Source: Phycisphaerales bacterium AB-hyl4 (GTDB lineage: Bacteria > Planctomycetota > Phycisphaerae > Phycisphaerales > Phycisphaeraceae). Taken from it: a DNA stretch of 64,000 nucleotides. A model generated the notes under the pieces. It did not search any database. It worked only from the letters and a program-made list of their open reading frames with translations, and was not told the origin of the DNA. Each line of letters opens with the position of its first letter. Position 1 is the stretch's first letter. The translations under genes were made by a program, and so were the position numbers. Location of the stretch: the NCBI GenBank assembly GCA_041821185.1, contig JBGUBD010000005.1, positions 365,507 through 429,506 of the forward strand, given 5' to 3'. Positions 1 through 64,000 of this stretch are shown here, in pieces.

Positions 1-139
1 CCGCGTCCGGTCCCCCGTCCCGGCTGTCCTACGGACACGCCAGGCCACCTGCTGAAAACCGGCTCGGCCCCCGCCGACACGCCAATCCCATCCCGCTATG
101 CTACACCGACCGGCCGAAATGCAACAGAAAGGACCACCC

Positions 140-544
140 ATGCCCAGCACCGAAGACATCCTCAAAGCCGCCCGCGAGCTTGGCGAAAAGATCAGCCAGC
201 ACGACGCCGCGAAGAAATTCCAGGACATCGTCACCCGCCTCCGCGACGATCAGGACGCTCAACGCCTGCTCAACGACTACAACCGCCACCTGCAGACCGT
301 CAGCGAAAAAGAAATGAACCAGCAGCCGATCGAGGTTGAAGACAAGGCCCGGCTCAAAGAGCTCCAGACCAAGGTTGTCACCCACCCCGTCCTCCGCGAC
401 CTGCAGATCGCCCAGATGGACTACGTCGACCTCATGCGCCGCGTCGACGAAGCCATGACCGGCCAAACCCCCGACACCCCGCCCGCGCCCGGAGCCACCC
501 CCGGAGCCACCCCCGGCGTCATGCCCGGCCAGGCGGGGCTGTAA
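140..544 (+). CDS. YlbF/YmcA family protein
   Basis: A 134-residue soluble, mostly helical and highly charged protein. The helical core (about residues 1-110, with alternating charged and hydrophobic residues such as KELQTKVVTHPVLRDLQIAQ) matches the YlbF/YmcA (Com_YlbF) family. In Bacillus these proteins act with YaaT in RNase Y-dependent mRNA maturation, competence and biofilm formation; the role in this lineage is unknown. The tail is a low-complexity Pro/Gly/Ala/Thr stretch with a repeated PGATPGATPG. I chose the ATG at 140 over one at 98 because AAAGGA lies 8 nt upstream and the family N-terminus fits. It is a stand-alone gene at the window edge, convergent with the next gene. Confidence 0.75.
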   Translation: MPSTEDILKAARELGEKISQHDAAKKFQDIVTRLRDDQDAQRLLNDYNRHLQTVSEKEMNQQPIEVEDKARLKELQTKVVTHPVLRDLQIAQMDYVDLMRRVDEAMTGQTPDTPPAPGATPGATPGVMPGQAGL

Positions 545-586
545 GCGGCATCACGCACCCATCCTTTTCAGCGCCCCTCGCGCCGA

Positions 587-2404
587 TCACTGACGGACGC
601 GCACTCCCTCCACCTCGCGCCGCAGCGGGTGGCTTTGCGGATGCAACTCGCAATCGCGAAACAGCACGCCCGGCCCGTCCGCCTGAAACTGACGCGCCCC
701 CTCGAAATCGTCACGAAACACCAACCGTTGATACGGCAGGGCCACCCGCTTGAACAAAACGTTCTCATGCCGGCTGTTGAGTTGCGACCACGGTGGCCCG
801 CCGTTGGCCTGGTCGTTGATGTTCTCAAACGTCAGATCCACGAACGCGCAGTCGGTGAATGAACTTTGATGGTGGTCGAGGAAGATCGACTGCACCGCGT
901 TGAGCCCGGTCGCATTGACGCCGGTGATGACGAGGTTTTCGTAGTGGCCGAAGAATTGCAGCACGTCGCTGTGAAATTCCAGCGCTTCGCCGTCGCTGCC
1001 GCCGACGCTTGCGCCGACGATCATCTGTGTGTTGGCCAGCGAGTCGCCGGAGATGTTCGTCGCGGTGACGTTGCGGGCGTAGGTCAGCCCCACGAAGCCG
1101 TAGAGCATATCCTCGACGGCGGAGTTGGTGACGTAGCGATGGCCGGTCTCGGCGCGGATCGGGTAAAGCTGCTGCCGTCGGCCAGGTGCGTCGTCGCGGT
1201 GGATCACCGGGCCGTGGCGGTCGAACCAGCGGACGTCGTCGAACCAGATCGCGTGTCCTTGCCCGTCGCGCGAGCCGTCGAGGTAGATCTGCACGATCGT
1301 GCCGAAGTCGAAGCTGACGTTTTGCCACTTCGATCGATTCAACCGCATCCGCGCATCGGATCGCTCCGCCCGGCCGAGCACAATCTCCTCACGGTCAAGA
1401 CTGTCGTCGCCACGGATGGTCAGCCACCGCGACGTGCCAACGCTGACCGGGCCATGTGGATCGTGGCCGGTGGGGTAGTTGGGCAATTCGTAGAAGCCCG
1501 GCTCGATGATCGTGACGACGCCATAGTCGGCGTGCCCGGCGTCGCGCAGCTTACGCAAGGCAAGGCCGATCGACCGCATCGGCTCGTCGCGTGTGCCGCT
1601 ATTGTCATCATCGCCCGACACCGCGACGAACAGCTCATGGCGCTCGACGCCGTCCGGGTAGGCATAGAGCACCATGCTGTGCACGCCGGTGTTGAGGCCG
1701 TCGTAGTTGCGATTGATCTCGCCCTGGAGCACGCGCGGGTAGCCGGTCGTGGGGTAGACGATGGCTCGGACCTCGACGGTGTCGCCTTGCTCGAAGTCGG
1801 CGGGGTCGAGTTGGACCCAGTATTCGTCAACGCCGGTGTGCGGGTTCAGCGATGTTTCGTCGACCGCCACCCACGCGCCGCCGTTGGCGCTGAACTCGAC
1901 GCGGTCGATGCCGATCATGTGATACGCCAGCACGCCCACGCCGATTGGCTGATCGAATATCGGCCACGGCACGAGGTTCCAGCGGGCGATCGCCTTGGCA
2001 TCCGCACCGAAGCCTGAGCCGACGTGGTCTGGCTGATCCGTCTCGCCCTCGAAGCCCTCGCCGGGCGGCAGCGTCGGCGCGTCGGTCGCAGGCACATCAG
2101 GCGGCGTCGGCTGGGCATCAGAGCCAGCACCGCCGCCGGCCACGCGCACCAACTCGGCTCGATAGTCCGCCAGCAGCCCGCGCGCCAGCTCCAGCGCACG
2201 GTACGCCGACAGCGATCGGCGGTGCAGCTCATCGCTGCCCGGCAGCTGCGCGTGATAGTGCGCCGTCCGCCGCTGGTCGACGTCCGCCACCACTCGGCGA
2301 AGGTCGCCCAGTGTCTCATCAATCGATCGGTCAAACACGGCCGGCACACCGGCAAACGCCGGCGAAACAATCAGCACGTACAACAGGGTCGCCATCCATC
2401 GCAT
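587..2404 (-). CDS. Secreted right-handed beta-helix protein
   Basis: A 605-residue exported protein. The N-terminus (MRWMATLLYVLIVSPAFAG) is a signal peptide, and AAGGA sits 7 nt upstream of the ATG. A helical segment (about residues 25-90) and a Pro-rich linker (about 90-130) lead into an Ig-like beta-rich part around FSANGGAWVAVDETS. The motif SGDDDNSGTRDEPMRSI then opens a long segment with repeated short beta strands and Asn/Asp turns, as in pectate-lyase-like parallel beta helices (DUF1565 type). Such folds are typical of polysaccharide lyases and adhesins. I see no diagnostic catalytic residues, so no substrate is assigned. It is divergent from mutL across about 130 bp. Confidence 0.7.
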   Translation of the reverse strand: MRWMATLLYVLIVSPAFAGVPAVFDRSIDETLGDLRRVVADVDQRRTAHYHAQLPGSDELHRRSLSAYRALELARGLLADYRAELVRVAGGGAGSDAQPTPPDVPATDAPTLPPGEGFEGETDQPDHVGSGFGADAKAIARWNLVPWPIFDQPIGVGVLAYHMIGIDRVEFSANGGAWVAVDETSLNPHTGVDEYWVQLDPADFEQGDTVEVRAIVYPTTGYPRVLQGEINRNYDGLNTGVHSMVLYAYPDGVERHELFVAVSGDDDNSGTRDEPMRSIGLALRKLRDAGHADYGVVTIIEPGFYELPNYPTGHDPHGPVSVGTSRWLTIRGDDSLDREEIVLGRAERSDARMRLNRSKWQNVSFDFGTIVQIYLDGSRDGQGHAIWFDDVRWFDRHGPVIHRDDAPGRRQQLYPIRAETGHRYVTNSAVEDMLYGFVGLTYARNVTATNISGDSLANTQMIVGASVGGSDGEALEFHSDVLQFFGHYENLVITGVNATGLNAVQSIFLDHHQSSFTDCAFVDLTFENINDQANGGPPWSQLNSRHENVLFKRVALPYQRLVFRDDFEGARQFQADGPGVLFRDCELHPQSHPLRREVEGVRVRQ

Positions 2405-2538
2405 GCGGGGTCCTTTCAGTTTAAAGACATGTCGCTCTCGGCCGCCGCGTCAACCCGGTGCGGGGCCCGATCATACCGCGCGCGCACCAACGCACCGGAC
2501 CCGCGCGATCGGCGGGTCGGCTCTGGTACCATGTCGCC

Positions 2539-4560
2539 ATGCCGATCCGTAAGCTGCCGCCACTGCTGGTCAACCAGATCGCCGCCGGCGAGGTCATCGA
2601 ACGCCCCGCCTCGGTCGTCAAAGAGCTGGTCGAAAACAGCCTCGACGCCGGCGCAACGCGCATCGACGTGACTGTCGACGACGGCGGGCGCGAGCTGATC
2701 CGCATCGCCGACGACGGCAACGGCATCCCCGCGGACGAGTTGCCGTTGGCCCTCGCGGCCCACGCGACGAGCAAGCTGCACTCGGCCGAGCAACTGGCCG
2801 CCATCGACACGCTGGGCTTTCGCGGCGAGGCGCTCGCGTCGATCGCCAGTGTCAGCCGTATGCGCATCACCACCCGCGCCCGCGACGAGCAGGGCCAACT
2901 CGCCGAGGCCGCCGCAACCATCGAAGCCAGCGGCGACCAGCTCAGCGACCCCGCTCCCGCCGCCGGTGCGCCGGGGACAACCATCGAAATCCGCGACCTG
3001 TTTTTCAATACGCCCGCCCGCCGCAAGTTCCTGCGTACCGCCTCGACCGAGTTCGGCCACATCAACGAGCTGATCCAACGCCTCGCGATGGTGCATCACG
3101 CGGTCGCCTTCAGCCTGACCCACAACGGCCGCAAGTCGCTCGACCTGTCCGCCGAGCGCGAACGCGCCCGGCGATGCGTCGCAGTGCTCGGCAAAGACCT
3201 CGAAGAGGGCTTGCTCGCCTTCGAGCACGTCGACACGCCCGAGCGCGGCGGCATGCAGGTGTGGGGCCTGGCCGGCATGCCCTCGCTCGCCCGCGCGACG
3301 GGCAAGTTTCAATACCTCTGCGTCAACGGCCGACCCGTGCGCGACCGCCAGCTCACCCATGCCGTGCGCGAAGCCTATCGCGGACTCGTCCCGCCGGACC
3401 GCCACCCCGTTGCGGTGGTGTTCGTGCACATGGACCCGGCCGAGGTGGACGTGAACGTGCACCCGGCCAAGGCAGAGGTCCGCTTCCGCAACCCCAGTGC
3501 CGTGCACGGCCTCGTGCTCGCCGCGATCCGACAACGCCTGCTCGCTGCCGACCTCACCCCCAGCGCCCGCATGGCTGAGCGATCGTCGCCGTTCAACCTT
3601 CGCCCCTCAGCCGAGCCATCCCAGCCCTCACTGCTCGACACGCCAACACAAGACCAGACGCTCCCCCAAACCGACGCCCCCTCATTTAGCCGCGGGCCTT
3701 GGCCCGCGCGCTCCCCCACCGACATCAGCTCGCCCACGCCCGCCGGCCAGCCCACCGACCGACCGCAGCCCCACCCCAGTGGCGCCGGCGGGTTGTCCAG
3801 CGATGAGTTCGTCAATTATTTCCGTCGCATGGACCCAACGCAAAAAGGTTTCGTCTACCAGCAGGTGAAGCAGGCACTGGCCGAGGAGTCGCCCAACGCC
3901 TTCGCGAACGACGCCGACGACGCAAACGATGCCTCCCCCAAGCCCCAAGCCTCAAGCCTCAAGCCCATCAACATCCTCCAGGTGCACGAAAGCTACGTCG
4001 TCACGCAGGACGACGAAGGCCTGCTCATCGTCGACCAGCACGCGCTGCACGAGCGGGTGATGTTCGAGCAGCTTCGCCAGCGCGTGCTCGGGGAAGGGCG
4101 CATCCTTGAAAGCCAGCGCATGCTCATGCCGGCCGTGCTCCGGGCGAGCGCGAAACGGCAGGCGCTGCTGGAAGAGCTTGGCCCGCTGCTGGCCCGCATC
4201 GGCGTGGAGGTGGAGCCGATGGGCTCGAACGCGGTGGGCGTGCAGGCGTTTCCGTCGTTTTTGTTTGATCGTGGTGTCGAGCCGATCGAGTTTCTCGACG
4301 AGCTGCTCGACAAGGCGGAAGAAGGCGAAATCGAAGTCAGTGGCGCGACGGTGGACGAAGGCGTGCTGCACGAAGTGCTCGACATGATGGCGTGCAAGGC
4401 GGCAGTGAAGGCGGGCGACCGCATGAGCGAAGCCGAGCTTGAATCGCTGCTGCAGCAGCGCGATCGCATCGAGCGGTCGAGCAACTGCCCCCACGGCCGA
4501 CCGACCACGCTCCGCCTGAGCCTCCGCGACCTCGCGAAACAGTTCGGCCGTAGTGGGTAG
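2539..4560 (+). CDS. mutL: DNA mismatch repair protein MutL
   Basis: A 673-residue MutL that couples MutS mismatch recognition to strand incision. The N-terminal GHKL ATPase is complete: AAGEVIERPASVVKELVENS (residues 12-31), DDGNGIP, and TLGFRGEALASI. The C-terminal endonuclease is of the nicking type: DQHALHERVMFE from D499 fits DQHA-x2-E-x4-E, ACKAAVKAGDRM follows, and CPHGRP starts at C650. The organism therefore probably uses MutH-independent repair. The start at 2539 puts MPIRKLPPLLVNQIAAGE at the normal family N-terminus. The linker (about residues 340-465) is low-complexity, and two stretches of it are encoded by repeat DNA also found between genes. No mutS is in the window. Confidence 0.97.
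   Translation: MPIRKLPPLLVNQIAAGEVIERPASVVKELVENSLDAGATRIDVTVDDGGRELIRIADDGNGIPADELPLALAAHATSKLHSAEQLAAIDTLGFRGEALASIASVSRMRITTRARDEQGQLAEAAATIEASGDQLSDPAPAAGAPGTTIEIRDLFFNTPARRKFLRTASTEFGHINELIQRLAMVHHAVAFSLTHNGRKSLDLSAERERARRCVAVLGKDLEEGLLAFEHVDTPERGGMQVWGLAGMPSLARATGKFQYLCVNGRPVRDRQLTHAVREAYRGLVPPDRHPVAVVFVHMDPAEVDVNVHPAKAEVRFRNPSAVHGLVLAAIRQRLLAADLTPSARMAERSSPFNLRPSAEPSQPSLLDTPTQDQTLPQTDAPSFSRGPWPARSPTDISSPTPAGQPTDRPQPHPSGAGGLSSDEFVNYFRRMDPTQKGFVYQQVKQALAEESPNAFANDADDANDASPKPQASSLKPINILQVHESYVVTQDDEGLLIVDQHALHERVMFEQLRQRVLGEGRILESQRMLMPAVLRASAKRQALLEELGPLLARIGVEVEPMGSNAVGVQAFPSFLFDRGVEPIEFLDELLDKAEEGEIEVSGATVDEGVLHEVLDMMACKAAVKAGDRMSEAELESLLQQRDRIERSSNCPHGRPTTLRLSLRDLAKQFGRSG
3684..3710. 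repeat. REPIN-like half-element inside mutL
   Basis: ATTTAGCCGCGG followed by GCCTTGGCCCGCGCG is the same sequence that forms the left half of the intergenic hairpin elements at 7845, 40998, 52333 and 54944. Here it lies in frame in the mutL linker and encodes FSRGPWPARS. The right half of the element is absent. A second repeat, 3940-3966, is a run of AAGCCTC/AAGCCCC units and encodes KPQASSLKP in the same linker. The match is seen directly; insertion as the origin is inferred. Confidence 0.75.
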
Positions 4561-4572
4561 CACAGGGGTTTA

Positions 4573-4758
4573 ACGCCAAGACGCCAAGACGCCAAGTCGC
4601 CAGGACGCCAAGGAAAAGGCAAAGAAGCGAAAAGCTTCATAACAGAGACATATGGGAAGATAAAAAGTTTTCTTTCAGCCGTACTCTGTGCCTCGGTGTC
4701 TCTAGGGTTTAGCCGGTCTTTTTCTTCTTGGCGTCTTGGCGTCTTGGCGACTTGGCGT
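4573..4758. repeat. Inverted repeat with arms of tandem 8-nt units (ACGCCAAG)
   Basis: The left arm (4573-4612) is five units ACGCCAAG, ACGCCAAG, ACGCCAAG, TCGCCAGG, ACGCCAAG. The right arm (4727-4758) is four units of the complement CTTGGCGT, one of them CTTGGCGA. About 110 bp lie between, including CTCTGTGCCTCGGTGTCTCT, which is itself made of short near-repeats. The element fills most of the 288-bp gap between mutL and the AAA ATPase gene. No ORF lies inside. The same unit recurs at 11816-12005 and 31702-31953. Confidence 0.85.
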
Positions 4759-4848
4759 AATACTCTCCGCTACCCCGCGAAACGCTTTGACTTACTGCAT
4801 CATCCCTTCTAGCGTTCTTTGCCGCGATCTTCTTGCCGGGAACCGATC

Positions 4849-6294
4849 ATGACCAGCCATCCCACGCCCGCCACGCTTGGCCAACTCAAGCAGACGCCAT
4901 ATCGCTATCGCAGCGTCAAGCAGGAACTGCGCGAAAACCTCGTCCGCCGACTCCAGTCCGGCGACGACGTCTTCCCCGGTATCCTCGGCTACAAGCACAC
5001 CGTGCAGCCGCAGGTCGTCCACGCCATCCTCTCCCGACATGACATGCTCTTCCTCGGCCTGCGCGGACAAGCCAAGACGCGCATGCTCCGACTGCTGCCC
5101 GATCTGCTCGACGAATGGCTGCCGATCATCGACGGCATCGAAATCCCCGACGACCCGATCCAGCCTATGACCAGCATGGGCAAACGCCTCATCCGCGAGC
5201 AAGGCGACGACACGCCCGTCCGCTGGCTGCACCGCAGCGACCGCTATCACGAAAAGCTCGCCACGCCCGACGTGACCATCGCTGACCTCATCGGCGAAAT
5301 CGACATCGTCAAGCACGCTGAGGGCCGCTACCTCTCCGACGAGAGCACGATGCACTTCGGCCTGATCCCGCGCACCAACCGCGGCATCTTCGCCGTCAAC
5401 GAACTGCCCGACCTCTCGCCCCGCATTCAGGTCGGCCTGTTCAACGTTCTCGAAGAACGCGACGTGCAGATCCGTGGCTACCCCGTCCGCCTGAACCTCG
5501 ACGTCTGCCTCGTCTTCAGCGCCAACCCCGAAGACTACACCAACCGCGGCCGTATCGTCACGCCCCTGAAAGACCGCATCGGCAGCGTCATCCGCACCCA
5601 CTACCCGCACACCACCGACGAGGCCATGCAGATCACGCGCGGCAACGCCTGGCTGCAACGCGAAAACGAGCCCGACGAAGCCGCCGCCCTGCCCAAGGTC
5701 GACGTGCCCGACCTCATGCTCCGCATCGTTGAGGAAGCCGTCGCCCAGGCGCGCAAGAGCCCGCACATCAACCAGGCCTCGGGCGTCAGCGTGCGGACGA
5801 GCATTGCCTGCATTGAAAACCTCGTCAGTTCCGCCGAGCGCCGCGGGCTGATCACCGGCGAGCCCCGCGTCGTCCCGCGCGTCTGCGATCTCCAGCACAT
5901 CCTCGCCAGCACGCGCGGCAAGATCGAGCTCATGCTCGCAGACGATGGCGACGCCACCGAGGACAAGCTTGTCACCTCCCTCGTCGGTGAAGCGGTCAAA
6001 GCCATCTTCGATCAGGTCGCCGACGTCGACGAATACGAAGCCATCGTCGAGCCGTTCGAGGAAGGCCTCAAGCTTACCGTCGGCGACGAAGTCTCCGCAG
6101 CCGAGCAGATCGCGAGCATGAAGCACGTCAAAGGTCTGCTCCCCGCGACGACCAAGCTGGCCAAGAAGCTCGGCCTCGATGAAAAGGACGAGCAACTGCT
6201 CGCCTGCGCCGGCGAGTTTCTGCTCGAAGCGCTCTACGTGCACAACCGCCTGAGCAAGCACGGCGGCCCGGGCGAAAGCCGATACAGCCGATGA
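4849..6294 (+). CDS. ChlI/MoxR-like AAA+ ATPase
   Basis: A 481-residue AAA+ ATPase. The P-loop is GLRGQAKT (about residue 68), a variant of GxxGxxKT. The Walker B/helix-insert region reads GIFAVNELPDLSPRIQVGLF, and sensor 1 is LVFSANPEDYTNRGRI. These are features of the magnesium-chelatase ChlI / MoxR clade. Members usually act with a VWA-domain partner as chaperone-like remodelers. No VWA gene or chlorophyll gene is adjacent, so a chelatase role is not supported. The C-terminal 150 residues are acidic and helical. The start was set at MTSHPTPAT; the ten codons before it look non-coding. It is a single-gene unit bounded by the repeat upstream. Confidence 0.85.
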   Translation: MTSHPTPATLGQLKQTPYRYRSVKQELRENLVRRLQSGDDVFPGILGYKHTVQPQVVHAILSRHDMLFLGLRGQAKTRMLRLLPDLLDEWLPIIDGIEIPDDPIQPMTSMGKRLIREQGDDTPVRWLHRSDRYHEKLATPDVTIADLIGEIDIVKHAEGRYLSDESTMHFGLIPRTNRGIFAVNELPDLSPRIQVGLFNVLEERDVQIRGYPVRLNLDVCLVFSANPEDYTNRGRIVTPLKDRIGSVIRTHYPHTTDEAMQITRGNAWLQRENEPDEAAALPKVDVPDLMLRIVEEAVAQARKSPHINQASGVSVRTSIACIENLVSSAERRGLITGEPRVVPRVCDLQHILASTRGKIELMLADDGDATEDKLVTSLVGEAVKAIFDQVADVDEYEAIVEPFEEGLKLTVGDEVSAAEQIASMKHVKGLLPATTKLAKKLGLDEKDEQLLACAGEFLLEALYVHNRLSKHGGPGESRYSR

Positions 6295-6429
6295 CCCAGC
6301 CGCCGCCCGCTACGCAGTATCGCACCACACGGCCGCGCTTTTTTGCTCGCCCGAACCGGCTGCCCTGCCTATGCTGATGAAGCGGTCGGCCGTCGCCCTC
6401 CGTCATCACAACCCCGAAGGGCAGCCGCC

Positions 6430-6615
6430 ATGCTTATTACCGTCCTACTGATCGTCCTGGCCATTCTGCTCCCCCCGGTGGCCGCATTTTTGATGGTGGG
6501 CTTCGGCCTGCACTTCTGGCTGAACATCCTGCTAACGCTGCTGTTCATCATCCCCGGCGAAATCCACGCCATCTACCTCGTTGTCACCCGCCACGGCGGC
6601 CAGGCCAAGCCCTGA
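6430..6615 (+). CDS. Pmp3/YqaE-family small membrane protein
   Basis: A 61-residue peptide with two hydrophobic segments (ITVLLIVLAILLPPVAAFLM and FWLNILLTLLFIIPGEIHAI) separated by VGFGLHF. The LPPVAxF...GLHFWLNILLTL...PGxIHAxYL pattern is the hallmark of the Pmp3/YqaE proteolipid family, which sits in the inner membrane and is linked to stress and membrane-potential maintenance. Length is typical. The ATG follows the sequence AAGGGCAGCCGCC. The gene is monocistronic. Confidence 0.88.
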   Translation: MLITVLLIVLAILLPPVAAFLMVGFGLHFWLNILLTLLFIIPGEIHAIYLVVTRHGGQAKP

Positions 6616-6843
6616 CCCTCGCCACGCCGGGCCCAGCCCCCGCGCGACGCCGGTTCCGTCCTGTTTGACAGCCCCGCTGCAACAGGTATTTTCAATCAAA
6701 CCCAGCACGGAGGTCGTCGGTCGCCCACCCCCGCTCATGTCGGCGTAGGGCGATGTCTGGAGGGACGTGCTGCACGGTGAGCGGGAGCTCAAAACCGTGT
6801 GGTGCTCCCGACCAAACTTTCTTGACGAAAGGACGATCCTCCC
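6616..6843 (+). promoter_or_regulatory. Leader region of the dehydrogenase gene
   Basis: TTGACA at 6665-6670 and TATTTT at 6687-6692, 16 bp apart, resemble a housekeeping promoter and would give a transcript leader of about 145 nt. In the leader, GGGAGC (6783-6788) can pair with GCTCCC (6804-6809). A 35-codon ORF (6753-6860, MSGGTCCTVSGSS...) spans the hairpin and overlaps the dehydrogenase start by 17 nt in another frame. It is rich in Ser, Gly and Cys codons. Regulation by this ORF is speculative. Confidence 0.35.
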
Positions 6844-7824
6844 ATGCCAGAACAGCCTAAACGCATCCTCCTCACCACCACGTCCTACCAGGACACGCCC
6901 GGCAAGCATCACGAGCTGCTCAAACAGTCGGGCCACGAAGTCGTCCGCGCCCGCGGACCGCTGCCCGAAAATGAAATGCTCAAACTGGTGACCTCCGACG
7001 GCGGCTTCGACGGCCTGCTGCACGGCGACGACGCCATCACCCGCAAGGTCATCGAAGCCGCGCTGCCCCGACTGCAATGCCTCTCCAAATACGGCATCGG
7101 CCTCGACTCGGTCGACGTCACCGCCGCGACCGACCTGAAAGTGCCCGTGCTCTTCACCCCGGGCGTCAACCACACGACCGTCGCCGAGCACACCTTCGGG
7201 CTGATGATCGCCCTCGCCAAGCATTTCATCCCCGAAGTCAACCACGTCAAAGCGGGCAACTGGAAGCGCATCACCGGCAGCGAACTGGCGAACAAGACGA
7301 TCGCCATCCTCGGCCTCGGCCGGATCGGCAAGGAAGTCGCCAAGCGCGCCCGCGCGTTCGATATGAACGTCATCGCCTACGACGTGTACTGGGACGAGGA
7401 ATTCGTCAAGCAGTACGACGTTCGCAAGTGTGACACCGCCGACCAGGCCGCCCGCGAGGCCGACGTCGTCAGCATGCACATGAACCTCACCGAAGAAAAC
7501 CGCCACTTCATCAACAAAGACCGCATCGCCACGATGAAAGACGGCGCGATGATCATCAACTGCTCGCGCGGCGGACTGGTCAACGAAGCCGACGTCGCCG
7601 AGGCGTGCAAGTCCGGCAAGCTGCTCGGCTACGGCACGGACGTGCTCGACAAGGAACCGATGCAGACGCCGCATCCGTTCCAGACCATCGACAACATCAT
7701 CGTCACCCCGCACATCGGCTCGCGCACGTTTGAAAGCGTCGAACGCCAGGCGGTCATGGCGACCGAAAACCTGCTCCGCCTGCTCAACGGTGAAAAGCCG
7801 CTTGCGCAAGCAAATCAGTTTTAA
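6844..7824 (+). CDS. Phosphoglycerate dehydrogenase-like 2-hydroxyacid dehydrogenase
   Basis: A 326-residue NAD-dependent D-isomer-specific 2-hydroxyacid dehydrogenase. The dinucleotide motif GLGRIGKEVAKRA is near residue 158. The substrate Arg lies in NCSRGGLVNE, and the catalytic His in TPHIGSRT near the C-terminus. The closest functional type is 3-phosphoglycerate dehydrogenase (first step of serine synthesis), but the protein ends after the catalytic core and has no ACT domain, so serine feedback by that route is not expected. Glyoxylate or other hydroxyacid reduction is an alternative. AAAGGA lies upstream of the ATG. The gene is followed by a REPIN-like hairpin and then gnd. Confidence 0.85.
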   Translation: MPEQPKRILLTTTSYQDTPGKHHELLKQSGHEVVRARGPLPENEMLKLVTSDGGFDGLLHGDDAITRKVIEAALPRLQCLSKYGIGLDSVDVTAATDLKVPVLFTPGVNHTTVAEHTFGLMIALAKHFIPEVNHVKAGNWKRITGSELANKTIAILGLGRIGKEVAKRARAFDMNVIAYDVYWDEEFVKQYDVRKCDTADQAAREADVVSMHMNLTEENRHFINKDRIATMKDGAMIINCSRGGLVNEADVAEACKSGKLLGYGTDVLDKEPMQTPHPFQTIDNIIVTPHIGSRTFESVERQAVMATENLLRLLNGEKPLAQANQF

Positions 7825-7844
7825 ACATCGATTTCGATACGCCC

Positions 7845-7922
7845 ATTTAGCCGCGGGCCTTGGCCCGCGATCTTCGGCAAACCACCATACAACCCAGCGC
7901 GGGGCAAGCCCCGCGGCTAAAT
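7845..7922. repeat. REPIN-like hairpin element, complete copy
   Basis: It begins ATTTAGCCGCGGGCCTTGG and ends CCCCGCGGCTAAAT, so the ends are inverted repeats. Each half is also a small hairpin (GCGGGCC-TT-GGCCCGC and GCGGGGC-AA-GCCCCGC). It occupies the gap between the dehydrogenase gene and gnd. The gnd ribosome-binding site starts right after it. Confidence 0.85.
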
Positions 7923-7941
7923 TTCAGAGGAAGAAAACATC

Positions 7942-9450
7942 ATGGCAAACGCAGACATCGGACTCATCGGCCTGGCCGTCATGGGCCAGAACCTCGTGCT
8001 CAACATTGCGGACCACGGCTACAACGTCGCCGTCTACAACCGCACCACCGCGAAGATGACCGACTTCATCGAGCGGGCCCAAAAAGAAGAGCCCAGCCGT
8101 GATCGACTCATCGGCTGCGAAAAGCTCGAAGACTTCGTCAAGGCCATCAAGCGCCCGCGCAAGATCATCATCCTCGTCCAGGCCGGCAAGCCCACCGACG
8201 CGGTGATCGACGGCCTCGTGCCGCTGCTGGAAAAAGGCGACATTATCGTCGACGGCGGCAACGCGCTGTGGACCGATACCATCCGCCGTGAAAAAGACCT
8301 CAAAGCCAAGGGCCTCTACTTCATCGGCTCGGGCGTGTCCGGTGGCGAAGTGGGCGCACGCTTCGGCCCGTCCATGATGCCCGGCGGCGACCCGGAAGCC
8401 TGGCAACACCTCGAACCGATCTGGAAAGCCGTCTCCGCCAAGGTCGACCCCGAATCGGGCAAGCCTTACGAAGACTACCAGCCCGGCAAGCCGATCACCG
8501 AAGGCGAGCCCTGCACCGCCCACATCGGCGCCAACGGCGCGGGCCATTACGTCAAGATGGTGCACAACGGCATCGAATACATCGACATGCAGCTGATCTG
8601 CGAAGCCTACCAGCTCATGAAGACGCTGCTGGGCCTCGACGCCGGCGAGATGAGCGAAGTGTTCGGCAGCTGGAACGAAGGCGACCTCGACTCGTTCCTC
8701 ATCGAAATCACCACCGACATTCTCCAGCAGCGCGACCCGGCCGACCCGAGCAAGTTCCTCGTCGACGCGGTGCTCGACACCGCTGGGCAAAAGGGCACGG
8801 GCAAGTGGACGTCCACCAACGCGCTGGACATGGGCATCCCCGCCAACGCGATCGCCGAGGCCGTGTTCGCCCGCTGCCTCTCGGCGTTGAAGGAAGAACG
8901 CGTCGGCGCGTCGAAGGTCCTGCAAGGCCCGGCCCCGGAATACAAGGATGACAAGAAAGAGCTGATCGACGCGATCCGCGACGCCCTCTACTGCTCCAAG
9001 ATCTGCGCCTACGCCCAGGGCTTCCAGCTCATGCGCGAAGCTCAGAAGGAATACGACTGGAAGCTGGACTTCGGCCACATCGCCAAGATCTGGCGCGGCG
9101 GCTGCATCATCCGTGCCCGCTTCCTCCAGAAAATCACCGACGCGTACGCCCGCGACCCGAAGCTGGTCAACCTCATGCTCGACCCGTACTTCAAAGACGC
9201 GCTGCACAACGCCCAGGCCAACTGGCGAAAGGTCGTCGCCATCGCCGCGACCAATGGTGTCTCGGCCCCGGCGTTCATGTCGGCGCTGGCCTACTACGAC
9301 GGCTACCGCAGCGACCGCCTGCCCGCCAACCTGCTCCAGGCCCAGCGCGATTACTTCGGCGCTCACACCTTCGAGCGCGTCGACCAGCCACGCGGCAAGT
9401 TCTTCCACGTTGACTGGCCCGACAAGGCTCGCCCGCAGGTCGAAGCGTAA
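7942..9450 (+). CDS. gnd: 6-phosphogluconate dehydrogenase, decarboxylating
   Basis: A 502-residue enzyme of the oxidative pentose phosphate pathway converting 6-phosphogluconate and NADP to ribulose 5-phosphate, CO2 and NADPH. It has the N-terminal Rossmann motif [14 protein letters not shown], the signature [20 protein letters not shown], and the catalytic stretch [20 protein letters not shown] with the active-site Lys and Glu. [17 protein letters not shown] lies in the helical C-terminal domain. Length is that of the long, dimeric form. AGAGGAAG lies about 8 nt upstream of the ATG. A perfect palindromic terminator follows. Confidence 0.97.
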
Positions 9451-9476
9451 GCTTCACTGACATTGTCACGCCACAA

Positions 9477-9510
9477 ATAAAGCCCACGGATGGCCATCCG
9501 TGGGCTTTAT
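9477..9510. terminator. Perfect 34-nt palindrome, bidirectional terminator
   Basis: ATAAAGCCCACGGATGG followed by its exact reverse complement, flanked by A-rich and T-rich runs (TATTTGTTAA follows). It lies between the convergent gnd and nitrite/sulfite reductase genes and should stop both. Its core GCCCACGGATGG is shared with palindromes at 57340 and 23633 and, with compensating base changes, inside thrS (26353). Confidence 0.85.
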
Positions 9511-9553
9511 TATTTGTTAAACGGTGATCTTTTGATCTTTCCCAGCGATCGCC

Positions 9554-11197
9554 TTACGCCGTGAGAGCGACCGCCTCGGCGGACTCCACCGGCTCGGTGA
9601 TCAGCTTCGCGAGGTACTCCGGCTCGTTGCGGGCGGTCCACATCTTGAACGTTTCGTCCTCATCAACGCGGTCAGCCATGTACGCATCGACCAGCGCTTT
9701 GAGGGCGAGGTGGATCTTGTCGCCTTCGACCTTCTTCGCGATGACTTCGCCGAACTGCGGCGTTTCGCCGAGCGTCGCGCCGAGCAGCACGTTGTAGCCG
9801 TCGACCTTGAGCGGCTTGCCGTTCTCATCCTTTTCGCCCTTGATCACCACCGGAATGCCGGTGAGGCCGATGTCGGCGATCTGGTATTGCGAGCACGCGT
9901 TCGGGCAGCCGGTGAACGAGATCATGATCGGTACGTCGATCTCCGTATTCTCCTCCAGCCACTTGAGCACTCGGCCGGCGCGGTGCTTGGTTTCCACCAC
10001 CGCCAGGTTGCAGAACTCGCTGCCCGTGCAACTCACCAGACTGTCGCGCAGCGAGTGCGCCACGGGCGGCAGGCCGACGTTGTCGAGTTCTTTGGTCAGC
10101 TTCTCGACGTTGGCTTCGGGGATGTCGAGGAAGATGACGTTTTGCTTGCTGGTGAGGCGGATGCGTTTTTCGCCTTCGCCGTATTGCTCAGCGAGGCGGG
10201 CAATGTCCGTCATGTTCTTCGCCGTCCATCGGCCGCGCTCGATGGGCACGCCGACGTAGTAGTTGCCATCCTTCTGCTTGCCGATGCCCATGTGGTCGCT
10301 GTGCACGGCAGGGGGGTGCTGGAGGCTGTCGTCATGCTCCAGTTTGTAGCCGAGGATTTCTTCGACCTTGTCGCGGGTCCACTGCCAGCCCTGGTCAGCG
10401 ACGAGGAACTTGAGTCGGGCGCGGGTGCGTTTTTCGCGGTAGCCGTGGTCTCGGAAGAGGGCGCAGACGGCTTTGGCGACTTCGACGACCTGTTCGGGCT
10501 TGACGAAGACGCGCAGCGGTTGGCCGTAGTGTGGGGTGGACGAGAGTCCGCCGCCGACGAGCAGGCCGTAGCCGACTTCGCCGTTTTCGCGCTTGACGCC
10601 GTAGAACCCGAAGTCGTTGATCTGGGGCTGGTGGCAGTGGAGCTTGCAGCCGCCGATCGAGGGCTTGAACTTGCGTGGCAGGTTCGAGAACTCGGTTTTC
10701 CCTTCGACGAAGGCGTTCTGGATATCAACGGCGTGTTGTGCCGAGTCGATGATTTCGTCTTCGAGCACGCCGGCGAGCGGGCAGCCGACGATGTTCCGTG
10801 GGACGTCGCCGCAGGCGAACTGGCTGGTCATGCCGATGGCCCAGAGCTTTTCGAAGATGGGCTTGAGGTCTTCGGTGGTGAGCCAGTGCAGCTGAATGGT
10901 CTGGCGGGTGGTGATATCGCCGAAGCCGCGGGCGTACTTGTCGGTCAGCTCGGCGATGGCGTTCAGCTCGGCGGGGTTGAGCTGTCCACCGGGGATTTTG
11001 ATGCGGAGCATGAAGTGGCCGACGTTGGGCTTCTGGCGGTAGACGCCCCACCACTTGAAGCGGTTGGCGACGTCGTCTTCGCTGATGGCGTCGTAGTCGC
11101 CGGCTTCGGAGTGGGCGATGAGGTCTTTGAGGACGTCATAGCCGTCTTTGGCTTTTTTGAGCTCTTCGACCTTGTTGACACGTTTGACGGTGGCCAT
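9554..11197 (-). CDS. Ferredoxin-type nitrite/sulfite reductase
   Basis: A 547-residue siroheme/[4Fe-4S] reductase with the two-fold nitrite/sulfite reductase layout. Two ferredoxin-like half-domains occur, the first containing the siroheme-contact stretch GFGDITTRQTIQLHW. The cluster and siroheme are held by CTGSEFC (C-x5-C) and GCPNAC (C-x3-C), the latter in FTGCPNACSQYQIADIGLTG. It reduces nitrite to ammonia or sulfite to sulfide with six electrons from ferredoxin; the sequence alone does not decide which. Start at 11197 was chosen because GAGGT is about 5 nt upstream. No nitrate reductase or cys genes adjoin it. Confidence 0.9.
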   Translation of the reverse strand: MATVKRVNKVEELKKAKDGYDVLKDLIAHSEAGDYDAISEDDVANRFKWWGVYRQKPNVGHFMLRIKIPGGQLNPAELNAIAELTDKYARGFGDITTRQTIQLHWLTTEDLKPIFEKLWAIGMTSQFACGDVPRNIVGCPLAGVLEDEIIDSAQHAVDIQNAFVEGKTEFSNLPRKFKPSIGGCKLHCHQPQINDFGFYGVKRENGEVGYGLLVGGGLSSTPHYGQPLRVFVKPEQVVEVAKAVCALFRDHGYREKRTRARLKFLVADQGWQWTRDKVEEILGYKLEHDDSLQHPPAVHSDHMGIGKQKDGNYYVGVPIERGRWTAKNMTDIARLAEQYGEGEKRIRLTSKQNVIFLDIPEANVEKLTKELDNVGLPPVAHSLRDSLVSCTGSEFCNLAVVETKHRAGRVLKWLEENTEIDVPIMISFTGCPNACSQYQIADIGLTGIPVVIKGEKDENGKPLKVDGYNVLLGATLGETPQFGEVIAKKVEGDKIHLALKALVDAYMADRVDEDETFKMWTARNEPEYLAKLITEPVESAEAVALTA

Positions 11198-11392
11198 GGG
11201 GACCTCGCTTTGTTGCGATTTCGACACCCGCGTCGGCTGCGTCTGGACGTCAGCGACGGGTGCGTGGGGCTGATGTTGCGGTTGCGTTGAGACTCGATCT
11301 CAACAGAAGGCATCGCGCAATGCTGAATATGCCACTATAGCGGCTGGGGCGGCGGATAGGCAAGGGGTGGTCGCGGGAGACGTGGGGGGAGG

Positions 11393-11452
11393 GGGGTGGG
11401 GCTTGGGGGAGGTGTCCCGAAAGGCAGAGCGACTCAAGCCTCAAGCCCCATC
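11393..11452. repeat. Short inverted repeat overlapping the fliN-like 3' end
   Basis: GGGGCTTGGGG on the left faces TCAAGCCTCAAGCCCCA on the right (11434-11450). The right arm uses the same AAGCCTC unit as the mutL linker repeat (3940-3966). The right arm runs into the last codons and stop of the FliN-like gene (stop at 11441-11443), so the protein tail is partly repeat-encoded. Confidence 0.6.
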
Positions 11453-11731
11453 CGCGTCCGCTTCGCCCGCGAGGGCTTCGATGCGCTCGCGGGGGCTGCC
11501 GATGGCGGTTAGGCGGAGGCCGAAGTTTTCGCCGATTTTCACCGCATTGCCCGTCCCGATCGGCTTGGTGGTCACCAGCAGGTCCAGCTCCTCGTCGGCG
11601 TGCTTGTCCAGCTCGACGATCGCGCCGGGCCCGAGGGCGAGCACGTCGCTGAGTGACAGCTTCCGGTGGCCGATGCGGACAATCACCGGCACGCGAAGCT
11701 TGAGGATGGTCTGAACGTCAGGCTTGCTCAC
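11441..11731 (-). CDS. FliN/SpoA-domain flagellar switch-like protein
   Basis: A 96-residue protein that is one SpoA (surface presentation of antigens) domain: RVPVIVRIGHRKLSLSDVLA, then LGPGAIVELDKHADEELDLLV, and NFGLRLTAIG. This is the pattern of FliN, the C-ring protein that with FliM and FliG sets flagellar rotation and export. It is shorter than many FliN proteins, having only the core domain and an acidic tail. No other flagellar or type III secretion gene is nearby, so it could be an isolated flagellar gene or a T3SS Q-protein relative. The start gives a conventional N-terminus. Confidence 0.8.
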   Translation of the reverse strand: MSKPDVQTILKLRVPVIVRIGHRKLSLSDVLALGPGAIVELDKHADEELDLLVTTKPIGTGNAVKIGENFGLRLTAIGSPRERIEALAGEADADGA

Positions 11732-11815
11732 AATTCACCTTATCGGCACGGCGACGCGGTCGGCTGCAACAGCGGATGAATGTCACGGCGGCGATTTACG
11801 TCAGGTCACTGATTT

Positions 11816-12005
11816 ACGCCAAGTCGCCAAGCCGCCAAGACGCCAGGAAGAAAAAGACAGAAGGCAGATAAATAGAAACCGCAGATTGACGCAGATGAAC
11901 GCGGAGGGGAGAAAATTTCAACTCTTATCCGCGCACATCTGCGTTCATCCGCGATTTCAAACCTCTTCCTCCTGCCTTGTCTTTGGCATCTTGGCGTCTT
12001 GGCGT
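11816..12005. repeat. Nested inverted repeat, ACGCCAAG outer and CGCAGATGA inner units
   Basis: The outer left arm (11816-11847) is ACGCCAAG, TCGCCAAG, CCGCCAAG, ACGCCAGG. The outer right arm ends with CTTGGCGTCTTGGCGT (11990-12005). Nested inside is a second inverted repeat made of another unit: ACCGCAGATTGACGCAGATG around 11878 against CATCTGCGTTCATCCGCG around 11936. The element fills the 288-bp gap between the FliN-like gene and trpE. Confidence 0.8.
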
Positions 12006-12020
12006 TAGTTCCCAAGACCG

Positions 12021-13652
12021 TCAGCCACGCTCATCCGCGGCCCCCGCCGCTTTGCCGAACGCTTTTTCCGCGAGGTCGACCGCTTTGGCCAGCGCCGCCG
12101 CCTTGTTGACCGTCTCCTGGTGTTCGGCGTCCGGGTCGCTGTCCGCGACGATGCCGCCGCCGGCTTGCAGGTGCACCCGCCACGCGCCGTCGACCTTGCC
12201 TGGCAGCACGACCATCGTTCGCAGCGCGATGGCCATATCCATATTCCCCGCGAAGTCGGCGTAGCCCACCGCGCCGGCGTAGGGGCCACGCTTCCACGGC
12301 TCCAACTCATCAATAATCTGCATCGCCCGCACCTTCGGCGCACCGCTCACCGTGCCCACCGGCAGGCTCACCTGCAACGCATCCCAGCAACTGAGTCCTT
12401 CGCGAAGCCTGCCTGTCACCGTGCTCGAAAGATGCATCACATGGCTGTACCGCTCAACCGCCATCACCTCCGGCAGCTTCACCGAGCCGGGCTCACACAC
12501 CCGCCCCACATCGTTCCGCCCGAGGTCGACGAGCATGATGTGCTCCGCCCGGTCCTTCGGATCGTCGACCAGCTCGCGCTCCATCGCTGCGTCTTCCGCC
12601 GCGTCGCGCCCGCGACGGCGCGTGCCCGCCAGCGGCCGATTCGTCACTTCCCGCCCGTCCACCCGGCAGAGAATCTCCGGGCTCGACCCCACGAGCATGC
12701 CGCCTTCGATCTGAAGGTAGAACATGTAAGGCGACGGGTTCACCACGCGCAGCGCCCGGTACACGTCAAACGGGTCGGCCGACGTCGCCAACTCGAACCG
12801 CTGACTGGGCACGACCTGGAAGATATCGCCCGCCGCGACGTATTCCTTCGCCTTGAGCACGGCCTGCTGGTAGCCGCCTTCGCCCATCGTGCTCACGGGC
12901 AACGTCGGCGGCGGCGCTGCGAGGTCAACATGACCGGTGGGCAACTCGCCTTCGCTGTCTTGTGAGGGGTCGGCCTCCGCGGCGGCCTTCTGTCGGCGGG
13001 GCGTGACCAGGCAGTGCACCAGCGCATCAAGCTGTTTTTCGCCCGCTGCGTACGCAGCTTCGAGCGAGTCGTGTTCGTCGGTGAGCACGTGCGTGATAAC
13101 CAGCAGCGTCTTTTGCACGTGGTCGAACGCGATCACGTCGTGGTAGAGCTGAAAGTGCATGTCCGGCAGACCGCGGTCGTCGGCGGGCGGCGAAGGTAGC
13201 TTTTCGCCTTCGAGATAGCGGACCGTGTCGTAGCCGGCGTAGCCCACCCAGCCGCCGGTGAAATCGGGCAGGCCCGGCACGCGGGCGAGCGTCCAGTCGC
13301 GGGTCAGGCGGTCCATTTCGCGCAATGGGTCCGCCGAGTCGTACTGCTTGTTGCGGCTCGGCTGACGGTGATCGCGATAGGTGACGCGTTTGTCGTGGGC
13401 GAGCAACTCGGCAATGGGGCGAGCGCCGAGGTAGCTGTAGCGAGCGGAGTGCTCGCCGCCCACGACGGATTCGAGCAGGAAGCTGGGCGCGTGGCGGTCA
13501 TCGCCGGAGACGAACCGCCGGTACGCCAGCACGGGCGAAAGCTGGTCGGCGAACAGTCGGCGATAGACGGGCACGAGGTTGCCCCCACCTTCGTCGGCCG
13601 ACGAAGACGCGAGTCGCTTGAAGCTCTGAAAATCGGGAAGGCTGCGGGGCAT
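12021..13652 (-). CDS. trpE: Anthranilate synthase component I
   Basis: A 543-residue chorismate-utilising enzyme. Component I makes anthranilate from chorismate with ammonia supplied by TrpG. The signatures IFQVVPSQRFE, RPLAGTRRRGRD, DLGRNDVGRVC, VTGRLREG and SGAPKVRAMQIIDELE are all present in order. The N-terminal part contains LLESVVGGEHSARYSYLG, the LLES-type Trp-feedback site typical of TrpE. There is no adjoining trpG or other trp gene, so the pathway is dispersed. The C-terminus ends in an Ala-rich helix. The ATG at 13652 abuts a repeat element that fills the whole gap to the upstream gene; no Trp-rich leader is visible. Confidence 0.96.
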   Translation of the reverse strand: MPRSLPDFQSFKRLASSSADEGGGNLVPVYRRLFADQLSPVLAYRRFVSGDDRHAPSFLLESVVGGEHSARYSYLGARPIAELLAHDKRVTYRDHRQPSRNKQYDSADPLREMDRLTRDWTLARVPGLPDFTGGWVGYAGYDTVRYLEGEKLPSPPADDRGLPDMHFQLYHDVIAFDHVQKTLLVITHVLTDEHDSLEAAYAAGEKQLDALVHCLVTPRRQKAAAEADPSQDSEGELPTGHVDLAAPPPTLPVSTMGEGGYQQAVLKAKEYVAAGDIFQVVPSQRFELATSADPFDVYRALRVVNPSPYMFYLQIEGGMLVGSSPEILCRVDGREVTNRPLAGTRRRGRDAAEDAAMERELVDDPKDRAEHIMLVDLGRNDVGRVCEPGSVKLPEVMAVERYSHVMHLSSTVTGRLREGLSCWDALQVSLPVGTVSGAPKVRAMQIIDELEPWKRGPYAGAVGYADFAGNMDMAIALRTMVVLPGKVDGAWRVHLQAGGGIVADSDPDAEHQETVNKAAALAKAVDLAEKAFGKAAGAADERG

Positions 13653-13657
13653 GAGGG

Positions 13658-13772
13658 TCGAATTTGGAATTTCGGATTTCGGATTTGGAATTTGCCGGAT
13701 GGGACGAACAGGCGTGGTGGTACGTTCACAGCCAGATTCGAAATCCGAAATTCCAAATTCGAAATTCCAAAC
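13658..13772. repeat. Inverted repeat of GGAATTT/AAATTCC-type units
   Basis: The left arm GAATTTGGAATTTCGGATTT (from 13660) faces AAATCCGAAATTCCAAATTC (13741-13760) and a further GAAATTCCAAACTC. Arms are runs of about 7-nt units with few mismatches; the loop is about 45 bp. It fills the entire intergenic space between trpE and the upstream small gene, leaving no room for an ordinary promoter in unique sequence. Confidence 0.8.
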
Positions 13773-14156
13773 TCACTCCAGGGGTTCGGATTCGATGGAG
13801 GCTGCTTCGCCTCGCTGTTTTTTCTCGACGTATTTTTTGACCCATGTTTCCCAGCTTTTGCCTGCTGCGGGGTCGCGGCCGGTGAATTCGAGGCTGGCGA
13901 TCTCGTCGCAGGCGACTTCCATCCGCTCGCCGGGCTTGTCCTCGGGCATGAGGCGGACGATGGCCTTGCCCGCCTTCGTTCGGCGGTCGAACACGTAGCC
14001 GACGTACGTCTGGCCGGCGTGGGTCTGGATCGTGACATCGCCGCGGTAGTCGACGGCCTCGGCCATCGCCGCGTCGCGCTGCTCGGCGGAACTGAGGGCG
14101 AAGGCGCGCCCTTCCAGCGATTTTCCGCCATCTTCGGGTTTGGGTGACTCGCTCAT
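13773..14156 (-). CDS. Conserved-type hypothetical protein
   Basis: A 127-residue acidic, soluble protein that I do not recognise. The middle (DVTIQTHAGQTYVGYVFDRR... IVRLMPEDKPGERMEVACDEIASLEFTGRD) has the strand pattern of a small Sm-like or PRC-like beta barrel. The C-terminus (KSWETWVKKYVEKKQRGE) is a basic amphipathic helix. It has no signal peptide or membrane segment. It sits upstream of trpE on the same strand, separated by a repeat, and is divergent from the P-loop ATPase gene. Even codon use and absence of a competing frame support a real gene. Confidence 0.65.
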   Translation of the reverse strand: MSESPKPEDGGKSLEGRAFALSSAEQRDAAMAEAVDYRGDVTIQTHAGQTYVGYVFDRRTKAGKAIVRLMPEDKPGERMEVACDEIASLEFTGRDPAAGKSWETWVKKYVEKKQRGEAASIESEPLE

Positions 14157-14175
14157 GGGCGATAGTCTATAGGAA

Positions 14176-14240
14176 CCGGTTTCTGGTTTCTCGTTTCTGG
14201 TTTTTCATTCCGGCCGACCAGAAACCAGAAATGAAAAACC
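14176..14240. repeat. Inverted repeat of TTTCTGG/CCAGAAA units
   Basis: GGTTTCTGGTTTCTCGTTTC on the left and GACCAGAAACCAGAAATGAA on the right form a short-loop inverted repeat in the divergent promoter region between 14156 and 14273. Single arms of the same unit occur at 30677-30712 and inside rnpB (57743-57768). Confidence 0.8.
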
Positions 14241-14272
14241 TCGGACGCCCGGCCTCCGTATGGACCTTCAAT

Positions 14273-15802
14273 ATGAACATTGACACCTTCCTCGCGCATT
14301 ACCACATCAAAGAGAACCCGTTCGGCGCTGAAGAGGCTCGGCATGACCCGGTCTTCGAACGGCTGGCGGAGACGGCGGCGAAGCACCCGGACTTTCCCAA
14401 GATCCTCGGCCGGGTGGATCGGCCCGGCACGGCGGTCGCGTTCGGCGAAAAAGGCAGCGGCAAGACCGCCATGCGCCTGCTCATCGGCCGAAACGTCGAC
14501 GAACACAATCGCAAGGAGCCCGAGTCGCGCGTCCTCGTCGTGCCTTACGACGACTTCAACCCCGTGATCGACAACCTCGTCCGCCAGACCGGCCGGGACG
14601 AGGCGGAGGCGCTGGCGAACATTCGCCTGGCGGACCACCAGGATGCGATCCTCTCGCTGGCGGTCACGCAACTCAACGACTCGTTGCTGGGTGAAGCCAC
14701 GCGTGACGAAGAGCCGGTGCACCTGCCCAACAGCGATCCGCGTGAGCTGAAAAAATTTATCCGCAAGCTCCCGCCGCAGACGCGGACCGATTGGGGTTTG
14801 CTGTCCGCGTTGTACGACGAGCCGCGTGCGGGCACGTTGAGCGGGCGTTGGCAGAAAGTGCGTACGAAGCTTCGGCTGGGCGGCGGGCTGCCGATGGGCC
14901 TGCCGTTGCACGCCGCGGGCGTCGCGGCGGTGGTGGCGGTGGCGTTGGGGGTGTGGATGGCTGTCGAGCCGACGACGCCGAACTGGCTGCCGATCGCGGT
15001 GGGGGTGGCGATCGCGGCGGCGGTGCTGCTGGGCGGCTACTGGTTGTGGCGGCATAGCCAGTCGTGGTTTTTGGCGCGCCAGGTTCGGCAGGACATGCCA
15101 TCGGTGCGTCGGACCGCCGGCGAGCTGCGGCAGATGTTCGCGGACCTGGGGACGGGCGTCGTATCGCGTCAGCCGCTGCCTCGGCCGGAGGGGGCGACGG
15201 ATGTGCGGTATCAGATGACGCGTCGGCTGCTGGACGTGCTGGGCGAGCTGAATTACGTGGGCATCATCGTGCTGATCGACCGTGTGGACGAGCCGAGCGC
15301 GATCAGCGGCAACCCCGACCGGATGAAGGCGTTGATCTGGCCGACGTTTGACAACAAGTTCCTCCAGCAGGAGCGGGTGGGCATCAAGCTGCTGCTGCCG
15401 ATTGAGCTGAGGCATATTCTGCATCGCGAGACGGCGGCCTTTTTCCAGGAGGCCCGGCTGGACAAGCAGAACCTGGTCGATCGCCTGACGTGGTCGGGAG
15501 CAACTTTGTATGACCTGTGCTCGACGCGTTTGCGTGCATGTCGGCCGGACGACGCTGGGCCGATTTCGCTGACCGACCTGTTCGCCGACGATGTGACCAG
15601 TGAGATGCTGGTGGATGCGTTGGATCAGATGCACCAGCCGCGCGATGCGTTCAAGTTCATGTACTCGGTGTTGCAGGAGCACTGCCGAACCGTGCCGGAG
15701 GACGAGGCGAACTATGAGGTTCCGCGTTTGACACTGGAATCGGTTCGTCGATCGCAGTCGCAGCGCGTGCAGGAGTTGTATCGCGGCTTGACGCCTGCTT
15801 GA
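14273..15802 (+). CDS. Membrane-anchored P-loop ATPase, ExeA/STAND-like
   Basis: A 509-residue protein of unassigned function. It opens with HYHIKENPFGAEEARHDPVF, resembling the start of ExeA/TniB-type AAA ATPases. Walker A is FGEKGSGKTAM (about residue 61). A candidate Walker B is GIIVLIDRVDEP (about residue 329). Between them lie two hydrophobic helices (about residues 212-235 and 240-262) separated by a short loop, so the ATPase is tethered as a hairpin in the membrane with both soluble parts probably cytoplasmic. The C-terminus is helical. The start at 14273 excludes 43 codons that would be read from repeat DNA. No partner gene is adjacent. Confidence 0.65.
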   Translation: MNIDTFLAHYHIKENPFGAEEARHDPVFERLAETAAKHPDFPKILGRVDRPGTAVAFGEKGSGKTAMRLLIGRNVDEHNRKEPESRVLVVPYDDFNPVIDNLVRQTGRDEAEALANIRLADHQDAILSLAVTQLNDSLLGEATRDEEPVHLPNSDPRELKKFIRKLPPQTRTDWGLLSALYDEPRAGTLSGRWQKVRTKLRLGGGLPMGLPLHAAGVAAVVAVALGVWMAVEPTTPNWLPIAVGVAIAAAVLLGGYWLWRHSQSWFLARQVRQDMPSVRRTAGELRQMFADLGTGVVSRQPLPRPEGATDVRYQMTRRLLDVLGELNYVGIIVLIDRVDEPSAISGNPDRMKALIWPTFDNKFLQQERVGIKLLLPIELRHILHRETAAFFQEARLDKQNLVDRLTWSGATLYDLCSTRLRACRPDDAGPISLTDLFADDVTSEMLVDALDQMHQPRDAFKFMYSVLQEHCRTVPEDEANYEVPRLTLESVRRSQSQRVQELYRGLTPA

Positions 15803-16272
15803 TTGGGTTGCCCGATCAATTTGCGACGTATTTGACCGTCACGAAACAATCATACACCTCATGCCCCATAGCCCCACGCGGGAGCGTGGGGTTTGGTGCA
15901 TTATGGCGCGAACCCTCCGCTTCCGCGGAGGGCTATTGCCCTTGACATCGTGGCTTCATGTCCGATCCGTATCACATGCCCGATAATGGCGTGGCTTTCC
16001 ATACGCATAGCGGCGTTTTTTCACCGGCGGGTCGGTTCAGGCGACACAACACACGTTTTGTGGACGTAAATCGATCGGCGGTCCGATGAAAGAGGTCGAA
16101 GCGATTTGATGACCCGATCGCCTGCTATGCATCTTTAACGGTCTGGCAAAGCGACTCGGGTTTTCGTTCAAAGTTGCGTCAAACTTAAGAGGTGGCCCCG
16201 GACCGTCGCGTGGGCGGTCGGCAAGGGCGCACCTGTAGGGTTCCGCTTTAGTATCGAACAAGGAGTCTCGAA
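15803..16272. other. 470-bp gene-free region with two hairpins
   Basis: No convincing ORF. Two GC-rich hairpins stand near the start: CCCCACGC-GGGA-GCGTGGGG (15872-15891) and CCCTCCGC-TTCC-GCGGAGGG (15913-15932). They could end the upstream transcript but lack long T runs. The rest is probably leader and promoter of the porin-like gene, whose ribosome site AAGGAG is at about 16260. Confidence 0.5.
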
Positions 16273-17151
16273 ATGGTACACGGACGAAATTGGACCGGGA
16301 TGAACCTGGTCGCAGGTGCACTGGTGACGGCCGGCCTGGTTGCCAGCCCCGCAATGGCGCAGGACGTGCCCGCAATCAATCAGGGCAATGTGAGCTTGGA
16401 AATCGGCGCCGACGTGGCGAGCGAATACATCTTCCGCGGCGTGACGAAGCAGAACAAGGGCTTCATCTTCCAGCCTTACGCCACGGTCGGCGTGGCCATG
16501 CCGGAGTTTGCCGGTATCGAGTCGGAAGTTTACTTCGGCACGTGGAACAGCTTCCACGATCGCGGCCAGAAGTGGTTCCAGGCAGACTTCTTCATCGGCG
16601 CTGCCGCGGAAGTTTACGAAGGCCTGGTGATCGACGCCGCTTACGTGACGCGACGGGACCCGGCGGCTGACGCCTCGCTGACTTCGGAAGTCAACATCGG
16701 CGTCTCGTACGACGAAAGTGAACTGACCGAGCCTTACGGCATGCCCGCCCTCAACCCGTTCGCGCTGGTCGCGATCGAAACGCAGGGTGGCCTGTATGGC
16801 GCCAACCGCGGTGTGTTCCTCGAACTCGGCGTTGAGCCGTCATTCGAACTGACCCCCGAGGAATCGGACTACCCGATCACCCTCAGCGTGCCCACGACCG
16901 TTGGTGTGAACGTGCATCGTTACCATCAGGTTGAAGGCAACGCGGACCACGCGTTCAGCTACTTCAACGTCGGTGCCCGCGTCGGCATGCCGCTGCGGTT
17001 CATCCCGCGTGAGTATGGCCAGTGGTCCGCCAGCGCTGGTGTGCACGCTCAGTGGTCCGGCCGAAACGTTCGCGCTCTGAACCAGATGGGCGGCTTCGGT
17101 GGCGACGTGTTCAACACGTACGGCACGATCGGCGTCAGCATGACCTACTGA
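16273..17151 (+). CDS. TorF-like putative outer-membrane porin
   Basis: A 292-residue exported beta-rich protein. The signal peptide runs to about residue 30 (LVAGALVTAGLVASPAMAQ). The mature start VSLEIGADVASEYIFRGVTK is characteristic of the TorF/Gcw_chp family of putative outer-membrane porins, which begin with a strand carrying the YxFRG motif. Later segments alternate hydrophobic and polar residues as in a barrel, and the protein ends TIGVSMTY with the terminal aromatic typical of outer-membrane proteins. AAGGAG precedes the ATG at good spacing. It is a single gene with its own terminator downstream. The transported compound is unknown. Confidence 0.8.
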   Translation: MVHGRNWTGMNLVAGALVTAGLVASPAMAQDVPAINQGNVSLEIGADVASEYIFRGVTKQNKGFIFQPYATVGVAMPEFAGIESEVYFGTWNSFHDRGQKWFQADFFIGAAAEVYEGLVIDAAYVTRRDPAADASLTSEVNIGVSYDESELTEPYGMPALNPFALVAIETQGGLYGANRGVFLELGVEPSFELTPEESDYPITLSVPTTVGVNVHRYHQVEGNADHAFSYFNVGARVGMPLRFIPREYGQWSASAGVHAQWSGRNVRALNQMGGFGGDVFNTYGTIGVSMTY

Positions 17152-17224
17152 TTCGATTGATGAAAAACTTCGCCCACCCGACCCACGTGAAAACCTGGGT
17201 CATGCCGGCGAAGCGAATATCTGA

Positions 17225-17259
17225 AAAGGCCCGATCGCATACGCGGTCGGGCCTTTTTT
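17225..17259. terminator. Intrinsic terminator between convergent genes
   Basis: A 14-bp stem AAAGGCCCGATCGC (17225-17238) pairs with GCGGTCGGGCCTTT (17243-17256), with loop ATAC and a T6 run. The A run on the other side lets it work for both the porin-like gene (+) and lpd (-). Confidence 0.9.
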
Positions 17260-17351
17260 CGTGATGTGATGTGGGGCCGTGTCGCGGGCAATTCGGCTAT
17301 GCCGTTTAGCGCATTCCCCGTCCACCCGCCAGCTGTCGAACGACGCGAAAA

Positions 17352-18740
17352 TCAAATGTGGATCGCACGATCGTCGACCGCCATCGCCGCCTCGCGCACC
17401 GCCTCGGCGAGCGTCGGGTGTGCGTGGCAGGCCATGACCAGATCTTCCGACGATGCGCCGAACGTCATCGCAGTGGCGCACTCGGCGATCAGGTCGCCTG
17501 CCCGCGGGCCGAGGATGTGCACGCCCAGCACGCGGTCGGTCTTTTCGTCCGCGAGAATCTTCACCATGCCGTCGGTCTGCTCCAGCGAGCGCGCCCGGCC
17601 GTTGGCCATGAACGGGAACGTGCCCTTGCGGTACGCGACCCCCTGTTGCTTGAGTTGCTCTTCCGTTCGGCCGACCGAAGCGATCTCCGGATGCGTGTAG
17701 ACCACGGCGGGGATGGCGTTGTAGTCGACATGCCCCCGGCCGAGCACGATCTTCTCCACACACGCGACGCCTTCGTCCTCGGCTTTGTGTGCGAGCATCG
17801 CCCCGGCGACGACGTCGCCTACCGCGTACACGTTGGCAACGCTGGTCTTGAAGTCGCTGTCGATCTTGATCCGCCCGCGCTCGTCCAGCTCAACCCCCGC
17901 TTCGTCGAGGCCCAGGCCTTCGGTGTTAGGCTTGCGGCCGACGGCGACCAGCACGCGGTCGGCTTCAATCGTCTCGCCGCCTTCCAGTTCGACCACCGCG
18001 CCCTTGCCCTTGCTCTTCGCGCCGGTGACTTTCGCGCCCAGCCGAAAGTTCAGCCCCTGCTTCTTGAACAGCTTGTGGGCGAGAGTCGCCATCTCGCTAT
18101 CCATGCCGGGCAGGATGCGGTCGAGGTATTCGATCATCGTTACTTCGGAACCGAGGCGCCGCCAGACCGCGCCAAGCTCCAGGCCGATGTAACCCGCGCC
18201 GATAACCGCGAGCTTTTTGGGCACTTTGTCATAGCTGAGCGCGTCTGTGCTCGTGTCGACCCGCTTGTCGCTGAGGTCGATGCCCGGCAGGGTCGCAGGC
18301 GTTGAGCCGGTGGCGATGATGATGTGCTTGGCAGCGTGGGTCTGCTCGTTGCCTTTGTCGTCGGTGACGATGACGGCGCGGTCTTTGTTGAGTCGGGCAC
18401 GGCCCTGATAGTGGGTGACCTTGTTCTTTTTGAAGAGGCTTTTCACGCCGCGCGTCAGCGACTGGACCACCTTGTCCTTGCGTTTGAGCATGGTGGGCAG
18501 GTCGAGCTTGACGCTGCCGACGGTCACGCCGTGGTCGGCGAGGTGGTGTTGGGCTTCGTCGTAGCGTTCGGACGACTCGAGCATGGCCTTGCTCGGGATG
18601 CATCCGACGCGAAGGCAAGTGCCGCCCGGCTCGGCGTTGTCGTCGACGCAGGCGACGTTGAGCCCAAGTTGTGCAGCGCGAATCGCTGCGACATAGCCGC
18701 CCGGCCCGGCCCCGATGACGATCAGATCGTGTTCGCTCAT
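17352..18740 (-). CDS. lpdA: Dihydrolipoyl dehydrogenase (E3)
   Basis: A 462-residue flavoprotein that reoxidises dihydrolipoamide with NAD. The FAD motif IGAGPGGYVAAIRAAQLG is at the N-terminus and the redox disulfide in GGTCLRVGCIPSKAML (C-x4-C). The NAD motif is VIGAGYIGLELGAVW, and the catalytic His-Glu pair lies in HAHPTLAEAVREAAM near the C-terminus. It is the third gene after sucA and sucB on the same strand, so it probably supplies E3 for the 2-oxoglutarate complex. Start at 18740 gives the standard N-terminus MSEHDLIVIG; four upstream codons are possible. A hairpin element separates it from sucB. Confidence 0.97.
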   Translation of the reverse strand: MSEHDLIVIGAGPGGYVAAIRAAQLGLNVACVDDNAEPGGTCLRVGCIPSKAMLESSERYDEAQHHLADHGVTVGSVKLDLPTMLKRKDKVVQSLTRGVKSLFKKNKVTHYQGRARLNKDRAVIVTDDKGNEQTHAAKHIIIATGSTPATLPGIDLSDKRVDTSTDALSYDKVPKKLAVIGAGYIGLELGAVWRRLGSEVTMIEYLDRILPGMDSEMATLAHKLFKKQGLNFRLGAKVTGAKSKGKGAVVELEGGETIEADRVLVAVGRKPNTEGLGLDEAGVELDERGRIKIDSDFKTSVANVYAVGDVVAGAMLAHKAEDEGVACVEKIVLGRGHVDYNAIPAVVYTHPEIASVGRTEEQLKQQGVAYRKGTFPFMANGRARSLEQTDGMVKILADEKTDRVLGVHILGPRAGDLIAECATAMTFGASSEDLVMACHAHPTLAEAVREAAMAVDDRAIHI

Positions 18741-18789
18741 GCTGACCAGCATACGTCATGCACGCCGGCCGACAAGTTTGGCCGGTTCG

Positions 18790-18850
18790 CCGCGGAGCGC
18801 GTCGGAGCGCGGGCTTGAATGAGTGTCCCCCGCGGCGCGCTCCGCGGCTA
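18790..18850. repeat. Hairpin element in the sucB-lpd gap
   Basis: CCGCGGAGCGCG (18790-18801) pairs perfectly with CGCGCTCCGCGG (18836-18847), followed by CTAA, the end signature of the GCGGCTAAAT family. The arm sequence differs from the common GGGCC type, so it is a divergent copy. It sits inside a three-gene operon and could reduce or stabilise downstream expression of lpd. Confidence 0.75.
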
Positions 18851-18858
18851 ACGGTTGA

Positions 18859-20133
18859 TCACACTTCCATCAGCATGCGGTTGGGGTCTTCGCAGGCGTC
18901 CTTGATGCGTTTGAGGAAGCTCACTGCTTCGCGGCCGTCGATCACGCGGTGGTCGTACGTCAGCGCGATGTACATCATCGGCCGAATCTCGACCTTGCCG
19001 TCAACCGCGATGGGGCGTTGCTGAATGGTGTGCATGCCCAGCACGCCGGACTGAGGCGGGTTGAGGATGGGCGTCGACATCAGCGAGCCGAACACGCCGC
19101 CGTTGGTGATGGTGAACGTGCCGCCTTGCAGTTCTTCGATCTTGATCTTGCCATCGCGGGCCCGCTTGCCGAAGTCGGCGATGGTCTGCTCGATCTCGGC
19201 GAAGCTCAAACGCTCGGTGTTCCGCACGACGGGCACGACGAGGCCTTTCTCCGTGCTGACCGCGATGCCGATGTCGTAATAGTTTTTATAGACGATGTCA
19301 CGATCGCGGATTTCCGCGTTGACCGCGGGGAACTGCTTGAGCGCGTCGATGCAGGCCTTGACGAAAAAGCTCATGAACCCGAGCTTGATGCCGTAGCGTT
19401 TTTCGAAGCTGTCTTTGTATTGATTGCGCAGGTTCATGATGCCCGACATGTCCACCTCGTTGAAGGTGGTGAGCATGGCGGCGTTCTGCTGCGCCTGGAC
19501 GAGCCGTTCGGCAATGCGTCGGCGAAGCGGGCTCATGGGCACGGCTTCTTCCTGACGGTCGCCAGCCGGTTGCGAGGCGGTCGAGGGGGCGGATCCGGAG
19601 CTGCGCGGCGCTTCGCTCCGGCTTGGGGTGGATGAGGTCGAGGCGGTTTCGAGGTGACGTTGGACGTCTTCCTTGAGGATGCGACCGCCGGGGCCGGTGG
19701 GCTCAATGTCGGCAGCGCGAACGGCGTGCTCCTCCATCATCCGCTGGGCGGCGGGCATGATGCGCGGCTCGCTGTCGGCTGCCGAGGGCGCGGGCGACTT
19801 GGCTTCGTCTGACTTCGACTCGTCCTTCGATTGGGCCTTCGCCTCCCCCTTGACGGGCTCTTTCTGCGACTCGGACTTCGACGCGGCGGGGGCGTCGCCT
19901 TCCTCGAAGTGGGCGACCACTTCGCCCACGCGAGCGGTTTCGCCGGTCTTCTTGAGCACCTTGGTCAGCGTGCCGTCGGCGGGCGCGACGAGTTCCTGCG
20001 TCACCTTGTCGGTTTCGATTTCGACGATCAGCTCGTCTTTCGCGACCTGCTCGCCTTCCTTTTTATGCCACGTGCCAAGTTCAACCTCGGTCACCGACTC
20101 ACCCGCTTCAGGGACTTTCAATTCCACGGCCAT
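18859..20133 (-). CDS. sucB: 2-oxoglutarate dehydrogenase E2, dihydrolipoyl succinyltransferase
   Basis: A 424-residue E2 subunit. The lipoyl domain carries the lipoylated Lys in [17 protein letters not shown] (about residue 44). An Ala/Lys/Glu/Ser-rich hinge follows (about 80-120), then the E1/E3-binding domain [18 protein letters not shown]...[12 protein letters not shown], a second linker, and the catalytic acyltransferase domain with [12 protein letters not shown] (H-x3-D) near the C-terminus. It transfers succinyl groups from E1-bound ThDP to CoA. GGAG is 6 nt upstream of the ATG. It lies downstream of sucA and upstream of lpd. Confidence 0.97.
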
Positions 20134-20173
20134 GGCTGCTCCAGCGTTCGTGTCATCAAGGCGTATTTGTTAT

Positions 20174-20294
20174 GCCACGAAGACACGAAGGGCACGAAGC
20201 AATCACGAAGGCGGATAGGGAAGTTGAAAGGAATTGGCTTTCACTTCTCTGTCTTACTTCGTGTCTCCTTCGTGAACTTCGTGTCTTCGTGGCG
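20174..20294. repeat. Inverted repeat of ACACGAAG units in the sucA-sucB gap
   Basis: The left arm GCCACGAAGACACGAAGGGC then ACGAAGCAATCACGAAGG (20174-20211) faces ACTTCGTGTCTCCTTCGTG, then AACTTCGTGTCTTCGTGGC (20257-20292). Units are 8-9 nt. About 45 bp separate the arms. It occupies nearly all of the space between sucA and sucB. The same unit recurs at 31737-31910. Confidence 0.85.
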
Positions 20295-20309
20295 AAATCC
20301 GAACTTTCA

Positions 20310-23237
20310 TCAGGATACCGACTGCCCGACGTCTTCGCCGAACGCCTCGGCGATGACGCGCTCCTGCTCGATCTGGTGGGCCGCGCGCGACCCGGTCGCC
20401 GGGCTGGCCGACTCCGGTCGTCCGATGCCTTCGAACGGCCAGCGGCCGAGCAGCCTGGTGCAGTGATCGCGGCGGAGCATCGGCCAGGCGCCCATGTTCA
20501 CCGGTTCTTCCTGCACCCAGTAGACGGGCACTTGCTTGCCGTAGGGCTCGATCGCCTTGGCCAGCGCTTTGTCGGGGAACGGGTAGTACTGCTCCAGCCG
20601 AAGGATCGCGACGTCGTTGCGCTCGAGCTTTTCGCGTTGCTCGGCCAGCTCGTAGTAGATCTTGCCCGAGCACAGCAGCACGCGCGACACGTCTTTGCGT
20701 GGCTCGGTCGACACGTCCGCGAGCACGCGATGGAACCGCCCGCTGGCCATCGCGTCGATGCTCGACACGGCGGCGGGGTGGCGGAGCAGGCTCTTGGGGC
20801 TCATCACGATCAACGGCTTACGCCAGGGCCGGAGCACTTGCCTGCGAAGCAGGTGGAAATACTGGGCTGGCGTCGTCGGGTTGCAGACCTGAATGTTGTC
20901 CTCTGCGGAGAGCATGAGGAAGCGTTCGAGTCGTGCGGAGGAGTGTTCGGGGCCTTGGCCTTCGAAGCCGTGCGGCAGGAGCAGGACGAGGGCGTTGAGC
21001 CTTCGCCACTTGTCTTCCGCGGAGACGAGGAACTGGTCGATGATGACCTGCGCCGCGTTGACGAAGTCGCCGAACTGGGCTTCCCACATTACCAGGCCGT
21101 CGGGGTAGTCGAGGCTGTAGCCGAACTCAAAGCCCATGACGCCGGCTTCGGAGAGCGGGCTGTTAACGATTTCGATCGGGGCCTGTCCCTCGGCCAGGTG
21201 CTGGAGGGGGCAGTAGGTTTCGCCGGTCTTGATGTCGTGCACCACGGCGTGGCGATGGCTGAACGTGCCCCGCTGACAGTCCTGCCCGGAGAGACGGACG
21301 CGATAGCCTTCGACGGACAGGGTCGCCATCGCGAGGGCTTCGGCGCTGGCCCAGTCGAGCGAGCGTGCGCCCTCGGCCATCTGCCTGCGGATGCGGTGGA
21401 GGCGTTTGATCTTGGGGTGGAAGTTGAAATCGTCGGGCAGTCGGGTCTGTTTTTCGAGCAGTGATTGCAGCTCGGCCTTGTCGTAGCCGGTGTTGACGTC
21501 GGCGACGCTGGATTCGAGGCCGCCGAAGTAGTTCTCCCAAATGCCGCCGAGTTCCTGGGCCTGGCTGACGTAGTTTTCGCTACGAGCGGCCGAGAGCTCT
21601 TTCTCCAGCAGTTCGGTGCGGCGGTGGGCGATGCGGTCCGCGTCTTCCTGGGTGACCCCGCCGAGTTGGAGCAGGTGGTCGAGGTAGCCTTCGTGGACGG
21701 ACTTTCGCTTTTCGATGGCGTCGTACATGATCGGCTGGGTGAAGCCGGGCTCGTCGCCTTCGTTGTGTCCCCGGCGGCGGTAGCAGTACATGTCGATGAC
21801 GACGTCGCGTTTGAACTCGCGTCGGAAGTCCATGGCGAGGCGGACGACGGAGGCGACCGCTTCGGGCGATTCGCCGTTGACGTGGAAGATGGGGATCTGG
21901 AGCATCTTCGCGACGTCGGTGGCGTATCGGCTGGAGCGAGCTTCAGGCGGGCTGGTGGTGAAGCCGATCTGGTTGTTGACGACGATGTGCAGCGTGCCGC
22001 CGATGGTGTAGCCGGGGAGGTTGGAGAGGTTAAGCGTTTCCTGGATGATGCCTTCGCCGGCGAAGGCGGCGTCGCCGTGGATGAGCACGACCATGCCTTT
22101 TTCACCGCGTGTGGCTTCGCCGGTGCGGTCCTGCTTGGCGCGCATTCGGCCGAGGGCGACCGGGTTGACGAATTCGAGGTGGCTGGGGTTGAAGCAGAGC
22201 GAGAGGTGGATGTTCTGGCCGTGGCGGGTGCGCCAGTCGCCGGAGTAGCCGAGGTGGTATTTCACGTCGCCGCGTCCGATGTAGCGGTCGGGGTCGACGT
22301 CTTCGAACTCGCGGAAGATCTGCTGCGGGCCTTTGCCGATGATGTTGGCGAGCACGTTGAGTCGGCCGCGGTGGGCCATGCCGATGACCACTTCGCGGAC
22401 GCCCTGGTCGCCTGCTTTTTCCAGCGAGAGGTCGAGCAGGGGGATGAGGCTTTCCGCGCCTTCGAGCGAGAAGCTTTTCGCGCCGGTGAACTTTTTCTGG
22501 ATGAACTGCTCGAAGATGACCGCGTCGGTGAGGCGGGTGAGGATACGGATCTGTTCTTTGCGGGAGAGATCGACCTTGTTCTCGTCGGCTTCCATGCGGT
22601 CTTGAAGCCACTGGCGGACGCCGAGGTTGTCGATGTGCATGAACTGCGCGCCGATGTTTCGGCAGTAGGTGTTTCGCAGCTGTTCGATGATCTGTCGGAG
22701 GGTGCGGATGTTGGGGCCGGGCATGGTGGCGGTGTGGAAGGGCCTGTCCATGTCGGCGTCGGTGAAGCCGTACGTACCGGGGTCGAGTTCGGAGGGGTCT
22801 TCGCGTTTCGTGCCCAGCGGATCGAGCTGGGCGACGATGTGCCCGCGGACGCGGTAGTTTCGGATGAGCTGGTCGACGCGATCCTGCAATGAGCTGAGGC
22901 TCATGGCCTGGCGTTCGAGTTCGCGGTTGAGGGCGGGCTGCGAGGTGATGGCGGACGGGCTCACGGCCGGGTGTCCGTTGCCGTGATGATGCTGTCCATT
23001 GCCACTGCCACTGCCGTTGCCGTTGGTGGCTTGGCTGGCGGGGTTGAAGATGCTGCGGGCCTGGAAGGAGGGGCCGAGGCCGTTGGAGCGGGTGGGCACA
23101 TCCTCGCGGGCCCAGCGGTCGAAGTATTCTCGCCATGTCGGGTCGAGCGAGTCGGGGTCTTGCACGTATCGCCCGTAGAGTTGTTCGACGTAGGCGAGGT
23201 TGGTGCTGTCGGGCCAGGGCAGGTCGGTCTGATCCAC
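20310..23237 (-). CDS. sucA: 2-oxoglutarate dehydrogenase E1
   Basis: A 975-residue thiamine-diphosphate enzyme that decarboxylates 2-oxoglutarate in the TCA cycle. N-terminal NLAYVEQLYGRYVQDPDSLD is the family start (2-oxogl_dehyd_N). The ThDP/Mg site lies in HGDAAFAGEGIIQETLNLS...NNQIGFTT, followed by YRRRGHNEGDEPGFTQP. The C-terminal transketolase-like part contains EFGYSLDYPDGLVMWEAQFGDF and LLLPHGFEGQGPEHSSARLE. I chose a GTG start at 23237 (VDQTDLPWPDS) because the 24 codons before it do not resemble the family and AAAGG lies 9 nt upstream. First gene of sucA-sucB-lpd. Confidence 0.96.
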   Translation of the reverse strand: MDQTDLPWPDSTNLAYVEQLYGRYVQDPDSLDPTWREYFDRWAREDVPTRSNGLGPSFQARSIFNPASQATNGNGSGSGNGQHHHGNGHPAVSPSAITSQPALNRELERQAMSLSSLQDRVDQLIRNYRVRGHIVAQLDPLGTKREDPSELDPGTYGFTDADMDRPFHTATMPGPNIRTLRQIIEQLRNTYCRNIGAQFMHIDNLGVRQWLQDRMEADENKVDLSRKEQIRILTRLTDAVIFEQFIQKKFTGAKSFSLEGAESLIPLLDLSLEKAGDQGVREVVIGMAHRGRLNVLANIIGKGPQQIFREFEDVDPDRYIGRGDVKYHLGYSGDWRTRHGQNIHLSLCFNPSHLEFVNPVALGRMRAKQDRTGEATRGEKGMVVLIHGDAAFAGEGIIQETLNLSNLPGYTIGGTLHIVVNNQIGFTTSPPEARSSRYATDVAKMLQIPIFHVNGESPEAVASVVRLAMDFRREFKRDVVIDMYCYRRRGHNEGDEPGFTQPIMYDAIEKRKSVHEGYLDHLLQLGGVTQEDADRIAHRRTELLEKELSAARSENYVSQAQELGGIWENYFGGLESSVADVNTGYDKAELQSLLEKQTRLPDDFNFHPKIKRLHRIRRQMAEGARSLDWASAEALAMATLSVEGYRVRLSGQDCQRGTFSHRHAVVHDIKTGETYCPLQHLAEGQAPIEIVNSPLSEAGVMGFEFGYSLDYPDGLVMWEAQFGDFVNAAQVIIDQFLVSAEDKWRRLNALVLLLPHGFEGQGPEHSSARLERFLMLSAEDNIQVCNPTTPAQYFHLLRRQVLRPWRKPLIVMSPKSLLRHPAAVSSIDAMASGRFHRVLADVSTEPRKDVSRVLLCSGKIYYELAEQREKLERNDVAILRLEQYYPFPDKALAKAIEPYGKQVPVYWVQEEPVNMGAWPMLRRDHCTRLLGRWPFEGIGRPESASPATGSRAAHQIEQERVIAEAFGEDVGQSVS

Positions 23238-23921
23238 GGTGGGGTGCCTTTCATGTCCAGCGAACGTGAGGAAAAACGCCCACGTTGGCGGCTCGGCGTC
23301 CCACCCCAAACGGGTTACACCGAGCCTGCGGCGTAGCAGGCGATCGCTTGCTTGTAGAGTAACACATCGGCCCGGTGGCGCATGGCCTTAATACGCGTTG
23401 TTTTAGCCGACGGTTATGGGGCGTACAGATGACGTCTCCCATGTCTAATGAATCATAGCCGGGCACCCCGACGGCGACACCCCTGAATGACCCTAAACCC
23501 GAGCAGGGGCAATCGGCGGCGGCCGGGGGTGTCGAGCGGGGGGCGTTGCGGGTGGGGGGTTGGCTTTGTTTACCCATCAATGATCTGAATATGGACTACC
23601 CATCCAACTCAGGCGCGGTGTAGGAGGGTGACGCCCACGGATTAAATCCGTGGGCTTCGTCTGTGCAATCGAGACCGTGAATGATGAGCGCAAGTTGTTA
23701 ATTCGACAATATCTACAGCGAATCAGTGGGGTGGAGGTCTCCGCAATTGGTCGACATTTGCAAAAAAACGTGGTATCGCGGCGGTTGCGAAGTATATTTG
23801 TGGCGTCTGCCGCATCATGCGGACGTTGGAATGGGGGGGCGGCCGCGGTGTTATGGGTTGGCCGACGGAAGGCGATGATCACGTCGTAATCGCGATTCAG
23901 CTTGGAGGAGTTGAAATAACC
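23238..23921. other. Divergent intergenic region, sucA / protease
   Basis: 684 bp without a credible gene. It holds the upstream regions of sucA (-) and the subtilase gene (+). The only clear structure is a palindrome at 23633-23655, GCCCACGGATT-A-AATCCGTGGGC, which shares its core with the palindromes at 9477 and 57340. The 3' part is AT-richer and ends with GGAGGAG before the protease ATG. Confidence 0.5.
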
Positions 23922-25472
23922 ATGACCACCCCCGCCCCTGTCGGAAGGTCCGCCCCCGGCCGCAGCGCCGCATCGGACGATCGTCGGCCGACCGGTTCGA
24001 CGCGCACACTCATAAGGCTTGCCATTATCGCGATGGCGCTGCTGCTGCTGGTCGTCGGCGTCAGCCGGGCCGAGGCGGGCTATCGCGACCTGATGGGCTT
24101 CCCCGAACTCGAAGCCCTGCTGGGTAGTAACGTGCCCACCGGATTCGGCATCGGCGTGACGCACGTGGAAAGTGCGCCCAGCACCGGCCACAACGAGTTC
24201 AACGGCAAATTCTTCGTGAATGTCTCCGAAGCCAGCACCAGTACGCATGCCACCCGCGTCGGTCGCAACTTCTACGGCAACAACACCTCCATCGCACCGG
24301 GCATCGGCCTGGACGAAGACAACCCCATCCGCCTCTACTCGTTCAGCGATTGGGTTCAGTCCGACTTCCTTCGCCTCGGCCAGAACGCCCTCCCCCTGCA
24401 GACCAACAGCCGGGTCGCCAATCACAGCTATATTGCCGCCACCGACTTCGACAGCGAACTGCTCCGTCGATTCGATTACGTCGTCGAGCGGGATGATTAC
24501 ATCCAGGTCGCCGGGGTGAACAACGGCAGTACAAGCAGCAATCAGCCGCTCTGGTCAAGTGCCTACAACGTCATCAGTGTCGGTGTGACCAACGGCAACC
24601 ACGCCACTGGCACCGCGGGCGTCGACAGCACCTATACCGCCGGCCGGGTTGCGCCCACGCTTGTCACGCCCGGCTATCGCCACGACGACAATGAGATCGC
24701 CACCAGTTGGGCCACGCCCATGGTCTCCGCCGCCGTGGCGCTGCTGCTGGAAACCGGGCAGGATGCGTCGCTGTCCAACAACAACACGATCACGAACCGC
24801 ACGCGCGAAATCAACCACGCTGAAACGAGCGAAATTATCCGGGCCGTGCTCATGGCCGGTGCGGATCGGTATGTCATCAACCCGCGCGGCGACAGCCTGA
24901 CCGACTACACCGCCGATACCACCAACAACCTCGACAGCCGATACGGCGCGGGGCAGATGAACATTTACAACAGCTACCGCATCCTCGCCGGCGGCGAGCA
25001 GGACGCAGGCAGCACCATCACCACGCACGGCTGGGACTACAACCCGGCGTTCGGCGGCGATAACGGCACGGCGAGCGAGGCGTCGTACTTCTTCACGCCA
25101 GGCTCGGCGAGCGAAACCGAACTGCTCGCGTCGCTGGTGTGGAACCTCGACGTCAACATCACGCCCGGCATCGGGCCGTTTCCGGCGACGTTCAGCGAAG
25201 TCCTGCACAACCTCGACCTGTTTCTCTACGACGTGACCCTCGGCGAAGTCCTGCTGGACAGCTCCGAAAGCACCATCCACAACAGCGAGCACATCTGGTT
25301 CGACGGCCTCTTGGTCGGCCGAGACTACGAGCTGCGTGTGGTGGCGAACGGGACGTTCGAGTGGGATTACGGCCTCGCGTGGCAGATCATCCCCGAGCCG
25401 GGCACGGGTGCGTTGCTGTTGACCGTGACGCTGCTGGCGTTTCGCCGATCGCGTCGGCCGCGGGCGGCGTGA
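23922..25472 (+). CDS. S8 subtilisin-like protease with PEP-CTERM anchor
   Basis: A 516-residue exported protein. A long basic N-terminus precedes the hydrophobic segment LIRLAIIAMALLLLVVGVS (about residues 29-48). The catalytic Ser is in ATSWATPMVSAAVALLLETG, equivalent to GTSMATP. A candidate catalytic His is in STHATRVG, and the oxyanion Asn in GVNNGS. The expected Asp motif near the start of the mature chain is not canonical (GIGVTHVES). The end is a sorting signal: IPEPGTGALLLTVTLLAFRR, that is PEP, a hydrophobic helix and an Arg cluster, processed by an exosortase. It is probably a surface protein. GGAGGAG lies 11 nt upstream of the chosen ATG. Confidence 0.8.
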   Translation: MTTPAPVGRSAPGRSAASDDRRPTGSTRTLIRLAIIAMALLLLVVGVSRAEAGYRDLMGFPELEALLGSNVPTGFGIGVTHVESAPSTGHNEFNGKFFVNVSEASTSTHATRVGRNFYGNNTSIAPGIGLDEDNPIRLYSFSDWVQSDFLRLGQNALPLQTNSRVANHSYIAATDFDSELLRRFDYVVERDDYIQVAGVNNGSTSSNQPLWSSAYNVISVGVTNGNHATGTAGVDSTYTAGRVAPTLVTPGYRHDDNEIATSWATPMVSAAVALLLETGQDASLSNNNTITNRTREINHAETSEIIRAVLMAGADRYVINPRGDSLTDYTADTTNNLDSRYGAGQMNIYNSYRILAGGEQDAGSTITTHGWDYNPAFGGDNGTASEASYFFTPGSASETELLASLVWNLDVNITPGIGPFPATFSEVLHNLDLFLYDVTLGEVLLDSSESTIHNSEHIWFDGLLVGRDYELRVVANGTFEWDYGLAWQIIPEPGTGALLLTVTLLAFRRSRRPRAA

Positions 25473-25479
25473 GCGGGCG

Positions 25480-25507
25480 TTGACATCATCCGGGCAAGGG
25501 ATATGCT
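25480..25507 (+). promoter_or_regulatory. Predicted promoter of the thrS leader
   Basis: TTGACA (25480-25485) and TATGCT (25502-25507) are 16 bp apart. Transcription would begin near 25514, only a few bases before the Thr-rich leader ORF. Confidence 0.6.
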
Positions 25508-25514
25508 TCGAATC

Positions 25515-25589
25515 ATGCGTTGCAGGATGACGACCACGATCACGACGACTACCACCGCTGGGCAGGTCTGCCCGAGCGTCCGTCGCTGA
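25515..25589 (+). CDS. Threonine-rich leader peptide upstream of thrS
   Basis: A 24-codon ORF: MRCRM, then TTTITTTTT, then AGQVCPSVRR and TGA. Eight of nine consecutive codons (25530-25556: ACG ACC ACG ATC ACG ACG ACT ACC ACC) are Thr, with one Ile. This closely resembles the E. coli thr operon leader ThrL, which has alternating Thr and Ile codons. Translation could also start at the second ATG (25527). Just after the Thr run, GGGCA-GGTC-TGCCC (25560-25573) can form a pause hairpin, and a terminator hairpin follows at 25620. Expected mechanism: when charged tRNA-Thr is scarce, the ribosome stalls on the Thr codons, the terminator fails to form, and thrS is transcribed. Confidence 0.75.
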   Translation: MRCRMTTTITTTTTAGQVCPSVRR

Positions 25590-25619
25590 TCGTGCCCCGA
25601 GATTTGAGGCAAGCGAACG

Positions 25620-25650
25620 ACGGCCGTCCGGGTGGACGGCCGTTATTTAT
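25620..25650 (+). terminator. Attenuator terminator before thrS
   Basis: A perfect 10-bp stem ACGGCCGTCC (25620-25629) and GGACGGCCGT (25634-25643) with loop GGGT is followed by TATTTATT. CCGTCG at 25580-25585, within the leader ORF end, can instead pair with CGACGG at 25618-25623 and so disrupt the lower stem, giving a possible antiterminator. The position between leader ORF and thrS fits attenuation. Confidence 0.7.
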
Positions 25651-25762
25651 TGCGCGTGCTTTTGCGGGTGTGTCGGCGTGGGGTCGGCTTGCATGTGCGG
25701 GCGTGGGGGGCAGCGTGGAATCGAAGCTGATATAAACGATGGTTTGCGATGGAGAACATGCT

Positions 25763-27889
25763 ATGAAGATCACTCTGCCCGACGGCAGCGAAAAGCAGTA
25801 TGACGGGCCGGTGTCGGCTCGCGAGGTGGCGGCGGAGATCGGGGCCGGGCTTGCGAAGGCGGCCATCGGCGCGAAGGTTGACGGTGTGCTGGTGGACGCG
25901 GATCGGCCGATCGCCGAGGACGCGAAGCTGGAGATCGTCACCGCGCCGCGGCAGGACAAGAAAGGCCGAAGCAAGTTCCGCGATGAACAGCATGAGAAGG
26001 ATGCGCTCTACCTGCTGCGCCACTCGACGGCGCATGTGATGGCGGAGGCGATCCAGCGGATCTGGCCGGAGGCGATGCTGGCGTACGGGCCGCCGTTGGA
26101 TACCGGGTTTTACTATGACATTGCGCTGGCGACGCCCATCTCGGCGAGCGACTTTGAGAAGATCGAAGCCGAGATGCAGAAGATCGTCGCGGAAGATCGG
26201 CCGTTCACGCGGTACGAGCTGGCGACGGATGTGGGGATGAAAAAGCTCGACGCGGAGGGGAACAAGTACAAGCTCGACAACGCGCAGCGGGCGATCGAAG
26301 GCGGCGCCGCGGCGCTGTCGTGGTATGTGACGGGTGAGGTTGCTGGGGTAACGCCCAGGGATGGCCATCCCTGGGCTTTGCAGGATGTGTTGCAACAGGG
26401 GGTGTGGGAAGACCTCTGCCAGGGGCCGCATGTGCCGGCGACGGGGTTGATCGGCGCGTTCAAGGTGACGAGCATCGCGCAATCGCATTGGCATGGCGAT
26501 GTGACCAGCGACAAGTTTCAGCGCGTGTACGGCACGGCCTTCTTCAGCGCGGCAGACCTTGACGCACACATGGAACAGCTCGAACAAGCCAGGCAGCGCG
26601 ACCATCGCGTGCTCGGCCAACGACTGGGGCTGTTCACCATCGATGAAATGGTCGGGCAGGGGCTGATCCTCTGGAAGCCCAAGGGCGCGGTGGTGCGCGA
26701 CGAGCTTCAGAAGTTCATCAGCGAGCACCTGCGTCGGCAAGGCTACAGCCAGGTGTTTACGCCACACATCGGCAAGCTGGACCTCTTTAAGACGAGCGGG
26801 CATTTTCCGTATTACCAGGACAGCCAGTATCCGCCGATGATTCACCACGAGCATTTGAAGCATCTCGCAGACGAGGGGTGCACCTGTGCGCAGTTGTCCG
26901 CGTCGATGCGAGAGGGTGATATCGAAGGCTACCTGCTCAAGCCGATGAACTGCCCGTTTCACATCAAGATTTTCGACAGCGAAAAGCGCAGCTACCGCGA
27001 TCTGCCGATTCGGCTGGCGGAGTTCGGCACGGTGTATCGCTGGGAGCAGTCGGGCGAGATCGGCGGCATGACCCGCGTGCGAGGGTTCACGCAGGATGAT
27101 GCTCACCTGTTCGTCACCGAAGACCAGCTCGACGACGAGGTGGCGGGCTGCCTGGAGTTGGTGAAGATCGTGTTCGCGACGCTGGGCATGGACGACTATC
27201 GCGTGCGGGTCGGGCTGCGCGATCCGGACGGCACGAAATATGTCGGTGAGCCATCGCAGTGGGACAAGGCGGAGGCGGCGTGCAAGCGGGCGGCGGCGGG
27301 ATTGGGTGTGCCGTTTGTCGCCGAGCCGGGCGAGGCGGCTTTTTATGGGCCGAAGATCGACTTCGTGGTGCGCGACGTGATCGGGCGGGAGTGGCAGTTG
27401 GGGACGGTGCAGGTGGATTACCAGCTGCCGCAGCGGTTTGATCTGTCGTATGTGGGTGCGGACAACAAGTCGCATCGGCCGGTGATGATCCATCGTGCGC
27501 CGTTCGGGTCGATGGAGCGGTTTGTGGGTGTGTTGATCGAGCACTTCAACGGGGCGTTTCCGACGTGGCTTTCGCCGGAGCAGGTGCGTGTGCTACCGAT
27601 CAGCGACAAGTTTGTCGACTACGCGCAGCAGGTGGCGGACGAGCTGAAGGCCGCGGGCGTGCGCGTGTCGATGGACGACGGCAACGATCGGCTGAACGCG
27701 AAGATCAAGGTCGCGCAGGACGCGAAAGTGCCCTACATGCTCGTCGTCGGCGGGAAAGACCAGGATGCGGGCACGGTGAGCGTCCGGCATCGCAGCGAAG
27801 GCGACCTCGGCGCGATGCCGCGCGAGGCATTCGTGACGCGGATCGGCGCGGAGATCGCAGAACGGTCGGCGACGGTGGCGGCGGTGTGA
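25763..27889 (+). CDS. thrS: Threonyl-tRNA synthetase
   Basis: A 708-residue class II synthetase. Order: TGS domain (ITLPDGSEKQYDG), editing domain with HSTAHVMAEAI (H-x3-H) and DTGFYYDI, then the catalytic core with MNCPFHI (zinc Cys), motif 2 EFGTVYRWEQSGEIGGMTRVRGF, motif 3 region, and a C-terminal anticodon-binding domain (YMLVVGGKDQDAGTVSVRHR). Start at 25763 is set by GGAG 8 nt upstream. Two insertions stand out: a palindrome-encoded stretch in the editing region (VTPRDGHPWALQD) and a segment before MNCPF containing DEGCTCAQLSASMREGDIEG. Probably controlled by the Thr leader upstream. Confidence 0.97.
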   Translation: MKITLPDGSEKQYDGPVSAREVAAEIGAGLAKAAIGAKVDGVLVDADRPIAEDAKLEIVTAPRQDKKGRSKFRDEQHEKDALYLLRHSTAHVMAEAIQRIWPEAMLAYGPPLDTGFYYDIALATPISASDFEKIEAEMQKIVAEDRPFTRYELATDVGMKKLDAEGNKYKLDNAQRAIEGGAAALSWYVTGEVAGVTPRDGHPWALQDVLQQGVWEDLCQGPHVPATGLIGAFKVTSIAQSHWHGDVTSDKFQRVYGTAFFSAADLDAHMEQLEQARQRDHRVLGQRLGLFTIDEMVGQGLILWKPKGAVVRDELQKFISEHLRRQGYSQVFTPHIGKLDLFKTSGHFPYYQDSQYPPMIHHEHLKHLADEGCTCAQLSASMREGDIEGYLLKPMNCPFHIKIFDSEKRSYRDLPIRLAEFGTVYRWEQSGEIGGMTRVRGFTQDDAHLFVTEDQLDDEVAGCLELVKIVFATLGMDDYRVRVGLRDPDGTKYVGEPSQWDKAEAACKRAAAGLGVPFVAEPGEAAFYGPKIDFVVRDVIGREWQLGTVQVDYQLPQRFDLSYVGADNKSHRPVMIHRAPFGSMERFVGVLIEHFNGAFPTWLSPEQVRVLPISDKFVDYAQQVADELKAAGVRVSMDDGNDRLNAKIKVAQDAKVPYMLVVGGKDQDAGTVSVRHRSEGDLGAMPREAFVTRIGAEIAERSATVAAV
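26353..26376. repeat. Palindrome inserted in frame in thrS
   Basis: GCCCAGGGATGG and its exact reverse complement form a 24-nt perfect palindrome inside the editing-domain coding sequence (codons about 197-205). Compared with the intergenic palindrome at 9482-9505 (GCCCACGGATGG...), the differences are compensating, one in each arm. It encodes part of VTPRDGHPWAL, a stretch absent from the ThrS editing domains I know. Confidence 0.75.
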
Positions 27890-28102
27890 AATGACGTGGT
27901 GATGGCGGCGGACAACTCACCCAACGCCGACATACAGCCGCCCAGGTTATGGGTTCCCCCCCCCCCCCCGTGAACCACAGCGTCGTCAGTTTCGTCTTGA
28001 TATTTCCGCCGGTTCGAAGTAGAAGATTGCGCGGCATCTGTCGCATGTAAGAGTTGTACCAGTCCCCCCGCGCGCTCGTGAAGGCGTGGTCACCGAGCGT
28101 TC
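27890..28102. other. Intergenic region with a C14 tract
   Basis: 213 bp between thrS and the sigma factor gene. 27956-27969 is an uninterrupted run of 14 C, flanked by GGTT and GTGAACC which can pair around it. Such tracts slip in replication and sequencing. No gene is seen here. It probably contains the promoter of the sigma gene. Confidence 0.6.
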
Positions 28103-28765
28103 ATGACGACCCACCACTCAGAACCTGAAAATGCCGAGCCTTCGCTGTTGGGTGAAATTCATGGCGGGGCGAACGGTTCACTGGAGACCCTGACGGATCA
28201 GGAGCTTATGCGCCGGGTCAGTCAGGCGGATGAGGCAGCGCTCGAGGCATTGTTTGACCGCTATAATCGGACGGTTTACGCGATTTGCCTGCGTGTGTTG
28301 CGGAACCCGAGCGATGCGGAGGAGACGTTGGTCGACGTATTTTGGGAGTTGTGGGCCCAATCAGCTCGATTTAACGCCCGCCGGGGCTCGGTGTCGACGT
28401 ATCTGATGATGCTGGCGCGTAGCCGGGCGATTGATCATCACCGCTCGCGAGCGGCTCGTTCGCGTGCGGGAAATTCGACGAGCCCGCTGGATGTGGACGA
28501 TCGAGGCGACGACGGGAAGGCCGACCCTGCGGAGCGTGTTTGGATCACAGAGCGTCGACAACAGGTTCGCACGGCGCTAGGGTCGCTTTCGCCGGATCAG
28601 CGTGAGGCGGTGGTATTGTCGTTTTTCAACGGGATGAGCCATCAGCAGATTGCGGAGGAGCTTGATAAGCCGTTAGGCACGATTAAGACCAGAATTCGAT
28701 TGGGCCTCATCCGACTACGCGACGCGCTGCGTAGTACAGGTGGGGGCGAGGAGAGTCACCGATGA
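28103..28765 (+). CDS. ECF-family RNA polymerase sigma factor
   Basis: A 220-residue sigma-70-family protein with region 2 (LFDRYNRTVYAICLRVLRNPSDAEETLVDVFWELW, then STYLMMLARSRAIDHHRSR) and region 4 (LGSLSPDQREAVVLSFFNGMSHQQIAEELDKPLGTIKTRIRLG) and no region 3, so it is an ECF sigma factor, closest in style to SigK. It recruits RNA polymerase to a small regulon. A charged linker joins the two domains. Its stop overlaps the start of the next gene (ATGA), and that gene encodes a membrane anti-sigma factor, giving a translationally coupled pair. The target promoters are unknown. Confidence 0.92.
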   Translation: MTTHHSEPENAEPSLLGEIHGGANGSLETLTDQELMRRVSQADEAALEALFDRYNRTVYAICLRVLRNPSDAEETLVDVFWELWAQSARFNARRGSVSTYLMMLARSRAIDHHRSRAARSRAGNSTSPLDVDDRGDDGKADPAERVWITERRQQVRTALGSLSPDQREAVVLSFFNGMSHQQIAEELDKPLGTIKTRIRLGLIRLRDALRSTGGGEESHR

Positions 28766-29691
28766 GCTGTAAGGAGCAACATCGTGACCAGATTCTCCTC
28801 TACCTTGCTGGTGCTTTGGACGAGCAGCAGCAGCAGGCGCTGGAGGAACATCTGGACACTAGCTGTCCGGTCTGTGCCGCATACATGGCCGAGGCTGAGG
28901 CGACGTTGGCCAATCTGGCTTTGGCGTTGCCGCCCGACGAGCCGTCTGTCGGTTCGCGTGAGCGGTTGATGGCGCGGGTGCAGCGTGATCGGCAGGACAC
29001 GGCCCGCGCGGCGAAGGCCTCGGCTGCGCCGTCGCCTCGCGATTCGCCGACGATGCCCGAGTCGCGGTCCCGGTCGGAAGATGCGGACGATCAGACGATG
29101 GTGTTCGGTGGGCGGAGGCGGGGCATGATGGCCCGGCTGCTGCCGATGGGCGCGGTCGCGGCGGCGGCGGCGGTGGTGACGGCGATCGTGCTGCTCGGGC
29201 CGTTGACCGCCAATCGCGAGCGCGTCGCCGAGCTGGAGCAGCAGCTTCACGCCGCCGGCGAGACGGTCACGGAGCACGAAAGCAGCATGGCGCAGATGTC
29301 CCGTGCGATGGACGGCACGGCCAACCTGTTCGACTCGCTGTATTCGTCGGCGATGCAGATGGTCTCGTTCCGCAGCGAAGACGAGAGCTACGCCGACGCG
29401 GTGGCCCGGCTGCTGTGGGACGAGGAGCGGAACGTATGTCACTTTTTCGTTCGCAGTCTTCGGCCGCCGAGCGAGGGCAAGGTGTACCACCTCTGGCTGG
29501 TGACGGAGGATGATCGGATGGTCCGGGCCGGGCGGTTTAAGCCGGACGAAGATGGGGGCATGCATATCGAGTTCGAGTTGCCCAACGGCGTGGAGTCGTT
29601 CAGCCGGGCGGCGGTGAGCTACGCGAATGCGGATGCGGACGATGCGGATGATCTGCGAGGCACGCTGGTGATGGAAGGTCTGCTGCGGTAA
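28762..29691 (+). CDS. Membrane anti-sigma factor, RskA type
   Basis: A 309-residue partner of the ECF sigma factor just upstream. The N-terminus has a zinc-anti-sigma-like motif (LEEHLDTSCPVCAAYM, H-x5-C-x2-C variant) that should clamp the sigma factor. A Ser/Arg-rich linker leads to one transmembrane helix (MGAVAAAAAVVTAIVLLGPL, about residues 133-152), a short coiled coil (RERVAELEQQLHAAGE) and a C-terminal RskA-like domain (KVYHLWLVTEDDRMVRAGRF), which should lie outside the inner membrane and sense the signal. ATGA overlap with the sigma gene ensures near equal synthesis. Confidence 0.87.
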   Translation: MSCKEQHRDQILLYLAGALDEQQQQALEEHLDTSCPVCAAYMAEAEATLANLALALPPDEPSVGSRERLMARVQRDRQDTARAAKASAAPSPRDSPTMPESRSRSEDADDQTMVFGGRRRGMMARLLPMGAVAAAAAVVTAIVLLGPLTANRERVAELEQQLHAAGETVTEHESSMAQMSRAMDGTANLFDSLYSSAMQMVSFRSEDESYADAVARLLWDEERNVCHFFVRSLRPPSEGKVYHLWLVTEDDRMVRAGRFKPDEDGGMHIEFELPNGVESFSRAAVSYANADADDADDLRGTLVMEGLLR

Positions 29692-29910
29692 CGCGTGAGC
29701 CAACGGGCCATCGTCGGGCAGCCACCCGCCATCCACGGTTGGAAGCCGTGGGCTTCCGGTCTACAGACGATTCACATTTGCCGTGGCATGAGGCGGTGCG
29801 TCGGCTGACGGATGATATTACGATTACATACAATGCCCGGCCGACCTCCGGGTCAGCGCGACATTGCGCGACGACATTGACAGCCACGACGCGAAAGAAG
29901 GTTTGTTTGC
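29692..29910. other. Intergenic region with a weak hairpin
   Basis: 219 bp. CCACGG (29733-29738) pairs with CCGTGG (29746-29751) around a 7-nt loop and is followed by GCTTCC; it may be an eroded relative of the GCCCACGG palindromes. No gene is seen. Confidence 0.4.
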
Positions 29911-30672
29911 ATGACACGGTACAACTCGATCATCGGAGCCATTGCCGCCACCGCTCGCAGTGAGACGTCGCACGACGACGGGCCCCAGCCGTTCATCACG
30001 ATCAGCCGACAGGCCGGTGCGGGCGCTCATACGTTGCAGGAGAAGCTCATCACGCGCCTGCGTCAGTTCGACCCGACGCCCGAAGGCCAGCACGACTGGA
30101 CCGGCATTGACCGCGAACTGGTGGAGATGGTCGCCGGCGACGACGAATTGCTCGCGCAACTGGTCGAAGGCCTCGGCGAACAGTCGCGGAGTTGGCTGGA
30201 GGAAGTGCTCGCCGGGATGTTCAATACCAACGCCACCGAGATTCGCGCGTACCGCCAGGCGGCCAAGGCGATGCGTGCGCTGGCTCAGCGCGGCCGGGTG
30301 ATTCTCATCGGCCGGGGCGGAGTGTTCGTGACGCGCGGCATGCCGTTGGGCGTGCACGTCTATCTCGTCGCGCCGGAGCGTGACCGGATCGAGCACATGC
30401 GGCACCAGTTCAGCATCACGCGCGACGCGGCGACTGAGCGTGTACGCGAGATTGACGCGAACCGTCAGGCGTTTTACCAGCGCTACTGGCCGGGCGAGTC
30501 GCTGTCGCCCGAGCGTTTCACCGTAACCTTCAACACGACCACCGCGACGGATGATGAGATCGCCGACGCGGTGCTGACGCTCGTGCCGACGCTGAACGTG
30601 CAGGTCACCGCCGAGCCGGTGCAGATGCCGCGGCTGACGGGTGTCTTCCAACGCGTCTCGACCGAGTCGTAG
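29911..30672 (+). CDS. Cytidylate kinase-like protein
   Basis: A 253-residue soluble protein of the cytidylate-kinase-like family (AAA_26). The N-terminal FITISRQAGAGAHTLQEKL replaces the usual P-loop, with GAGAHT in place of GxGKGT. Later VILIGRGGVFVTRGMPLGVHVYLVAPERDRIEHM and the basic stretch FSITRDAATERVREIDANRQAFYQRYW match the family LID region. Members are presumed nucleoside or nucleotide kinases of unknown substrate; the housekeeping Cmk is shorter and has a canonical P-loop. It is followed by a single repeat arm and the PHP gene on the same strand. Confidence 0.75.
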   Translation: MTRYNSIIGAIAATARSETSHDDGPQPFITISRQAGAGAHTLQEKLITRLRQFDPTPEGQHDWTGIDRELVEMVAGDDELLAQLVEGLGEQSRSWLEEVLAGMFNTNATEIRAYRQAAKAMRALAQRGRVILIGRGGVFVTRGMPLGVHVYLVAPERDRIEHMRHQFSITRDAATERVREIDANRQAFYQRYWPGESLSPERFTVTFNTTTATDDEIADAVLTLVPTLNVQVTAEPVQMPRLTGVFQRVSTES

Positions 30673-30676
30673 GGGA

Positions 30677-30712
30677 TCAGGTTTCTGGTTTCTCGTTTCG
30701 GGTTTCTGGTTT
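30677..30712. repeat. Single arm of the TTTCTGG repeat
   Basis: AGGTTTCTGGTTTCTCGTTT and then CGGGTTTCTGGTTTA: the same units as at 14176-14240, without an opposing arm. It fills most of the short gap between two co-directional genes. Confidence 0.7.
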
Positions 30713-30752
30713 AGACATGGGGGCGGTTTGCGTGGGGAGCAAACGGCCTACA

Positions 30753-31646
30753 ATGCGGCGCATGCGTTGCGATCTGCACCTGCATTCGACGGCTTCCGAC
30801 GGCACGGACCTGCCACAGGATCTGCCGCGCCTCGCGCGCGAGGCCGAGCTGGGCGCGATTGCGCTGACGGACCACGACACCACGGCCGGGCTCGCGGCGT
30901 GCGCCGAGGCGGCGGCGAAGCATGATCTACCGTTCGTGCCGGGTATCGAACTGTCTGCCGACCCGCTGCTGGATCGACAGACCGCCAGGGCAACCCCACC
31001 CCGGCGACTGGGTACGCTGCATATCCTCGGCTATTTCATCGACCCGGCGGACGAGCAGCTCGCGCTGGTGCAGGGCTGGCTGCACGAAGCCCGGCAGCAG
31101 CGCAACCCGGAAATGGTCGAACGGCTGAACGATCTGGGGATGAAGCTTCATTACGACGAAGTGATCGAACTGGCAGGCGGCGATGTGCCGGCGACGGTGG
31201 TGGGTCGGCCACACATCGCGGAGCTGCTGGTGCGCAAGGGGTACGTGAAGTCGAAGCATGAGGCGTTCGCGCGATACCTCGGCGAAGGCGGCGAGGCGTA
31301 TATCCGCAAGGATCGCCTGAGCGCGGAAAAGGCCATCGAAGCCATTCACCACGCGGGCGGACTGGCGTTGCTGGCACACCCGGTGCAACTCGGCCTGGCG
31401 GACCACGATGCACTGGAACACATGGTCGCTCGTTTGCGCGATCTTGGTCTGGACGGGATTGAAACCCATCACAGCGACCACCGCCCGCGCGACGTCGAGC
31501 GTTTCGCCGGGCTGGCGGATCGGTACGAGTTGCTGACGTGTGGCGGCAGCGACTATCACGGTACGCGGAAGACGGTCAAGCTCGATCATGCACGGGTGCC
31601 GCTGGATGTGTATCACCAGTTGCGCGAGGCGTACGAACGGCGATGA
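30753..31646 (+). CDS. PHP-domain phosphoesterase, RNase AM/YciV-like
   Basis: A 297-residue metal-dependent PHP hydrolase. Motifs: DLHLHSTASDGTD (metal ligands near the N-terminus), ALTDHDTTAGL, GIELSAD, a mid-protein insertion VGRPHIAELLVRKGYVKS, then LALLAHPVQ, ETHHSDHRP and CGGSDYHG. This layout matches E. coli YciV (RNase AM), which matures rRNA 5' ends and hydrolyses 3',5'-bisnucleotides; substrate preference here is inferred. Two start codons are possible, 30753 (MRRMRCDLH) and 30762 (MRCDLH); both leave the first motif intact. It may be cotranscribed with the kinase-like gene. Confidence 0.85.
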   Translation: MRRMRCDLHLHSTASDGTDLPQDLPRLAREAELGAIALTDHDTTAGLAACAEAAAKHDLPFVPGIELSADPLLDRQTARATPPRRLGTLHILGYFIDPADEQLALVQGWLHEARQQRNPEMVERLNDLGMKLHYDEVIELAGGDVPATVVGRPHIAELLVRKGYVKSKHEAFARYLGEGGEAYIRKDRLSAEKAIEAIHHAGGLALLAHPVQLGLADHDALEHMVARLRDLGLDGIETHHSDHRPRDVERFAGLADRYELLTCGGSDYHGTRKTVKLDHARVPLDVYHQLREAYERR

Positions 31647-31701
31647 GTTTTTGAGAGGCCGGGGGCAGGGCCATCGCATCTGATTTAGCCGTCGATTTTC
31701 A

Positions 31702-31953
31702 ACGCCAAGACGCCAAGGACAGCAGATCGTTCTTGCCACGAAGACACGAAGGACACGAAGAAAACACGAAGAAAGGCAGAGCATTAGTTTTGGCAAGGCA
31801 GGGAAGCGTGCATATGTTCCTGAACACCTGCCCCTCCCAGTCATCCCCCTTCCTTCTAATTCTTGCTTCCCCCTTCGTGCCCCCTTCATCCCCTTCGTGC
31901 CTTCGTGGCTTGCCTTTCTTTCTGGCGTCTTGGCGTCTCTGCGTCTTGGCGTA
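31702..31953. repeat. Composite inverted repeat, ACGCCAAG plus ACACGAAG units
   Basis: Outer arms are ACGCCAAGACGCCAAG (31702-31717) and TTGGCGTCTCTGCGTCTTGG (ending about 31951). Nested arms are CCACGAAGACACGAAGGAC and further ACACGAAG units (31737-31772) against CTTCGTGCCTTCGTGGC (about 31893-31909). It thus combines the unit families seen separately at 4573 and 20174. Confidence 0.8.
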
Positions 31954-31964
31954 ACGAGCGATTA

Positions 31965-32155
31965 TACGGTTTCAAGTTATTTCCAGCGCGTTTTCCCACC
32001 CCCTCTCCCTCCCAGGGAGAGGGCTGGGGTGAGGGTGAAACGGTTCCGCAGTCGAGACCCAACAGCATGCTGCGTCGCGGATGGTACGGGGTCGTCCGAC
32101 CCTCTCCCTGGGAGGGAGAGGGAACCGGACGCGCTGGGATTAACTTGAAGCCGTA
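31965..32155. repeat. 191-bp palindromic element with long terminal inverted repeats
   Basis: Left end TACGGTTTCAAGTTATTTCC and AGCGCG; right end, read in reverse complement, TACGGCTTCAAGTTAATCCC and AGCGCG: about 35 bp of terminal inverted repeat. Inside each end is a hairpin CCCTCTCCCT-CCC-AGGGAGAGGG or its inverse. No ORF fits inside. The layout is that of a MITE or a REP doublet. Confidence 0.8.
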
Positions 32156-32259
32156 TTAGATGCGTAGGCCCCGGCGGCCGGGGTCATCAATTCGACAACG
32201 GCAGGTGAATTCAGCATGATGGCGGTTTCGTTTCTGCTCGCCCCCGCCTGCGTGCTGCT

Positions 32260-33714
32260 ATGTTCGATCGCCTGGTCAAGCCATTTGCTCCGCGAAGTCA
32301 GCCCTGGATCACCCGGCAGAGCTATACGTACGAGTTGCGCAATGCGCTGACTTATCCGATCGCGATCGCGATGGTCGAAGGCGGCGTGGTGGGCATTCTC
32401 GCGGCGAAGGCGTTCAACGTCGCGCCGTGGCAGTTCGCCATGATCATGGCAGCGCCAATGTTCGCGAACATGACCAGCTTCATCTGGGCGTTTCTCGCGC
32501 GCGGCAAGCGGAAAATTGCGGCGATCAACGTGCTCCAGGTCACGACGCTGCTGTGCGTGGCGGGCATCGCGCTGCTGCCCGGCGGCGGCGGGGAGCATCA
32601 TCCGCTGGGCGCGATGCTGCTGACCGTGTTGGTGGTGCTGTCGCGTTGCCTGCTGTCGGGCGTGGTCACATTGCGGTCGACGGTGTGGCGGATGAACTAT
32701 CCGCGAAATGTCCGCGCGCAGGTGACAGGTCGGCTGGCGTTGATCAACTCGCTGATTTTGGGGTTCGCGCCGCTGCTGGGCTATTTCCTGCTGGACTTGC
32801 GCGACGATGCATTCCGCGTGGTGTATCCGCTGAGCGCGGGGTTGGCGTTGCTGGGGGTGTTCAGCTTTTCGCATGTTCGACTACGCGGCGAGCGGGAGTT
32901 GCTGCGTTACGAGCAGACGCCAACCGCGCGGCCGCTGCCGCACGGCCTGCCGGGGCCGATTTACGAGTATGACCCGAAGCAGGCCCGCACGGAGCGCAAC
33001 GACAAGCCGAACTTCTGGGCTGTGCTCAAGCAGGACCACTTTTTTCGTAGTTACATGATCTGGCAGTTCGTGGCCGGCGCGGCGAATATGACCAGCGAAG
33101 TGGTGATCATCTATATCATCGCGGAGCTGACTGCCGAGCTGCCGGTGGAGTACATGCTCTCGATTCTACTGAGCACGGCGATCCCGATGTCGCTGGCGGT
33201 GGCGACGATGCCGTTGTGGGCCCGGCAGCTGGACAGCATGCACGTGGCGCAGTTTCGCGCGCGGCAGGGGTGGTACTGGATCACCAATCAGCTTGCCAAC
33301 TGGGTGGCGGCGTTTCTGGCGTTCGGGGTGAGCGGGTCGCTTTGGGCGGCGATGGCGGTGCTGATCGGGGCGCGGGCGATTCAGGGCATCACGCGCGGCG
33401 CGGGGATGTTGGCGTGGAATCTGGGGCATAACGACTTCGCCGACCGGCGGCTGGTGGGCACGTACATGGGCATTCACGTCACGCTCACGGGCGTGCGTGG
33501 GGCGATCGTGCCGTTTGTGGGGATGGCGCTTTATGCCGGGTGGCCTGAGATCACGCTGCCGGGCACGGCTTGGATATTGCTGCCGAGTTTCGGGGGGATC
33601 GGGTACCATGTGTTTCTTGTGACCGCTGCCGGGGCGATGGCGGCCGAGTTCGGGTTCAAGAGCCTGCATCGCGCAATAGTTCGTGAGAACCATGGCGGCG
33701 TGCCGGGGGATTAG
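32260..33714 (+). CDS. MFS-type membrane protein
   Basis: A 484-residue polytopic inner-membrane protein with about 10-12 hydrophobic helices in two bundles, joined near residues 215-250 by a charged cytoplasmic loop (YEQTPTARPLPHGLPGPIYE...). The pattern and length fit a major-facilitator transporter. I recognise no subfamily signature, and the first predicted helix (ALTYPIAIAMVEGGVVGILA) is preceded by a 35-residue soluble N-terminus. Substrate unknown. It stands alone between a repeat-filled gap upstream and a REPIN half-element downstream. The ATG has no clear ribosome site, so the start is less certain than the frame. Confidence 0.72.
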   Translation: MFDRLVKPFAPRSQPWITRQSYTYELRNALTYPIAIAMVEGGVVGILAAKAFNVAPWQFAMIMAAPMFANMTSFIWAFLARGKRKIAAINVLQVTTLLCVAGIALLPGGGGEHHPLGAMLLTVLVVLSRCLLSGVVTLRSTVWRMNYPRNVRAQVTGRLALINSLILGFAPLLGYFLLDLRDDAFRVVYPLSAGLALLGVFSFSHVRLRGERELLRYEQTPTARPLPHGLPGPIYEYDPKQARTERNDKPNFWAVLKQDHFFRSYMIWQFVAGAANMTSEVVIIYIIAELTAELPVEYMLSILLSTAIPMSLAVATMPLWARQLDSMHVAQFRARQGWYWITNQLANWVAAFLAFGVSGSLWAAMAVLIGARAIQGITRGAGMLAWNLGHNDFADRRLVGTYMGIHVTLTGVRGAIVPFVGMALYAGWPEITLPGTAWILLPSFGGIGYHVFLVTAAGAMAAEFGFKSLHRAIVRENHGGVPGD

Positions 33715-33760
33715 TCGGCGGATTCGTACGACAACGCGTTTGTCCGTTACGAAGGCCAAC

Positions 33761-33786
33761 GCGCGGGCCAAGGCCCGCGGCTAAAT
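33761..33786. repeat. REPIN-like half-element
   Basis: GCGCGGGCCAAGGCCCGCGG then CTAAAT is the right-hand half of the ATTTAGCCGCGG family. ACGACAACGCG about 30 bp upstream resembles the outer ends of complete copies. The left half is missing. Confidence 0.75.
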
Positions 33787-33964
33787 GGGAGCGGGATCGC
33801 AAGCCAACGATTCTCTGTGGGGGATAAAGTTATTAGTGATATGGTGGTATTTTGTATCTAGTCGTCGAGGTTGAGCCTACGATTCGGATGCTGCGGCGGC
33901 GTTGCCTGTCCCCGGCTGATCCGAACCCGATGAACGAGTGGATTGCTGGGGGGCGGAGTTGCTG

Positions 33965-36900
33965 ATGAACCGTCGCCTAAGCGAACAATGGTTGGTTGCT
34001 CAGAATCGCGTGCTGGAGCAGTTCAGCTCGGCGCAGCCGTTGTCGGCAGTGATGCGGAGCCTCGCCGAGGGTGCCGAGCGGCAATTGGCGGGAGCGCGGT
34101 GTGTGATCATGCTGGCGGATGAGCAGGGCGAGAAGCTGCGGGTTGTTGCCGCGCCGAGCATGTCCGAAGCGTTTCGCGAGCAGATGCCGGCCTTGTCGGT
34201 AAGTGAGCAGCACGCGACCTGCGGCATGGCGGCGTATTTGCGCCAGCCTGTGGTGACGACGGACGTGCGGGCGGATGCATGCTGGGCGAATTTCCGCGAG
34301 GCGGCGGAGGCGTTTGGCATTCGCGCGTGCTGGTCGACGCCGATGATCGGTGGTGACGGGCACCTGCTGGGCACGTTCGCGCTGACGTACGATCATCCGC
34401 GCGAGCCGATGGATGGCGAGACACAGGTGGTCGATACGTGCACGCATCTGGCGGTGATGATCATCGAACGCCGACGACATGAGCGGGCCTTGCGCGAGAG
34501 CGAGCAACGCTTTCGCGCGACAGCCGACGCGGCCCCCGTGTTGATCTGGATGTCGGGCCTGGACAAAAAGTGCTTTTACTTCAACAAGGGTTGGCTGGCG
34601 TTCACCGGCCGATCGATGGAAGAGGAAGTCGGCGACGGCTGGGCGGAGGGCGTCCACGCGGAGGACCGTGAACGCTGCCTCAAGGTTTACACGGAGGCGT
34701 TCGCTCGGCGTGAGCCATTCCGGATGGATTATCGCCTGCGGCGGGCGGACGGCGAATATCGCTGGGTGCTGGATCATGGCGTGCCCCGCCGCATGTCGGA
34801 CGGCACGTTCGCCGGCTTTATCGGCACTTGCGTGGACATCACCGAACAGCGGCGAACCGAGGAAGAACTTCGCGAAAGCGAGAGTCGGCTACGCTTCACC
34901 CTCGACGCGGCGCGCATCGGCACGTGGCAGTGGGACATCGCCACCGGGGCCGTGCATTGGTCGGACAACCTCGCCCGCATCCACGGCCAGAAACCCGAGG
35001 AGTTGACCGGACAGTTCGAAGACTTCGTGCAGCATGTCGACCCGGATCATCGCGAGCGCGTGTTGGGCGAAATACGCCAGGCCATCGAGCAGCAAACCAC
35101 GTACGAGACGGAGTATCCGACGCAGTTCGGGCCCGGCAAGCCGGGGTGGATGGCGACGCGGGGCAAGGTGGTTTACGGCGCGAACCACGAGCCGGTGCGG
35201 ATGAACGGCGTTTGCATGGACATCACCGACCGTCGCGTGGCGGAGGATCGACTGCGGGCGCACGCGCGTCAGCAGGAGACGGTAGCGCAGCTCGGCCAGC
35301 TCGCGCTGGGTGGTGAGGATCTTCAAGGGTTGATGGACGAGATCGTCCGCCGTGTGGCCGAGACGCTGGACGTGCCGTTGACGAAGCTGCTTGAGCTTGA
35401 GCCCAGCGGCAAGCAGCTTCGGTTGTGTGCTGGGGTGGGCTGGCAGGAAGGGCTCGTCGGCGAGGGCCGGGTGGGTGCGGAGTTGGACTCGCAGGCGGGT
35501 TATACGTTGCAGTCGGATCGGCCGGTGGTGGTGACGGACCTTGCCAGTGAGCAGCGGTTCAACGGTCCGCAGCTGTTGCACGATTATGGTGTGGTCAGTG
35601 GGATGAGCGTGGTGGTCCCGGGGCTGGGCGGTCGGCCGTGGGGCGTGTTCGGCGTGCATACGACGGTGCCGCGCGAATTTACGCGGGATGACATCAACTT
35701 TCTTCAGTCGGTGGCGCACCTGCTGGCCGCGGCGATTCAGCGCAAAGCCAGCGAGCGCGAGTTGCAGACGCTCAACGAAACGCTGGAGCAGCGGGTGGCG
35801 GACCGCACGGCCGTGGCGGAACATCGCGCGGTGCAACTGCGGGCGCTCGCGGCGGAACTGGCGCAAGCGGAGCGGCGCGAACGTCGACGGCTGGCGAAGC
35901 TGCTGCACGATCACCTTCAACAGTTGCTCGTGGCGGCGAAGCTGCGCGTCGGGGCGATACAGGGTCGGCTTGAAGAGCCGGAGCTGGCCGACGCGGCCGA
36001 CCAGGTGGACAAGTTGCTTGAGAAGTCGATCGAGGCGTCACGTTCGCTGACGGTGGAGCTGAGTCCGCCGATCCTTTACGACGCCGGCCTGCCCGCGGCG
36101 ATCGAATGGCTTTGCCGATGGATGAACGACCAGCATGGCTTGACGGTGCAATTGGACATGGCGGTGGTGGAGGATCAGCGGCCGCTGGGCTCGGAAGTGT
36201 GTGTGTTCCTGTTTGATGCGGTGCGGGAGATGTTGTTCAACGTGGTCAAGCATGCGGGGGTGAAAGAGGCGATGGTGCGGGTGACGCATCAGCCGCCGGG
36301 GCCGTTGCGCATCGAGGTGGAAGATTGCGGCTCGGGCTTCGAAGCGGCGGCGCTGCATGCCAGCGATGTGACGGCGGCGGGGTTCGGGCTGTTCAGCATT
36401 CGAGAGCGCGTGCAGTTGTTCGGCGGCAAGCTGGACCTGCACAGCCAGCGGGGGGAGGGGACGCGCATTACGATCGAGCTGGCGTTGGGGGACGATCAGA
36501 GTTCGCCGGCGACGATCGGCGACGCGCCGGCCGGCGAAGGTGGCTCGGGTGGGGATTCACCAACGATTCCGTCGGCGGATGATGCGATTGTCCTGCCTTG
36601 CATCGGGCCGAAGGATTCGACGTCGAGCGGTGATAAGACGGATGACGATTCGTCGGAGCGACCGCGTGACCGGGTTCGTGTGCTGGTGGTGGACGATCAC
36701 GCGCCGCTGCGCAAGGGGTTGATCACGCTGCTGTCGGGCCATCGTGATATCGAAGTGGTGGGTGAAGCGGTGGATGGTGAGATGGCGGTCGAGGCGGCGC
36801 AACGGCTTTGCCCGGACGTGGTGTTGATGGACGTGCATATGCCGGGGATTAATGGCATCGAGGCCACACGTCAGATTGCGCAGCTGATGCCGCGGGTGCG

Positions 36901-37042
36901 GGTTGTGGGCTTGTCGATTGAGGAGCACGAAGAGATGGGCCGAGCGATGCGGCAGGCCGGCGCGGCGCTGTATCTGCCCAAGGGCAGCCCGCCGGCGATG
37001 CTGTTCGATGCGATTCGCCAATACACGGCTGTGGCGGAGTGA
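33965..37042 (+). CDS. Hybrid sensor histidine kinase with GAF, PAS and receiver domains
   Basis: A 1025-residue soluble sensor. Order: GAF (about 20-165), PAS (170-295), PAS with PAC ends (295-415), GAF (430-585), coiled coil, HisKA_3-type dimerisation domain with the phospho-acceptor in [15 protein letters not shown] (His648), HATPase with [11 protein letters not shown] and [10 protein letters not shown], an acidic Ser/Asp linker (850-895), then a receiver [17 protein letters not shown] with acceptor D956 in [14 protein letters not shown]. The receiver is NarL-like but has no DNA-binding domain after it. No membrane segment, so it senses a cytoplasmic signal. GGAG is 6 nt before the chosen ATG. 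No response regulator adjoins it. Confidence 0.92.
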
Positions 37043-37733
37043 GCGGGCGTACGGCGTGACAAAACGCAACATTTGGGTCGATCCCGCCATAAAAAAGCGA
37101 TAAAACTCGATAAAAACAGGCGACTGCGCCGATATAAGGTGGAGACGCCGGCGTGGCCGGGTTCCGGCATTGCTCATGGGGCACGCAGGGGCCGCTGGGC
37201 GCTGGCTGGTCGACCGATCAGGCTGGGTCGGCGATATTTTGGTGGATTCGTCCAAGTTCGCGTGAGTGCGGTGGTTGTGGTTTTATGGGGGTCGCGAGGA
37301 GTTGAGCAATTGCGAGGTGGTCGTGTTTGTTCACATCCACAAGCTACTTACGAGCGTACTTCCTGCGGCTACGGTGCGCGCTGCTGGTCCGGGATGCGAG
37401 CGAAAAACCGGGCGAACCACCACCGAGTTGTTGCTTGCAATTGAGAGATTGCAGGCCTATAAGATGGGAGAGTTGAGTTAGGTGGTGAATCGTACGGGTG
37501 ATCAAACTAACCCAGGGATCTGCGTTTGACCGGCGGAGGCTGGTACTCACGAATTCAGGGGGGATTCCAAACCGCGGTTCACAATTTGATGTTGACTGTA
37601 TGTGCCTCTTGAAGGATGTGGTGTCTGCGCACCCTCCGCGAGAGGTCGGGTGATGACGCCGGACGTCGTTGTGCGACGACGAGACGCCGGCCGATGATTC
37701 GAAAAGATGCCAAACAATGAAGGAGGCGTCGTG
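37043..37733. other. 691-bp region without a clear gene
   Basis: No ORF here is convincing. A 71-codon ORF (37266-37481) has neither a ribosome site nor a recognisable product. The 3' end holds the leader of the next gene with AAGGAGG at about 37720. An inverted pair GACGCCGG...GAGACGCCGGCC near 37656-37694 may fold. A small RNA here is possible but unsupported. Confidence 0.45.
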
Positions 37734-38258
37734 ATGCGATACCTGATGATGAGCTTGCTTGCGGTGGTTGTGTTTTCAGCCCCCGCCCTCGCCCAGCAGC
37801 CCGGAGCTTTTGGCCCGCGGCAAGGCGATTGGGAAATGACTGTTGCTGGCTTCGGTGCCAGCGATCGAAACATTGACAACGGCAACATTGCCGTGACTGG
37901 TGAAGTGGGTCACTACCTGACCCGCGAACTGCTCGTCGGTGCCCGCCAGGACCTGTCCTGGGTTGGCGGCAGCGACACGAGCGACTCGTACGCCGGTGCG
38001 ACCCGCGCCGTGGCTCAGTGGCACTTTGACTTCGGCGAATGGCGTCCGTTCGTCGGTGCCAACCTGGGTTATGTGTACGGCCGCGACCGTGCCGACTCGG
38101 GTACGGTTGGCCCCGAAGGTGGCGTGAAGTGGTACCTGCAGGAGACGACCTTCGTCTTCGCCCGTGCCGGCTTCGACGTTGAGTTCCGCAGCTCGAGCGA
38201 CATCGATCGTCGCCGCGGCTCGTGGACCTACGCCCTCGGTCTCGGTTTTAACTTCTAA
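37734..38258 (+). CDS. Small outer-membrane beta-barrel protein
   Basis: A 174-residue exported protein. Signal peptide MRYLMMSLLAVVVFSAPALA, cleavage before QQPGAF. The mature part has alternating strands typical of an eight-strand barrel (DWEMTVAGFGASDRNIDN, VTGEVGHYLTRELLVGARQD, WHFDFGEWRPFVGANLGYVY, FVFARAGFDVEFR) and ends GLGFNF with a terminal Phe, as outer-membrane proteins do. The length and pattern are OmpA/OmpW-like, without a peptidoglycan-binding domain. The start was set by AAGGAGG 7 nt upstream. Two terminator hairpins follow before convergent uvrC. Confidence 0.8.
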   Translation: MRYLMMSLLAVVVFSAPALAQQPGAFGPRQGDWEMTVAGFGASDRNIDNGNIAVTGEVGHYLTRELLVGARQDLSWVGGSDTSDSYAGATRAVAQWHFDFGEWRPFVGANLGYVYGRDRADSGTVGPEGGVKWYLQETTFVFARAGFDVEFRSSSDIDRRRGSWTYALGLGFNF

Positions 38259-38264
38259 AACCCC

Positions 38265-38360
38265 GCCCGGCTCACTCCGGTGGGCCGGGCTCTCTTTTCA
38301 TCACCCGACCGACATAGCAGGCGCAGAAGAAGACCGGCTCGTTCGCGAGCCGGTTTTTTT
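38265..38360. terminator. Two tandem intrinsic terminators
   Basis: GCCCGGC (38265-38271) pairs with GCCGGGC (38284-38290) and is followed by TCTCTTTT. Then ACCGGCTCG-TTCG-CGAGCCGGT (38333-38354) is followed by a T run to 38360. The second has a UUCG tetraloop. They separate the small barrel gene from convergent uvrC. Confidence 0.9.
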
Positions 38361-38382
38361 ATGCGCGCGCGATCGGGTCAAC

Positions 38383-39732
38383 CTACTCCCCGATCACTTT
38401 CTTCCGCCGCAGGATGTGGTGGTAGTGCTGCGCGAAGCGGTGCGCTTCGTCGCGGATGGCCTGGCAGAGCTTCAACCCTGCGTTGTTGCGGGCGAGGTGA
38501 ATCGGCTCGCGCTTCTGTTCGGTGTAGATCAGCTCTTCCTTTTTCGCCAGCGCGATGACTTGCGGCGGTTTCATGTCGAGCTGGTCGAACGCGTCGCGAG
38601 CGGCGTGCAACTGGCCGAGGCCGCCGTCGATGACGATCAGGTCGGGGTAGAGTTCGTGGCCCTGCCCTGCTTCGCGGTATCGGCGGGACACGACTTCGCG
38701 GATGCTGCCGTAGTCGTCGTTGCCGCCTGCGATGGTGTTGATCTTGTATCGGCGGTAGAGGTTTTTCAGGGGTCGGCCGTCGATGAAGGCAACCTTCGAG
38801 CCCACGGTTTCGCCGCCCTGAAGATGGGCGATGTCGATGCATTCGATGTAGCGGATCGGCTCATCTCGGCCGAGCGTTTTGCGCAGCGATTCGAGGCCCT
38901 TCGTCGGGTCGCTGTAGAACGTCTCGGCTTCGGGTTGCCAGCCCTGGCTTTTCTTGCCGCGCTCGTCGAGCTTTTCGATGGCTTTAATCTGATCGCGCAG
39001 CACAGCCGCACGCTCGAAGGCGAGGTCTTTGCTCGCCTGCTCCATCTCGTTGCGCAACTCGCGGAGCATGACAGAGCGTTTGGATTCGAGGAAGCGGATG
39101 AAGCGGTCGATGTCTTCGCGGTAGGCCGCCTTGCTGATCTTCGCGGCGCAGGGGGCGGTGCACTGCTTGATCGGGTGGAGCAGGCAGGGGCGGAAGTACG
39201 CTCGGCCGTCTTGCTTCGGGTCGGTGTCGTTGATTTCGAGATGGCAGGTGCGGAACTTGAACACGCGTTGGAGCAGTTGCATCGCTTCGCGCAGGGCGCC
39301 GCTGGAGGTGAACGGGCCGAGCACTTTCGCGCCTTTGAATTCGGGGTTGCTCGGCTCGCGGGTGATGTAGACGCCGGGGAAGTCATCGCGGAGGGTGATG
39401 ACGAGGTAGGGGAAGGTTTTGTCGTCGGTGAGGCGGGCGTTGAAGCGGGGGTGGATGTCCTTGATGAGTCGGTTTTCGGTGAGCAGGGCTTCCCACTCGC
39501 CTTCGCATTCGATGATGTCGAAGTCGTCGACGACGCCGAGCATGCTTTGCTTTTTCGGGCCGAGGTCTGCGGAGGGGATGAAGTAGCTGCTGACGCGGTT
39601 GGGGAGGTTGCCGGCCTTGCCGACGTAGATGACCCGGCCCTGTGCGTCTTTCATGAGATAGACGCCGGGCGTTTTGGGCAGCTCGCGGGCCTTGGCGAGC
39701 AGCTGGTCGAGCTTGTCACGGCGGTGGGTCAT
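38383..39732 (-). CDS. uvrC: Excinuclease UvrC, short form without HhH domain
   Basis: A 449-residue nucleotide-excision-repair nuclease. The GIY-YIG 3'-incision domain is at the N-terminus (PGVYLMKDAQGRVIYVGKAG, then ENRLIKDIHPRFN with the catalytic Glu). A Cys-rich stretch (YFRPCLLHPIKQCTAPCAA) is followed by a UVR motif region, and the C-terminal RNase H-like 5'-incision domain has CIDIAHLQGG, LIVIDGGLGQ and DEAHRFA. The protein ends right after this domain (HHILRRKKVIGE). Typical UvrC has about 600 residues with two C-terminal helix-hairpin-helix motifs, which are missing here. No frameshift explains the loss. Confidence 0.92.
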   Translation of the reverse strand: MTHRRDKLDQLLAKARELPKTPGVYLMKDAQGRVIYVGKAGNLPNRVSSYFIPSADLGPKKQSMLGVVDDFDIIECEGEWEALLTENRLIKDIHPRFNARLTDDKTFPYLVITLRDDFPGVYITREPSNPEFKGAKVLGPFTSSGALREAMQLLQRVFKFRTCHLEINDTDPKQDGRAYFRPCLLHPIKQCTAPCAAKISKAAYREDIDRFIRFLESKRSVMLRELRNEMEQASKDLAFERAAVLRDQIKAIEKLDERGKKSQGWQPEAETFYSDPTKGLESLRKTLGRDEPIRYIECIDIAHLQGGETVGSKVAFIDGRPLKNLYRRYKINTIAGGNDDYGSIREVVSRRYREAGQGHELYPDLIVIDGGLGQLHAARDAFDQLDMKPPQVIALAKKEELIYTEQKREPIHLARNNAGLKLCQAIRDEAHRFAQHYHHILRRKKVIGE

Positions 39733-39867
39733 ACGAGGGGTATTTTAGGCCTGTTGGTGAACGGGTGGCGGCGGTTGCAGTCAAGTGACGGGTGTAATAG
39801 GCCGACCTAAGGGTGGTCCGGTGGTATTTGTTGTTCCATATGTGCCGGGGAAGGGGAAGTTCAAAAC
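39733..39867. other. Divergent promoter region, uvrC / EAL gene
   Basis: 135 bp between divergent genes. GGGGAAGGGGAA before the ATG at 39868 is a plausible ribosome site. No operator-like dyad is obvious. Confidence 0.4.
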
Positions 39868-40953
39868 ATGGTCTGTCAAGGTAAGCGGTCGGCTCATCGT
39901 TGTGTTTGTCGTCAGCCGGTGCCGGAGTTGGGGGTCACGGGGGTGGTGCTGTGTTCACAGTCGCCGGTCGTGAATCTGAAGCTTGCCGAGGCATTTGAAC
40001 CGGGGCCTGGCGGTACGTTCATGGTCGGTGAGTCGGGTTGGCCGGAGCGTCTGGGCGAATTTATTGAGACGCTCAGTGCGATTGAACGGCGGGACCTGCT
40101 GGCGTCGGAGGTGGACGAACAAGGCGAGGCCAATCCGTGGCGAGCGAAGCCGGTGGAGGCGTTGCTGGCACGCGTGCGTTCGCCCTGGCTGCCGCGGCTG
40201 CTCAACGCCTCGGCGAAGGGGGATGACCCGGCGACGGGGCTGCGGGCACACTTTCAGCCGATCGTCGATACCCGACGGGGCACGGTGTATGGCTTCGAGG
40301 CGCTGGCCCGGGCGACGCTCGATGGCGAAACGATGCCGGCGGGCCCGATCATCGACGCGGCCCGGGCGCATGATGCCATGTTTCAGTTTGATCAACTCGC
40401 GCGGCAGGCGGCGATTCGACAGGGTTGGCCTCAGCTTCTGCCGGGCGAACGGCTGTTCATCAACTTCGCGCCGACGGTGATCTACGACCCGGCGGTGTGT
40501 TTGCAGTCGACGTGGGAGGCGGCCGAGGCGGTGGGCTGCGATCCGACATCGCTGGTGTTTGAGGTGGTGGAGTCGGAGCAGTTTCCGGACATGAATCACC
40601 TGAAGCGGATTCTCGATGCGTACCGCGACCTCGGGGCGCAGGTCGCGCTGGACGACCTTGGGTCGGGGCATACCGCGTTGCATTACATTGACGAGCTGCA
40701 TCCGGACCTGATCAAGCTGGACCGGAACCTGCTGCCGCGCGACCCCGGCCGAGCGAATCTGTCGCTGCTTCGCGGGCTGGTGGACTACGCTCATGGCCAG
40801 GGCATTCGCGTGCTCGCGGAGGGTGTGGAGACGGCGGCGCAGTACGACATGGTGCGAGAGGTGGGCATTGAATACGCGCAGGGCTGGTACTTTGCCAAGC
40901 CGACGCCGACGATGTCGCGCGAGCTGGAGGCGGTTGGTGTGGCGGGGGGCTGA
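39868..40953 (+). CDS. EAL-domain cyclic-di-GMP phosphodiesterase
   Basis: A 361-residue cytoplasmic protein. The EAL domain spans about residues 125-355 and keeps the residues needed for catalysis: the EALAR motif, Asn in FINFAP, Glu in EVVES, DDLGSGH (the DDFG equivalent), Lys/Asp in LIKLDRNLL, and LAEGVET. It should hydrolyse c-di-GMP to pGpG. The N-terminal 120 residues have several Cys (VCQGKRSAHRCVCRQPVP, then VLCSQ), perhaps a small metal-binding module, then a helical segment. There is no GGDEF domain and no membrane anchor. Confidence 0.88.
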   Translation: MVCQGKRSAHRCVCRQPVPELGVTGVVLCSQSPVVNLKLAEAFEPGPGGTFMVGESGWPERLGEFIETLSAIERRDLLASEVDEQGEANPWRAKPVEALLARVRSPWLPRLLNASAKGDDPATGLRAHFQPIVDTRRGTVYGFEALARATLDGETMPAGPIIDAARAHDAMFQFDQLARQAAIRQGWPQLLPGERLFINFAPTVIYDPAVCLQSTWEAAEAVGCDPTSLVFEVVESEQFPDMNHLKRILDAYRDLGAQVALDDLGSGHTALHYIDELHPDLIKLDRNLLPRDPGRANLSLLRGLVDYAHGQGIRVLAEGVETAAQYDMVREVGIEYAQGWYFAKPTPTMSRELEAVGVAGG

Positions 40954-40997
40954 GAATCAGATTGCTGACACGACAGCGCGGCCTTGATCCCGCACCC

Positions 40998-41063
40998 ATT
41001 CAGCCGCGGGCCTTGGCCCGCGCGTTCGGCCCGGATAGCGCGGTGCAAGCACCGCGGCTAAAT
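40998..41063. repeat. REPIN-like hairpin element
   Basis: ATTCAGCCGCGGGCCTTGG on the left and GCAAGCACCGCGGCTAAAT on the right. Outer flanks are also inverted: ACACGACAGCGCGG on the left (about 40971) and CCGTGTTGTCGAAG on the right (about 41079). The full element therefore spans about 120 bp. Confidence 0.8.
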
Positions 41064-41216
41064 GTTGCCAGTGTTAAGCCGTGTTGTCGAAGTAATCGCA
41101 AATCGCTGATTGCGGGTTGCTGTGTGTGGGGTTCGGGGCGGTCTCGCGTCGCGGGTGCGGGCTGTTTTCTGCTGTCGGGAGGCATGGTTGCGAGGTGGTT
41201 CCGGGAGGGGGGGTGG

Positions 41217-41245
41217 TTGACAACCGCAAGAGTGTGCAGTAATTA
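41217..41245 (+). promoter_or_regulatory. Predicted promoter of the cell-shape locus
   Basis: TTGACA (41217-41222) and TAATTA (41240-41245) with 17-bp spacing, about 95 bp before the first gene of the mre region. Confidence 0.5.
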
Positions 41246-41340
41246 ATGTTGGACGATAAAATCGGCCGCTGGTTCTGCGTCCGAATGTTGCGGAAAATTT
41301 CTGTGCCCCCGGCCCTTCCTTCATTGGAGAGGACACTCCC

Positions 41341-42216
41341 TTGAGCATGCTCACCAAGGCGTTCGTCGTACTCGTCACTGTCCTGGCGATTCTTCTGGTT
41401 GCGCTGACCGTCTCGTCGGTGGCTCAGTACGAAGATCTCGCATCGGATGTACAGCGGCTGACCAGCGAGCGTGACGCGGCGCGAACGACTGCGACGCTTC
41501 GGCAGTCGGAGGTTGAGCGGATTCGGGCGGATTACGACCGTCAGCTTCAGCAGCGTGGCGAAGAGGTTCGTCGGCAGACCGATCGGGTGACGCAGCTCGC
41601 AGCGGAGTTGGCGTCGGCGCGAGAGTCGGCGGCGGACGCCCGGGCGGACCTGGAGAAGTGGGAAGCGTCGCTGGAGCGTCTCTCGGCGGCCCAGTCGCAG
41701 AGCACGGCGTTGCTGGGCTCGCTGAGCGAGGAACTGGAGCGTCGTCGGGGTGAAACGGTGGAGTTGCAGGGTCGTCTGGTTGAGTCCTCCGGCCGAATCG
41801 CCGAGCTGAGCACGCAGGGCGACAGCCTTGAGCGTCAGGTGCGTCGCTTCCGTGAGCGGATGCAGGCGTTGATGGAGGCGAACCGCGAGATTGAAGAGCG
41901 TATCGCCCAGGCGCCGCCGGAGCTTCGCGAGTTCATGGCGGACCCGGAGCGGGCCGAGCGTGGCCCGACGCCGACACAGCCGATTTCCGGCCGCATTGTG
42001 CAGCTTGACGAGCAGGGCCGCGAGGTCTTCGTGCAGGTCAACGTCGGCAGCAACGACGGCGTGGCCGAGCAGATGGAATTCATGGTTCACCGCGGCGAGC
42101 AGTATCTCGGCCGACTGGTGATCGACTCGGTGGAAGCGGACGTGGCGGTCGGTCACATGACGCTGATTCAGGATCGGGTCCAGCAGGGCGACATGATCTT
42201 CGCCGGCAGCCTGTGA
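41341..42216 (+). CDS. Coiled-coil membrane protein with MreC-like C-terminus
   Basis: A 291-residue protein. One N-terminal transmembrane helix (FVVLVTVLAILLVALTVSSV) is followed by a long coiled coil (about residues 30-190, rich in Glu/Arg/Gln) and a small beta-rich domain: SGRIVQLDEQGREVFVQVNVGSNDGV... HRGEQYLGRLVIDSVEADVAVG. The beta part resembles the MreC barrel (compare NRGSRDGVGRGQ in the nearby true MreC). With mreB, mreC and mreD just downstream, a scaffold role in the elongation machinery is inferred. I use the TTG at 41341 because AGAGGA lies 7 nt upstream; ATG at 41347 is the alternative. Confidence 0.72.
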   Translation: MSMLTKAFVVLVTVLAILLVALTVSSVAQYEDLASDVQRLTSERDAARTTATLRQSEVERIRADYDRQLQQRGEEVRRQTDRVTQLAAELASARESAADARADLEKWEASLERLSAAQSQSTALLGSLSEELERRRGETVELQGRLVESSGRIAELSTQGDSLERQVRRFRERMQALMEANREIEERIAQAPPELREFMADPERAERGPTPTQPISGRIVQLDEQGREVFVQVNVGSNDGVAEQMEFMVHRGEQYLGRLVIDSVEADVAVGHMTLIQDRVQQGDMIFAGSL

Positions 42217-42324
42217 TCGACGACGAGTTGCTATGGCGTCGTGATTGGTTGAGTTGATTCGGTGGACGAACACCATTGCGAGGACGCGCGGCGAACGCGC
42301 TGAAGCGTCCCGGGAGTGTGCACG

Positions 42325-42519
42325 ATGGCAGAAATGGGCGGAACACGAGGTGGTGCGAGCCACAATGTCTACACCGTGCTGCTGGCGGCCGCGTTTGTGG
42401 CGCTGCTATTGGGCGTCGGTTTCGTGTGGTGGCGGTTCGCGGAGTTGTTCGACACGGCCAACCCGTTCACCGTTTCGCAGGCGACGATCGAGACGCTGCG
42501 TACGACGATGCTGATGTAA
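42325..42519 (+). CDS. Small single-pass membrane protein of the mre locus
   Basis: A 64-residue protein with a hydrophilic N-terminus (MAEMGGTRGGASHN), one transmembrane helix (VYTVLLAAAFVALLLGVGFVWW) and a short polar tail (FDTANPFTVSQATIETLRTT). I do not recognise the family. GGGAG lies about 10 nt upstream of the ATG. Its place between the MreC-like gene and mreB suggests a small component of the cell-shape machinery, but that is only context. Confidence 0.6.
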   Translation: MAEMGGTRGGASHNVYTVLLAAAFVALLLGVGFVWWRFAELFDTANPFTVSQATIETLRTTMLM

Positions 42520-42853
42520 TCGGTTGGGCGATGGCGGATGTCGGGTTCTCGCTGGAATGCCCCCGCGTGGGCGCGTGGGCTAAACGGTGGGTTTGGGGGT
42601 GATGAGTGCGGGGGGCGGGGGAGTCTGGCGGCGGGGTCGCGTTGCTGGATTAATTTCAAGGCTTAAAACTGAAGGTCGACCGGGGCGGATCGCCGATCAT
42701 GGGGAGGGATGTTGTTTGCGTCCTCTTCGTTGTGGTGCGCGCGTCGCGGTGCTGTGACGGTCGCGATGCGACAGGCAGAGGCGATGTGGTTATCATTCAC
42801 GCTTTACGCAACTTGACGGCCGCGGCCGTCTACGGGCTGAAAGGGATCGGGGC
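42520..42853. other. 334-bp upstream region of mreB
   Basis: No gene seen. GCCCCCGCGTGGGCGCGTGGG near 42558 can form a short hairpin, and ACGGCCGCGGCCGT near 42816 is a perfect palindrome close to the mreB start. The promoter is not clear. The mreB TTG start has only a weak ribosome site. Confidence 0.4.
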
Positions 42854-43906
42854 TTGTTCCTCGACAACATATTAAGCTGGTTCAGCGTCGACATGGGTAT
42901 CGACCTCGGCACGTGTAACACCTTGGTGTGCGTGCGAGGCGAAGGTATCGTGTTGAATGAGCCGAGCGTGGTGGCGGTGAAGAAGGGCACGAACCAGGTG
43001 CTCGACAACGGCAACGCGGTCGGCTGGGTGGCGAAGGAGATGCTCGGCAAGACGCCGGGGAGCATTACCGCCATCCGCCCGTTGAAAGACGGCGTGATCT
43101 CGGACTTCGAGATCACCGAGGCAATGCTGGGCTATTTCATTCGCAAGGTCAACGGCAAACGGCCGTTCGTGAAGCCGCGGGTGGTGATCGCTGTGCCTTC
43201 GGGCATCACGGCCGTCGAGAAGCGGGCGGTGCTCGACTCGGCAGAGCGGGCCGGGGCCCGGCGGGTGTATCTCGTCGAAGAGCCGATGGCGGCGGGCATC
43301 GGTGCGAACCTGCCCATCGTCGAAGCGACAGCGAGCATGATCGTGGACATCGGCGGCGGCACGACGGAAGTGGCGATCATGTCGCTGGCCGACATCGCGC
43401 AATGCGAGTCGGTGCGGGTGGCGGGTGACGACCTCGACGAGTCGATCATCAACCACATGAAAAAAGCGTACAACCTCATGATCGGCGAGCAGACCGCGGA
43501 AAAGATCAAGAAAGAGATCGGCTCGGCGGTGCCCATGGGCGAAGAGCAGTCGATGGAGGTTCGCGGTCGCGACATGATCTCCGGCCTGCCGCGCAAGACG
43601 GTGGTGACCAGCGAAGAGATTCGCGAAGCGTTGCAGGAGCCGCTGTCGGCGATCATCGAAACGGTAACGCGGACGCTGGAGCGGGCCGAGCCGGAACTGG
43701 CTGCCGACCTGGTGGACAACGGCATCGTGCTCGCGGGCGGCGGTGCGTTGCTGCGTGGCATTGCGGACGTGATTTCCAATGCGACCGGCCTGGACTGCCG
43801 AGTGGCGGAAGACCCGCTGACGTGTGTGGCCCGTGGCACGGCGATCTACCTCGAACATATCGAGGAATGGAAGCACACGATGGAAAGCGACATGGACGAT
43901 GGGTGA
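42854..43906 (+). CDS. mreB: Rod-shape protein MreB
   Basis: A 350-residue bacterial actin that forms membrane-associated filaments guiding lateral peptidoglycan synthesis. Phosphate 1 motif MGIDLGTCNTLVCVRGEGIV, connect 1, phosphate 2 MIVDIGGGTTEVAIMSLADI, and adenosine motif NGIVLAGGGALLRGIADVI are all present. The TTG start gives MFLDNILSWFSVDMGIDLG, which fits the family N-terminus and its membrane-binding hydrophobic residues; the internal ATG at 42893 would remove them. Length is normal. mreC and mreD follow, with a repeat between mreB and mreC. Its presence supports a peptidoglycan-containing cell. Confidence 0.96.
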   Translation: MFLDNILSWFSVDMGIDLGTCNTLVCVRGEGIVLNEPSVVAVKKGTNQVLDNGNAVGWVAKEMLGKTPGSITAIRPLKDGVISDFEITEAMLGYFIRKVNGKRPFVKPRVVIAVPSGITAVEKRAVLDSAERAGARRVYLVEEPMAAGIGANLPIVEATASMIVDIGGGTTEVAIMSLADIAQCESVRVAGDDLDESIINHMKKAYNLMIGEQTAEKIKKEIGSAVPMGEEQSMEVRGRDMISGLPRKTVVTSEEIREALQEPLSAIIETVTRTLERAEPELAADLVDNGIVLAGGGALLRGIADVISNATGLDCRVAEDPLTCVARGTAIYLEHIEEWKHTMESDMDDG

Positions 43907-43939
43907 CGCGTCTGCGTGATGCTGGGGGGGCTGCCCTTT

Positions 43940-44050
43940 CTCTTCTTACTCCTAATCCTGGTTCCTGATCCTGAATTCGAACCGCGAATTGGAAGCAGGA
44001 ACCGCGATTAAGAGTAGGAGTAGGATTAAGATTAGGGTTAGGAATTAGGG
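43940..44050. repeat. Inverted repeat of CCTAATC/GATTAGG-type units
   Basis: CTTACTCCTAATCCTGGTTC and CTGATCCTGAATTCGAACCG on the left face GCAGGAACCGCGATTAAGAG and TAGGAGTAGGATTAAGATTA on the right. Units are about 6-8 nt. It fills most of the gap between mreB and mreC, followed by GCTCCGCTGCGCTTCGCGGC and TAAG at about 44060-44083, a divergent REPIN half-element. Confidence 0.75.
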
Positions 44051-44137
44051 CGGGGGGAGCGCTCCGCTGCGCTTCGCGGCTAAGGGGGACGTGGGGGTGG
44101 CGTAGCCTTTTGTTTTGTCGTCCAGAGTGCTTTTCTC

Positions 44138-44971
44138 ATGCGTCGTTCGTTGTTGACACCTCGTCGGGCGTTGGTGCTTGTCACGGCGGTGCTGCTGGTG
44201 ACGAGCCTGCTGCCGTTGCGCGTGGTGTCGTGGGTGGGCAACCCGGCGCGGGAGGTGGTGGCGGCGGTGCAGATGCCGGTGACCGTGCCGCTGAAGAGCA
44301 TCGGCGATGCCGTGCGTCGGCCGACGCCGGTGCAGCTTGATGTGGCGGACGAGCATCATCCGGGTCACGCCCGGCTGTACATCGAGCGGTTGGAACAGGA
44401 AGTCGAGCAGCTTCGGCGAGAGAACCAGGCGTTGCAGCAGGTGCGCGGCGTGCTGGGCGAAGAGCGGTCGGTGCAGGCGCTGCTCGCGCGGGTAGGCGGC
44501 GTGTCGGGCGATCGGCTGAACCCGACGCTGCGGATCAATCGCGGCTCGCGCGACGGGGTTGGCCGAGGGCAGGCGGTGGTGAGCGGGTTTACGCTGGTGG
44601 GCGAGATCGAGCGGGCCGGGCCGGTGAGTGCCGACGTTCGGCTGTTCACCGCGGCGGAGACACGGCTGCAAGTGCGAATCATCCCGTCAGACCCGACGGC
44701 GGAGGAACGGCGTTACACCGCCTGGATGGACATTCAAGACGGCGGCAGCGTGTTTGTGATCGAAGCCGAGCGAGGCGATCCGGTGGAGGCGGGCGACTGG
44801 GCGCATCTGGCGGATGAGCGATGGCCGCGCGAGGCGAGGGGGTTTGTGGTGGCGCAGGTGATCGACGCTCGGCCGGACCCGAGCGACCCGCATCGGTTGA
44901 TGCGCGTAACGCTTTCGCCAGCGGTGGACCTCATGGCGCTGCGGCAGGTGACGGTGCTCGTGCCGGAATAG
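44138..44971 (+). CDS. mreC: Rod-shape protein MreC
   Basis: A 277-residue bitopic protein. The short basic N-terminus and a single helix (ALVLVTAVLLVTSLLPLRVV) are followed by a coiled coil (LYIERLEQEVEQLRRENQAL) and a periplasmic double beta-barrel (LNPTLRINRGSRDGVGRGQAV, then MDIQDGGSVFVIEAERGDPV). MreC organises the elongasome with MreD, RodA and PBP2. It sits 231 bp after mreB and 61 bp before mreD. The TWMD-equivalent middle region is intact and length is usual. Confidence 0.92.
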   Translation: MRRSLLTPRRALVLVTAVLLVTSLLPLRVVSWVGNPAREVVAAVQMPVTVPLKSIGDAVRRPTPVQLDVADEHHPGHARLYIERLEQEVEQLRRENQALQQVRGVLGEERSVQALLARVGGVSGDRLNPTLRINRGSRDGVGRGQAVVSGFTLVGEIERAGPVSADVRLFTAAETRLQVRIIPSDPTAEERRYTAWMDIQDGGSVFVIEAERGDPVEAGDWAHLADERWPREARGFVVAQVIDARPDPSDPHRLMRVTLSPAVDLMALRQVTVLVPE

Positions 44972-45032
44972 CCGCGGAGAATGTGGGATGTTGGAAACAT
45001 TCGACATCCGCGATTGAACATTCGCGAATTAC

Positions 45033-45587
45033 ATGAACTGGCTGATTTTCATCATCGCGGCGTATGTGTTGCTGGCTCTGGAGTCGGGGCTGCGGCTGTT
45101 GCTGCAGGTGTGGGGCGTGTCGCCGAGCCTGCTGCTGGTGCTCGCGGTGTATGTGGGGCTGATGGCGCCGAGCGCGGTCGTGCCTTGGGCGTTTTTGATT
45201 CTGGGTTTGCTCACGGACCTTCAGCCGGGGCCGGTGCGTGATGGCACGGTGATCGGGCCGGCGGCGCTGGGGTATCTGGCGGGGGCGTACGTGGTGCTGC
45301 AACTGCGGGGGATGGTGTTTCGCGAGTCGGTGCTGGCGCTGGCGGTGCTGGTGCTGGTGGTGGGGATATTCGTGCAACTGGTTTATGTGGCGTTGCTGAC
45401 GGCGCGGGGGATGGGGATGCTCACCGCCGAGCCGATCGTGGGCTGGAGCACGCCGGACCAGTTGGCGCATCGGTTTGTGATGCTGCTGTACACAGCGGTG
45501 GCGGCGGTGCCGTTGGGGTTCGTGCTGTTTCGCACGGCCGGGGCGTGGGGCTTTGCAAACCGGGCCCGGACAGAGCGGCATTTTTGA
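45033..45587 (+). CDS. mreD: Rod-shape protein MreD
   Basis: A 184-residue inner-membrane protein with about five to six transmembrane helices, starting MNWLIFIIAAYVLLALESG. A conserved-looking acidic/glycine stretch (LLTDLQPGPVRDGTVIGPAALGY) matches the MreD family motif near helix 3. Position right after mreC supports the call, since MreD proteins vary widely in sequence. It works with MreC to anchor the wall-elongation complex. No good ribosome site precedes the ATG, so translation may depend on upstream coupling. This ends the mre cluster; no rodA or mrdA is in the window. Confidence 0.87.
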   Translation: MNWLIFIIAAYVLLALESGLRLLLQVWGVSPSLLLVLAVYVGLMAPSAVVPWAFLILGLLTDLQPGPVRDGTVIGPAALGYLAGAYVVLQLRGMVFRESVLALAVLVLVVGIFVQLVYVALLTARGMGMLTAEPIVGWSTPDQLAHRFVMLLYTAVAAVPLGFVLFRTAGAWGFANRARTERHF

Positions 45588-45715
45588 TTTTCACCTCGGC
45601 CTGCTCCCCATTCACCAAACGCTGACACGGGCAAAAGTTGCCCCTTCGCCGACCACTGGCTAACATCCGATGCATCGGGATTCCCCGTAGACTTGGCCCC
45701 GCACAGGATTTATCC

Positions 45716-46354
45716 ATGAGCGGATCGGCAACAGCGCTGAACAGCCACGTGCTTGTCCTCAATAAAATGTGGATGGCGATCCGTGTCGTGGACGCCCGCC
45801 GGGCGTTTTCGCTGCTCTGCCGCGACCTCGCGGAGGTCATCCGTGTCGACGATGGCTCGTACACGGCGTACGATTTCGAATCGTGGACCGATGTGTCGAC
45901 GACCCGCGACCAGTTCGCCCGCCTTGAGCCGGACGCTTACGAGTGGGTGCGGACCGTGCGGATCGACCTGGCAGTACCGAAGGTGATCCGCCTGCTCGGC
46001 TATGACAAGCTGCCCCGGCAGGATGTGAAGCTCAACCGCCGTAACATTTTCGCCCGCGACCACAACCTCTGCCAGTACTGCGGCGAGCGGTTTCCCACCA
46101 GCGAGCTGAGCCTCGACCACGTCAACCCGCGCACGCTCGGCGGGGAGAGTTCGTGGACGAATCTGGTGTGTGCCTGCACGCGGTGCAATGCGAAGAAGGG
46201 CGGCCGAACGCCGGAGCAGGCGCGGATGCACCTGATCCGCAAGCCGGTGAAGCCGACGCGGAACCCGGTGATCAGTTTGAGGCTGGGCAGCGACAAGTAC
46301 GCGTCGTGGCGCGCGTTTCTGGATAATGCGTACTGGTCGGTGGAGTTGAAGTAG
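45716..46354 (+). CDS. HNH endonuclease family protein
   Basis: A 212-residue protein. The N-terminal half (LNSHVLVLNKMWMAIRVVDARRAFSLL) is common to HNH proteins found widely in bacteria. The HNH domain lies at about residues 105-165: NIFARDHNLCQYCGERF, then LSLDHVNPRTLGG and TNLVCACTRCNAKKGGRTP. Two C-x2-C pairs would bind a structural zinc, and the His/Asn of SLDHVNP belong to the active site. Family members are putative DNases of unknown biological role; it is not next to restriction or phage genes here. AGGA is 8 nt before the chosen ATG. Confidence 0.85.
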   Translation: MSGSATALNSHVLVLNKMWMAIRVVDARRAFSLLCRDLAEVIRVDDGSYTAYDFESWTDVSTTRDQFARLEPDAYEWVRTVRIDLAVPKVIRLLGYDKLPRQDVKLNRRNIFARDHNLCQYCGERFPTSELSLDHVNPRTLGGESSWTNLVCACTRCNAKKGGRTPEQARMHLIRKPVKPTRNPVISLRLGSDKYASWRAFLDNAYWSVELK

Positions 46355-46367
46355 GCGCGTGGTGTGG

Positions 46368-46396
46368 GACGCCCACAGCGTGACGCTGTGGGCGTC
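46368..46396. terminator. Palindromic hairpin between convergent genes
   Basis: GACGCCCACAGCGT (46368-46381), one spacer base, then ACGCTGTGGGCGTC (46383-46396): a 14-bp perfect stem. It separates the HNH gene (+) from epsC (-). It lacks a T run and belongs to the GCCCAC palindrome group. Confidence 0.7.
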
Positions 46397-46412
46397 GAGG
46401 GGGGGATCAAAA

Positions 46413-47429
46413 TCAGATCTGGAAGTCGTGGCCCTGCGGCAGTTCGAGCTCGGGGATGTCGGAGTCGGCGTCGCGGCGTTTTTTCTTGCGCACTTTTTTG
46501 GCGCTGAGCTTCAGCTCCGGCTGTTTCATGGTGACGGTGTGGCCGGGCGGAACGCTGGAGGTGATGAAGACCGAGCCGCCGATGGTGGAACCTTCGCCGA
46601 CGACGGTTTCGCCGCCGAGGATGATTGCCCCGCCGTAGATGGTGACGTCATTGCCGAGGGTGGGGTGTCGCTTTCGGCCGCGCCAGATCTGCCCGCCCTT
46701 GGTCGAGAGTGCACCGAGGGTGACGCCCTGGTAGAGCTTGACGCGGTCGCCGATGATGGTGGTTTCGCCGATGACGACGCCCGTGCCGTGGTCGATGAAG
46801 AACGACTCGCCGATCTGAGCGCCGGGGTGGATGTCGATGCCGGTTTCGTTGTGAGCGTATTCGCTCATGATGCGTGGCAGGAGCGGGACGTTGAGTTTGT
46901 AGAGTTCGTGGGCGACGCGGTGGATGAAGATCGCGTCGACGCCGGGGTAGCAGAAGATGGTTTCGTCGGTGGAGCTGGCGGCCGGGTCGCCGTCGAAGGC
47001 GGCCTGGACGTCGAGCGCGAGCTGTCGGCGGAGCTCGGGCAGCTGGCTGAGCAGGGCGGTGGTCAACTCGCGGGCGCGGGTGTCGCAGGCGGTGCAGGTG
47101 TCGCCTTCGCCGGGCTCGCCGGTGCGGTTTTTGTCATAGCGGAGGGCTTGGCGGATCTGTTCGTAGAGGGCTTCGTCGATGCAGGTGAGCAGTTCGCCCA
47201 CGTGGAAGCGGACGTTGTCGCTGGTGATGCGGTGCTCGTCGAAGAAGCCGGGGAAGATGACCTTGCGGATCAGTTCGAGCAGGTCGATCGTGCGGGCGCG
47301 GTTGGGCAGGAAGGTGGCGTCGAGGTGGTGCGTGCGGTCGTCAGCCTGATAGCTGCGGACGAACTGCTCGACAACATCGTTGATGCGGGCGGCGGCATCG
47401 CGGTCAGGTTGGTCGGGGTCGGGGGGCAT
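46413..47429 (-). CDS. epsC: Serine O-acetyltransferase
   Basis: A 338-residue enzyme that makes O-acetylserine from serine and acetyl-CoA for cysteine synthesis. The N-terminal helical domain (about 1-190) is longer than in CysE, as in EpsC-type proteins. The catalytic part has [20 protein letters not shown], then the left-handed beta-helix with hexapeptide repeats: [42 protein letters not shown], and [20 protein letters not shown]. The active-site His residues in IDIHP and IDHGTG are present. The C-terminal tail is basic ([11 protein letters not shown]). No cysteine synthase gene adjoins it. Confidence 0.92.
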
Positions 47430-47488
47430 GAGGGGGTATTGTAGCTACAGAACCAACCGAATACTGCCTTGCCGCGGCTGAAGATCGG

Positions 47489-48292
47489 TCAGGGCAGATA
47501 CGTGGTCGGGGCAAACACCTGATCGTCGATCGGGTGATCTGTTTGCAACTCTACAAGTTTAAGGATGACCGAAGCTTCCGGAGCATCGAGTCGCTCAAGC
47601 CGGAACAATTTTACGAGGTGATGCTCATCGCTGATGCCGAAAAATGCGGAGATCTCGCCAAATTCGTCGTGAATATAAACGCCCGGATAGTCTTCGTCCG
47701 TTTCCGCGACCTCGTTCACCTTGTCGGGGGTCGTTTGCATGATCCTCATCACTGGCATGTTTGAGATCAGCAGAGCCAGGTCAGGCGTGAGAGCAAATGG
47801 GAAGACGCGGTGGAACTGTTCGAACGCGACATCACCTTCGATCGGCAAAGAATTGTGAGAGCGATTGCCGTGGCCATCATCGCTGATGAGATGTACCGCC
47901 GTACCGTCAAAAATCACCGTGTCTCTGGTGCCGATTGAGTGGTCAGGTTCATCAGGTGATGCTTCATCAGGTACAGATATTCGGTAGAGGATCAAGCCGG
48001 CCTTGCGGTCGAAGGCGATTTGAATGATGGGCCAGGCCTCAAGGTCCCCAATCTCATTCGTTACTGGATTCCGCAATTCCCATTTGGCTTCGTAGTGGTT
48101 TACTTCCTGGTATGCCTTGACCAGATTTCGGAGCCTCGGTTGCTCTTGCGTAGCTTCATCGAACCACTGGTTATAGAAGCCAATCAATTCGTCCTGTTCT
48201 TCAGCACTTGCCTCGCAAAGATAAACATTCCCTACGACTGCCCCGGCGAACCAGATCAACACGCATAGGAATTGTTGCACATGACGTTTCAT
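47489..48292 (-). CDS. Secreted LolA-like hypothetical protein
   Basis: A 267-residue exported protein. Signal peptide MKRHVQQFLCVLIWFAGAVV. The mature part is a soluble alpha/beta protein with strands such as HYEAKWELRN, AWPIIQIAFDRKAGLILYRI and DTVIFDGTAVHLIS, and ends ILKLVELQTDHPIDDQVFAP, recalling LolA/LppX-type folds (outer-membrane lipoprotein sorting relatives), where the last strand precedes a final 'pxxVF.P' turn. I cannot assign a function. Base composition is visibly less GC-rich than in the neighbours, which may indicate a different origin. Only 22 bp separate it from pyrG upstream on the same strand. Confidence 0.6.
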   Translation of the reverse strand: MKRHVQQFLCVLIWFAGAVVGNVYLCEASAEEQDELIGFYNQWFDEATQEQPRLRNLVKAYQEVNHYEAKWELRNPVTNEIGDLEAWPIIQIAFDRKAGLILYRISVPDEASPDEPDHSIGTRDTVIFDGTAVHLISDDGHGNRSHNSLPIEGDVAFEQFHRVFPFALTPDLALLISNMPVMRIMQTTPDKVNEVAETDEDYPGVYIHDEFGEISAFFGISDEHHLVKLFRLERLDAPEASVILKLVELQTDHPIDDQVFAPTTYLP

Positions 48293-48314
48293 GCATGCCC
48301 CTCAGAATAAATGG

Positions 48315-50147
48315 TTAGCTTGCGGGCTGGAGGTCGGCTTTGGGGAGCCAGCGCGTGGTGATCTGCTCGGCAGTGAGATTGGGGCTCGCGTGGCGGATGG
48401 CGGCGGCGACGAGGCCCATGAACATCGGCTGCGGGCGAAGCGGTCGGCCGGTCAGCTCGGGGTGGAACTGGGCGCCGATGAAGTACGGGTGCTTGCTCGG
48501 CGGTAATTCGAGAATCTGCATGATCGGTTGCTTCGGGTGTCGGCCGGAGAAGACCAGGCCCGCGGCTTCGAGCTGTTCGATGTAGCTCGGGTCGACCTCG
48601 TAGCGATGGCGGAAGCGTTCGCGGACGGTGTAGCCGAGCTTGCCGTCGTCGCCCTGGCTTCGCTCGCGATAGAGGAAGGCAGCGAGGCTGTTGGCTTTCA
48701 GCTGCACATCCTGGCCGCCGAGCCGCATCGATCCGCCGAGGCCTTCGATCTGCTTCTGCTCGGGGAGGATGTCGATCACGGCGTGCTTCGTGTTCGCGTC
48801 GAACTCGCTGGAACTGGCGTCGTCAATGTTGCAGACGTTGCGGGCGTATTCGATGACCGCCATCTGGAAGCCGAGGCAGATGCCCAGGTAGGGCAGGTCG
48901 TTCTCACGGCAGTAGCGGACGCAGGCGATTTTGCTTTCCGTACCCCGCTGGCCGAAGCCGCCCGGGACGATGACGCCGTCGAGGTGTTTGAGCACGCGGT
49001 CGACGTGCGTGGGCTCGATCTTGGTCGTGTCGATCCACTCGACGTCAACGTCGGCGGACAGGTGCGAGCCGCAGTGTTCGATGGCCTTGTCGATGCTGGC
49101 GTAGGCGTCGCGGAGCGAGGCGTACTTGCCGGTGATGCCGATGCGGATCTTGTGCTTGCGGTCGCCGGTGAGCTTGCGGACGAAGCTGCGCCATTGCTCG
49201 CGGGCCGTGTCTTCGTGGGCTTGGTTGACTCGGCTGTGCATGTCGAGCAGCGAGAGCACTTCGCGGTCCAGACCCGCGTTGCGCAGGTCTTCGGGGATGG
49301 TGTAGATGCTCTGGCGGTCGTGCATGGAAAAGACGCGGCGCATCGGGACGTTGGAGAACATCGCGATTTTTTCCATGGCCGGGGCGAGCACTTCGCTGTG
49401 TGCCCGGCAGGCGACCAGATGCGGCTGAACGCCGGCTTCCATGAGCTTCTTCAGGCCCAGTTGCGCGGCTTTGGACTTCTGTTCGCCGAGCGCGGGCGGT
49501 TCGATGACGTAGGTGAGCGCGACGAAACAGACGCTGTTTTCGCCTTCTTCGAAAGCGAGTTGGCGGAGGGCTTCGATATAGAAGCCGTTTTCGTAGTCGC
49601 CCACGGTTCCGCCGACTTCGACGAAGACGACGTCGGCGTTCTGCTTGACCGCGAGTTCGCGGAGCATGTACTTCACTTCGCCGGTGACGTGGGGGATCAT
49701 CTGCACGTCTCGGCCGAGGTATCCGCCGTGGCGTTCTTTGTCGAGCACGCGTCGGAAGACCTGGCCGGAGGTGACGTAGTTGTCGCGCGTGAGGTTCTGG
49801 TCGAGCATTCGCTCGTAGGTGCCCAGGTCCATATCGGTTTCGAGGCCGTCATCGAGGACGAACACTTCGCCGTGGCGGTAGGGGTTGAGCGTGCCGGAGT
49901 CGATGTTGAGGTAGCCCTCCATTTTGATGGGGGCGACGGTGAGGCCTTTGTCTTTGAGGAGCTTGGCGAGGCTGGAGGAGAAGATGCCCTTGCCCAGGCC
50001 GGACATGACCGTGCCGAGGACGACGACGTACTTGTGTCGGCCTTGCTTGTAGCCGGGCGGGACGGGGTTGAAAAACTCCGAGTCGTGGGTCTTCTGTCCC
50101 GCTTCGGTGAGGATGTCTTGCGGATTGTCGGGGGGCGTGTGGGGCAT
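48315..50147 (-). CDS. pyrG: CTP synthase, divergent form
   Basis: A 610-residue amidotransferase that converts UTP, ATP and glutamine to CTP. The synthetase domain is recognisable but unusual: KYVVVLGTVMSGLGKGIFSS replaces the normal KYIFVTGGVVSSLGKG, and KMEGYLNIDSGTLNPYRHGE replaces KLDPYINVDPGTMSP. HGEVFVLDDGLETDMDLG, VEVGGTVGDYEN and IPEDLR are family-like. The glutaminase domain has YLGICLGFQMAVIEYARN with the nucleophilic Cys and FHPELTGRP with the catalytic His-Glu. The protein is about 65 residues longer than E. coli PyrG, partly through an N-terminal extension. It is probably the only CTP synthase. Confidence 0.92.
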   Translation of the reverse strand: MPHTPPDNPQDILTEAGQKTHDSEFFNPVPPGYKQGRHKYVVVLGTVMSGLGKGIFSSSLAKLLKDKGLTVAPIKMEGYLNIDSGTLNPYRHGEVFVLDDGLETDMDLGTYERMLDQNLTRDNYVTSGQVFRRVLDKERHGGYLGRDVQMIPHVTGEVKYMLRELAVKQNADVVFVEVGGTVGDYENGFYIEALRQLAFEEGENSVCFVALTYVIEPPALGEQKSKAAQLGLKKLMEAGVQPHLVACRAHSEVLAPAMEKIAMFSNVPMRRVFSMHDRQSIYTIPEDLRNAGLDREVLSLLDMHSRVNQAHEDTAREQWRSFVRKLTGDRKHKIRIGITGKYASLRDAYASIDKAIEHCGSHLSADVDVEWIDTTKIEPTHVDRVLKHLDGVIVPGGFGQRGTESKIACVRYCRENDLPYLGICLGFQMAVIEYARNVCNIDDASSSEFDANTKHAVIDILPEQKQIEGLGGSMRLGGQDVQLKANSLAAFLYRERSQGDDGKLGYTVRERFRHRYEVDPSYIEQLEAAGLVFSGRHPKQPIMQILELPPSKHPYFIGAQFHPELTGRPLRPQPMFMGLVAAAIRHASPNLTAEQITTRWLPKADLQPAS

Positions 50148-50201
50148 GACCTACCGTACCATGGGGGGGGTGGCGCATCAAGGTGATTGTAGGCGTGGGG
50201 G

Positions 50202-50309
50202 GAATCGCTGATCGCTGATTTCTGATTGCTGATTGTTCGGGACGGTCGCGAATGAACTGCGGCGGCCGGTGCATTCAATCAGCGATTAGCGATCAGCAAT
50301 CAGCGATCA
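50202..50309. repeat. Inverted repeat of TCGCTGAT/ATCAGCGA units
   Basis: AATCGCTGATCGCTGATTTC and TGATTGCTGATT on the left face AATCAGCGATTAGCGATCAG and CAATCAGCGATCA on the right. Units are 7-8 nt. The right arm supplies the stop codon of the adjacent kinase-like gene (50307-50309) and the element fills the gap to pyrG. Confidence 0.8.
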
Positions 50310-50855
50310 ACGCTCTTCTGCCGCGACGTGCTGGGCACGTTGGAGGCGGTGGAGGAAGCGTTTGACGTCGGCGCGGGAGCGGAGGCGGATGATGGTTTTT
50401 TCGCCGTTCGTGCTGGCAAGGCGGTGCAGTTGCTGGAGGATGCGGGGTCGGCGGGTGCGGCGGTAATTCCAGATCCATTTGAGAAAGGTGGGGTCCGGCA
50501 GCCGTTCCGGGCAGCCTTCGCCCATGTCCGGCCGGGTTCGGCCATAGTGCCGCAACGTCCGCCAGATCACTCGGCGGAGGCAGACGCGCCGGGGCATGTC
50601 GAGGAAGATCACGGTGTCGGCGGCGGCGAGGCGGATGTCCAGCGTCGCCCCGTAGTTGCCGTCGATGATCCAGCGGTCGCGCCGCACCAGCTGGCGCTGG
50701 CGGTCGGCCCACTCCTCGCGCTCGGACTCGACCCAGCCGGGCTGCCAGTGAAGGGCGTCGAGGTGGAAGACCTCAATTTCCAGCAGTTGGCCCAGCTCGC
50801 GGGCGAGGGTGGACTTGCCTGCGCCGCCACAGCCGATGATCGCGATGCGCTGCAT
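50307..50855 (-). CDS. P-loop kinase-like protein (topology-modulation/FlaR-like)
   Basis: A 182-residue soluble NTPase of the adenylate-kinase-like superfamily. P-loop IIGCGGAGKSTLARELG at residue 5, then HLDALHWQPGWVESEREEWADRQ, WIIDGNYGATLDIRLAAADTVIFLDMPRRVCLRRVIWR and the C-terminal LRSRADVKRFL. This set is typical of small proteins annotated as DNA topology modulation protein (FlaR-like). True substrate unknown; the family is probably a nucleotide or small-molecule kinase. I chose ATG at 50855 because it puts the P-loop at the usual distance; ATG at 50873 adds six residues. Lies upstream of pyrG on the same strand. Confidence 0.78.
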   Translation of the reverse strand: MQRIAIIGCGGAGKSTLARELGQLLEIEVFHLDALHWQPGWVESEREEWADRQRQLVRRDRWIIDGNYGATLDIRLAAADTVIFLDMPRRVCLRRVIWRTLRHYGRTRPDMGEGCPERLPDPTFLKWIWNYRRTRRPRILQQLHRLASTNGEKTIIRLRSRADVKRFLHRLQRAQHVAAEER

Positions 50856-50925
50856 GGGGCCGGTGGGGCACATAGCAGGTGATGATGACGGGTTGGTGGC
50901 GATGAGGCAAAGGGGGAGGGGGAGG

Positions 50926-51050
50926 GAATTTCTAATTGCTAATTTCTAATTGCTAATTGCTAATTGCGGATTGCGGATCGCTGATTCCTGATCGGGTCCC
51001 GCACCGATGCGATGAGCGATCAGCAATTAGCAATTAGCAATTAGAAATGC
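50926..51050. repeat. Inverted repeat of TAATTGC/GCAATTA units
   Basis: The left arm is GAATTTCTAATTGCTAATTT, CTAATTGCTAATTGCTAATT and GCGGATTGCGGATCGCTGAT; the right arm is GAGCGATCAGCAATTAGCAA and TTAGCAATTAGAAAT. Units are 7-8 nt, with a gradual change from GCTAATT to GCGGATT to CGCTGAT towards the loop. It lies in the divergent region between the kinase-like gene and the transferase gene. Confidence 0.8.
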
Positions 51051-51107
51051 CCCCGCAGGGGGCCTTGCGTTTGCCATTCGGCGCGGAAGCGTCTCCAATA
51101 TCGGCTC

Positions 51108-52241
51108 ATGATTGTCCTGAGCCTGTCGTTGGCGTTGGTCGCGTTTCTTATCAGCCTGCCGCTGACGGGGCTGCTGGTGTGGGTGAGTCGTCGGCGGGGC
51201 TGGCTGGATGCGGTGGGAGCGGAAGGGCATAAGCTGCATGTGCAGCCGACGCCTAACGTCGGCGGGGTGGCGATCTTTACCGCAGTGGCGATGCCGATGG
51301 CGCTGGCGATGCTCGCGGTCTGGCTGGTGCCCGATGCCCAGTGGCAGCGGTTTGCGCCGGACATCAGCATCCACCTGCCGGGCCTGCGGGCGATGACGGC
51401 GGTGGGCGGCGGCGTGCTGACGGGCATGGCGCTGCTGCACCTCGTCGGCCTGCTGGACGACCGCCGATCGCTGGGGCCGATGATCAAACTCACCGCGCAG
51501 ACCGCGGTGGCGCTGGGGCTGGTCGTGCTCGCTGACATGCGCGTGCTCACGCTGCTCGACGTCTACGGCGTGCCGGGCACGGCTCTGAGTATCGTGCTCG
51601 CGACCACCTGGATCGTCGTCATCGTCAACGCCTTCAACTTCCTCGACAACATGGACGGCCTGAGCGCGGGCGTCGCGGCGATCATCGCAGCTCTCTACCT
51701 CGTCGCCACCATCATCGGCGGACAGTGGTTCGTCGCGGGGTTGGCAGCCCTGCTGCTCGGGGCGCTGGTGGGCTTCCTGGTGTGGAACTTTCCGCCAGCC
51801 AAGATTTTCATGGGCGACGCCGGCTCACTGGTGGTCGGGCTGACGCTGGCGGTGATTTCCATTCGGACGACCTATTTCGACACGGACACGCTTCAGCCCG
51901 AGGCCGGCCGAGCGTGGTACGGGCTGTTGATGCCGCTGGTGGTGATGGCGGTACCGCTGTATGACTTCGTGAGCGTGACGGTGGTGCGAGTGGCGCAGGG
52001 ACGAAGCCCGTTTGTGGGCGATCACAGCCACTTTTCGCATCGGCTGGTGAAACTGGGGCTCTCCCGCCGACGGGCGGTGGGGGTGATCTGGCTTTGCACG
52101 CTGGCGACCGCCTTGGGCGGAGTGATGCTTGGATCGCTGGCGACGTGGCAGGTGTTGCTCGTGGCGGCGCAGGTGGCGGCGGTGCTCGCGCTGCTCGCGG
52201 TGCTCGAACACGGCACCGCCAAGCGGCGCGGCGAGGTGTAA
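51108..52241 (+). CDS. WecA/MraY-family polyprenyl-phosphate sugar-1-phosphate transferase
   Basis: A 377-residue polytopic membrane enzyme of glycosyltransferase family 4, with about 10-11 helices. Family motifs: HKLHVQPTPNVGGVAIF, LLDDRRSLGP (the Asp-rich loop), NAFNFLDNMDGLSAG (catalytic Asp), IFMGDAGSL, and a late His motif VGDHSHFSHRLVKLGLS. HxHxxHR-like residues near the end favour the WecA/TagO group (UDP-GlcNAc or similar to undecaprenyl phosphate) over MraY, so it probably starts O-antigen, exopolysaccharide or teichoic-type glycan synthesis. No glycan cluster adjoins it. The start codon gives MIVLSLSLALVAFLIS, a membrane helix right away. Confidence 0.87.
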   Translation: MIVLSLSLALVAFLISLPLTGLLVWVSRRRGWLDAVGAEGHKLHVQPTPNVGGVAIFTAVAMPMALAMLAVWLVPDAQWQRFAPDISIHLPGLRAMTAVGGGVLTGMALLHLVGLLDDRRSLGPMIKLTAQTAVALGLVVLADMRVLTLLDVYGVPGTALSIVLATTWIVVIVNAFNFLDNMDGLSAGVAAIIAALYLVATIIGGQWFVAGLAALLLGALVGFLVWNFPPAKIFMGDAGSLVVGLTLAVISIRTTYFDTDTLQPEAGRAWYGLLMPLVVMAVPLYDFVSVTVVRVAQGRSPFVGDHSHFSHRLVKLGLSRRRAVGVIWLCTLATALGGVMLGSLATWQVLLVAAQVAAVLALLAVLEHGTAKRRGEV

Positions 52242-52511
52242 TAGCGAGGCATGGTTGATGCCGTTGGGCACTCGGCCTCGGGCAGTGTCTACTTTGAGTG
52301 TCACCGCTTGTTAGTACGACAACGCGAGTTCTATTTGCCGCGGGCCTTGGCCCGCGCGTTCGGCCCTGCGGGCCGAAAAAGGCGGTGCGAGCACCGCCGC
52401 TAAATGTCGCATGTGCAGAAGCCGCGTTGTCGAATTAGAAGTCGACTCGATTTGTAAGTAGTGGCACCCGATCAAACATAGGCCCCAGCTCGGCCCCGAC
52501 CCCGGCTGCGC
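52242..52511. repeat. Gap holding a REPIN-like element (core 52333-52405)
   Basis: The core runs from ATTTGCCGCGGGCCTTGG (52333) to GCACCGCCGCTAAAT (52405) with an extra small hairpin CGGCCCTGCGGGCCG inside. Outer flanks are inverted: TACGACAACGCG (about 52315) and CGCGTTGTCGAATT (about 52424-52437). The whole element is about 125 bp. No gene lies here. Confidence 0.8.
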
Positions 52512-53387
52512 TCACGCCTCGCGGTCGCCGATCGTTTGCTGGCGGTACGCGCGCGGCGACTGGCCGAGGCTGCGGCGGAAGACGCGCGAAAAGTAGAGCG
52601 GATCGTTGTAGCCGACCCGTCGCGCGACGTCGGCGATCGACAGCGACGGCTCGTTCAACAGCACGGCCGACCACTGCAACTTGATCGCCTGCCACTCCGC
52701 GTGCACGGTACGCCCGAGCAGTTGCCGACCCACTCGGCAGAGGTGGGCCTTGCTCATCGCGAAATGCTCCGCCACCGGCGCGAGGTGGGCCGGCTCCGCC
52801 ATGTGGTCGCGCAGGTAGCCGCGCAGCGACTCGGCCGTCAGCGGCGGCAGCGACGTCGGCTCGGCGGAGCGGTGGTCCAGCGTGGTCAGGGCCGACATCA
52901 GCGCCGCTTCGAGCACGGTGGGGCGCTCGGGCTGCTCGTTGGCGGGGTCGTGGCGGATGTGGCGGGCGTGCAGCGTGGCGAGCAGCGGCTCGGCCGCCTC
53001 GGACCAGCGGGGATGCCGGAAAAACGCCTGTCCGCCGCCCTGTTCGTCGCGGATGCGGCGGGCCGTGGTCAACGCCTCGCCGCCGGCGAAGCGGCAGTAG
53101 ACATGGTCGTAAGGTCGGTCGGCGTCCGCCATGAGAATGCCCGGCTCGACATGGGGCAGCACGAGCCCGACCATGCCCGCCGCGATTGTCTGCCGCGATC
53201 GGCCGTGCAGGTAGACGCCCCGGCCGGCGAGGACGATGGTGAGCATGGCGTCATCGTGAAACGTGCCGCGCGTGGAATGAAACGGGTCGTCGCGCATCCG
53301 CCCCAGCGTCCGCACGCGGTAGGCCAGCGTCGTCGCCGGCGGCTGCGGCCGATCGGCGTGTTGGGGGTGAAAATCAATATTGTCCAT
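52512..53387 (-). CDS. AraC-family transcriptional regulator
   Basis: A 291-residue regulator. The N-terminal half is a cupin-like sensing domain (FHDDAMLTIVLAGRGVYLHG...GMVGLVLPHVEPGI). The C-terminal AraC DNA-binding domain has two helix-turn-helix motifs: LAPVAEHFAMSKAHLCRVGRQ, then LSIADVARRVGYNDPLYFSR and VFRRSLGQSPRAYR. It is transcribed divergently from the GH4 glycosidase gene with 127 bp between them, so it probably controls that gene in response to a sugar. Start set at ATG 53387 (MDNIDFHPQ); a TTG four codons upstream is possible. Confidence 0.9.
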   Translation of the reverse strand: MDNIDFHPQHADRPQPPATTLAYRVRTLGRMRDDPFHSTRGTFHDDAMLTIVLAGRGVYLHGRSRQTIAAGMVGLVLPHVEPGILMADADRPYDHVYCRFAGGEALTTARRIRDEQGGGQAFFRHPRWSEAAEPLLATLHARHIRHDPANEQPERPTVLEAALMSALTTLDHRSAEPTSLPPLTAESLRGYLRDHMAEPAHLAPVAEHFAMSKAHLCRVGRQLLGRTVHAEWQAIKLQWSAVLLNEPSLSIADVARRVGYNDPLYFSRVFRRSLGQSPRAYRQQTIGDREA

Positions 53388-53514
53388 GTTTTGGCGCAAT
53401 CATCCCATGTTCACGGGCGATATTTTCGACATAATACAGTTATTGTAAACCGCCTCGAAGTTATGACGCGCATATCAAGCGCAATTTCACGCCAGACCTG
53501 GAGCCTGATTCGAC
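53388..53514. promoter_or_regulatory. Divergent control region, AraC regulator / GH4
   Basis: 127 bp, clearly AT-richer than the genes. TACA (53435-53438) and TGTA (53444-53447) form a small dyad inside ATAATACAGTTATTGTAAAC, a candidate operator or -10 region. GGAG precedes the GH4 ATG by 12 nt. Confidence 0.45.
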
Positions 53515-54888
53515 ATGAGCACACAGCACCCCAAAGTCGCCATTCTCGGTGCCGGCAGCCTTTTCTTCGGCCGCAAGGCCGTGTGGCAGATGGTCCACAG
53601 CCCGCACCTCAACGGGGGCACGCTCGCCCTGGTTGACGTTGACGCCGACCGCCTGGCGAAGATGGAAAAGCTCGCCCGCATGGTTGCCGACCACAACAAG
53701 GTCAAGCTCAAGATTGAAGCGTCGACCGATCGCAAGGACGTGCTTGCCGACGCCGACTTCGTGGTGCTCAGCTTTGCCGACCGCAACGCCCACTTCCGTG
53801 GCATCGACTGCGAGCTGTCCGCGAAGTATGGCATTCGCATGTGCTCCGGCGACACGATCGGCCCCGGCGGGGTGATGCGGACGGCCCGCGAATATCCGCA
53901 GATTATCGCCGCCTGCCGTGACATCGAAACGCTCTGCCCCGACGCCTGGGTCATCAACTACATCAACCCCACCGCAGTGCACGGCATCGGCCTGCGGAAG
54001 CACTTCCCGCAACTGAAAAGCTTCGCCCTCTGCGACGCCCAGTGGGGCCTGCGCATGGGGTACGCCGAGCTGGCAGGCGTGCCCAACGATGACAAGTTCG
54101 TGCTGCTGACCACCGGCCCGAACCACTTCACCTGGGTGACCAAGGCCGAGTACGACGGCCGCGACGTGCTCCCGAAGATCGTCGAAGCCATCCGCGACAA
54201 GGCCGACGGCGACGCGAACGAGCAGGTCCAGGGCAGCGCCAAGCAATCCAAGGGCTTCCAGAACAACAGCATCGCTGCCGAGTTGTATGACACCCTCGGC
54301 GCCCTGCCCACCGTGCTCGGCCACACCAAGGAATACGTCCGCTATTACCAGGGCCTCGGCAAGGCCGGCCGGGACAAGCACGACCCGCTCATGCTCTTCG
54401 AAGTCCCCGATCGCGTCGCCCGCACCGACGCGTGCTGGGCCCGCGTTGACGAATACGTCACCGGCAAGGCCCCGATCAGCGAGTTCGACACCGAGTTCGG
54501 CCCCGACCCGGCCACCGACGTGATCGAAGGCATGTGGGCCAACCTCGGCAAGCGGTTCTTCATCAACACCGCCAACAACGGGGCCGTCCCCAACATGCCC
54601 GACGACGCGTTCCTCGAGCTCTACTGCGATCTGTCCATGGAAGGCCCCAAGCCGCTGCCGCACGGCGACCTGCCCGTGGGCGTTCGCGGGATGTCGCAGC
54701 AAGTTCTCGACACGCACGAGATCACCGCCGACGCCGTGCACGCCGGCTCGCGCGACCTGCTCCGCCGGGCCCTGCTCGTCGACCCGCTGACGAATTCCAT
54801 CGGCGACACGGAGGCCCTGCTCGACGACCTGATCGAAGCCGAGGCCGACGCCCTTGCCCCCGAGTTGCAGCCCGTCGGCGTGCGATGA
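53515..54888 (+). CDS. Glycoside hydrolase family 4 enzyme
   Basis: A 457-residue NAD- and metal-dependent glycosidase, the oxidation-elimination type. The N-terminal Rossmann motif is KVAILGAGSLFFGRKAV. Then DADFVVLSFADRNAHFRGID, GDTIGPGGVMRTAREYPQI and NYINPTAVHGIG. Metal ligands are a Cys in SFALCDAQWG and a His in TGPNHFTWV. Family members cleave alpha- or beta-glucosides, alpha-galactosides or galacturonides; the DAQWG in place of the common CH motif leaves the substrate open. Next to a divergent AraC regulator, which suggests sugar induction. Not part of a larger sugar cluster. Confidence 0.9.
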   Translation: MSTQHPKVAILGAGSLFFGRKAVWQMVHSPHLNGGTLALVDVDADRLAKMEKLARMVADHNKVKLKIEASTDRKDVLADADFVVLSFADRNAHFRGIDCELSAKYGIRMCSGDTIGPGGVMRTAREYPQIIAACRDIETLCPDAWVINYINPTAVHGIGLRKHFPQLKSFALCDAQWGLRMGYAELAGVPNDDKFVLLTTGPNHFTWVTKAEYDGRDVLPKIVEAIRDKADGDANEQVQGSAKQSKGFQNNSIAAELYDTLGALPTVLGHTKEYVRYYQGLGKAGRDKHDPLMLFEVPDRVARTDACWARVDEYVTGKAPISEFDTEFGPDPATDVIEGMWANLGKRFFINTANNGAVPNMPDDAFLELYCDLSMEGPKPLPHGDLPVGVRGMSQQVLDTHEITADAVHAGSRDLLRRALLVDPLTNSIGDTEALLDDLIEAEADALAPELQPVGVR

Positions 54889-54943
54889 GGTGGTGTCAAT
54901 CAGCGGATTGACGTTGTCCGCGGACACGCCAACGCGGTTTTCC

Positions 54944-55017
54944 ATTTAGCCGCGGGCCTTGGCCCGCGCTTTCGGCGCAACGCGTTGAACAGCGCGGCGT
55001 AAGCACCGCGGCTAAAT
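54944..55017. repeat. REPIN-like hairpin element
   Basis: ATTTAGCCGCGGGCCTTGG (from 54944) faces GTAAGCACCGCGGCTAAAT (to 55017). Outer flanks CCAACGCGG (about 54929) and CCCGCGTTAAC (about 55032) are inverted. It lies in the 278-bp gap upstream of the HEAT-repeat gene. Confidence 0.85.
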
Positions 55018-55166
55018 ATCGCCAATGCAGAACCCGCGTTAACTCTTGCCGGAATCGAGAGCTGGTCGTGGTCGGCAGGGGTGGCGTTGCTTGACGCTAA
55101 CGCGGGGGGGCGATAGATTGCGAGGGTCTATTTCTGGATTCGCCGATCCTACATTGGAGTAAGCCC

Positions 55167-57329
55167 ATGTCGGCAGCGCGATCGTTGGTACTTGGCGTTC
55201 TGTTGTTGGCCTTTTCACTCGCCTTGGCCAATCCGAGCCAGGCCCAGCAGGATCGCGACCCGGCACAACTCTGGGCCGATTTCAACCATTATTCGCTCAT
55301 CGCACGACCGGACCTCGCCCTGGCCGCGGGCGAAGCCCTGCTCGACCGCGTGGACGATGCCGAGTTGCTGGAAATCGTCGAAGCCAGCGACTACCGCGAC
55401 TACGAGCCCACGCTCGAACGCGCCGCTCGCGTCGACGAGCTCCGCGAGGTCGCCCGCGAGCTTGGCAGGCGAATTCAGCAGGGCCGCGTCGACCAAAGCC
55501 GTGATGAGGAACGCATCCGCGAAGACATTCGCCTGCTCGGTGAAGGCGACCGACGCTTCCGCAACGCCACCCAGCGCCTTACCAGCGCCGGCCAGTACGC
55601 CGCGCCGCACATGCTCCGCGCCTTGCAGGACCGAGACCGTAACCGGCTACACCCGTACGTCGTCTCGTCGCTGACGCGCATCGGCCAGCCCATTGTCGAC
55701 CCGCTCGCCGTCGCGCTGCCCAACCTTTCGCCGACCGTGATGGTGCAGGTGGCCCAGGTGCTCGCCGACATCGGCTACCCCCAGCCGCTGCCTTACATGA
55801 AGCAAGTGCTCGAAGATGAGCAGGTCGACGAAGACGCCCGCCGTGTGGTCGACCGGGCCTACCGCCGCCTCGCTGAGGTTGCGGGCATTGATGCGGACAC
55901 CTCCGCTGCCGACCTGTTCCTCCGCCTCGGCGAAACGAACTACCGCGCCGCGACCCGTGGCGAGCAGTTGCCCACCTTCGACGCCGCCGAGAACCGCGGC
56001 ATCGTGTGGGAGTACTCCAGCCGGGCGGGCCTCGTGCCGATTGAAGTGCCCGCGCCGATCCATGGCGACGTGCTCACCATGCGGGCCACTCAGCGGGCGC
56101 TCGACCTCAACCCCGACCTCGACGCGGCACTGACGCTTTTCCTCGCCGCCAACCTCCGTCGTGCCAACCGCCTGCCCGATGGCGAAACCGACCCCAGCTA
56201 CGCCAGCGACCGTCGGCCGCCCGCGTTCTACGCTCTGCTGGCCGGCCCCGTCCGCCTTCACGAAGTGCTCGATCGGGCCTTGCGTGACAACGACCCGGCC
56301 CTGGCCCTCAACGCGATCGAAGCGCTGTCCCACACCGCCAGCGATCGTCAGTTGGTCGATGCAGACGGCCGACGTCAGCCGCTGCTGCGGGCCCTCTCGT
56401 ACCCTGATCGTCGCGTGCGGTTCCGTGCCGCCGAGGCGCTCGCCAACGCTCGGCCGACCGAGTCGTTCAACGGCGACCACCGCGTGGTGCCCGTGCTCGC
56501 TGAGGCCGTTCGCCAGCAGGATGTGCAGTACGCCCTCGTGCTCGCGGACGATCAGGAAACGCTCAACCAACTGCTCGAACGCGTCGGTGAGCAAGGCTAC
56601 GAAGCCTTCGGCGGCATGTCGCTCAGCGATGTCCGCGACGAACTCGAAAGCCGACCTGGTGTCGACCTCGTCGTGATCGCCCAGGACACGGACAACATCC
56701 GCCGGGCCTTCTCGCGAACGCGTGACGACTACAAGCTCGCCGCAACGCCCGTGCTCGCCGTCGCCCGCTCGTCCGATCAGCAGGCCCGCCTCAACCAGTT
56801 CCTCGGCGAAGAGGCTCGGTTCTCCAGCGTCGTCGTCGCCGACGAGCCCCAGCGACTCGCCTCGGCGATCGAACAGGTGCAGGAAGCCGACACCGGCGAA
56901 CCCATCGGCGAAGCGGAAAGCGAAGAGTTCGCCCTCACCGCCCTCCGCCTGCTGCACCAGATCGCCCGTGCCAGCGACGTGTACGACGCGCAGGCCGCCG
57001 GCCCCGCGCTCACGCAAGCCCTTGGCGACGATCGCGACAGCGTCGTCGTCGCGGCCGGCAAGGTGCTCGCCGAGTTGGACAACTCCTCTGCTCAGCGTGC
57101 ACTGGCCTCGGCCTCGCTCGATCGTTCCGGTGAGGTGCAGATCGACCTGCTGACCAGCCTCGCCACCTCGGCGATCGCGTTCGGCAACATGCTCACGCAG
57201 GATCACACGGACATGCTGCTCGAGTTCGTCGACACTGCTGAGGGCGACACCGCCGTCGCCGCCGCCCGTGCACACGGCGCGCTCTCGCTCCCGACCGCCA
57301 ACGCCGTCCGCCTCATCCGCGGCGAGTAA
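55167..57329 (+). CDS. Secreted HEAT-repeat protein with receiver-like domain
   Basis: A 720-residue exported protein. Signal peptide SLVLGVLLLAFSLALANPSQA; GGAG is 8 nt upstream of the ATG. The mature chain is mainly helical with HEAT-type repeats (LTRIGQPIVDPLAVALPNLS, VAQVLADIGYPQPLPYMKQV, later ALNAIEALSHTASD and FRAAEALANARP). At about residues 445-570 there is an alpha/beta domain (YALVLADDQETLNQLLERVG... GVDLVVIAQDT... TPVLAVARS) with the strand order of a response-regulator receiver, which is unexpected outside the cytoplasm. More helical repeats follow. Function unknown; a protein-binding scaffold is likely. A shared terminator separates it from rnpB. Confidence 0.7.
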   Translation: MSAARSLVLGVLLLAFSLALANPSQAQQDRDPAQLWADFNHYSLIARPDLALAAGEALLDRVDDAELLEIVEASDYRDYEPTLERAARVDELREVARELGRRIQQGRVDQSRDEERIREDIRLLGEGDRRFRNATQRLTSAGQYAAPHMLRALQDRDRNRLHPYVVSSLTRIGQPIVDPLAVALPNLSPTVMVQVAQVLADIGYPQPLPYMKQVLEDEQVDEDARRVVDRAYRRLAEVAGIDADTSAADLFLRLGETNYRAATRGEQLPTFDAAENRGIVWEYSSRAGLVPIEVPAPIHGDVLTMRATQRALDLNPDLDAALTLFLAANLRRANRLPDGETDPSYASDRRPPAFYALLAGPVRLHEVLDRALRDNDPALALNAIEALSHTASDRQLVDADGRRQPLLRALSYPDRRVRFRAAEALANARPTESFNGDHRVVPVLAEAVRQQDVQYALVLADDQETLNQLLERVGEQGYEAFGGMSLSDVRDELESRPGVDLVVIAQDTDNIRRAFSRTRDDYKLAATPVLAVARSSDQQARLNQFLGEEARFSSVVVADEPQRLASAIEQVQEADTGEPIGEAESEEFALTALRLLHQIARASDVYDAQAAGPALTQALGDDRDSVVVAAGKVLAELDNSSAQRALASASLDRSGEVQIDLLTSLATSAIAFGNMLTQDHTDMLLEFVDTAEGDTAVAAARAHGALSLPTANAVRLIRGE

Positions 57330-57339
57330 ATACACAAAG

Positions 57340-57360
57340 CCCACGGATGGCATCCGTGGG
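57340..57360. repeat. Palindrome of the CCCACGGATG group
   Basis: CCCACGGATG-G-CATCCGTGGG, 10-bp perfect arms, lies 10 bp after the HEAT gene stop. It is the third copy of the motif used as a terminator after gnd and, modified, found inside thrS. Confidence 0.8.
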
Positions 57361-57372
57361 TTCGAATAAAAA

Positions 57373-57406
57373 AACAACGCCCCGGCCAGACGGTCGGGGC
57401 GTTGTT
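57373..57406. terminator. Bidirectional terminator, HEAT gene / rnpB
   Basis: AACAACGCCCC (57373-57383) pairs with GGGGCGTTGTT (57396-57406), with A7 on one side and TTGTTTTG on the other. It should end the HEAT-protein mRNA on the plus strand and RNase P RNA on the minus strand. Confidence 0.9.
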
Positions 57407-57415
57407 TTGTTTTGT

Positions 57416-57916
57416 GGCGTGGACCGTAAGCCGAATTCTGTTCCAACCCGCAAGCCGGGGCTCGCGTGTCGGGACGGCCATTTCTCCAGGCCCGCCGTTG
57501 CCGACGGGCTCAAGCGACCTACCCGCCCCATGGCCCCGGACCGGGGCTGCCCACAGCGTTGACGGGGTCAACAACCGAAGGCGGGGCTGCTTGGTCTTGC
57601 ACGCGGTGGGGTTTACCATGCCCGACCTGTCACCAGGTCAGCGGTGCGCTCTTACCGCACCTTTTCACCCTTACTGGGCTACGCCAGTTTCAAGTCGCCA
57701 AGCGGTCGCAAACAAGGCCCTGTTGCTGCTTCAGCAACTCGGAACTCGAAACCAGAAACTCGAAACTGGCGAAGCCCAGCGGTTTGTTTTCTGTGGCACT
57801 TTCCCTGACGTCGCCGTCGCCAGCGACGCCGGTGGGCGTTACCCACCACCGTGTCCTGTCGTGTTCGGACTTTCCTCGTATGGGTCATGCCCATCCGCGG
57901 CCGTCGCGTCCACGCC
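57416..57916 (-). ncRNA. rnpB: RNase P RNA, type A
   Basis: The catalytic RNA that removes tRNA 5' leaders. On the minus strand the conserved core elements appear in order: ACGAGGAAAGTCCGAACAC near the 5' end, AGGGTGAAAAGGTGCGGTAA and GAGCGCACCG in the middle, and ACAGAATTCGGCTTACGG near the 3' end. The termini GGCGTGGAC and GTCCACGCC form a perfect 9-bp P1 helix, which sets the ends. At about 500 nt it is longer than usual (350-400 nt). Part of the excess is a stem between GGGCTTCGCCAGTTTC and GAAACTGGCGTAGCCC whose interior carries the TTTCTGG-type repeat. A TATACT -10 box lies 7 nt upstream and a strong terminator downstream. Confidence 0.96.
57743..57768. repeat. TTTCTGG-type repeat inside rnpB
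   Basis: ACTCGAAACCAGAAACTCGA on the plus strand, the same unit as at 14176-14240 and 30677-30712. It lies in a peripheral extended stem of RNase P RNA and not in the conserved core. Confidence 0.7.
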
Positions 57917-57922
57917 AACCAC

Positions 57923-57928
57923 AGTATA
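57923..57928 (-). promoter_or_regulatory. -10 box of rnpB
   Basis: TATACT read on the minus strand, 7 nt before the predicted RNA 5' end at 57916. No clear -35 hexamer is seen at 16-18 bp. Confidence 0.55.
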
Positions 57929-58032
57929 GCGCACCAACCTCCGCCACGCCCCATGCCCGGTCGAAAGCCCACGGCGGCCCGCCGTGGGGCCCCCCCCACG
58001 ACACCCTCCCACCCCGGCTACAATGACCTTCC

Positions 58033-59193
58033 ATGCCCGCACCAAAGCCCGCACCACATTTTTTCGACCTCGACCCCGACAGCCTCTCGGCTCACTTCGC
58101 CGACTGGGGCCTGCCCGCCTTCCGCGCCAAGCAGGTCATGCAATGGGTCTACCAGCACGGCGTCGCCGACCCGCAAGCCATGACCAACCTCGCCCAACGC
58201 GACCGCGACCTGCTCAGCGACCGCCTGCGCTTCCGCCTCGGTTCACCCATCCGACACGAAAGCGCCACCGACGGCACGCAAAAGCTCCTGCTCCAATGGC
58301 CCGCCGACCACGCCGACCGCGCTGACACCGACTCCCCCGCCGCCACCGACCCGCCCCCGCTCGCCATCCTCGGCCAGTCCGCCGACGACAGCATCGACGC
58401 CGCCGCCCAGACCGAATGCGTCATGATCCCCGCCGAGAGCAAAGTCTCCGGCAGGCTCCGCCGTACCGCCTGCATCTCCAGCCAGGTCGGCTGCCCCGTC
58501 GGCTGCAAGTTCTGCGCCTCCGGCCTCGGCGGACTCGACGCCAACCTCACCGCCGGCCAGATCGTCGAGCAGGTCTTCCAACTCCAGCAGATCCCCGGCA
58601 TCGAGCGCATCACCAACATCGTTTTCATGGGCATGGGCGAGCCGCTGGCCAACTTCAACCAGGTCGTCCGCGCCCTCCACACCCTCATGGCCGACTGGGC
58701 CTTCAACCTCGCCGGCCGACGCATCACCGTCAGCACCGTCGGCCTGCCGGCCCAGATCCGCCGACTCGCCGACCTCAACCTCCCCATCACCCTCGCCATC
58801 AGCCTCCACGCCCCCAACGACGACGTCCGCCGCAAGCTCATCCCCTGGGCCGAGCGCGTCACCGTCGACCAGCTCATCGACGCCGGCCGATACTACTTCG
58901 ACCGCACCGGCCGCGAAGTCACCCTCGAATACATCCTCCTCCGCCACGTCAACGACCGCGTCGAACACGCCCGCGAGCTCGCCGACGTCGCCCGACGACT
59001 CCGCGCCAACATCAACCTCATCCGCTACAACGAAGTCGCCGGCCTCCCCTTCGACCGACCGACCACCGACGACGTGCACCAGTTCCAGCATGTCTTGCGC
59101 GAGCGCGGCGTCAACACCCACATCCGCGCCAGCCGCGGCCGCGACATCGCCGCCGCCTGCGGCCAGCTCCGCTACGAGCATCAACACAGCTAA
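58033..59193 (+). CDS. rlmN: 23S rRNA/tRNA adenine-C2 methyltransferase RlmN
   Basis: A 386-residue radical-SAM methyltransferase that methylates C2 of A2503 in 23S rRNA and A37 of some tRNAs. The N-terminal domain (LPAFRAKQVMQWVYQHGV) is followed by the radical-SAM cluster motif GCPVGCKFC (C-x3-C-x2-C) in CISSQVGCPVGCKFCASGLG. Then NIVFMGMGEPLANFNQVVRA and TVSTVGLPAQI, with the second methyl-carrying Cys in DIAAACGQLR at the end. An acidic, Pro/Ala-rich insertion of about 35 residues (ADHADRADTDSPAATDPPPL) lies before the cluster and is not usual. The start gives MPAPKPAPHFFDLD. Confidence 0.95.
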   Translation: MPAPKPAPHFFDLDPDSLSAHFADWGLPAFRAKQVMQWVYQHGVADPQAMTNLAQRDRDLLSDRLRFRLGSPIRHESATDGTQKLLLQWPADHADRADTDSPAATDPPPLAILGQSADDSIDAAAQTECVMIPAESKVSGRLRRTACISSQVGCPVGCKFCASGLGGLDANLTAGQIVEQVFQLQQIPGIERITNIVFMGMGEPLANFNQVVRALHTLMADWAFNLAGRRITVSTVGLPAQIRRLADLNLPITLAISLHAPNDDVRRKLIPWAERVTVDQLIDAGRYYFDRTGREVTLEYILLRHVNDRVEHARELADVARRLRANINLIRYNEVAGLPFDRPTTDDVHQFQHVLRERGVNTHIRASRGRDIAAACGQLRYEHQHS

Positions 59194-59201
59194 CCCGACA
59201 C

Positions 59202-59215
59202 CGCCTTCGGAGGCG
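59202..59215. terminator. Short hairpin after rlmN
   Basis: CGCCT-TCGG-AGGCG, a 5-bp stem 9 bp after the rlmN stop, between rlmN and convergent acr3. It lacks a T run, so termination here is uncertain. Confidence 0.45.
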
Positions 59216-59257
59216 TGCCGGTCAGCAGTGAGTCGCGCGAGTTGTATCACGCCCAAC

Positions 59258-60448
59258 TCAAGAGCGAGGCTCGACCGACTCGGCCACCTGCTGCGTCGTG
59301 TCGCAGGCTTCCAGACCCGCGGCGGCGACCACCGTCGCCGGCTCTACGCCGTCGTCGCGCACCACGCCGCCATAAATCTTCCGCAGGAAGTAGAGGCTTA
59401 CGTGCACCAGCCCGATGAGCACCGGCACTTCCACCAGCGGCCCGACCACCGTCGCGAAGGCGATCGGCGAGGCGATGCCGAACACCGCAATGGCGACCGC
59501 GATCGCTAACTCGAAGTTGTTGCCCGACGCGGTGAACGCCAGCGTGGTCGCCCGTGAGTAATCCGCGCCGACCTTCCAGGCCATGAAAAAGCTCACCAGG
59601 AACATCAACGCAAAGTAGGCGCTCAGCGGAATCGCAATCCACAGCACGTCCAGCGGCTGGTAAATCATGCGCTCACCCTGCGTGGAGAACATCACCACGA
59701 TGGTGAACAGCAGCGCGATCAGCGTCATCGGCGAAATGATCGGCACGAACACACGGTCGTACCAGTCGCTGCCTTTCAACGGCACGAGAATCGCCCGGCT
59801 CAAGATGCCCGCCGCGAAGGGGATGCCCAGGTAGATCATCACACTCGCGAAGATTTCGCCGATGCCTACATCCACCACCACGCCTTCCATGCCGAACAGC
59901 GGCGGCAGGACGGTGATAAATATCCAGGCGTAGAAGCCGAAGGTGACAATCTGAAACACGCTGTTGAGCGCGACCAGACCCGCGGCGTACTCGCTGTTAC
60001 CGCGAGCCAGTTGGTTCCACACCAGCACCATGGCGATGCAACGTGCGATGCCCACGAGGATGAGCCCGACCATGTAATAGCCCCATCGCGGGTCGGGGCC
60101 GAACAGCGCCGGCGCGATGTAGCCGAAGAACACCAGCGCGAGCGTGAACATGAGGATCGGGCCGATCACCCAGTTTTGCAGCAGCGACAGGCCAAGGATC
60201 TTGAAGTCGGCAAAGACCTTGGGCATCAGCTCGTACTTCACCTTCGCCAGCGGCGGGTACATCATGAGGATGAGCCCGGCCGCGATCAGCAGGTTGGTGT
60301 GCTCGCCGACGGTAAGCGCTTCGTTGAAGCGATCCACGCCGGCCTGCATGAAGTAGCCGATCGCCACGCCCAGCGCCATGGCGGCGAAAATCCAGACCGT
60401 CAGGTAACGGTCCAGCAGGGACATCTCCTTCGCAACGCTTTGTTCCAT
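59258..60448 (-). CDS. acr3: Arsenite efflux transporter Acr3
   Basis: A 396-residue inner-membrane carrier of the ACR3 family (BART superfamily), with about ten helices. The conserved Cys in helix 4 is in [20 protein letters not shown], and the conserved Glu in helix 9 in [17 protein letters not shown]. Both are needed for As(III) or Sb(III) export. It is the last gene of the arsR-arsC-arsD-arsA-acr3 run, 24 bp after arsA, and with ArsA may form an ATP-driven pump. The N-terminus [19 protein letters not shown] is family-like. Acr3 paired with ArsA and ArsD occurs in other bacteria; here it replaces ArsB. Confidence 0.95.
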
Positions 60449-60472
60449 GGGGTCTATGCGGCCTTTCCGAGG

Positions 60473-62254
60473 TCAGTTGTTTGTCGTTTCCGCCGCCACG
60501 CCGTCGGCCAGTTGCCGCAGCCGATGCTCACCCACCGGCGCTTCGGGCAGCCACGGCACGATGGCGGTACGAGCGGCCAGTTCGCGCTGCACCTTTTCGA
60601 TCTGCGCCACCTCAGCACGCGCGCGCCGCGTCAGCAACGGATCGGTCGGACCCGCCGCCGCCAGTGAGGCGTTGATCACCCAGCCCCACGGCTCGATGCC
60701 CGCCCGCCGTAAGTCATCCTGCAACTGCGCCGCCTCCAGCACCGGGGTCGTCTCCGGCAGCGTCACCAGCAGCATCTTTGTCTGCTCGGCATCCTGAAGC
60801 CGCATCATCGGCGTCACCAGCTTCGTGTTCGGCGCGGCGTGCCGCATCACCTCTTTGTGATATGAGCCGGTCGCGTCAAGCAGCAGCAGCGTGTGGCCCG
60901 TTGGAGCCGTGTCGACCACGACGAACTTTTTCGACGCTTCGCGAATCGCCCGCGAAAACGCCTGGAACACCGCGATCTCCTCCGTGCACGGCGAACGCAG
61001 ATCCTCTTCCAGCAGCGCACGACCCTGGTCATCCAGGTCCTTGCCCTTCGTTTCCAGAATGTGCTGCCGGTAGCGTTCAGTCTCCGCGTCGGGATCGATT
61101 CGGCTGACCTCCAGACGATCCAACTCGCCTTCGATGGTTTGCGTCACATGCGCTGCCGGGTCGGTGGTAGTCAAATGAACATCGTGCCCGCGCGACGCCA
61201 GTTCCACCGCCACGGCCGCGGCGATCGTCGTCTTGCCCACACCGCCCTTGCCCATCACCATCACCAGCCCATGGCCAGGCTCGGCAAGCTGGTCGATCAT
61301 CTCGCGCAACGACGGCACATTGACCGTCGGAGCATCGGACAGCGGGGTTTCTGTCACCTCGGCCCCAACGCCTCCACCAAGCAAGGCCCGCAGTGAAGCG
61401 ACACCCACCAGATTGTGCCCTTGCAGTGGCACACTGTCCTGCGGCAACGCCGCCAATGCTGCGGGCATGGCGTTAATCGCCGCCTGGCCACGCTGCACCA
61501 TCGCCATCGCCAGCGGGTCGGCGCTGGCAGGGTCGGGCATGACGCCGTTGACGATCAATCGCTGATTGGCGATGCCTAACGCCGACAACTCGTGTCGTGT
61601 GCGATCCGCTTCAGCGAGCGCTGACTGCTCCGGACGAGCGACGAGGATCACCCGCGTCTGTTCGGCGTCCGCCAATGCCTGCACCGCGTCGGCATACCGC
61701 TGCTTCTGCTTCTCCAAGCCGGCCAGGGGGCCGAGGCAGGATGCGCCGCTCGTGTTGGTTTCAAGGAAGGTGTTCCACGCCGTGGGCAGCTTCATCAGGC
61801 GAAGCGTGTGACCCGTCGGCGCGGTGTCGAAAACGATGTGGTCATATCGGCCTGCCAGCGAGTCGTCGGTCAACAGCCCGGTGAACTCATCGAACGCGGC
61901 GATCTCCGTGGTGCAGGCCCCGGAAAGCTCCTCCTCCATCTGGCGGACCAGCTTCGCTGGCAGCGAGTCACGGGCCGGGCCGATGACCCGGTCGCGGTAT
62001 GCCTGCGCCGCCGCTTCAGGGTCGATGTTCAGTGCGTCGAGGTTCGGCACGGCCTCAATCGCCGCCGGTTCGCCATCGCCGATCGACGCCTCAAAGACGT
62101 GCGAGAGGTTCGACGCCGGGTCCGTGCTCACCAGCAGCACGCGTCGGCCGGCGTCGGCAAGCTTCACCGCGGTAGCGCACGCCAGCGAGGTCTTACCGAC
62201 GCCGCCTTTGCCGGTGAAAAACAAGTGCCGCACTGACGACTCGATCCATTGCAT
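60473..62254 (-). CDS. arsA: Arsenical pump-driving ATPase ArsA
   Basis: A 593-residue two-domain ATPase. Each half has a P-loop, FTGKGGVGKTSLACA (residue about 13) and VMGKGGVGKTTIAAA (about 335), and the ArsA signature DTAPTGHTLRLM or DTAPTGHTLLLL. The three Cys that bind As(III) in E. coli ArsA have counterparts in LSGACTTEIAAFDEF, SGASCLGPLAGLEKQ and RSPCTEEIAVFQAF. It receives arsenite from ArsD and energises efflux by the membrane carrier. ATG at 62254 has AGGA about 9 nt upstream. It lies between arsD (48 bp) and acr3 (24 bp). Confidence 0.96.
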   Translation of the reverse strand: MQWIESSVRHLFFTGKGGVGKTSLACATAVKLADAGRRVLLVSTDPASNLSHVFEASIGDGEPAAIEAVPNLDALNIDPEAAAQAYRDRVIGPARDSLPAKLVRQMEEELSGACTTEIAAFDEFTGLLTDDSLAGRYDHIVFDTAPTGHTLRLMKLPTAWNTFLETNTSGASCLGPLAGLEKQKQRYADAVQALADAEQTRVILVARPEQSALAEADRTRHELSALGIANQRLIVNGVMPDPASADPLAMAMVQRGQAAINAMPAALAALPQDSVPLQGHNLVGVASLRALLGGGVGAEVTETPLSDAPTVNVPSLREMIDQLAEPGHGLVMVMGKGGVGKTTIAAAVAVELASRGHDVHLTTTDPAAHVTQTIEGELDRLEVSRIDPDAETERYRQHILETKGKDLDDQGRALLEEDLRSPCTEEIAVFQAFSRAIREASKKFVVVDTAPTGHTLLLLDATGSYHKEVMRHAAPNTKLVTPMMRLQDAEQTKMLLVTLPETTPVLEAAQLQDDLRRAGIEPWGWVINASLAAAGPTDPLLTRRARAEVAQIEKVQRELAARTAIVPWLPEAPVGEHRLRQLADGVAAETTNN

Positions 62255-62302
62255 GGTGCACATCCTGCCGATTACTGAGAAACCGCGACCCGAACCGCCA
62301 AC

Positions 62303-62935
62303 TCAGCAGCAACTTGACCCACCGCCGCCACCGCCGCCACCGCAGCAGCCCCCTTCGTTCGCCGCCGCCTCCTCGGGCATCAGCGCCTTCTGTGCCGTCC
62401 GCATCAGCGACTGGTGCGGCACCTGCTTGATGCGCAGACCCAGGTTGAACGCGCGAAGCATGTCTTGCTCGCTCACGCCGAGTTTGCGTGCCTGTTCATG
62501 GTGATATTCAAAGCAGGCTTCACAGTTACCCGCCACCGACGCGGCGATCGCGACGAGTTCGTCCACCGCCGGGGTCATCAACGACTCGCCTTGCGCCGTT
62601 TGTTGCGTCGCGGCTTTCGCTTGCGTCGCGCCATTCAAACCTGCCAGTTCCGCCAGAGCATCCCGCTCCGGGTAGCTGCCCTGCGACACGAGGGTACCGT
62701 TGACGAGTACGGCGGGCAGACCATCGCCGTCCGTCTCGTCAAGCAGCTTCTTGACCGCCGGGTTTTCCGTAAACGCCGTCGGCTCCTGCGCCATGTTGTA
62801 TCGCCGCACCTCCGCGCCCTGTTGTTTGAGCCATTCGAGATCGGACGAAAAACGAGCGAGCATCGGGTTCGGGTCCGTGCCACAGACGCCGGTCGAGCAG
62901 CACATCGGGGGATCGAAAACTTCAATGGTCGGCAT
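62303..62935 (-). CDS. arsD: ArsD fused to an AhpD/CMD-like CxxC domain
   Basis: A 210-residue protein. Residues 1-100 are ArsD, the arsenic metallochaperone that hands As(III) to ArsA: MPTIEVFDPPMCCSTGVCG has C12, C13 and C18 at the same positions as in E. coli ArsD. After a Gln/Ala linker, residues about 118-190 are a carboxymuconolactone-decarboxylase (AhpD-like) domain with C138 and C141 in AGNCEACFEYHHEQARKLG, a thiol-redox motif. The end is a Gly/Cys tail, GGCCGGGGGGGGSSCC, recalling the vicinal Cys pairs at the ArsD C-terminus. AAGGAA lies 8 nt before the ATG. Confidence 0.88.
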   Translation of the reverse strand: MPTIEVFDPPMCCSTGVCGTDPNPMLARFSSDLEWLKQQGAEVRRYNMAQEPTAFTENPAVKKLLDETDGDGLPAVLVNGTLVSQGSYPERDALAELAGLNGATQAKAATQQTAQGESLMTPAVDELVAIAASVAGNCEACFEYHHEQARKLGVSEQDMLRAFNLGLRIKQVPHQSLMRTAQKALMPEEAAANEGGCCGGGGGGGGSSCC

Positions 62936-62981
62936 GGGAATGTTCCTTGTGGTGGTTTGCAGTGAAAGCTGGACCGTGACC

Positions 62982-63422
62982 TTACCGGGTCCCCAGGGCG
63001 TCGGGCAGCGTCTGCACGTAGTCGCGAATCTCGTCGCGCACGCGCCGATAGTGTGACAGCGCCCGTTCGGGGTCGGTCTCGTCGGCCGCGAGTTTGGGCG
63101 GGTCGTCGAAGCCCTGATGCACCACGGTCGCCGTGCCGGAAAACATCGGACAGGTCTCATGAGCATGGCCGCAGACGGTGACGACGTAATCGAAGTCGAC
63201 GCCCGTCAAATCATCGAGCGTCTTGCTGGTGTGGTTGGCGATGTCCACCCTCGCCTCGGCCATCACCTTCAACGCATGCGGGTTCAGCCCGTGCTTCTCG
63301 ATGCCCGCCGAGTAAGGCTCAACGACATCGCCCTTAAGATGCCGCGCCTAACCCTCCGCCATCTGGCTGCGGCAGGAGTTGCCCGTGCAGAGAAACAGGA
63401 CTTTCAGTTTCGGCTGTAGCAT
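62982..63422 (-). pseudogene. arsC: Arsenate reductase ArsC with in-frame stop codon
   Basis: 147 codons encoding a thioredoxin-coupled arsenate reductase of the low-molecular-weight phosphatase fold (As(V) to As(III)). It starts MLQPKLKVLFLCTGNSCRSQ with the C-x5-R loop (C12, R18). Codon 25, right after MAEG, is TAG (63348-63350), where the family normally has Trp in MAEGW. The frame then continues intact through ARHLKGDVVEPYSAGIEKHG to the two further redox Cys (C84, C91) in TVCGHAHETC and to the normal end. One base change (TGG to TAG) explains it. AAGGAAG in the 3' end of arsR is its ribosome site; it overlaps arsR by 19 nt. Confidence 0.85.
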
Positions 63423-63769
63423 TCGGTGGCTTCCTTTCGGTCTTTCTCGCGGACGCAACAGAGCGTCTCGGCATCGCTCACAATGATCTTTTCTTTCTCC
63501 AGCGCCTTGAGCGTCCAGCGGATGGCGTCGCGAACCACGGACGGCGCCTCGCGGTCGGCAAGGCGGTAGTAGTGCCAACGCCCATCCTTGCGCCGCTCGA
63601 CCAGCCCAGCCTGATGAAGGATCGACATGTGCTTGGACACCGTCGAAGGCGACAGCCCCAGAACTTCCACAATCTGGCAAAGGCACAACTCGCCATCCGC
63701 CAGCGCCATGATCGCCCGCCCCCGGCCTTCGTCCGCCAATGCCTTCGTGATTGCGACATATTGCTGCAT
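63404..63769 (-). CDS. arsR: ArsR-family metalloregulator
   Basis: A 121-residue winged-helix repressor, first gene of the ars operon. The metal-site helix reads ADGELCLCQIVEVLGLS with a C-x-C pair like the As(III) site ELCVCDL of ArsR. The recognition helix is SPSTVSKHMSILHQAGLV and the wing RRKDGRWHYYRL. The C-terminus has more Cys (ETLCCVREKD, ATEC). Binding of arsenite should release it from the operator upstream. Start at 63769 was chosen because GAAGGA lies 8 nt upstream; ATG at 63775 is too close to it. Overlaps arsC. Confidence 0.93.
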   Translation of the reverse strand: MQQYVAITKALADEGRGRAIMALADGELCLCQIVEVLGLSPSTVSKHMSILHQAGLVERRKDGRWHYYRLADREAPSVVRDAIRWTLKALEKEKIIVSDAETLCCVREKDRKEATECYSRN

Positions 63770-63781
63770 GGCCATAATCCT

Positions 63782-63828
63782 TCACTTCGCCAAGTAACGA
63801 ATTGTAAGGGCGTCTTGAGATGTGTCAA
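63782..63828 (-). promoter_or_regulatory. ars operon promoter and candidate ArsR operator
   Basis: On the minus strand TTGACA (63828-63823) and TACAAT (63806-63801) are 16 bp apart, a near-consensus promoter. Just downstream, TCACTT (63782-63787) and AAGTAA (63792-63797) form an imperfect dyad separated by CGCC, placed to block transcription start, as expected of an ArsR operator. Confidence 0.7.
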
Positions 63829-63829
63829 C

Positions 63830-64000
63830 CGACGATACTCGAATCGCGACGATGTGGTCAGCCCGAATGCGCTTGGGATTCCAGCCGCTCGGAACCGGCG
63901 ACAAGGCGGCGCAAATGCGGCGCAGCAATCAACTGCCGGGCCCTGCATGGACGAGAACGATGCGCGCAAAGAAAAACCGCAAGCGTTGCTGGATGCAGAC
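63830..64000. other. Window-edge region, no certain gene
   Basis: 171 bp upstream of the ars promoter. An ATG at 63947 opens a frame (MDENDARKEKPQALLDAD) that runs off the window end and could be a gene start, but it has no ribosome site and is too short to judge. Confidence 0.3.

Follow-up and report, generated by a model that had tools for sequence, protein, structure and literature searches.

The thrL leader of the Escherichia coli thrABC operon (Rfam RF00506, Thr_leader) combines a run of Thr and Ile codons with a terminator/antiterminator switch; it governs biosynthesis genes and possesses a Shine-Dalgarno (SD) sequence. The E. coli thrS gene itself is controlled at the level of translation, and both the binding of threonyl-tRNA synthetase (ThrRS) to a tRNA-like leader element and the T-box are known ways of controlling thrS. 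The E. coli synthetase genes pheST are located behind a classical leader-peptide attenuator. The leader peptide of the branched-chain biosynthesis operon ilvBNC of Corynebacterium glutamicum was reportedly described by Morbach in 2000 as being made without a ribosome-binding site, and a 2010 article by Lopatovskaya in Mol Biol is said to deal with the attenuation of synthetase operons. Classical leader-peptide attenuators are also described, in the consulted parts of the respective papers, for trpS and leuS of Streptomyces (PMC1262725) and for hisS paralogues of bacilli (PMC2965389). In the case of thrS, the literature searched yielded a leader peptide for Streptomyces lividans TK24 alone, where thrL was proposed to precede thrS on a leaderless transcript (PMC8079986, consulted in part); an earlier prediction for thrS elsewhere is possible, and in PMC2330054, in the excerpt available, thrS is mentioned solely as an example of a split gene, though the leader-peptide term is also present in that paper. 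The proposal for S. lividans corrects the original prediction for the locus studied here, to which no description of such a peptide for thrS was known, and the leader presented below is thus a better supported representative of an already known kind, from a different phylum. As far as the literature was searched, the novelty lies in the phylum, in how strong the signature is and in how well it is conserved.

We propose that thrS of Phycisphaerales bacterium AB-hyl4, which is contained in the 64-kb stretch of DNA that was analysed (hereafter the window), is preceded by a ribosome-mediated transcription attenuator that senses the charging of tRNA-Thr, a reading to which we assign a probability of roughly 0.92. 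The best named matches are Phycisphaeraceae and Phycisphaera MAGs, in line with an origin of the window in Planctomycetota. The locus is similar to that of E. coli thrL in its Thr and Ile codons and its predicted terminator/antiterminator switch, but differs from it in that the leader would govern thrS and in that no SD was seen. The latter feature is shared with the C. glutamicum ilvBNC leader, which belongs to a different type of operon, while a leader rich in the cognate residue in front of a synthetase gene is shared with the pheST, trpS, leuS and hisS attenuators (the last three as described in the consulted parts of their sources), which concern other amino acids and other phyla. S. lividans thrL likewise encodes a leader peptide upstream of thrS on a leaderless transcript; however, according to the consulted part of that paper (PMC8079986), it has two Thr in 18 residues and no clear terminator, and was proposed for one genome of the Actinobacteria, whereas the Phycisphaerales leaders have 6–9 Thr per nine codons and a terminator in 36 genomes. 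The elements of the locus are as follows:

25480..25507, + strand: promoter, with −35 TTGACA at 25480-25485, a 16-nt spacer and −10 TATGCT at 25502-25507 (sequence and scan)
25515, + strand: probable transcription start at the A of the leader AUG, giving a leaderless mRNA (from the 7-nt gap and with no SD seen)
25515..25589, + strand: leader-peptide ORF of 24 codons, MRCRMTTTITTTTTAGQVCPSVRR (translation)
25530..25556, + strand: putative regulatory codons Thr3-Ile-Thr5, that is eight Thr and one Ile per nine codons (sequence and translation)
25535..25547, + strand: region 1, the putative protector, a stretch of Thr codons predicted to pair with 25581-25585 and 25587-25594 (MFE fold)
25556..25578, + strand: small predicted hairpin closing the Thr run, inner stem 25560-25564 / 25569-25573 (MFE fold)
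25570..25585, + strand: region 2, predicted 5' arm of the antiterminator, adjoining the leader stop codon on its 5' side (fold of 25565-25634)
25587-25589, + strand: leader stop codon, 173 nt upstream of thrS
25618..25633, + strand: region 3, predicted 3' arm of the antiterminator, sharing bases with the 5' arm and loop of the terminator (folding; analogous pairing across the set)
25619..25652, + strand: intrinsic terminator with T-rich tail, stem 25619-25629 / 25634-25644 (scan and fold)
25751..25754, + strand: SD of thrS, GGAG (sequence)
25763..27889, + strand: thrS, threonyl-tRNA synthetase, 708 aa, ATG at 25763 (profile search)

Scanning of positions 25300-26000 identified a single sigma-70-like site, namely the listed promoter (shuffled sequences gave a mean of 0.0, sd 0.2), the hexamers of which match 10 of 12 consensus positions, and a single terminator, at 25619-25644 (mean of 0.3 in shuffles). 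The latter has a stem of 11 bp, a 4-nt loop and the tail ATTTATTG, which does not form a strong U-tract. The original prediction had named this promoter, a 24-codon ORF with eight Thr and one Ile within nine positions, a small hairpin directly behind the Thr codons and a GGAG belonging to thrS, and each of these was recovered by the scan, by translation, in the MFE fold and in the sequence, respectively; its perfect 10-bp terminator stem with a T-rich tail was also found, as ten Watson-Crick pairs to which one G-U pair is added. Judging by the predicted fold, the small hairpin is possibly a pause or protector hairpin. The thrS product contains the TGS, SAD, class II core and anticodon-binding domains (Pfam), and no second thrS above the family cut-off was detected elsewhere in the genome. 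Directly after thrS, at 28103-29691, a gene for an ECF-type sigma factor overlaps an ORF downstream, which, as a guess, may encode its anti-sigma factor.

To compare this locus with its relatives, the sequences upstream of thrS were collected from ThrS searches for 110 members of the order (window included), 30 loci from a first search and 80 fetched from a second. The sample consists mainly of the best listed matches and is non-random (243 of the 251 genomes searched gave a ThrS match), and six families contribute 38, 31, 29, 8, 3 and 1 regions. An ORF with at least six Thr in nine codons was scored as a leader. Such an ORF is present in 36 of the 110 regions, including the window, and in every sampled family (14/38, 14/31, 2/29, 3/8, 2/3 and 1/1, in the above order), with a density of 6–9 Thr per nine codons and its end 78–252 nt upstream of the thrS match; examples of the peptides from order members are MRRTTTTTTTVTTTPTPGPSAVRVGP, MLVTTTTTTTTTTTTRPPAIG and MNQNITTTTTTTTTATSPD. 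All 36 leaders are followed by an intrinsic terminator, 24–48 nt 3' of the leader stop and 27–193 nt before the matched thrS start. Among the 109 regions with at least 200 nt (i.e. all except L016, which has 31 nt upstream), terminators were found in 36/36 with a leader versus 3/73 without (Fisher p about 1e-25, relatedness being ignored). Two of the latter three terminator-like hairpins, at L136 and L152, are accompanied by weaker Thr-rich ORFs, and no Thr-rich ORF was found at the third, L164. The original prediction had claimed that thrS is attenuated by a ThrL-like peptide in this lineage, and had named, as the feature to look for in front of thrS in related genomes, a run of Thr codons with a terminator behind it; the outcome was strongly positive, and the comparison supports the claim as far as sequences can. 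The parts of the attenuator, their order, spacing and co-occurrence can be read directly from these regions. Since the Thr run is absent in 74 of the 110 order members (two thirds), the leader is not universal in the order.

The co-occurrence of leader and terminator over the order is, on these sequence counts, far beyond chance. Dinucleotide shuffling of the window upstream region (3000 shuffles) produced no case of eight Thr in nine codons and one case of six, and at least six Thr per nine codons occurred in 4 of 6540 shuffled upstream regions of the order and in none of 109 on the reverse strand. No other site with at least seven Thr per nine codons is present in the 64-kb window, and the Thr-run pattern occurs at three places in the organism's own genome, two of which, apart from the leader, fall within extended open frames (about 510 and 720 codons). 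When runs of other residues were sought (at least six in nine codons, any frame, any ORF), Arg gave 16, Pro 14, Ser 6 and the remainder 0–2 of the 110 regions, compared to 36 for Thr. Outside the order but within the same phylum, 40 thrS regions (of 181 genomes with a match) contained no Thr run of at least six, and no terminator was detected in the 39 regions with at least 180 nt. One locus of this outgroup, L217, has a 5-Thr ORF ending MTTTRTTG about 104 nt before thrS, with no terminator detected. Among 59 thrS loci of Verrucomicrobiota, a Thr run of six was found in none of the 54 with at least 60 nt upstream.

An S8-peptidase-like gene, co-directional with thrS, ends at 25472, 147 nt upstream of the terminator, and the hairpin might therefore serve that gene, the Thr-rich stretch being incidental low complexity. 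This explanation is extremely improbable, as a full promoter is situated between the gene and the terminator, and terminators track the Thr leaders across the order. Furthermore, the neighbour at L034 is divergent (it matches GH141_M), so the terminator at that locus is not that of the upstream gene. Thr codons over the leaders comprise 153 ACC, 110 ACG, 38 ACT and 17 ACA, and adjacent codons are identical in 85 of 228 cases (84 expected); since they are mixed as in random expectation, the Thr run is not a DNA repeat, which argues against an incidental stretch.

The short ORF might alternatively act at translation, through uORF coupling, re-initiation or SD masking, with the terminator being secondary. 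The shortness of the leader, its proximity to thrS and the translational control of E. coli thrS would fit such a role, but 173 nt separate the leader stop from thrS and an intrinsic terminator intervenes in all 36 leaders, and we regard this as highly unlikely. Hardly any weight can be given to autoregulation of the E. coli thrS type, in which ThrRS binds a tRNA-like leader element, or to a T-box that senses tRNA: while both are established controls of thrS, a ThrRS-binding element would not require Thr codons, and neither a T-box nor any other riboswitch or Rfam family was found at gathering score in the window leader or in the 35 other leader-bearing loci. The E. coli model RF00506 scored 17.2 bits in the window (gathering 55; E 0.72 in a 331-nt search) and had no gathering matches in the other 35 loci. 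The 36 leaders are thus probably unannotated; of the 74 order members that lack the Thr run, 20 were compared with Rfam, which identified only a tRNA.

The mRNA from which the leader peptide favoured here is translated is probably leaderless, a point absent from the original prediction. In the window, 7 nt separate the −10 hexamer from the AUG, which is therefore the probable 5' end of the transcript, and no SD was seen before the leader ORF. In 20 of the 36 leaders, including the window, a −10-like hexamer (at least 4/6 matches, with A2 and T6) ends 5–10 nt ahead of an in-frame start, against a mean of 2.3 and a maximum of 6 in 50 shuffles, a comparison that mildly favours the observed side, for which more than one in-frame start was admitted as opposed to a single one for each shuffle. 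Start sites mapped in S. lividans are located 4–9 nt 3' of the −10 box (PMC8079986), and for Planctomycetes a single genome has prompted the suggestion of leaderless or S1-assisted initiation (PMC5397173), both according to the parts of these papers that were consulted. We cautiously favour a leaderless peptide attenuator that is restricted to Phycisphaerales among the genomes compared, and whose sensor would be transcribed and translated from the same first nucleotide.

Folding predicts two mutually exclusive structures of the leader RNA. In the MFE fold of the unoccupied leader, the Thr codons of region 1 are paired with 25581-25585 and 25587-25594. The 6-nt antiterminator proposed in the original prediction (25580-25585 with 25618-25623) is recovered by folding, but as the core of an interrupted helix of 14 bp in three blocks between 25570-25585 and 25618-25633 (fold of 25565-25634: −30.4 kcal/mol, z −1.82, with 11 of 200 shuffles equally stable); the terminator fold has −23 kcal/mol and z −3.73. 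In this model, the longer helix would break the terminator and exclude 25581-25594 from pairing with the Thr codons, as in a classical switch. With a ribosome stalled, upstream pairing of the terminator 5' arm had a mean probability of 0.81 across the 36 leaders versus 0.61 in shuffles, all 36 exceeding their own shuffle mean and 9/36 doing so at P<0.05, while with a ribosome at the stop codon the mean was 0.34, which is partly trivial since the available stretch is shorter. Relative to the leader stop, the centre of the partner of the arm falls between −27 and +11, and 94% of this partner (lowest 0.56) lies beneath a ribosome at the stop. Additionally, the energy of the region 2:3 duplex was better than shuffles at p<0.05 in 15/36 and had a negative z in 35/36, and when the own terminator arm was combined with region 2 of other genomes, the own pair ranked in the better half in 26/36; as the genomes are related, none of these counts represent independent trials. 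For the window alone, the duplex did not surpass its shuffled counterparts (z −0.6, p 0.27; swap rank 20/36), the pairing probability of the terminator arm gave P 0.21, the fold of 25576-25634 had z +0.31, and a fraction of 0.50 of the terminator arm was predicted to stay paired elsewhere when a ribosome occupies the stop.

According to the mechanism that we propose, transcription would start at or beside the leader AUG, with a ribosome trailing RNA polymerase. When Thr-tRNA is plentiful, the ribosome would traverse the Thr codons, reach the stop codon and cover region 2, allowing the terminator to form and switching thrS off. Conversely, when Thr-tRNA is scarce, the ribosome would stall on the Thr codons and keep region 1 off region 2; the freed region 2 would capture the 5' arm of the terminator, and the polymerase would continue into thrS. 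An increase in ThrRS would then restore tRNA charging, closing the loop.

In a ThrS tree of 30 genomes, in which L016 was scored as being without leader on account of its 31 nt upstream, leader presence requires 8 changes, four of which are forced by well supported branches, as compared to 8.6 for shuffled labels. The leader thus appears to have been gained or lost repeatedly, gain and loss being indistinguishable, and this scattered presence, together with its absence from 74 of 110 regions, suggests that the device is dispensable. Compartmentalisation in Planctomycetota has been debated. If the leaderless reading that we cautiously favour is correct, it would represent, within the limits of the literature searched, the first attenuator of the ribosome-mediated type in Planctomycetota, extending leader-peptide attenuation to that phylum with a strong comparative signature, and would constitute genomic evidence for tight transcription-translation coupling in the lineage, in a device that was gained or lost repeatedly, with the Thr run as the main constraint on its peptide. 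Such coupling would become testable in Planctomycetota, and the leader offers a candidate readout of Thr-tRNA charging.

A rough scan of other genes (25 genomes per gene, with some weak matches or loci shortened by contig ends) revealed no convincing leader with terminator before hom (22 loci), pheS (25), thrC (25), ilvB (21/25) or trpE (25), so that, of the genes tested, thrS alone seems to carry the device. In the window, a trpE-like gene (TIGR00564; 12078-13550, − strand; G000:C5:377584-379056) has no Trp leader with terminator upstream. Upstream of thrC, a SAM-I riboswitch (RF00162) was identified in all nine loci scanned of the 25, i.e. L290 (own genome, G000:C5:84592-85569, − strand), L284–L289, L294 and L295, and in 7/9 the aptamer is followed by a terminator. 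A SAM riboswitch is also listed before a threonine biosynthesis operon of S. lividans in the consulted part of PMC8079986. The sole Rfam gathering match in the window is a bacterial RNase P RNA of class A (57411-57917, − strand; 279 bits).
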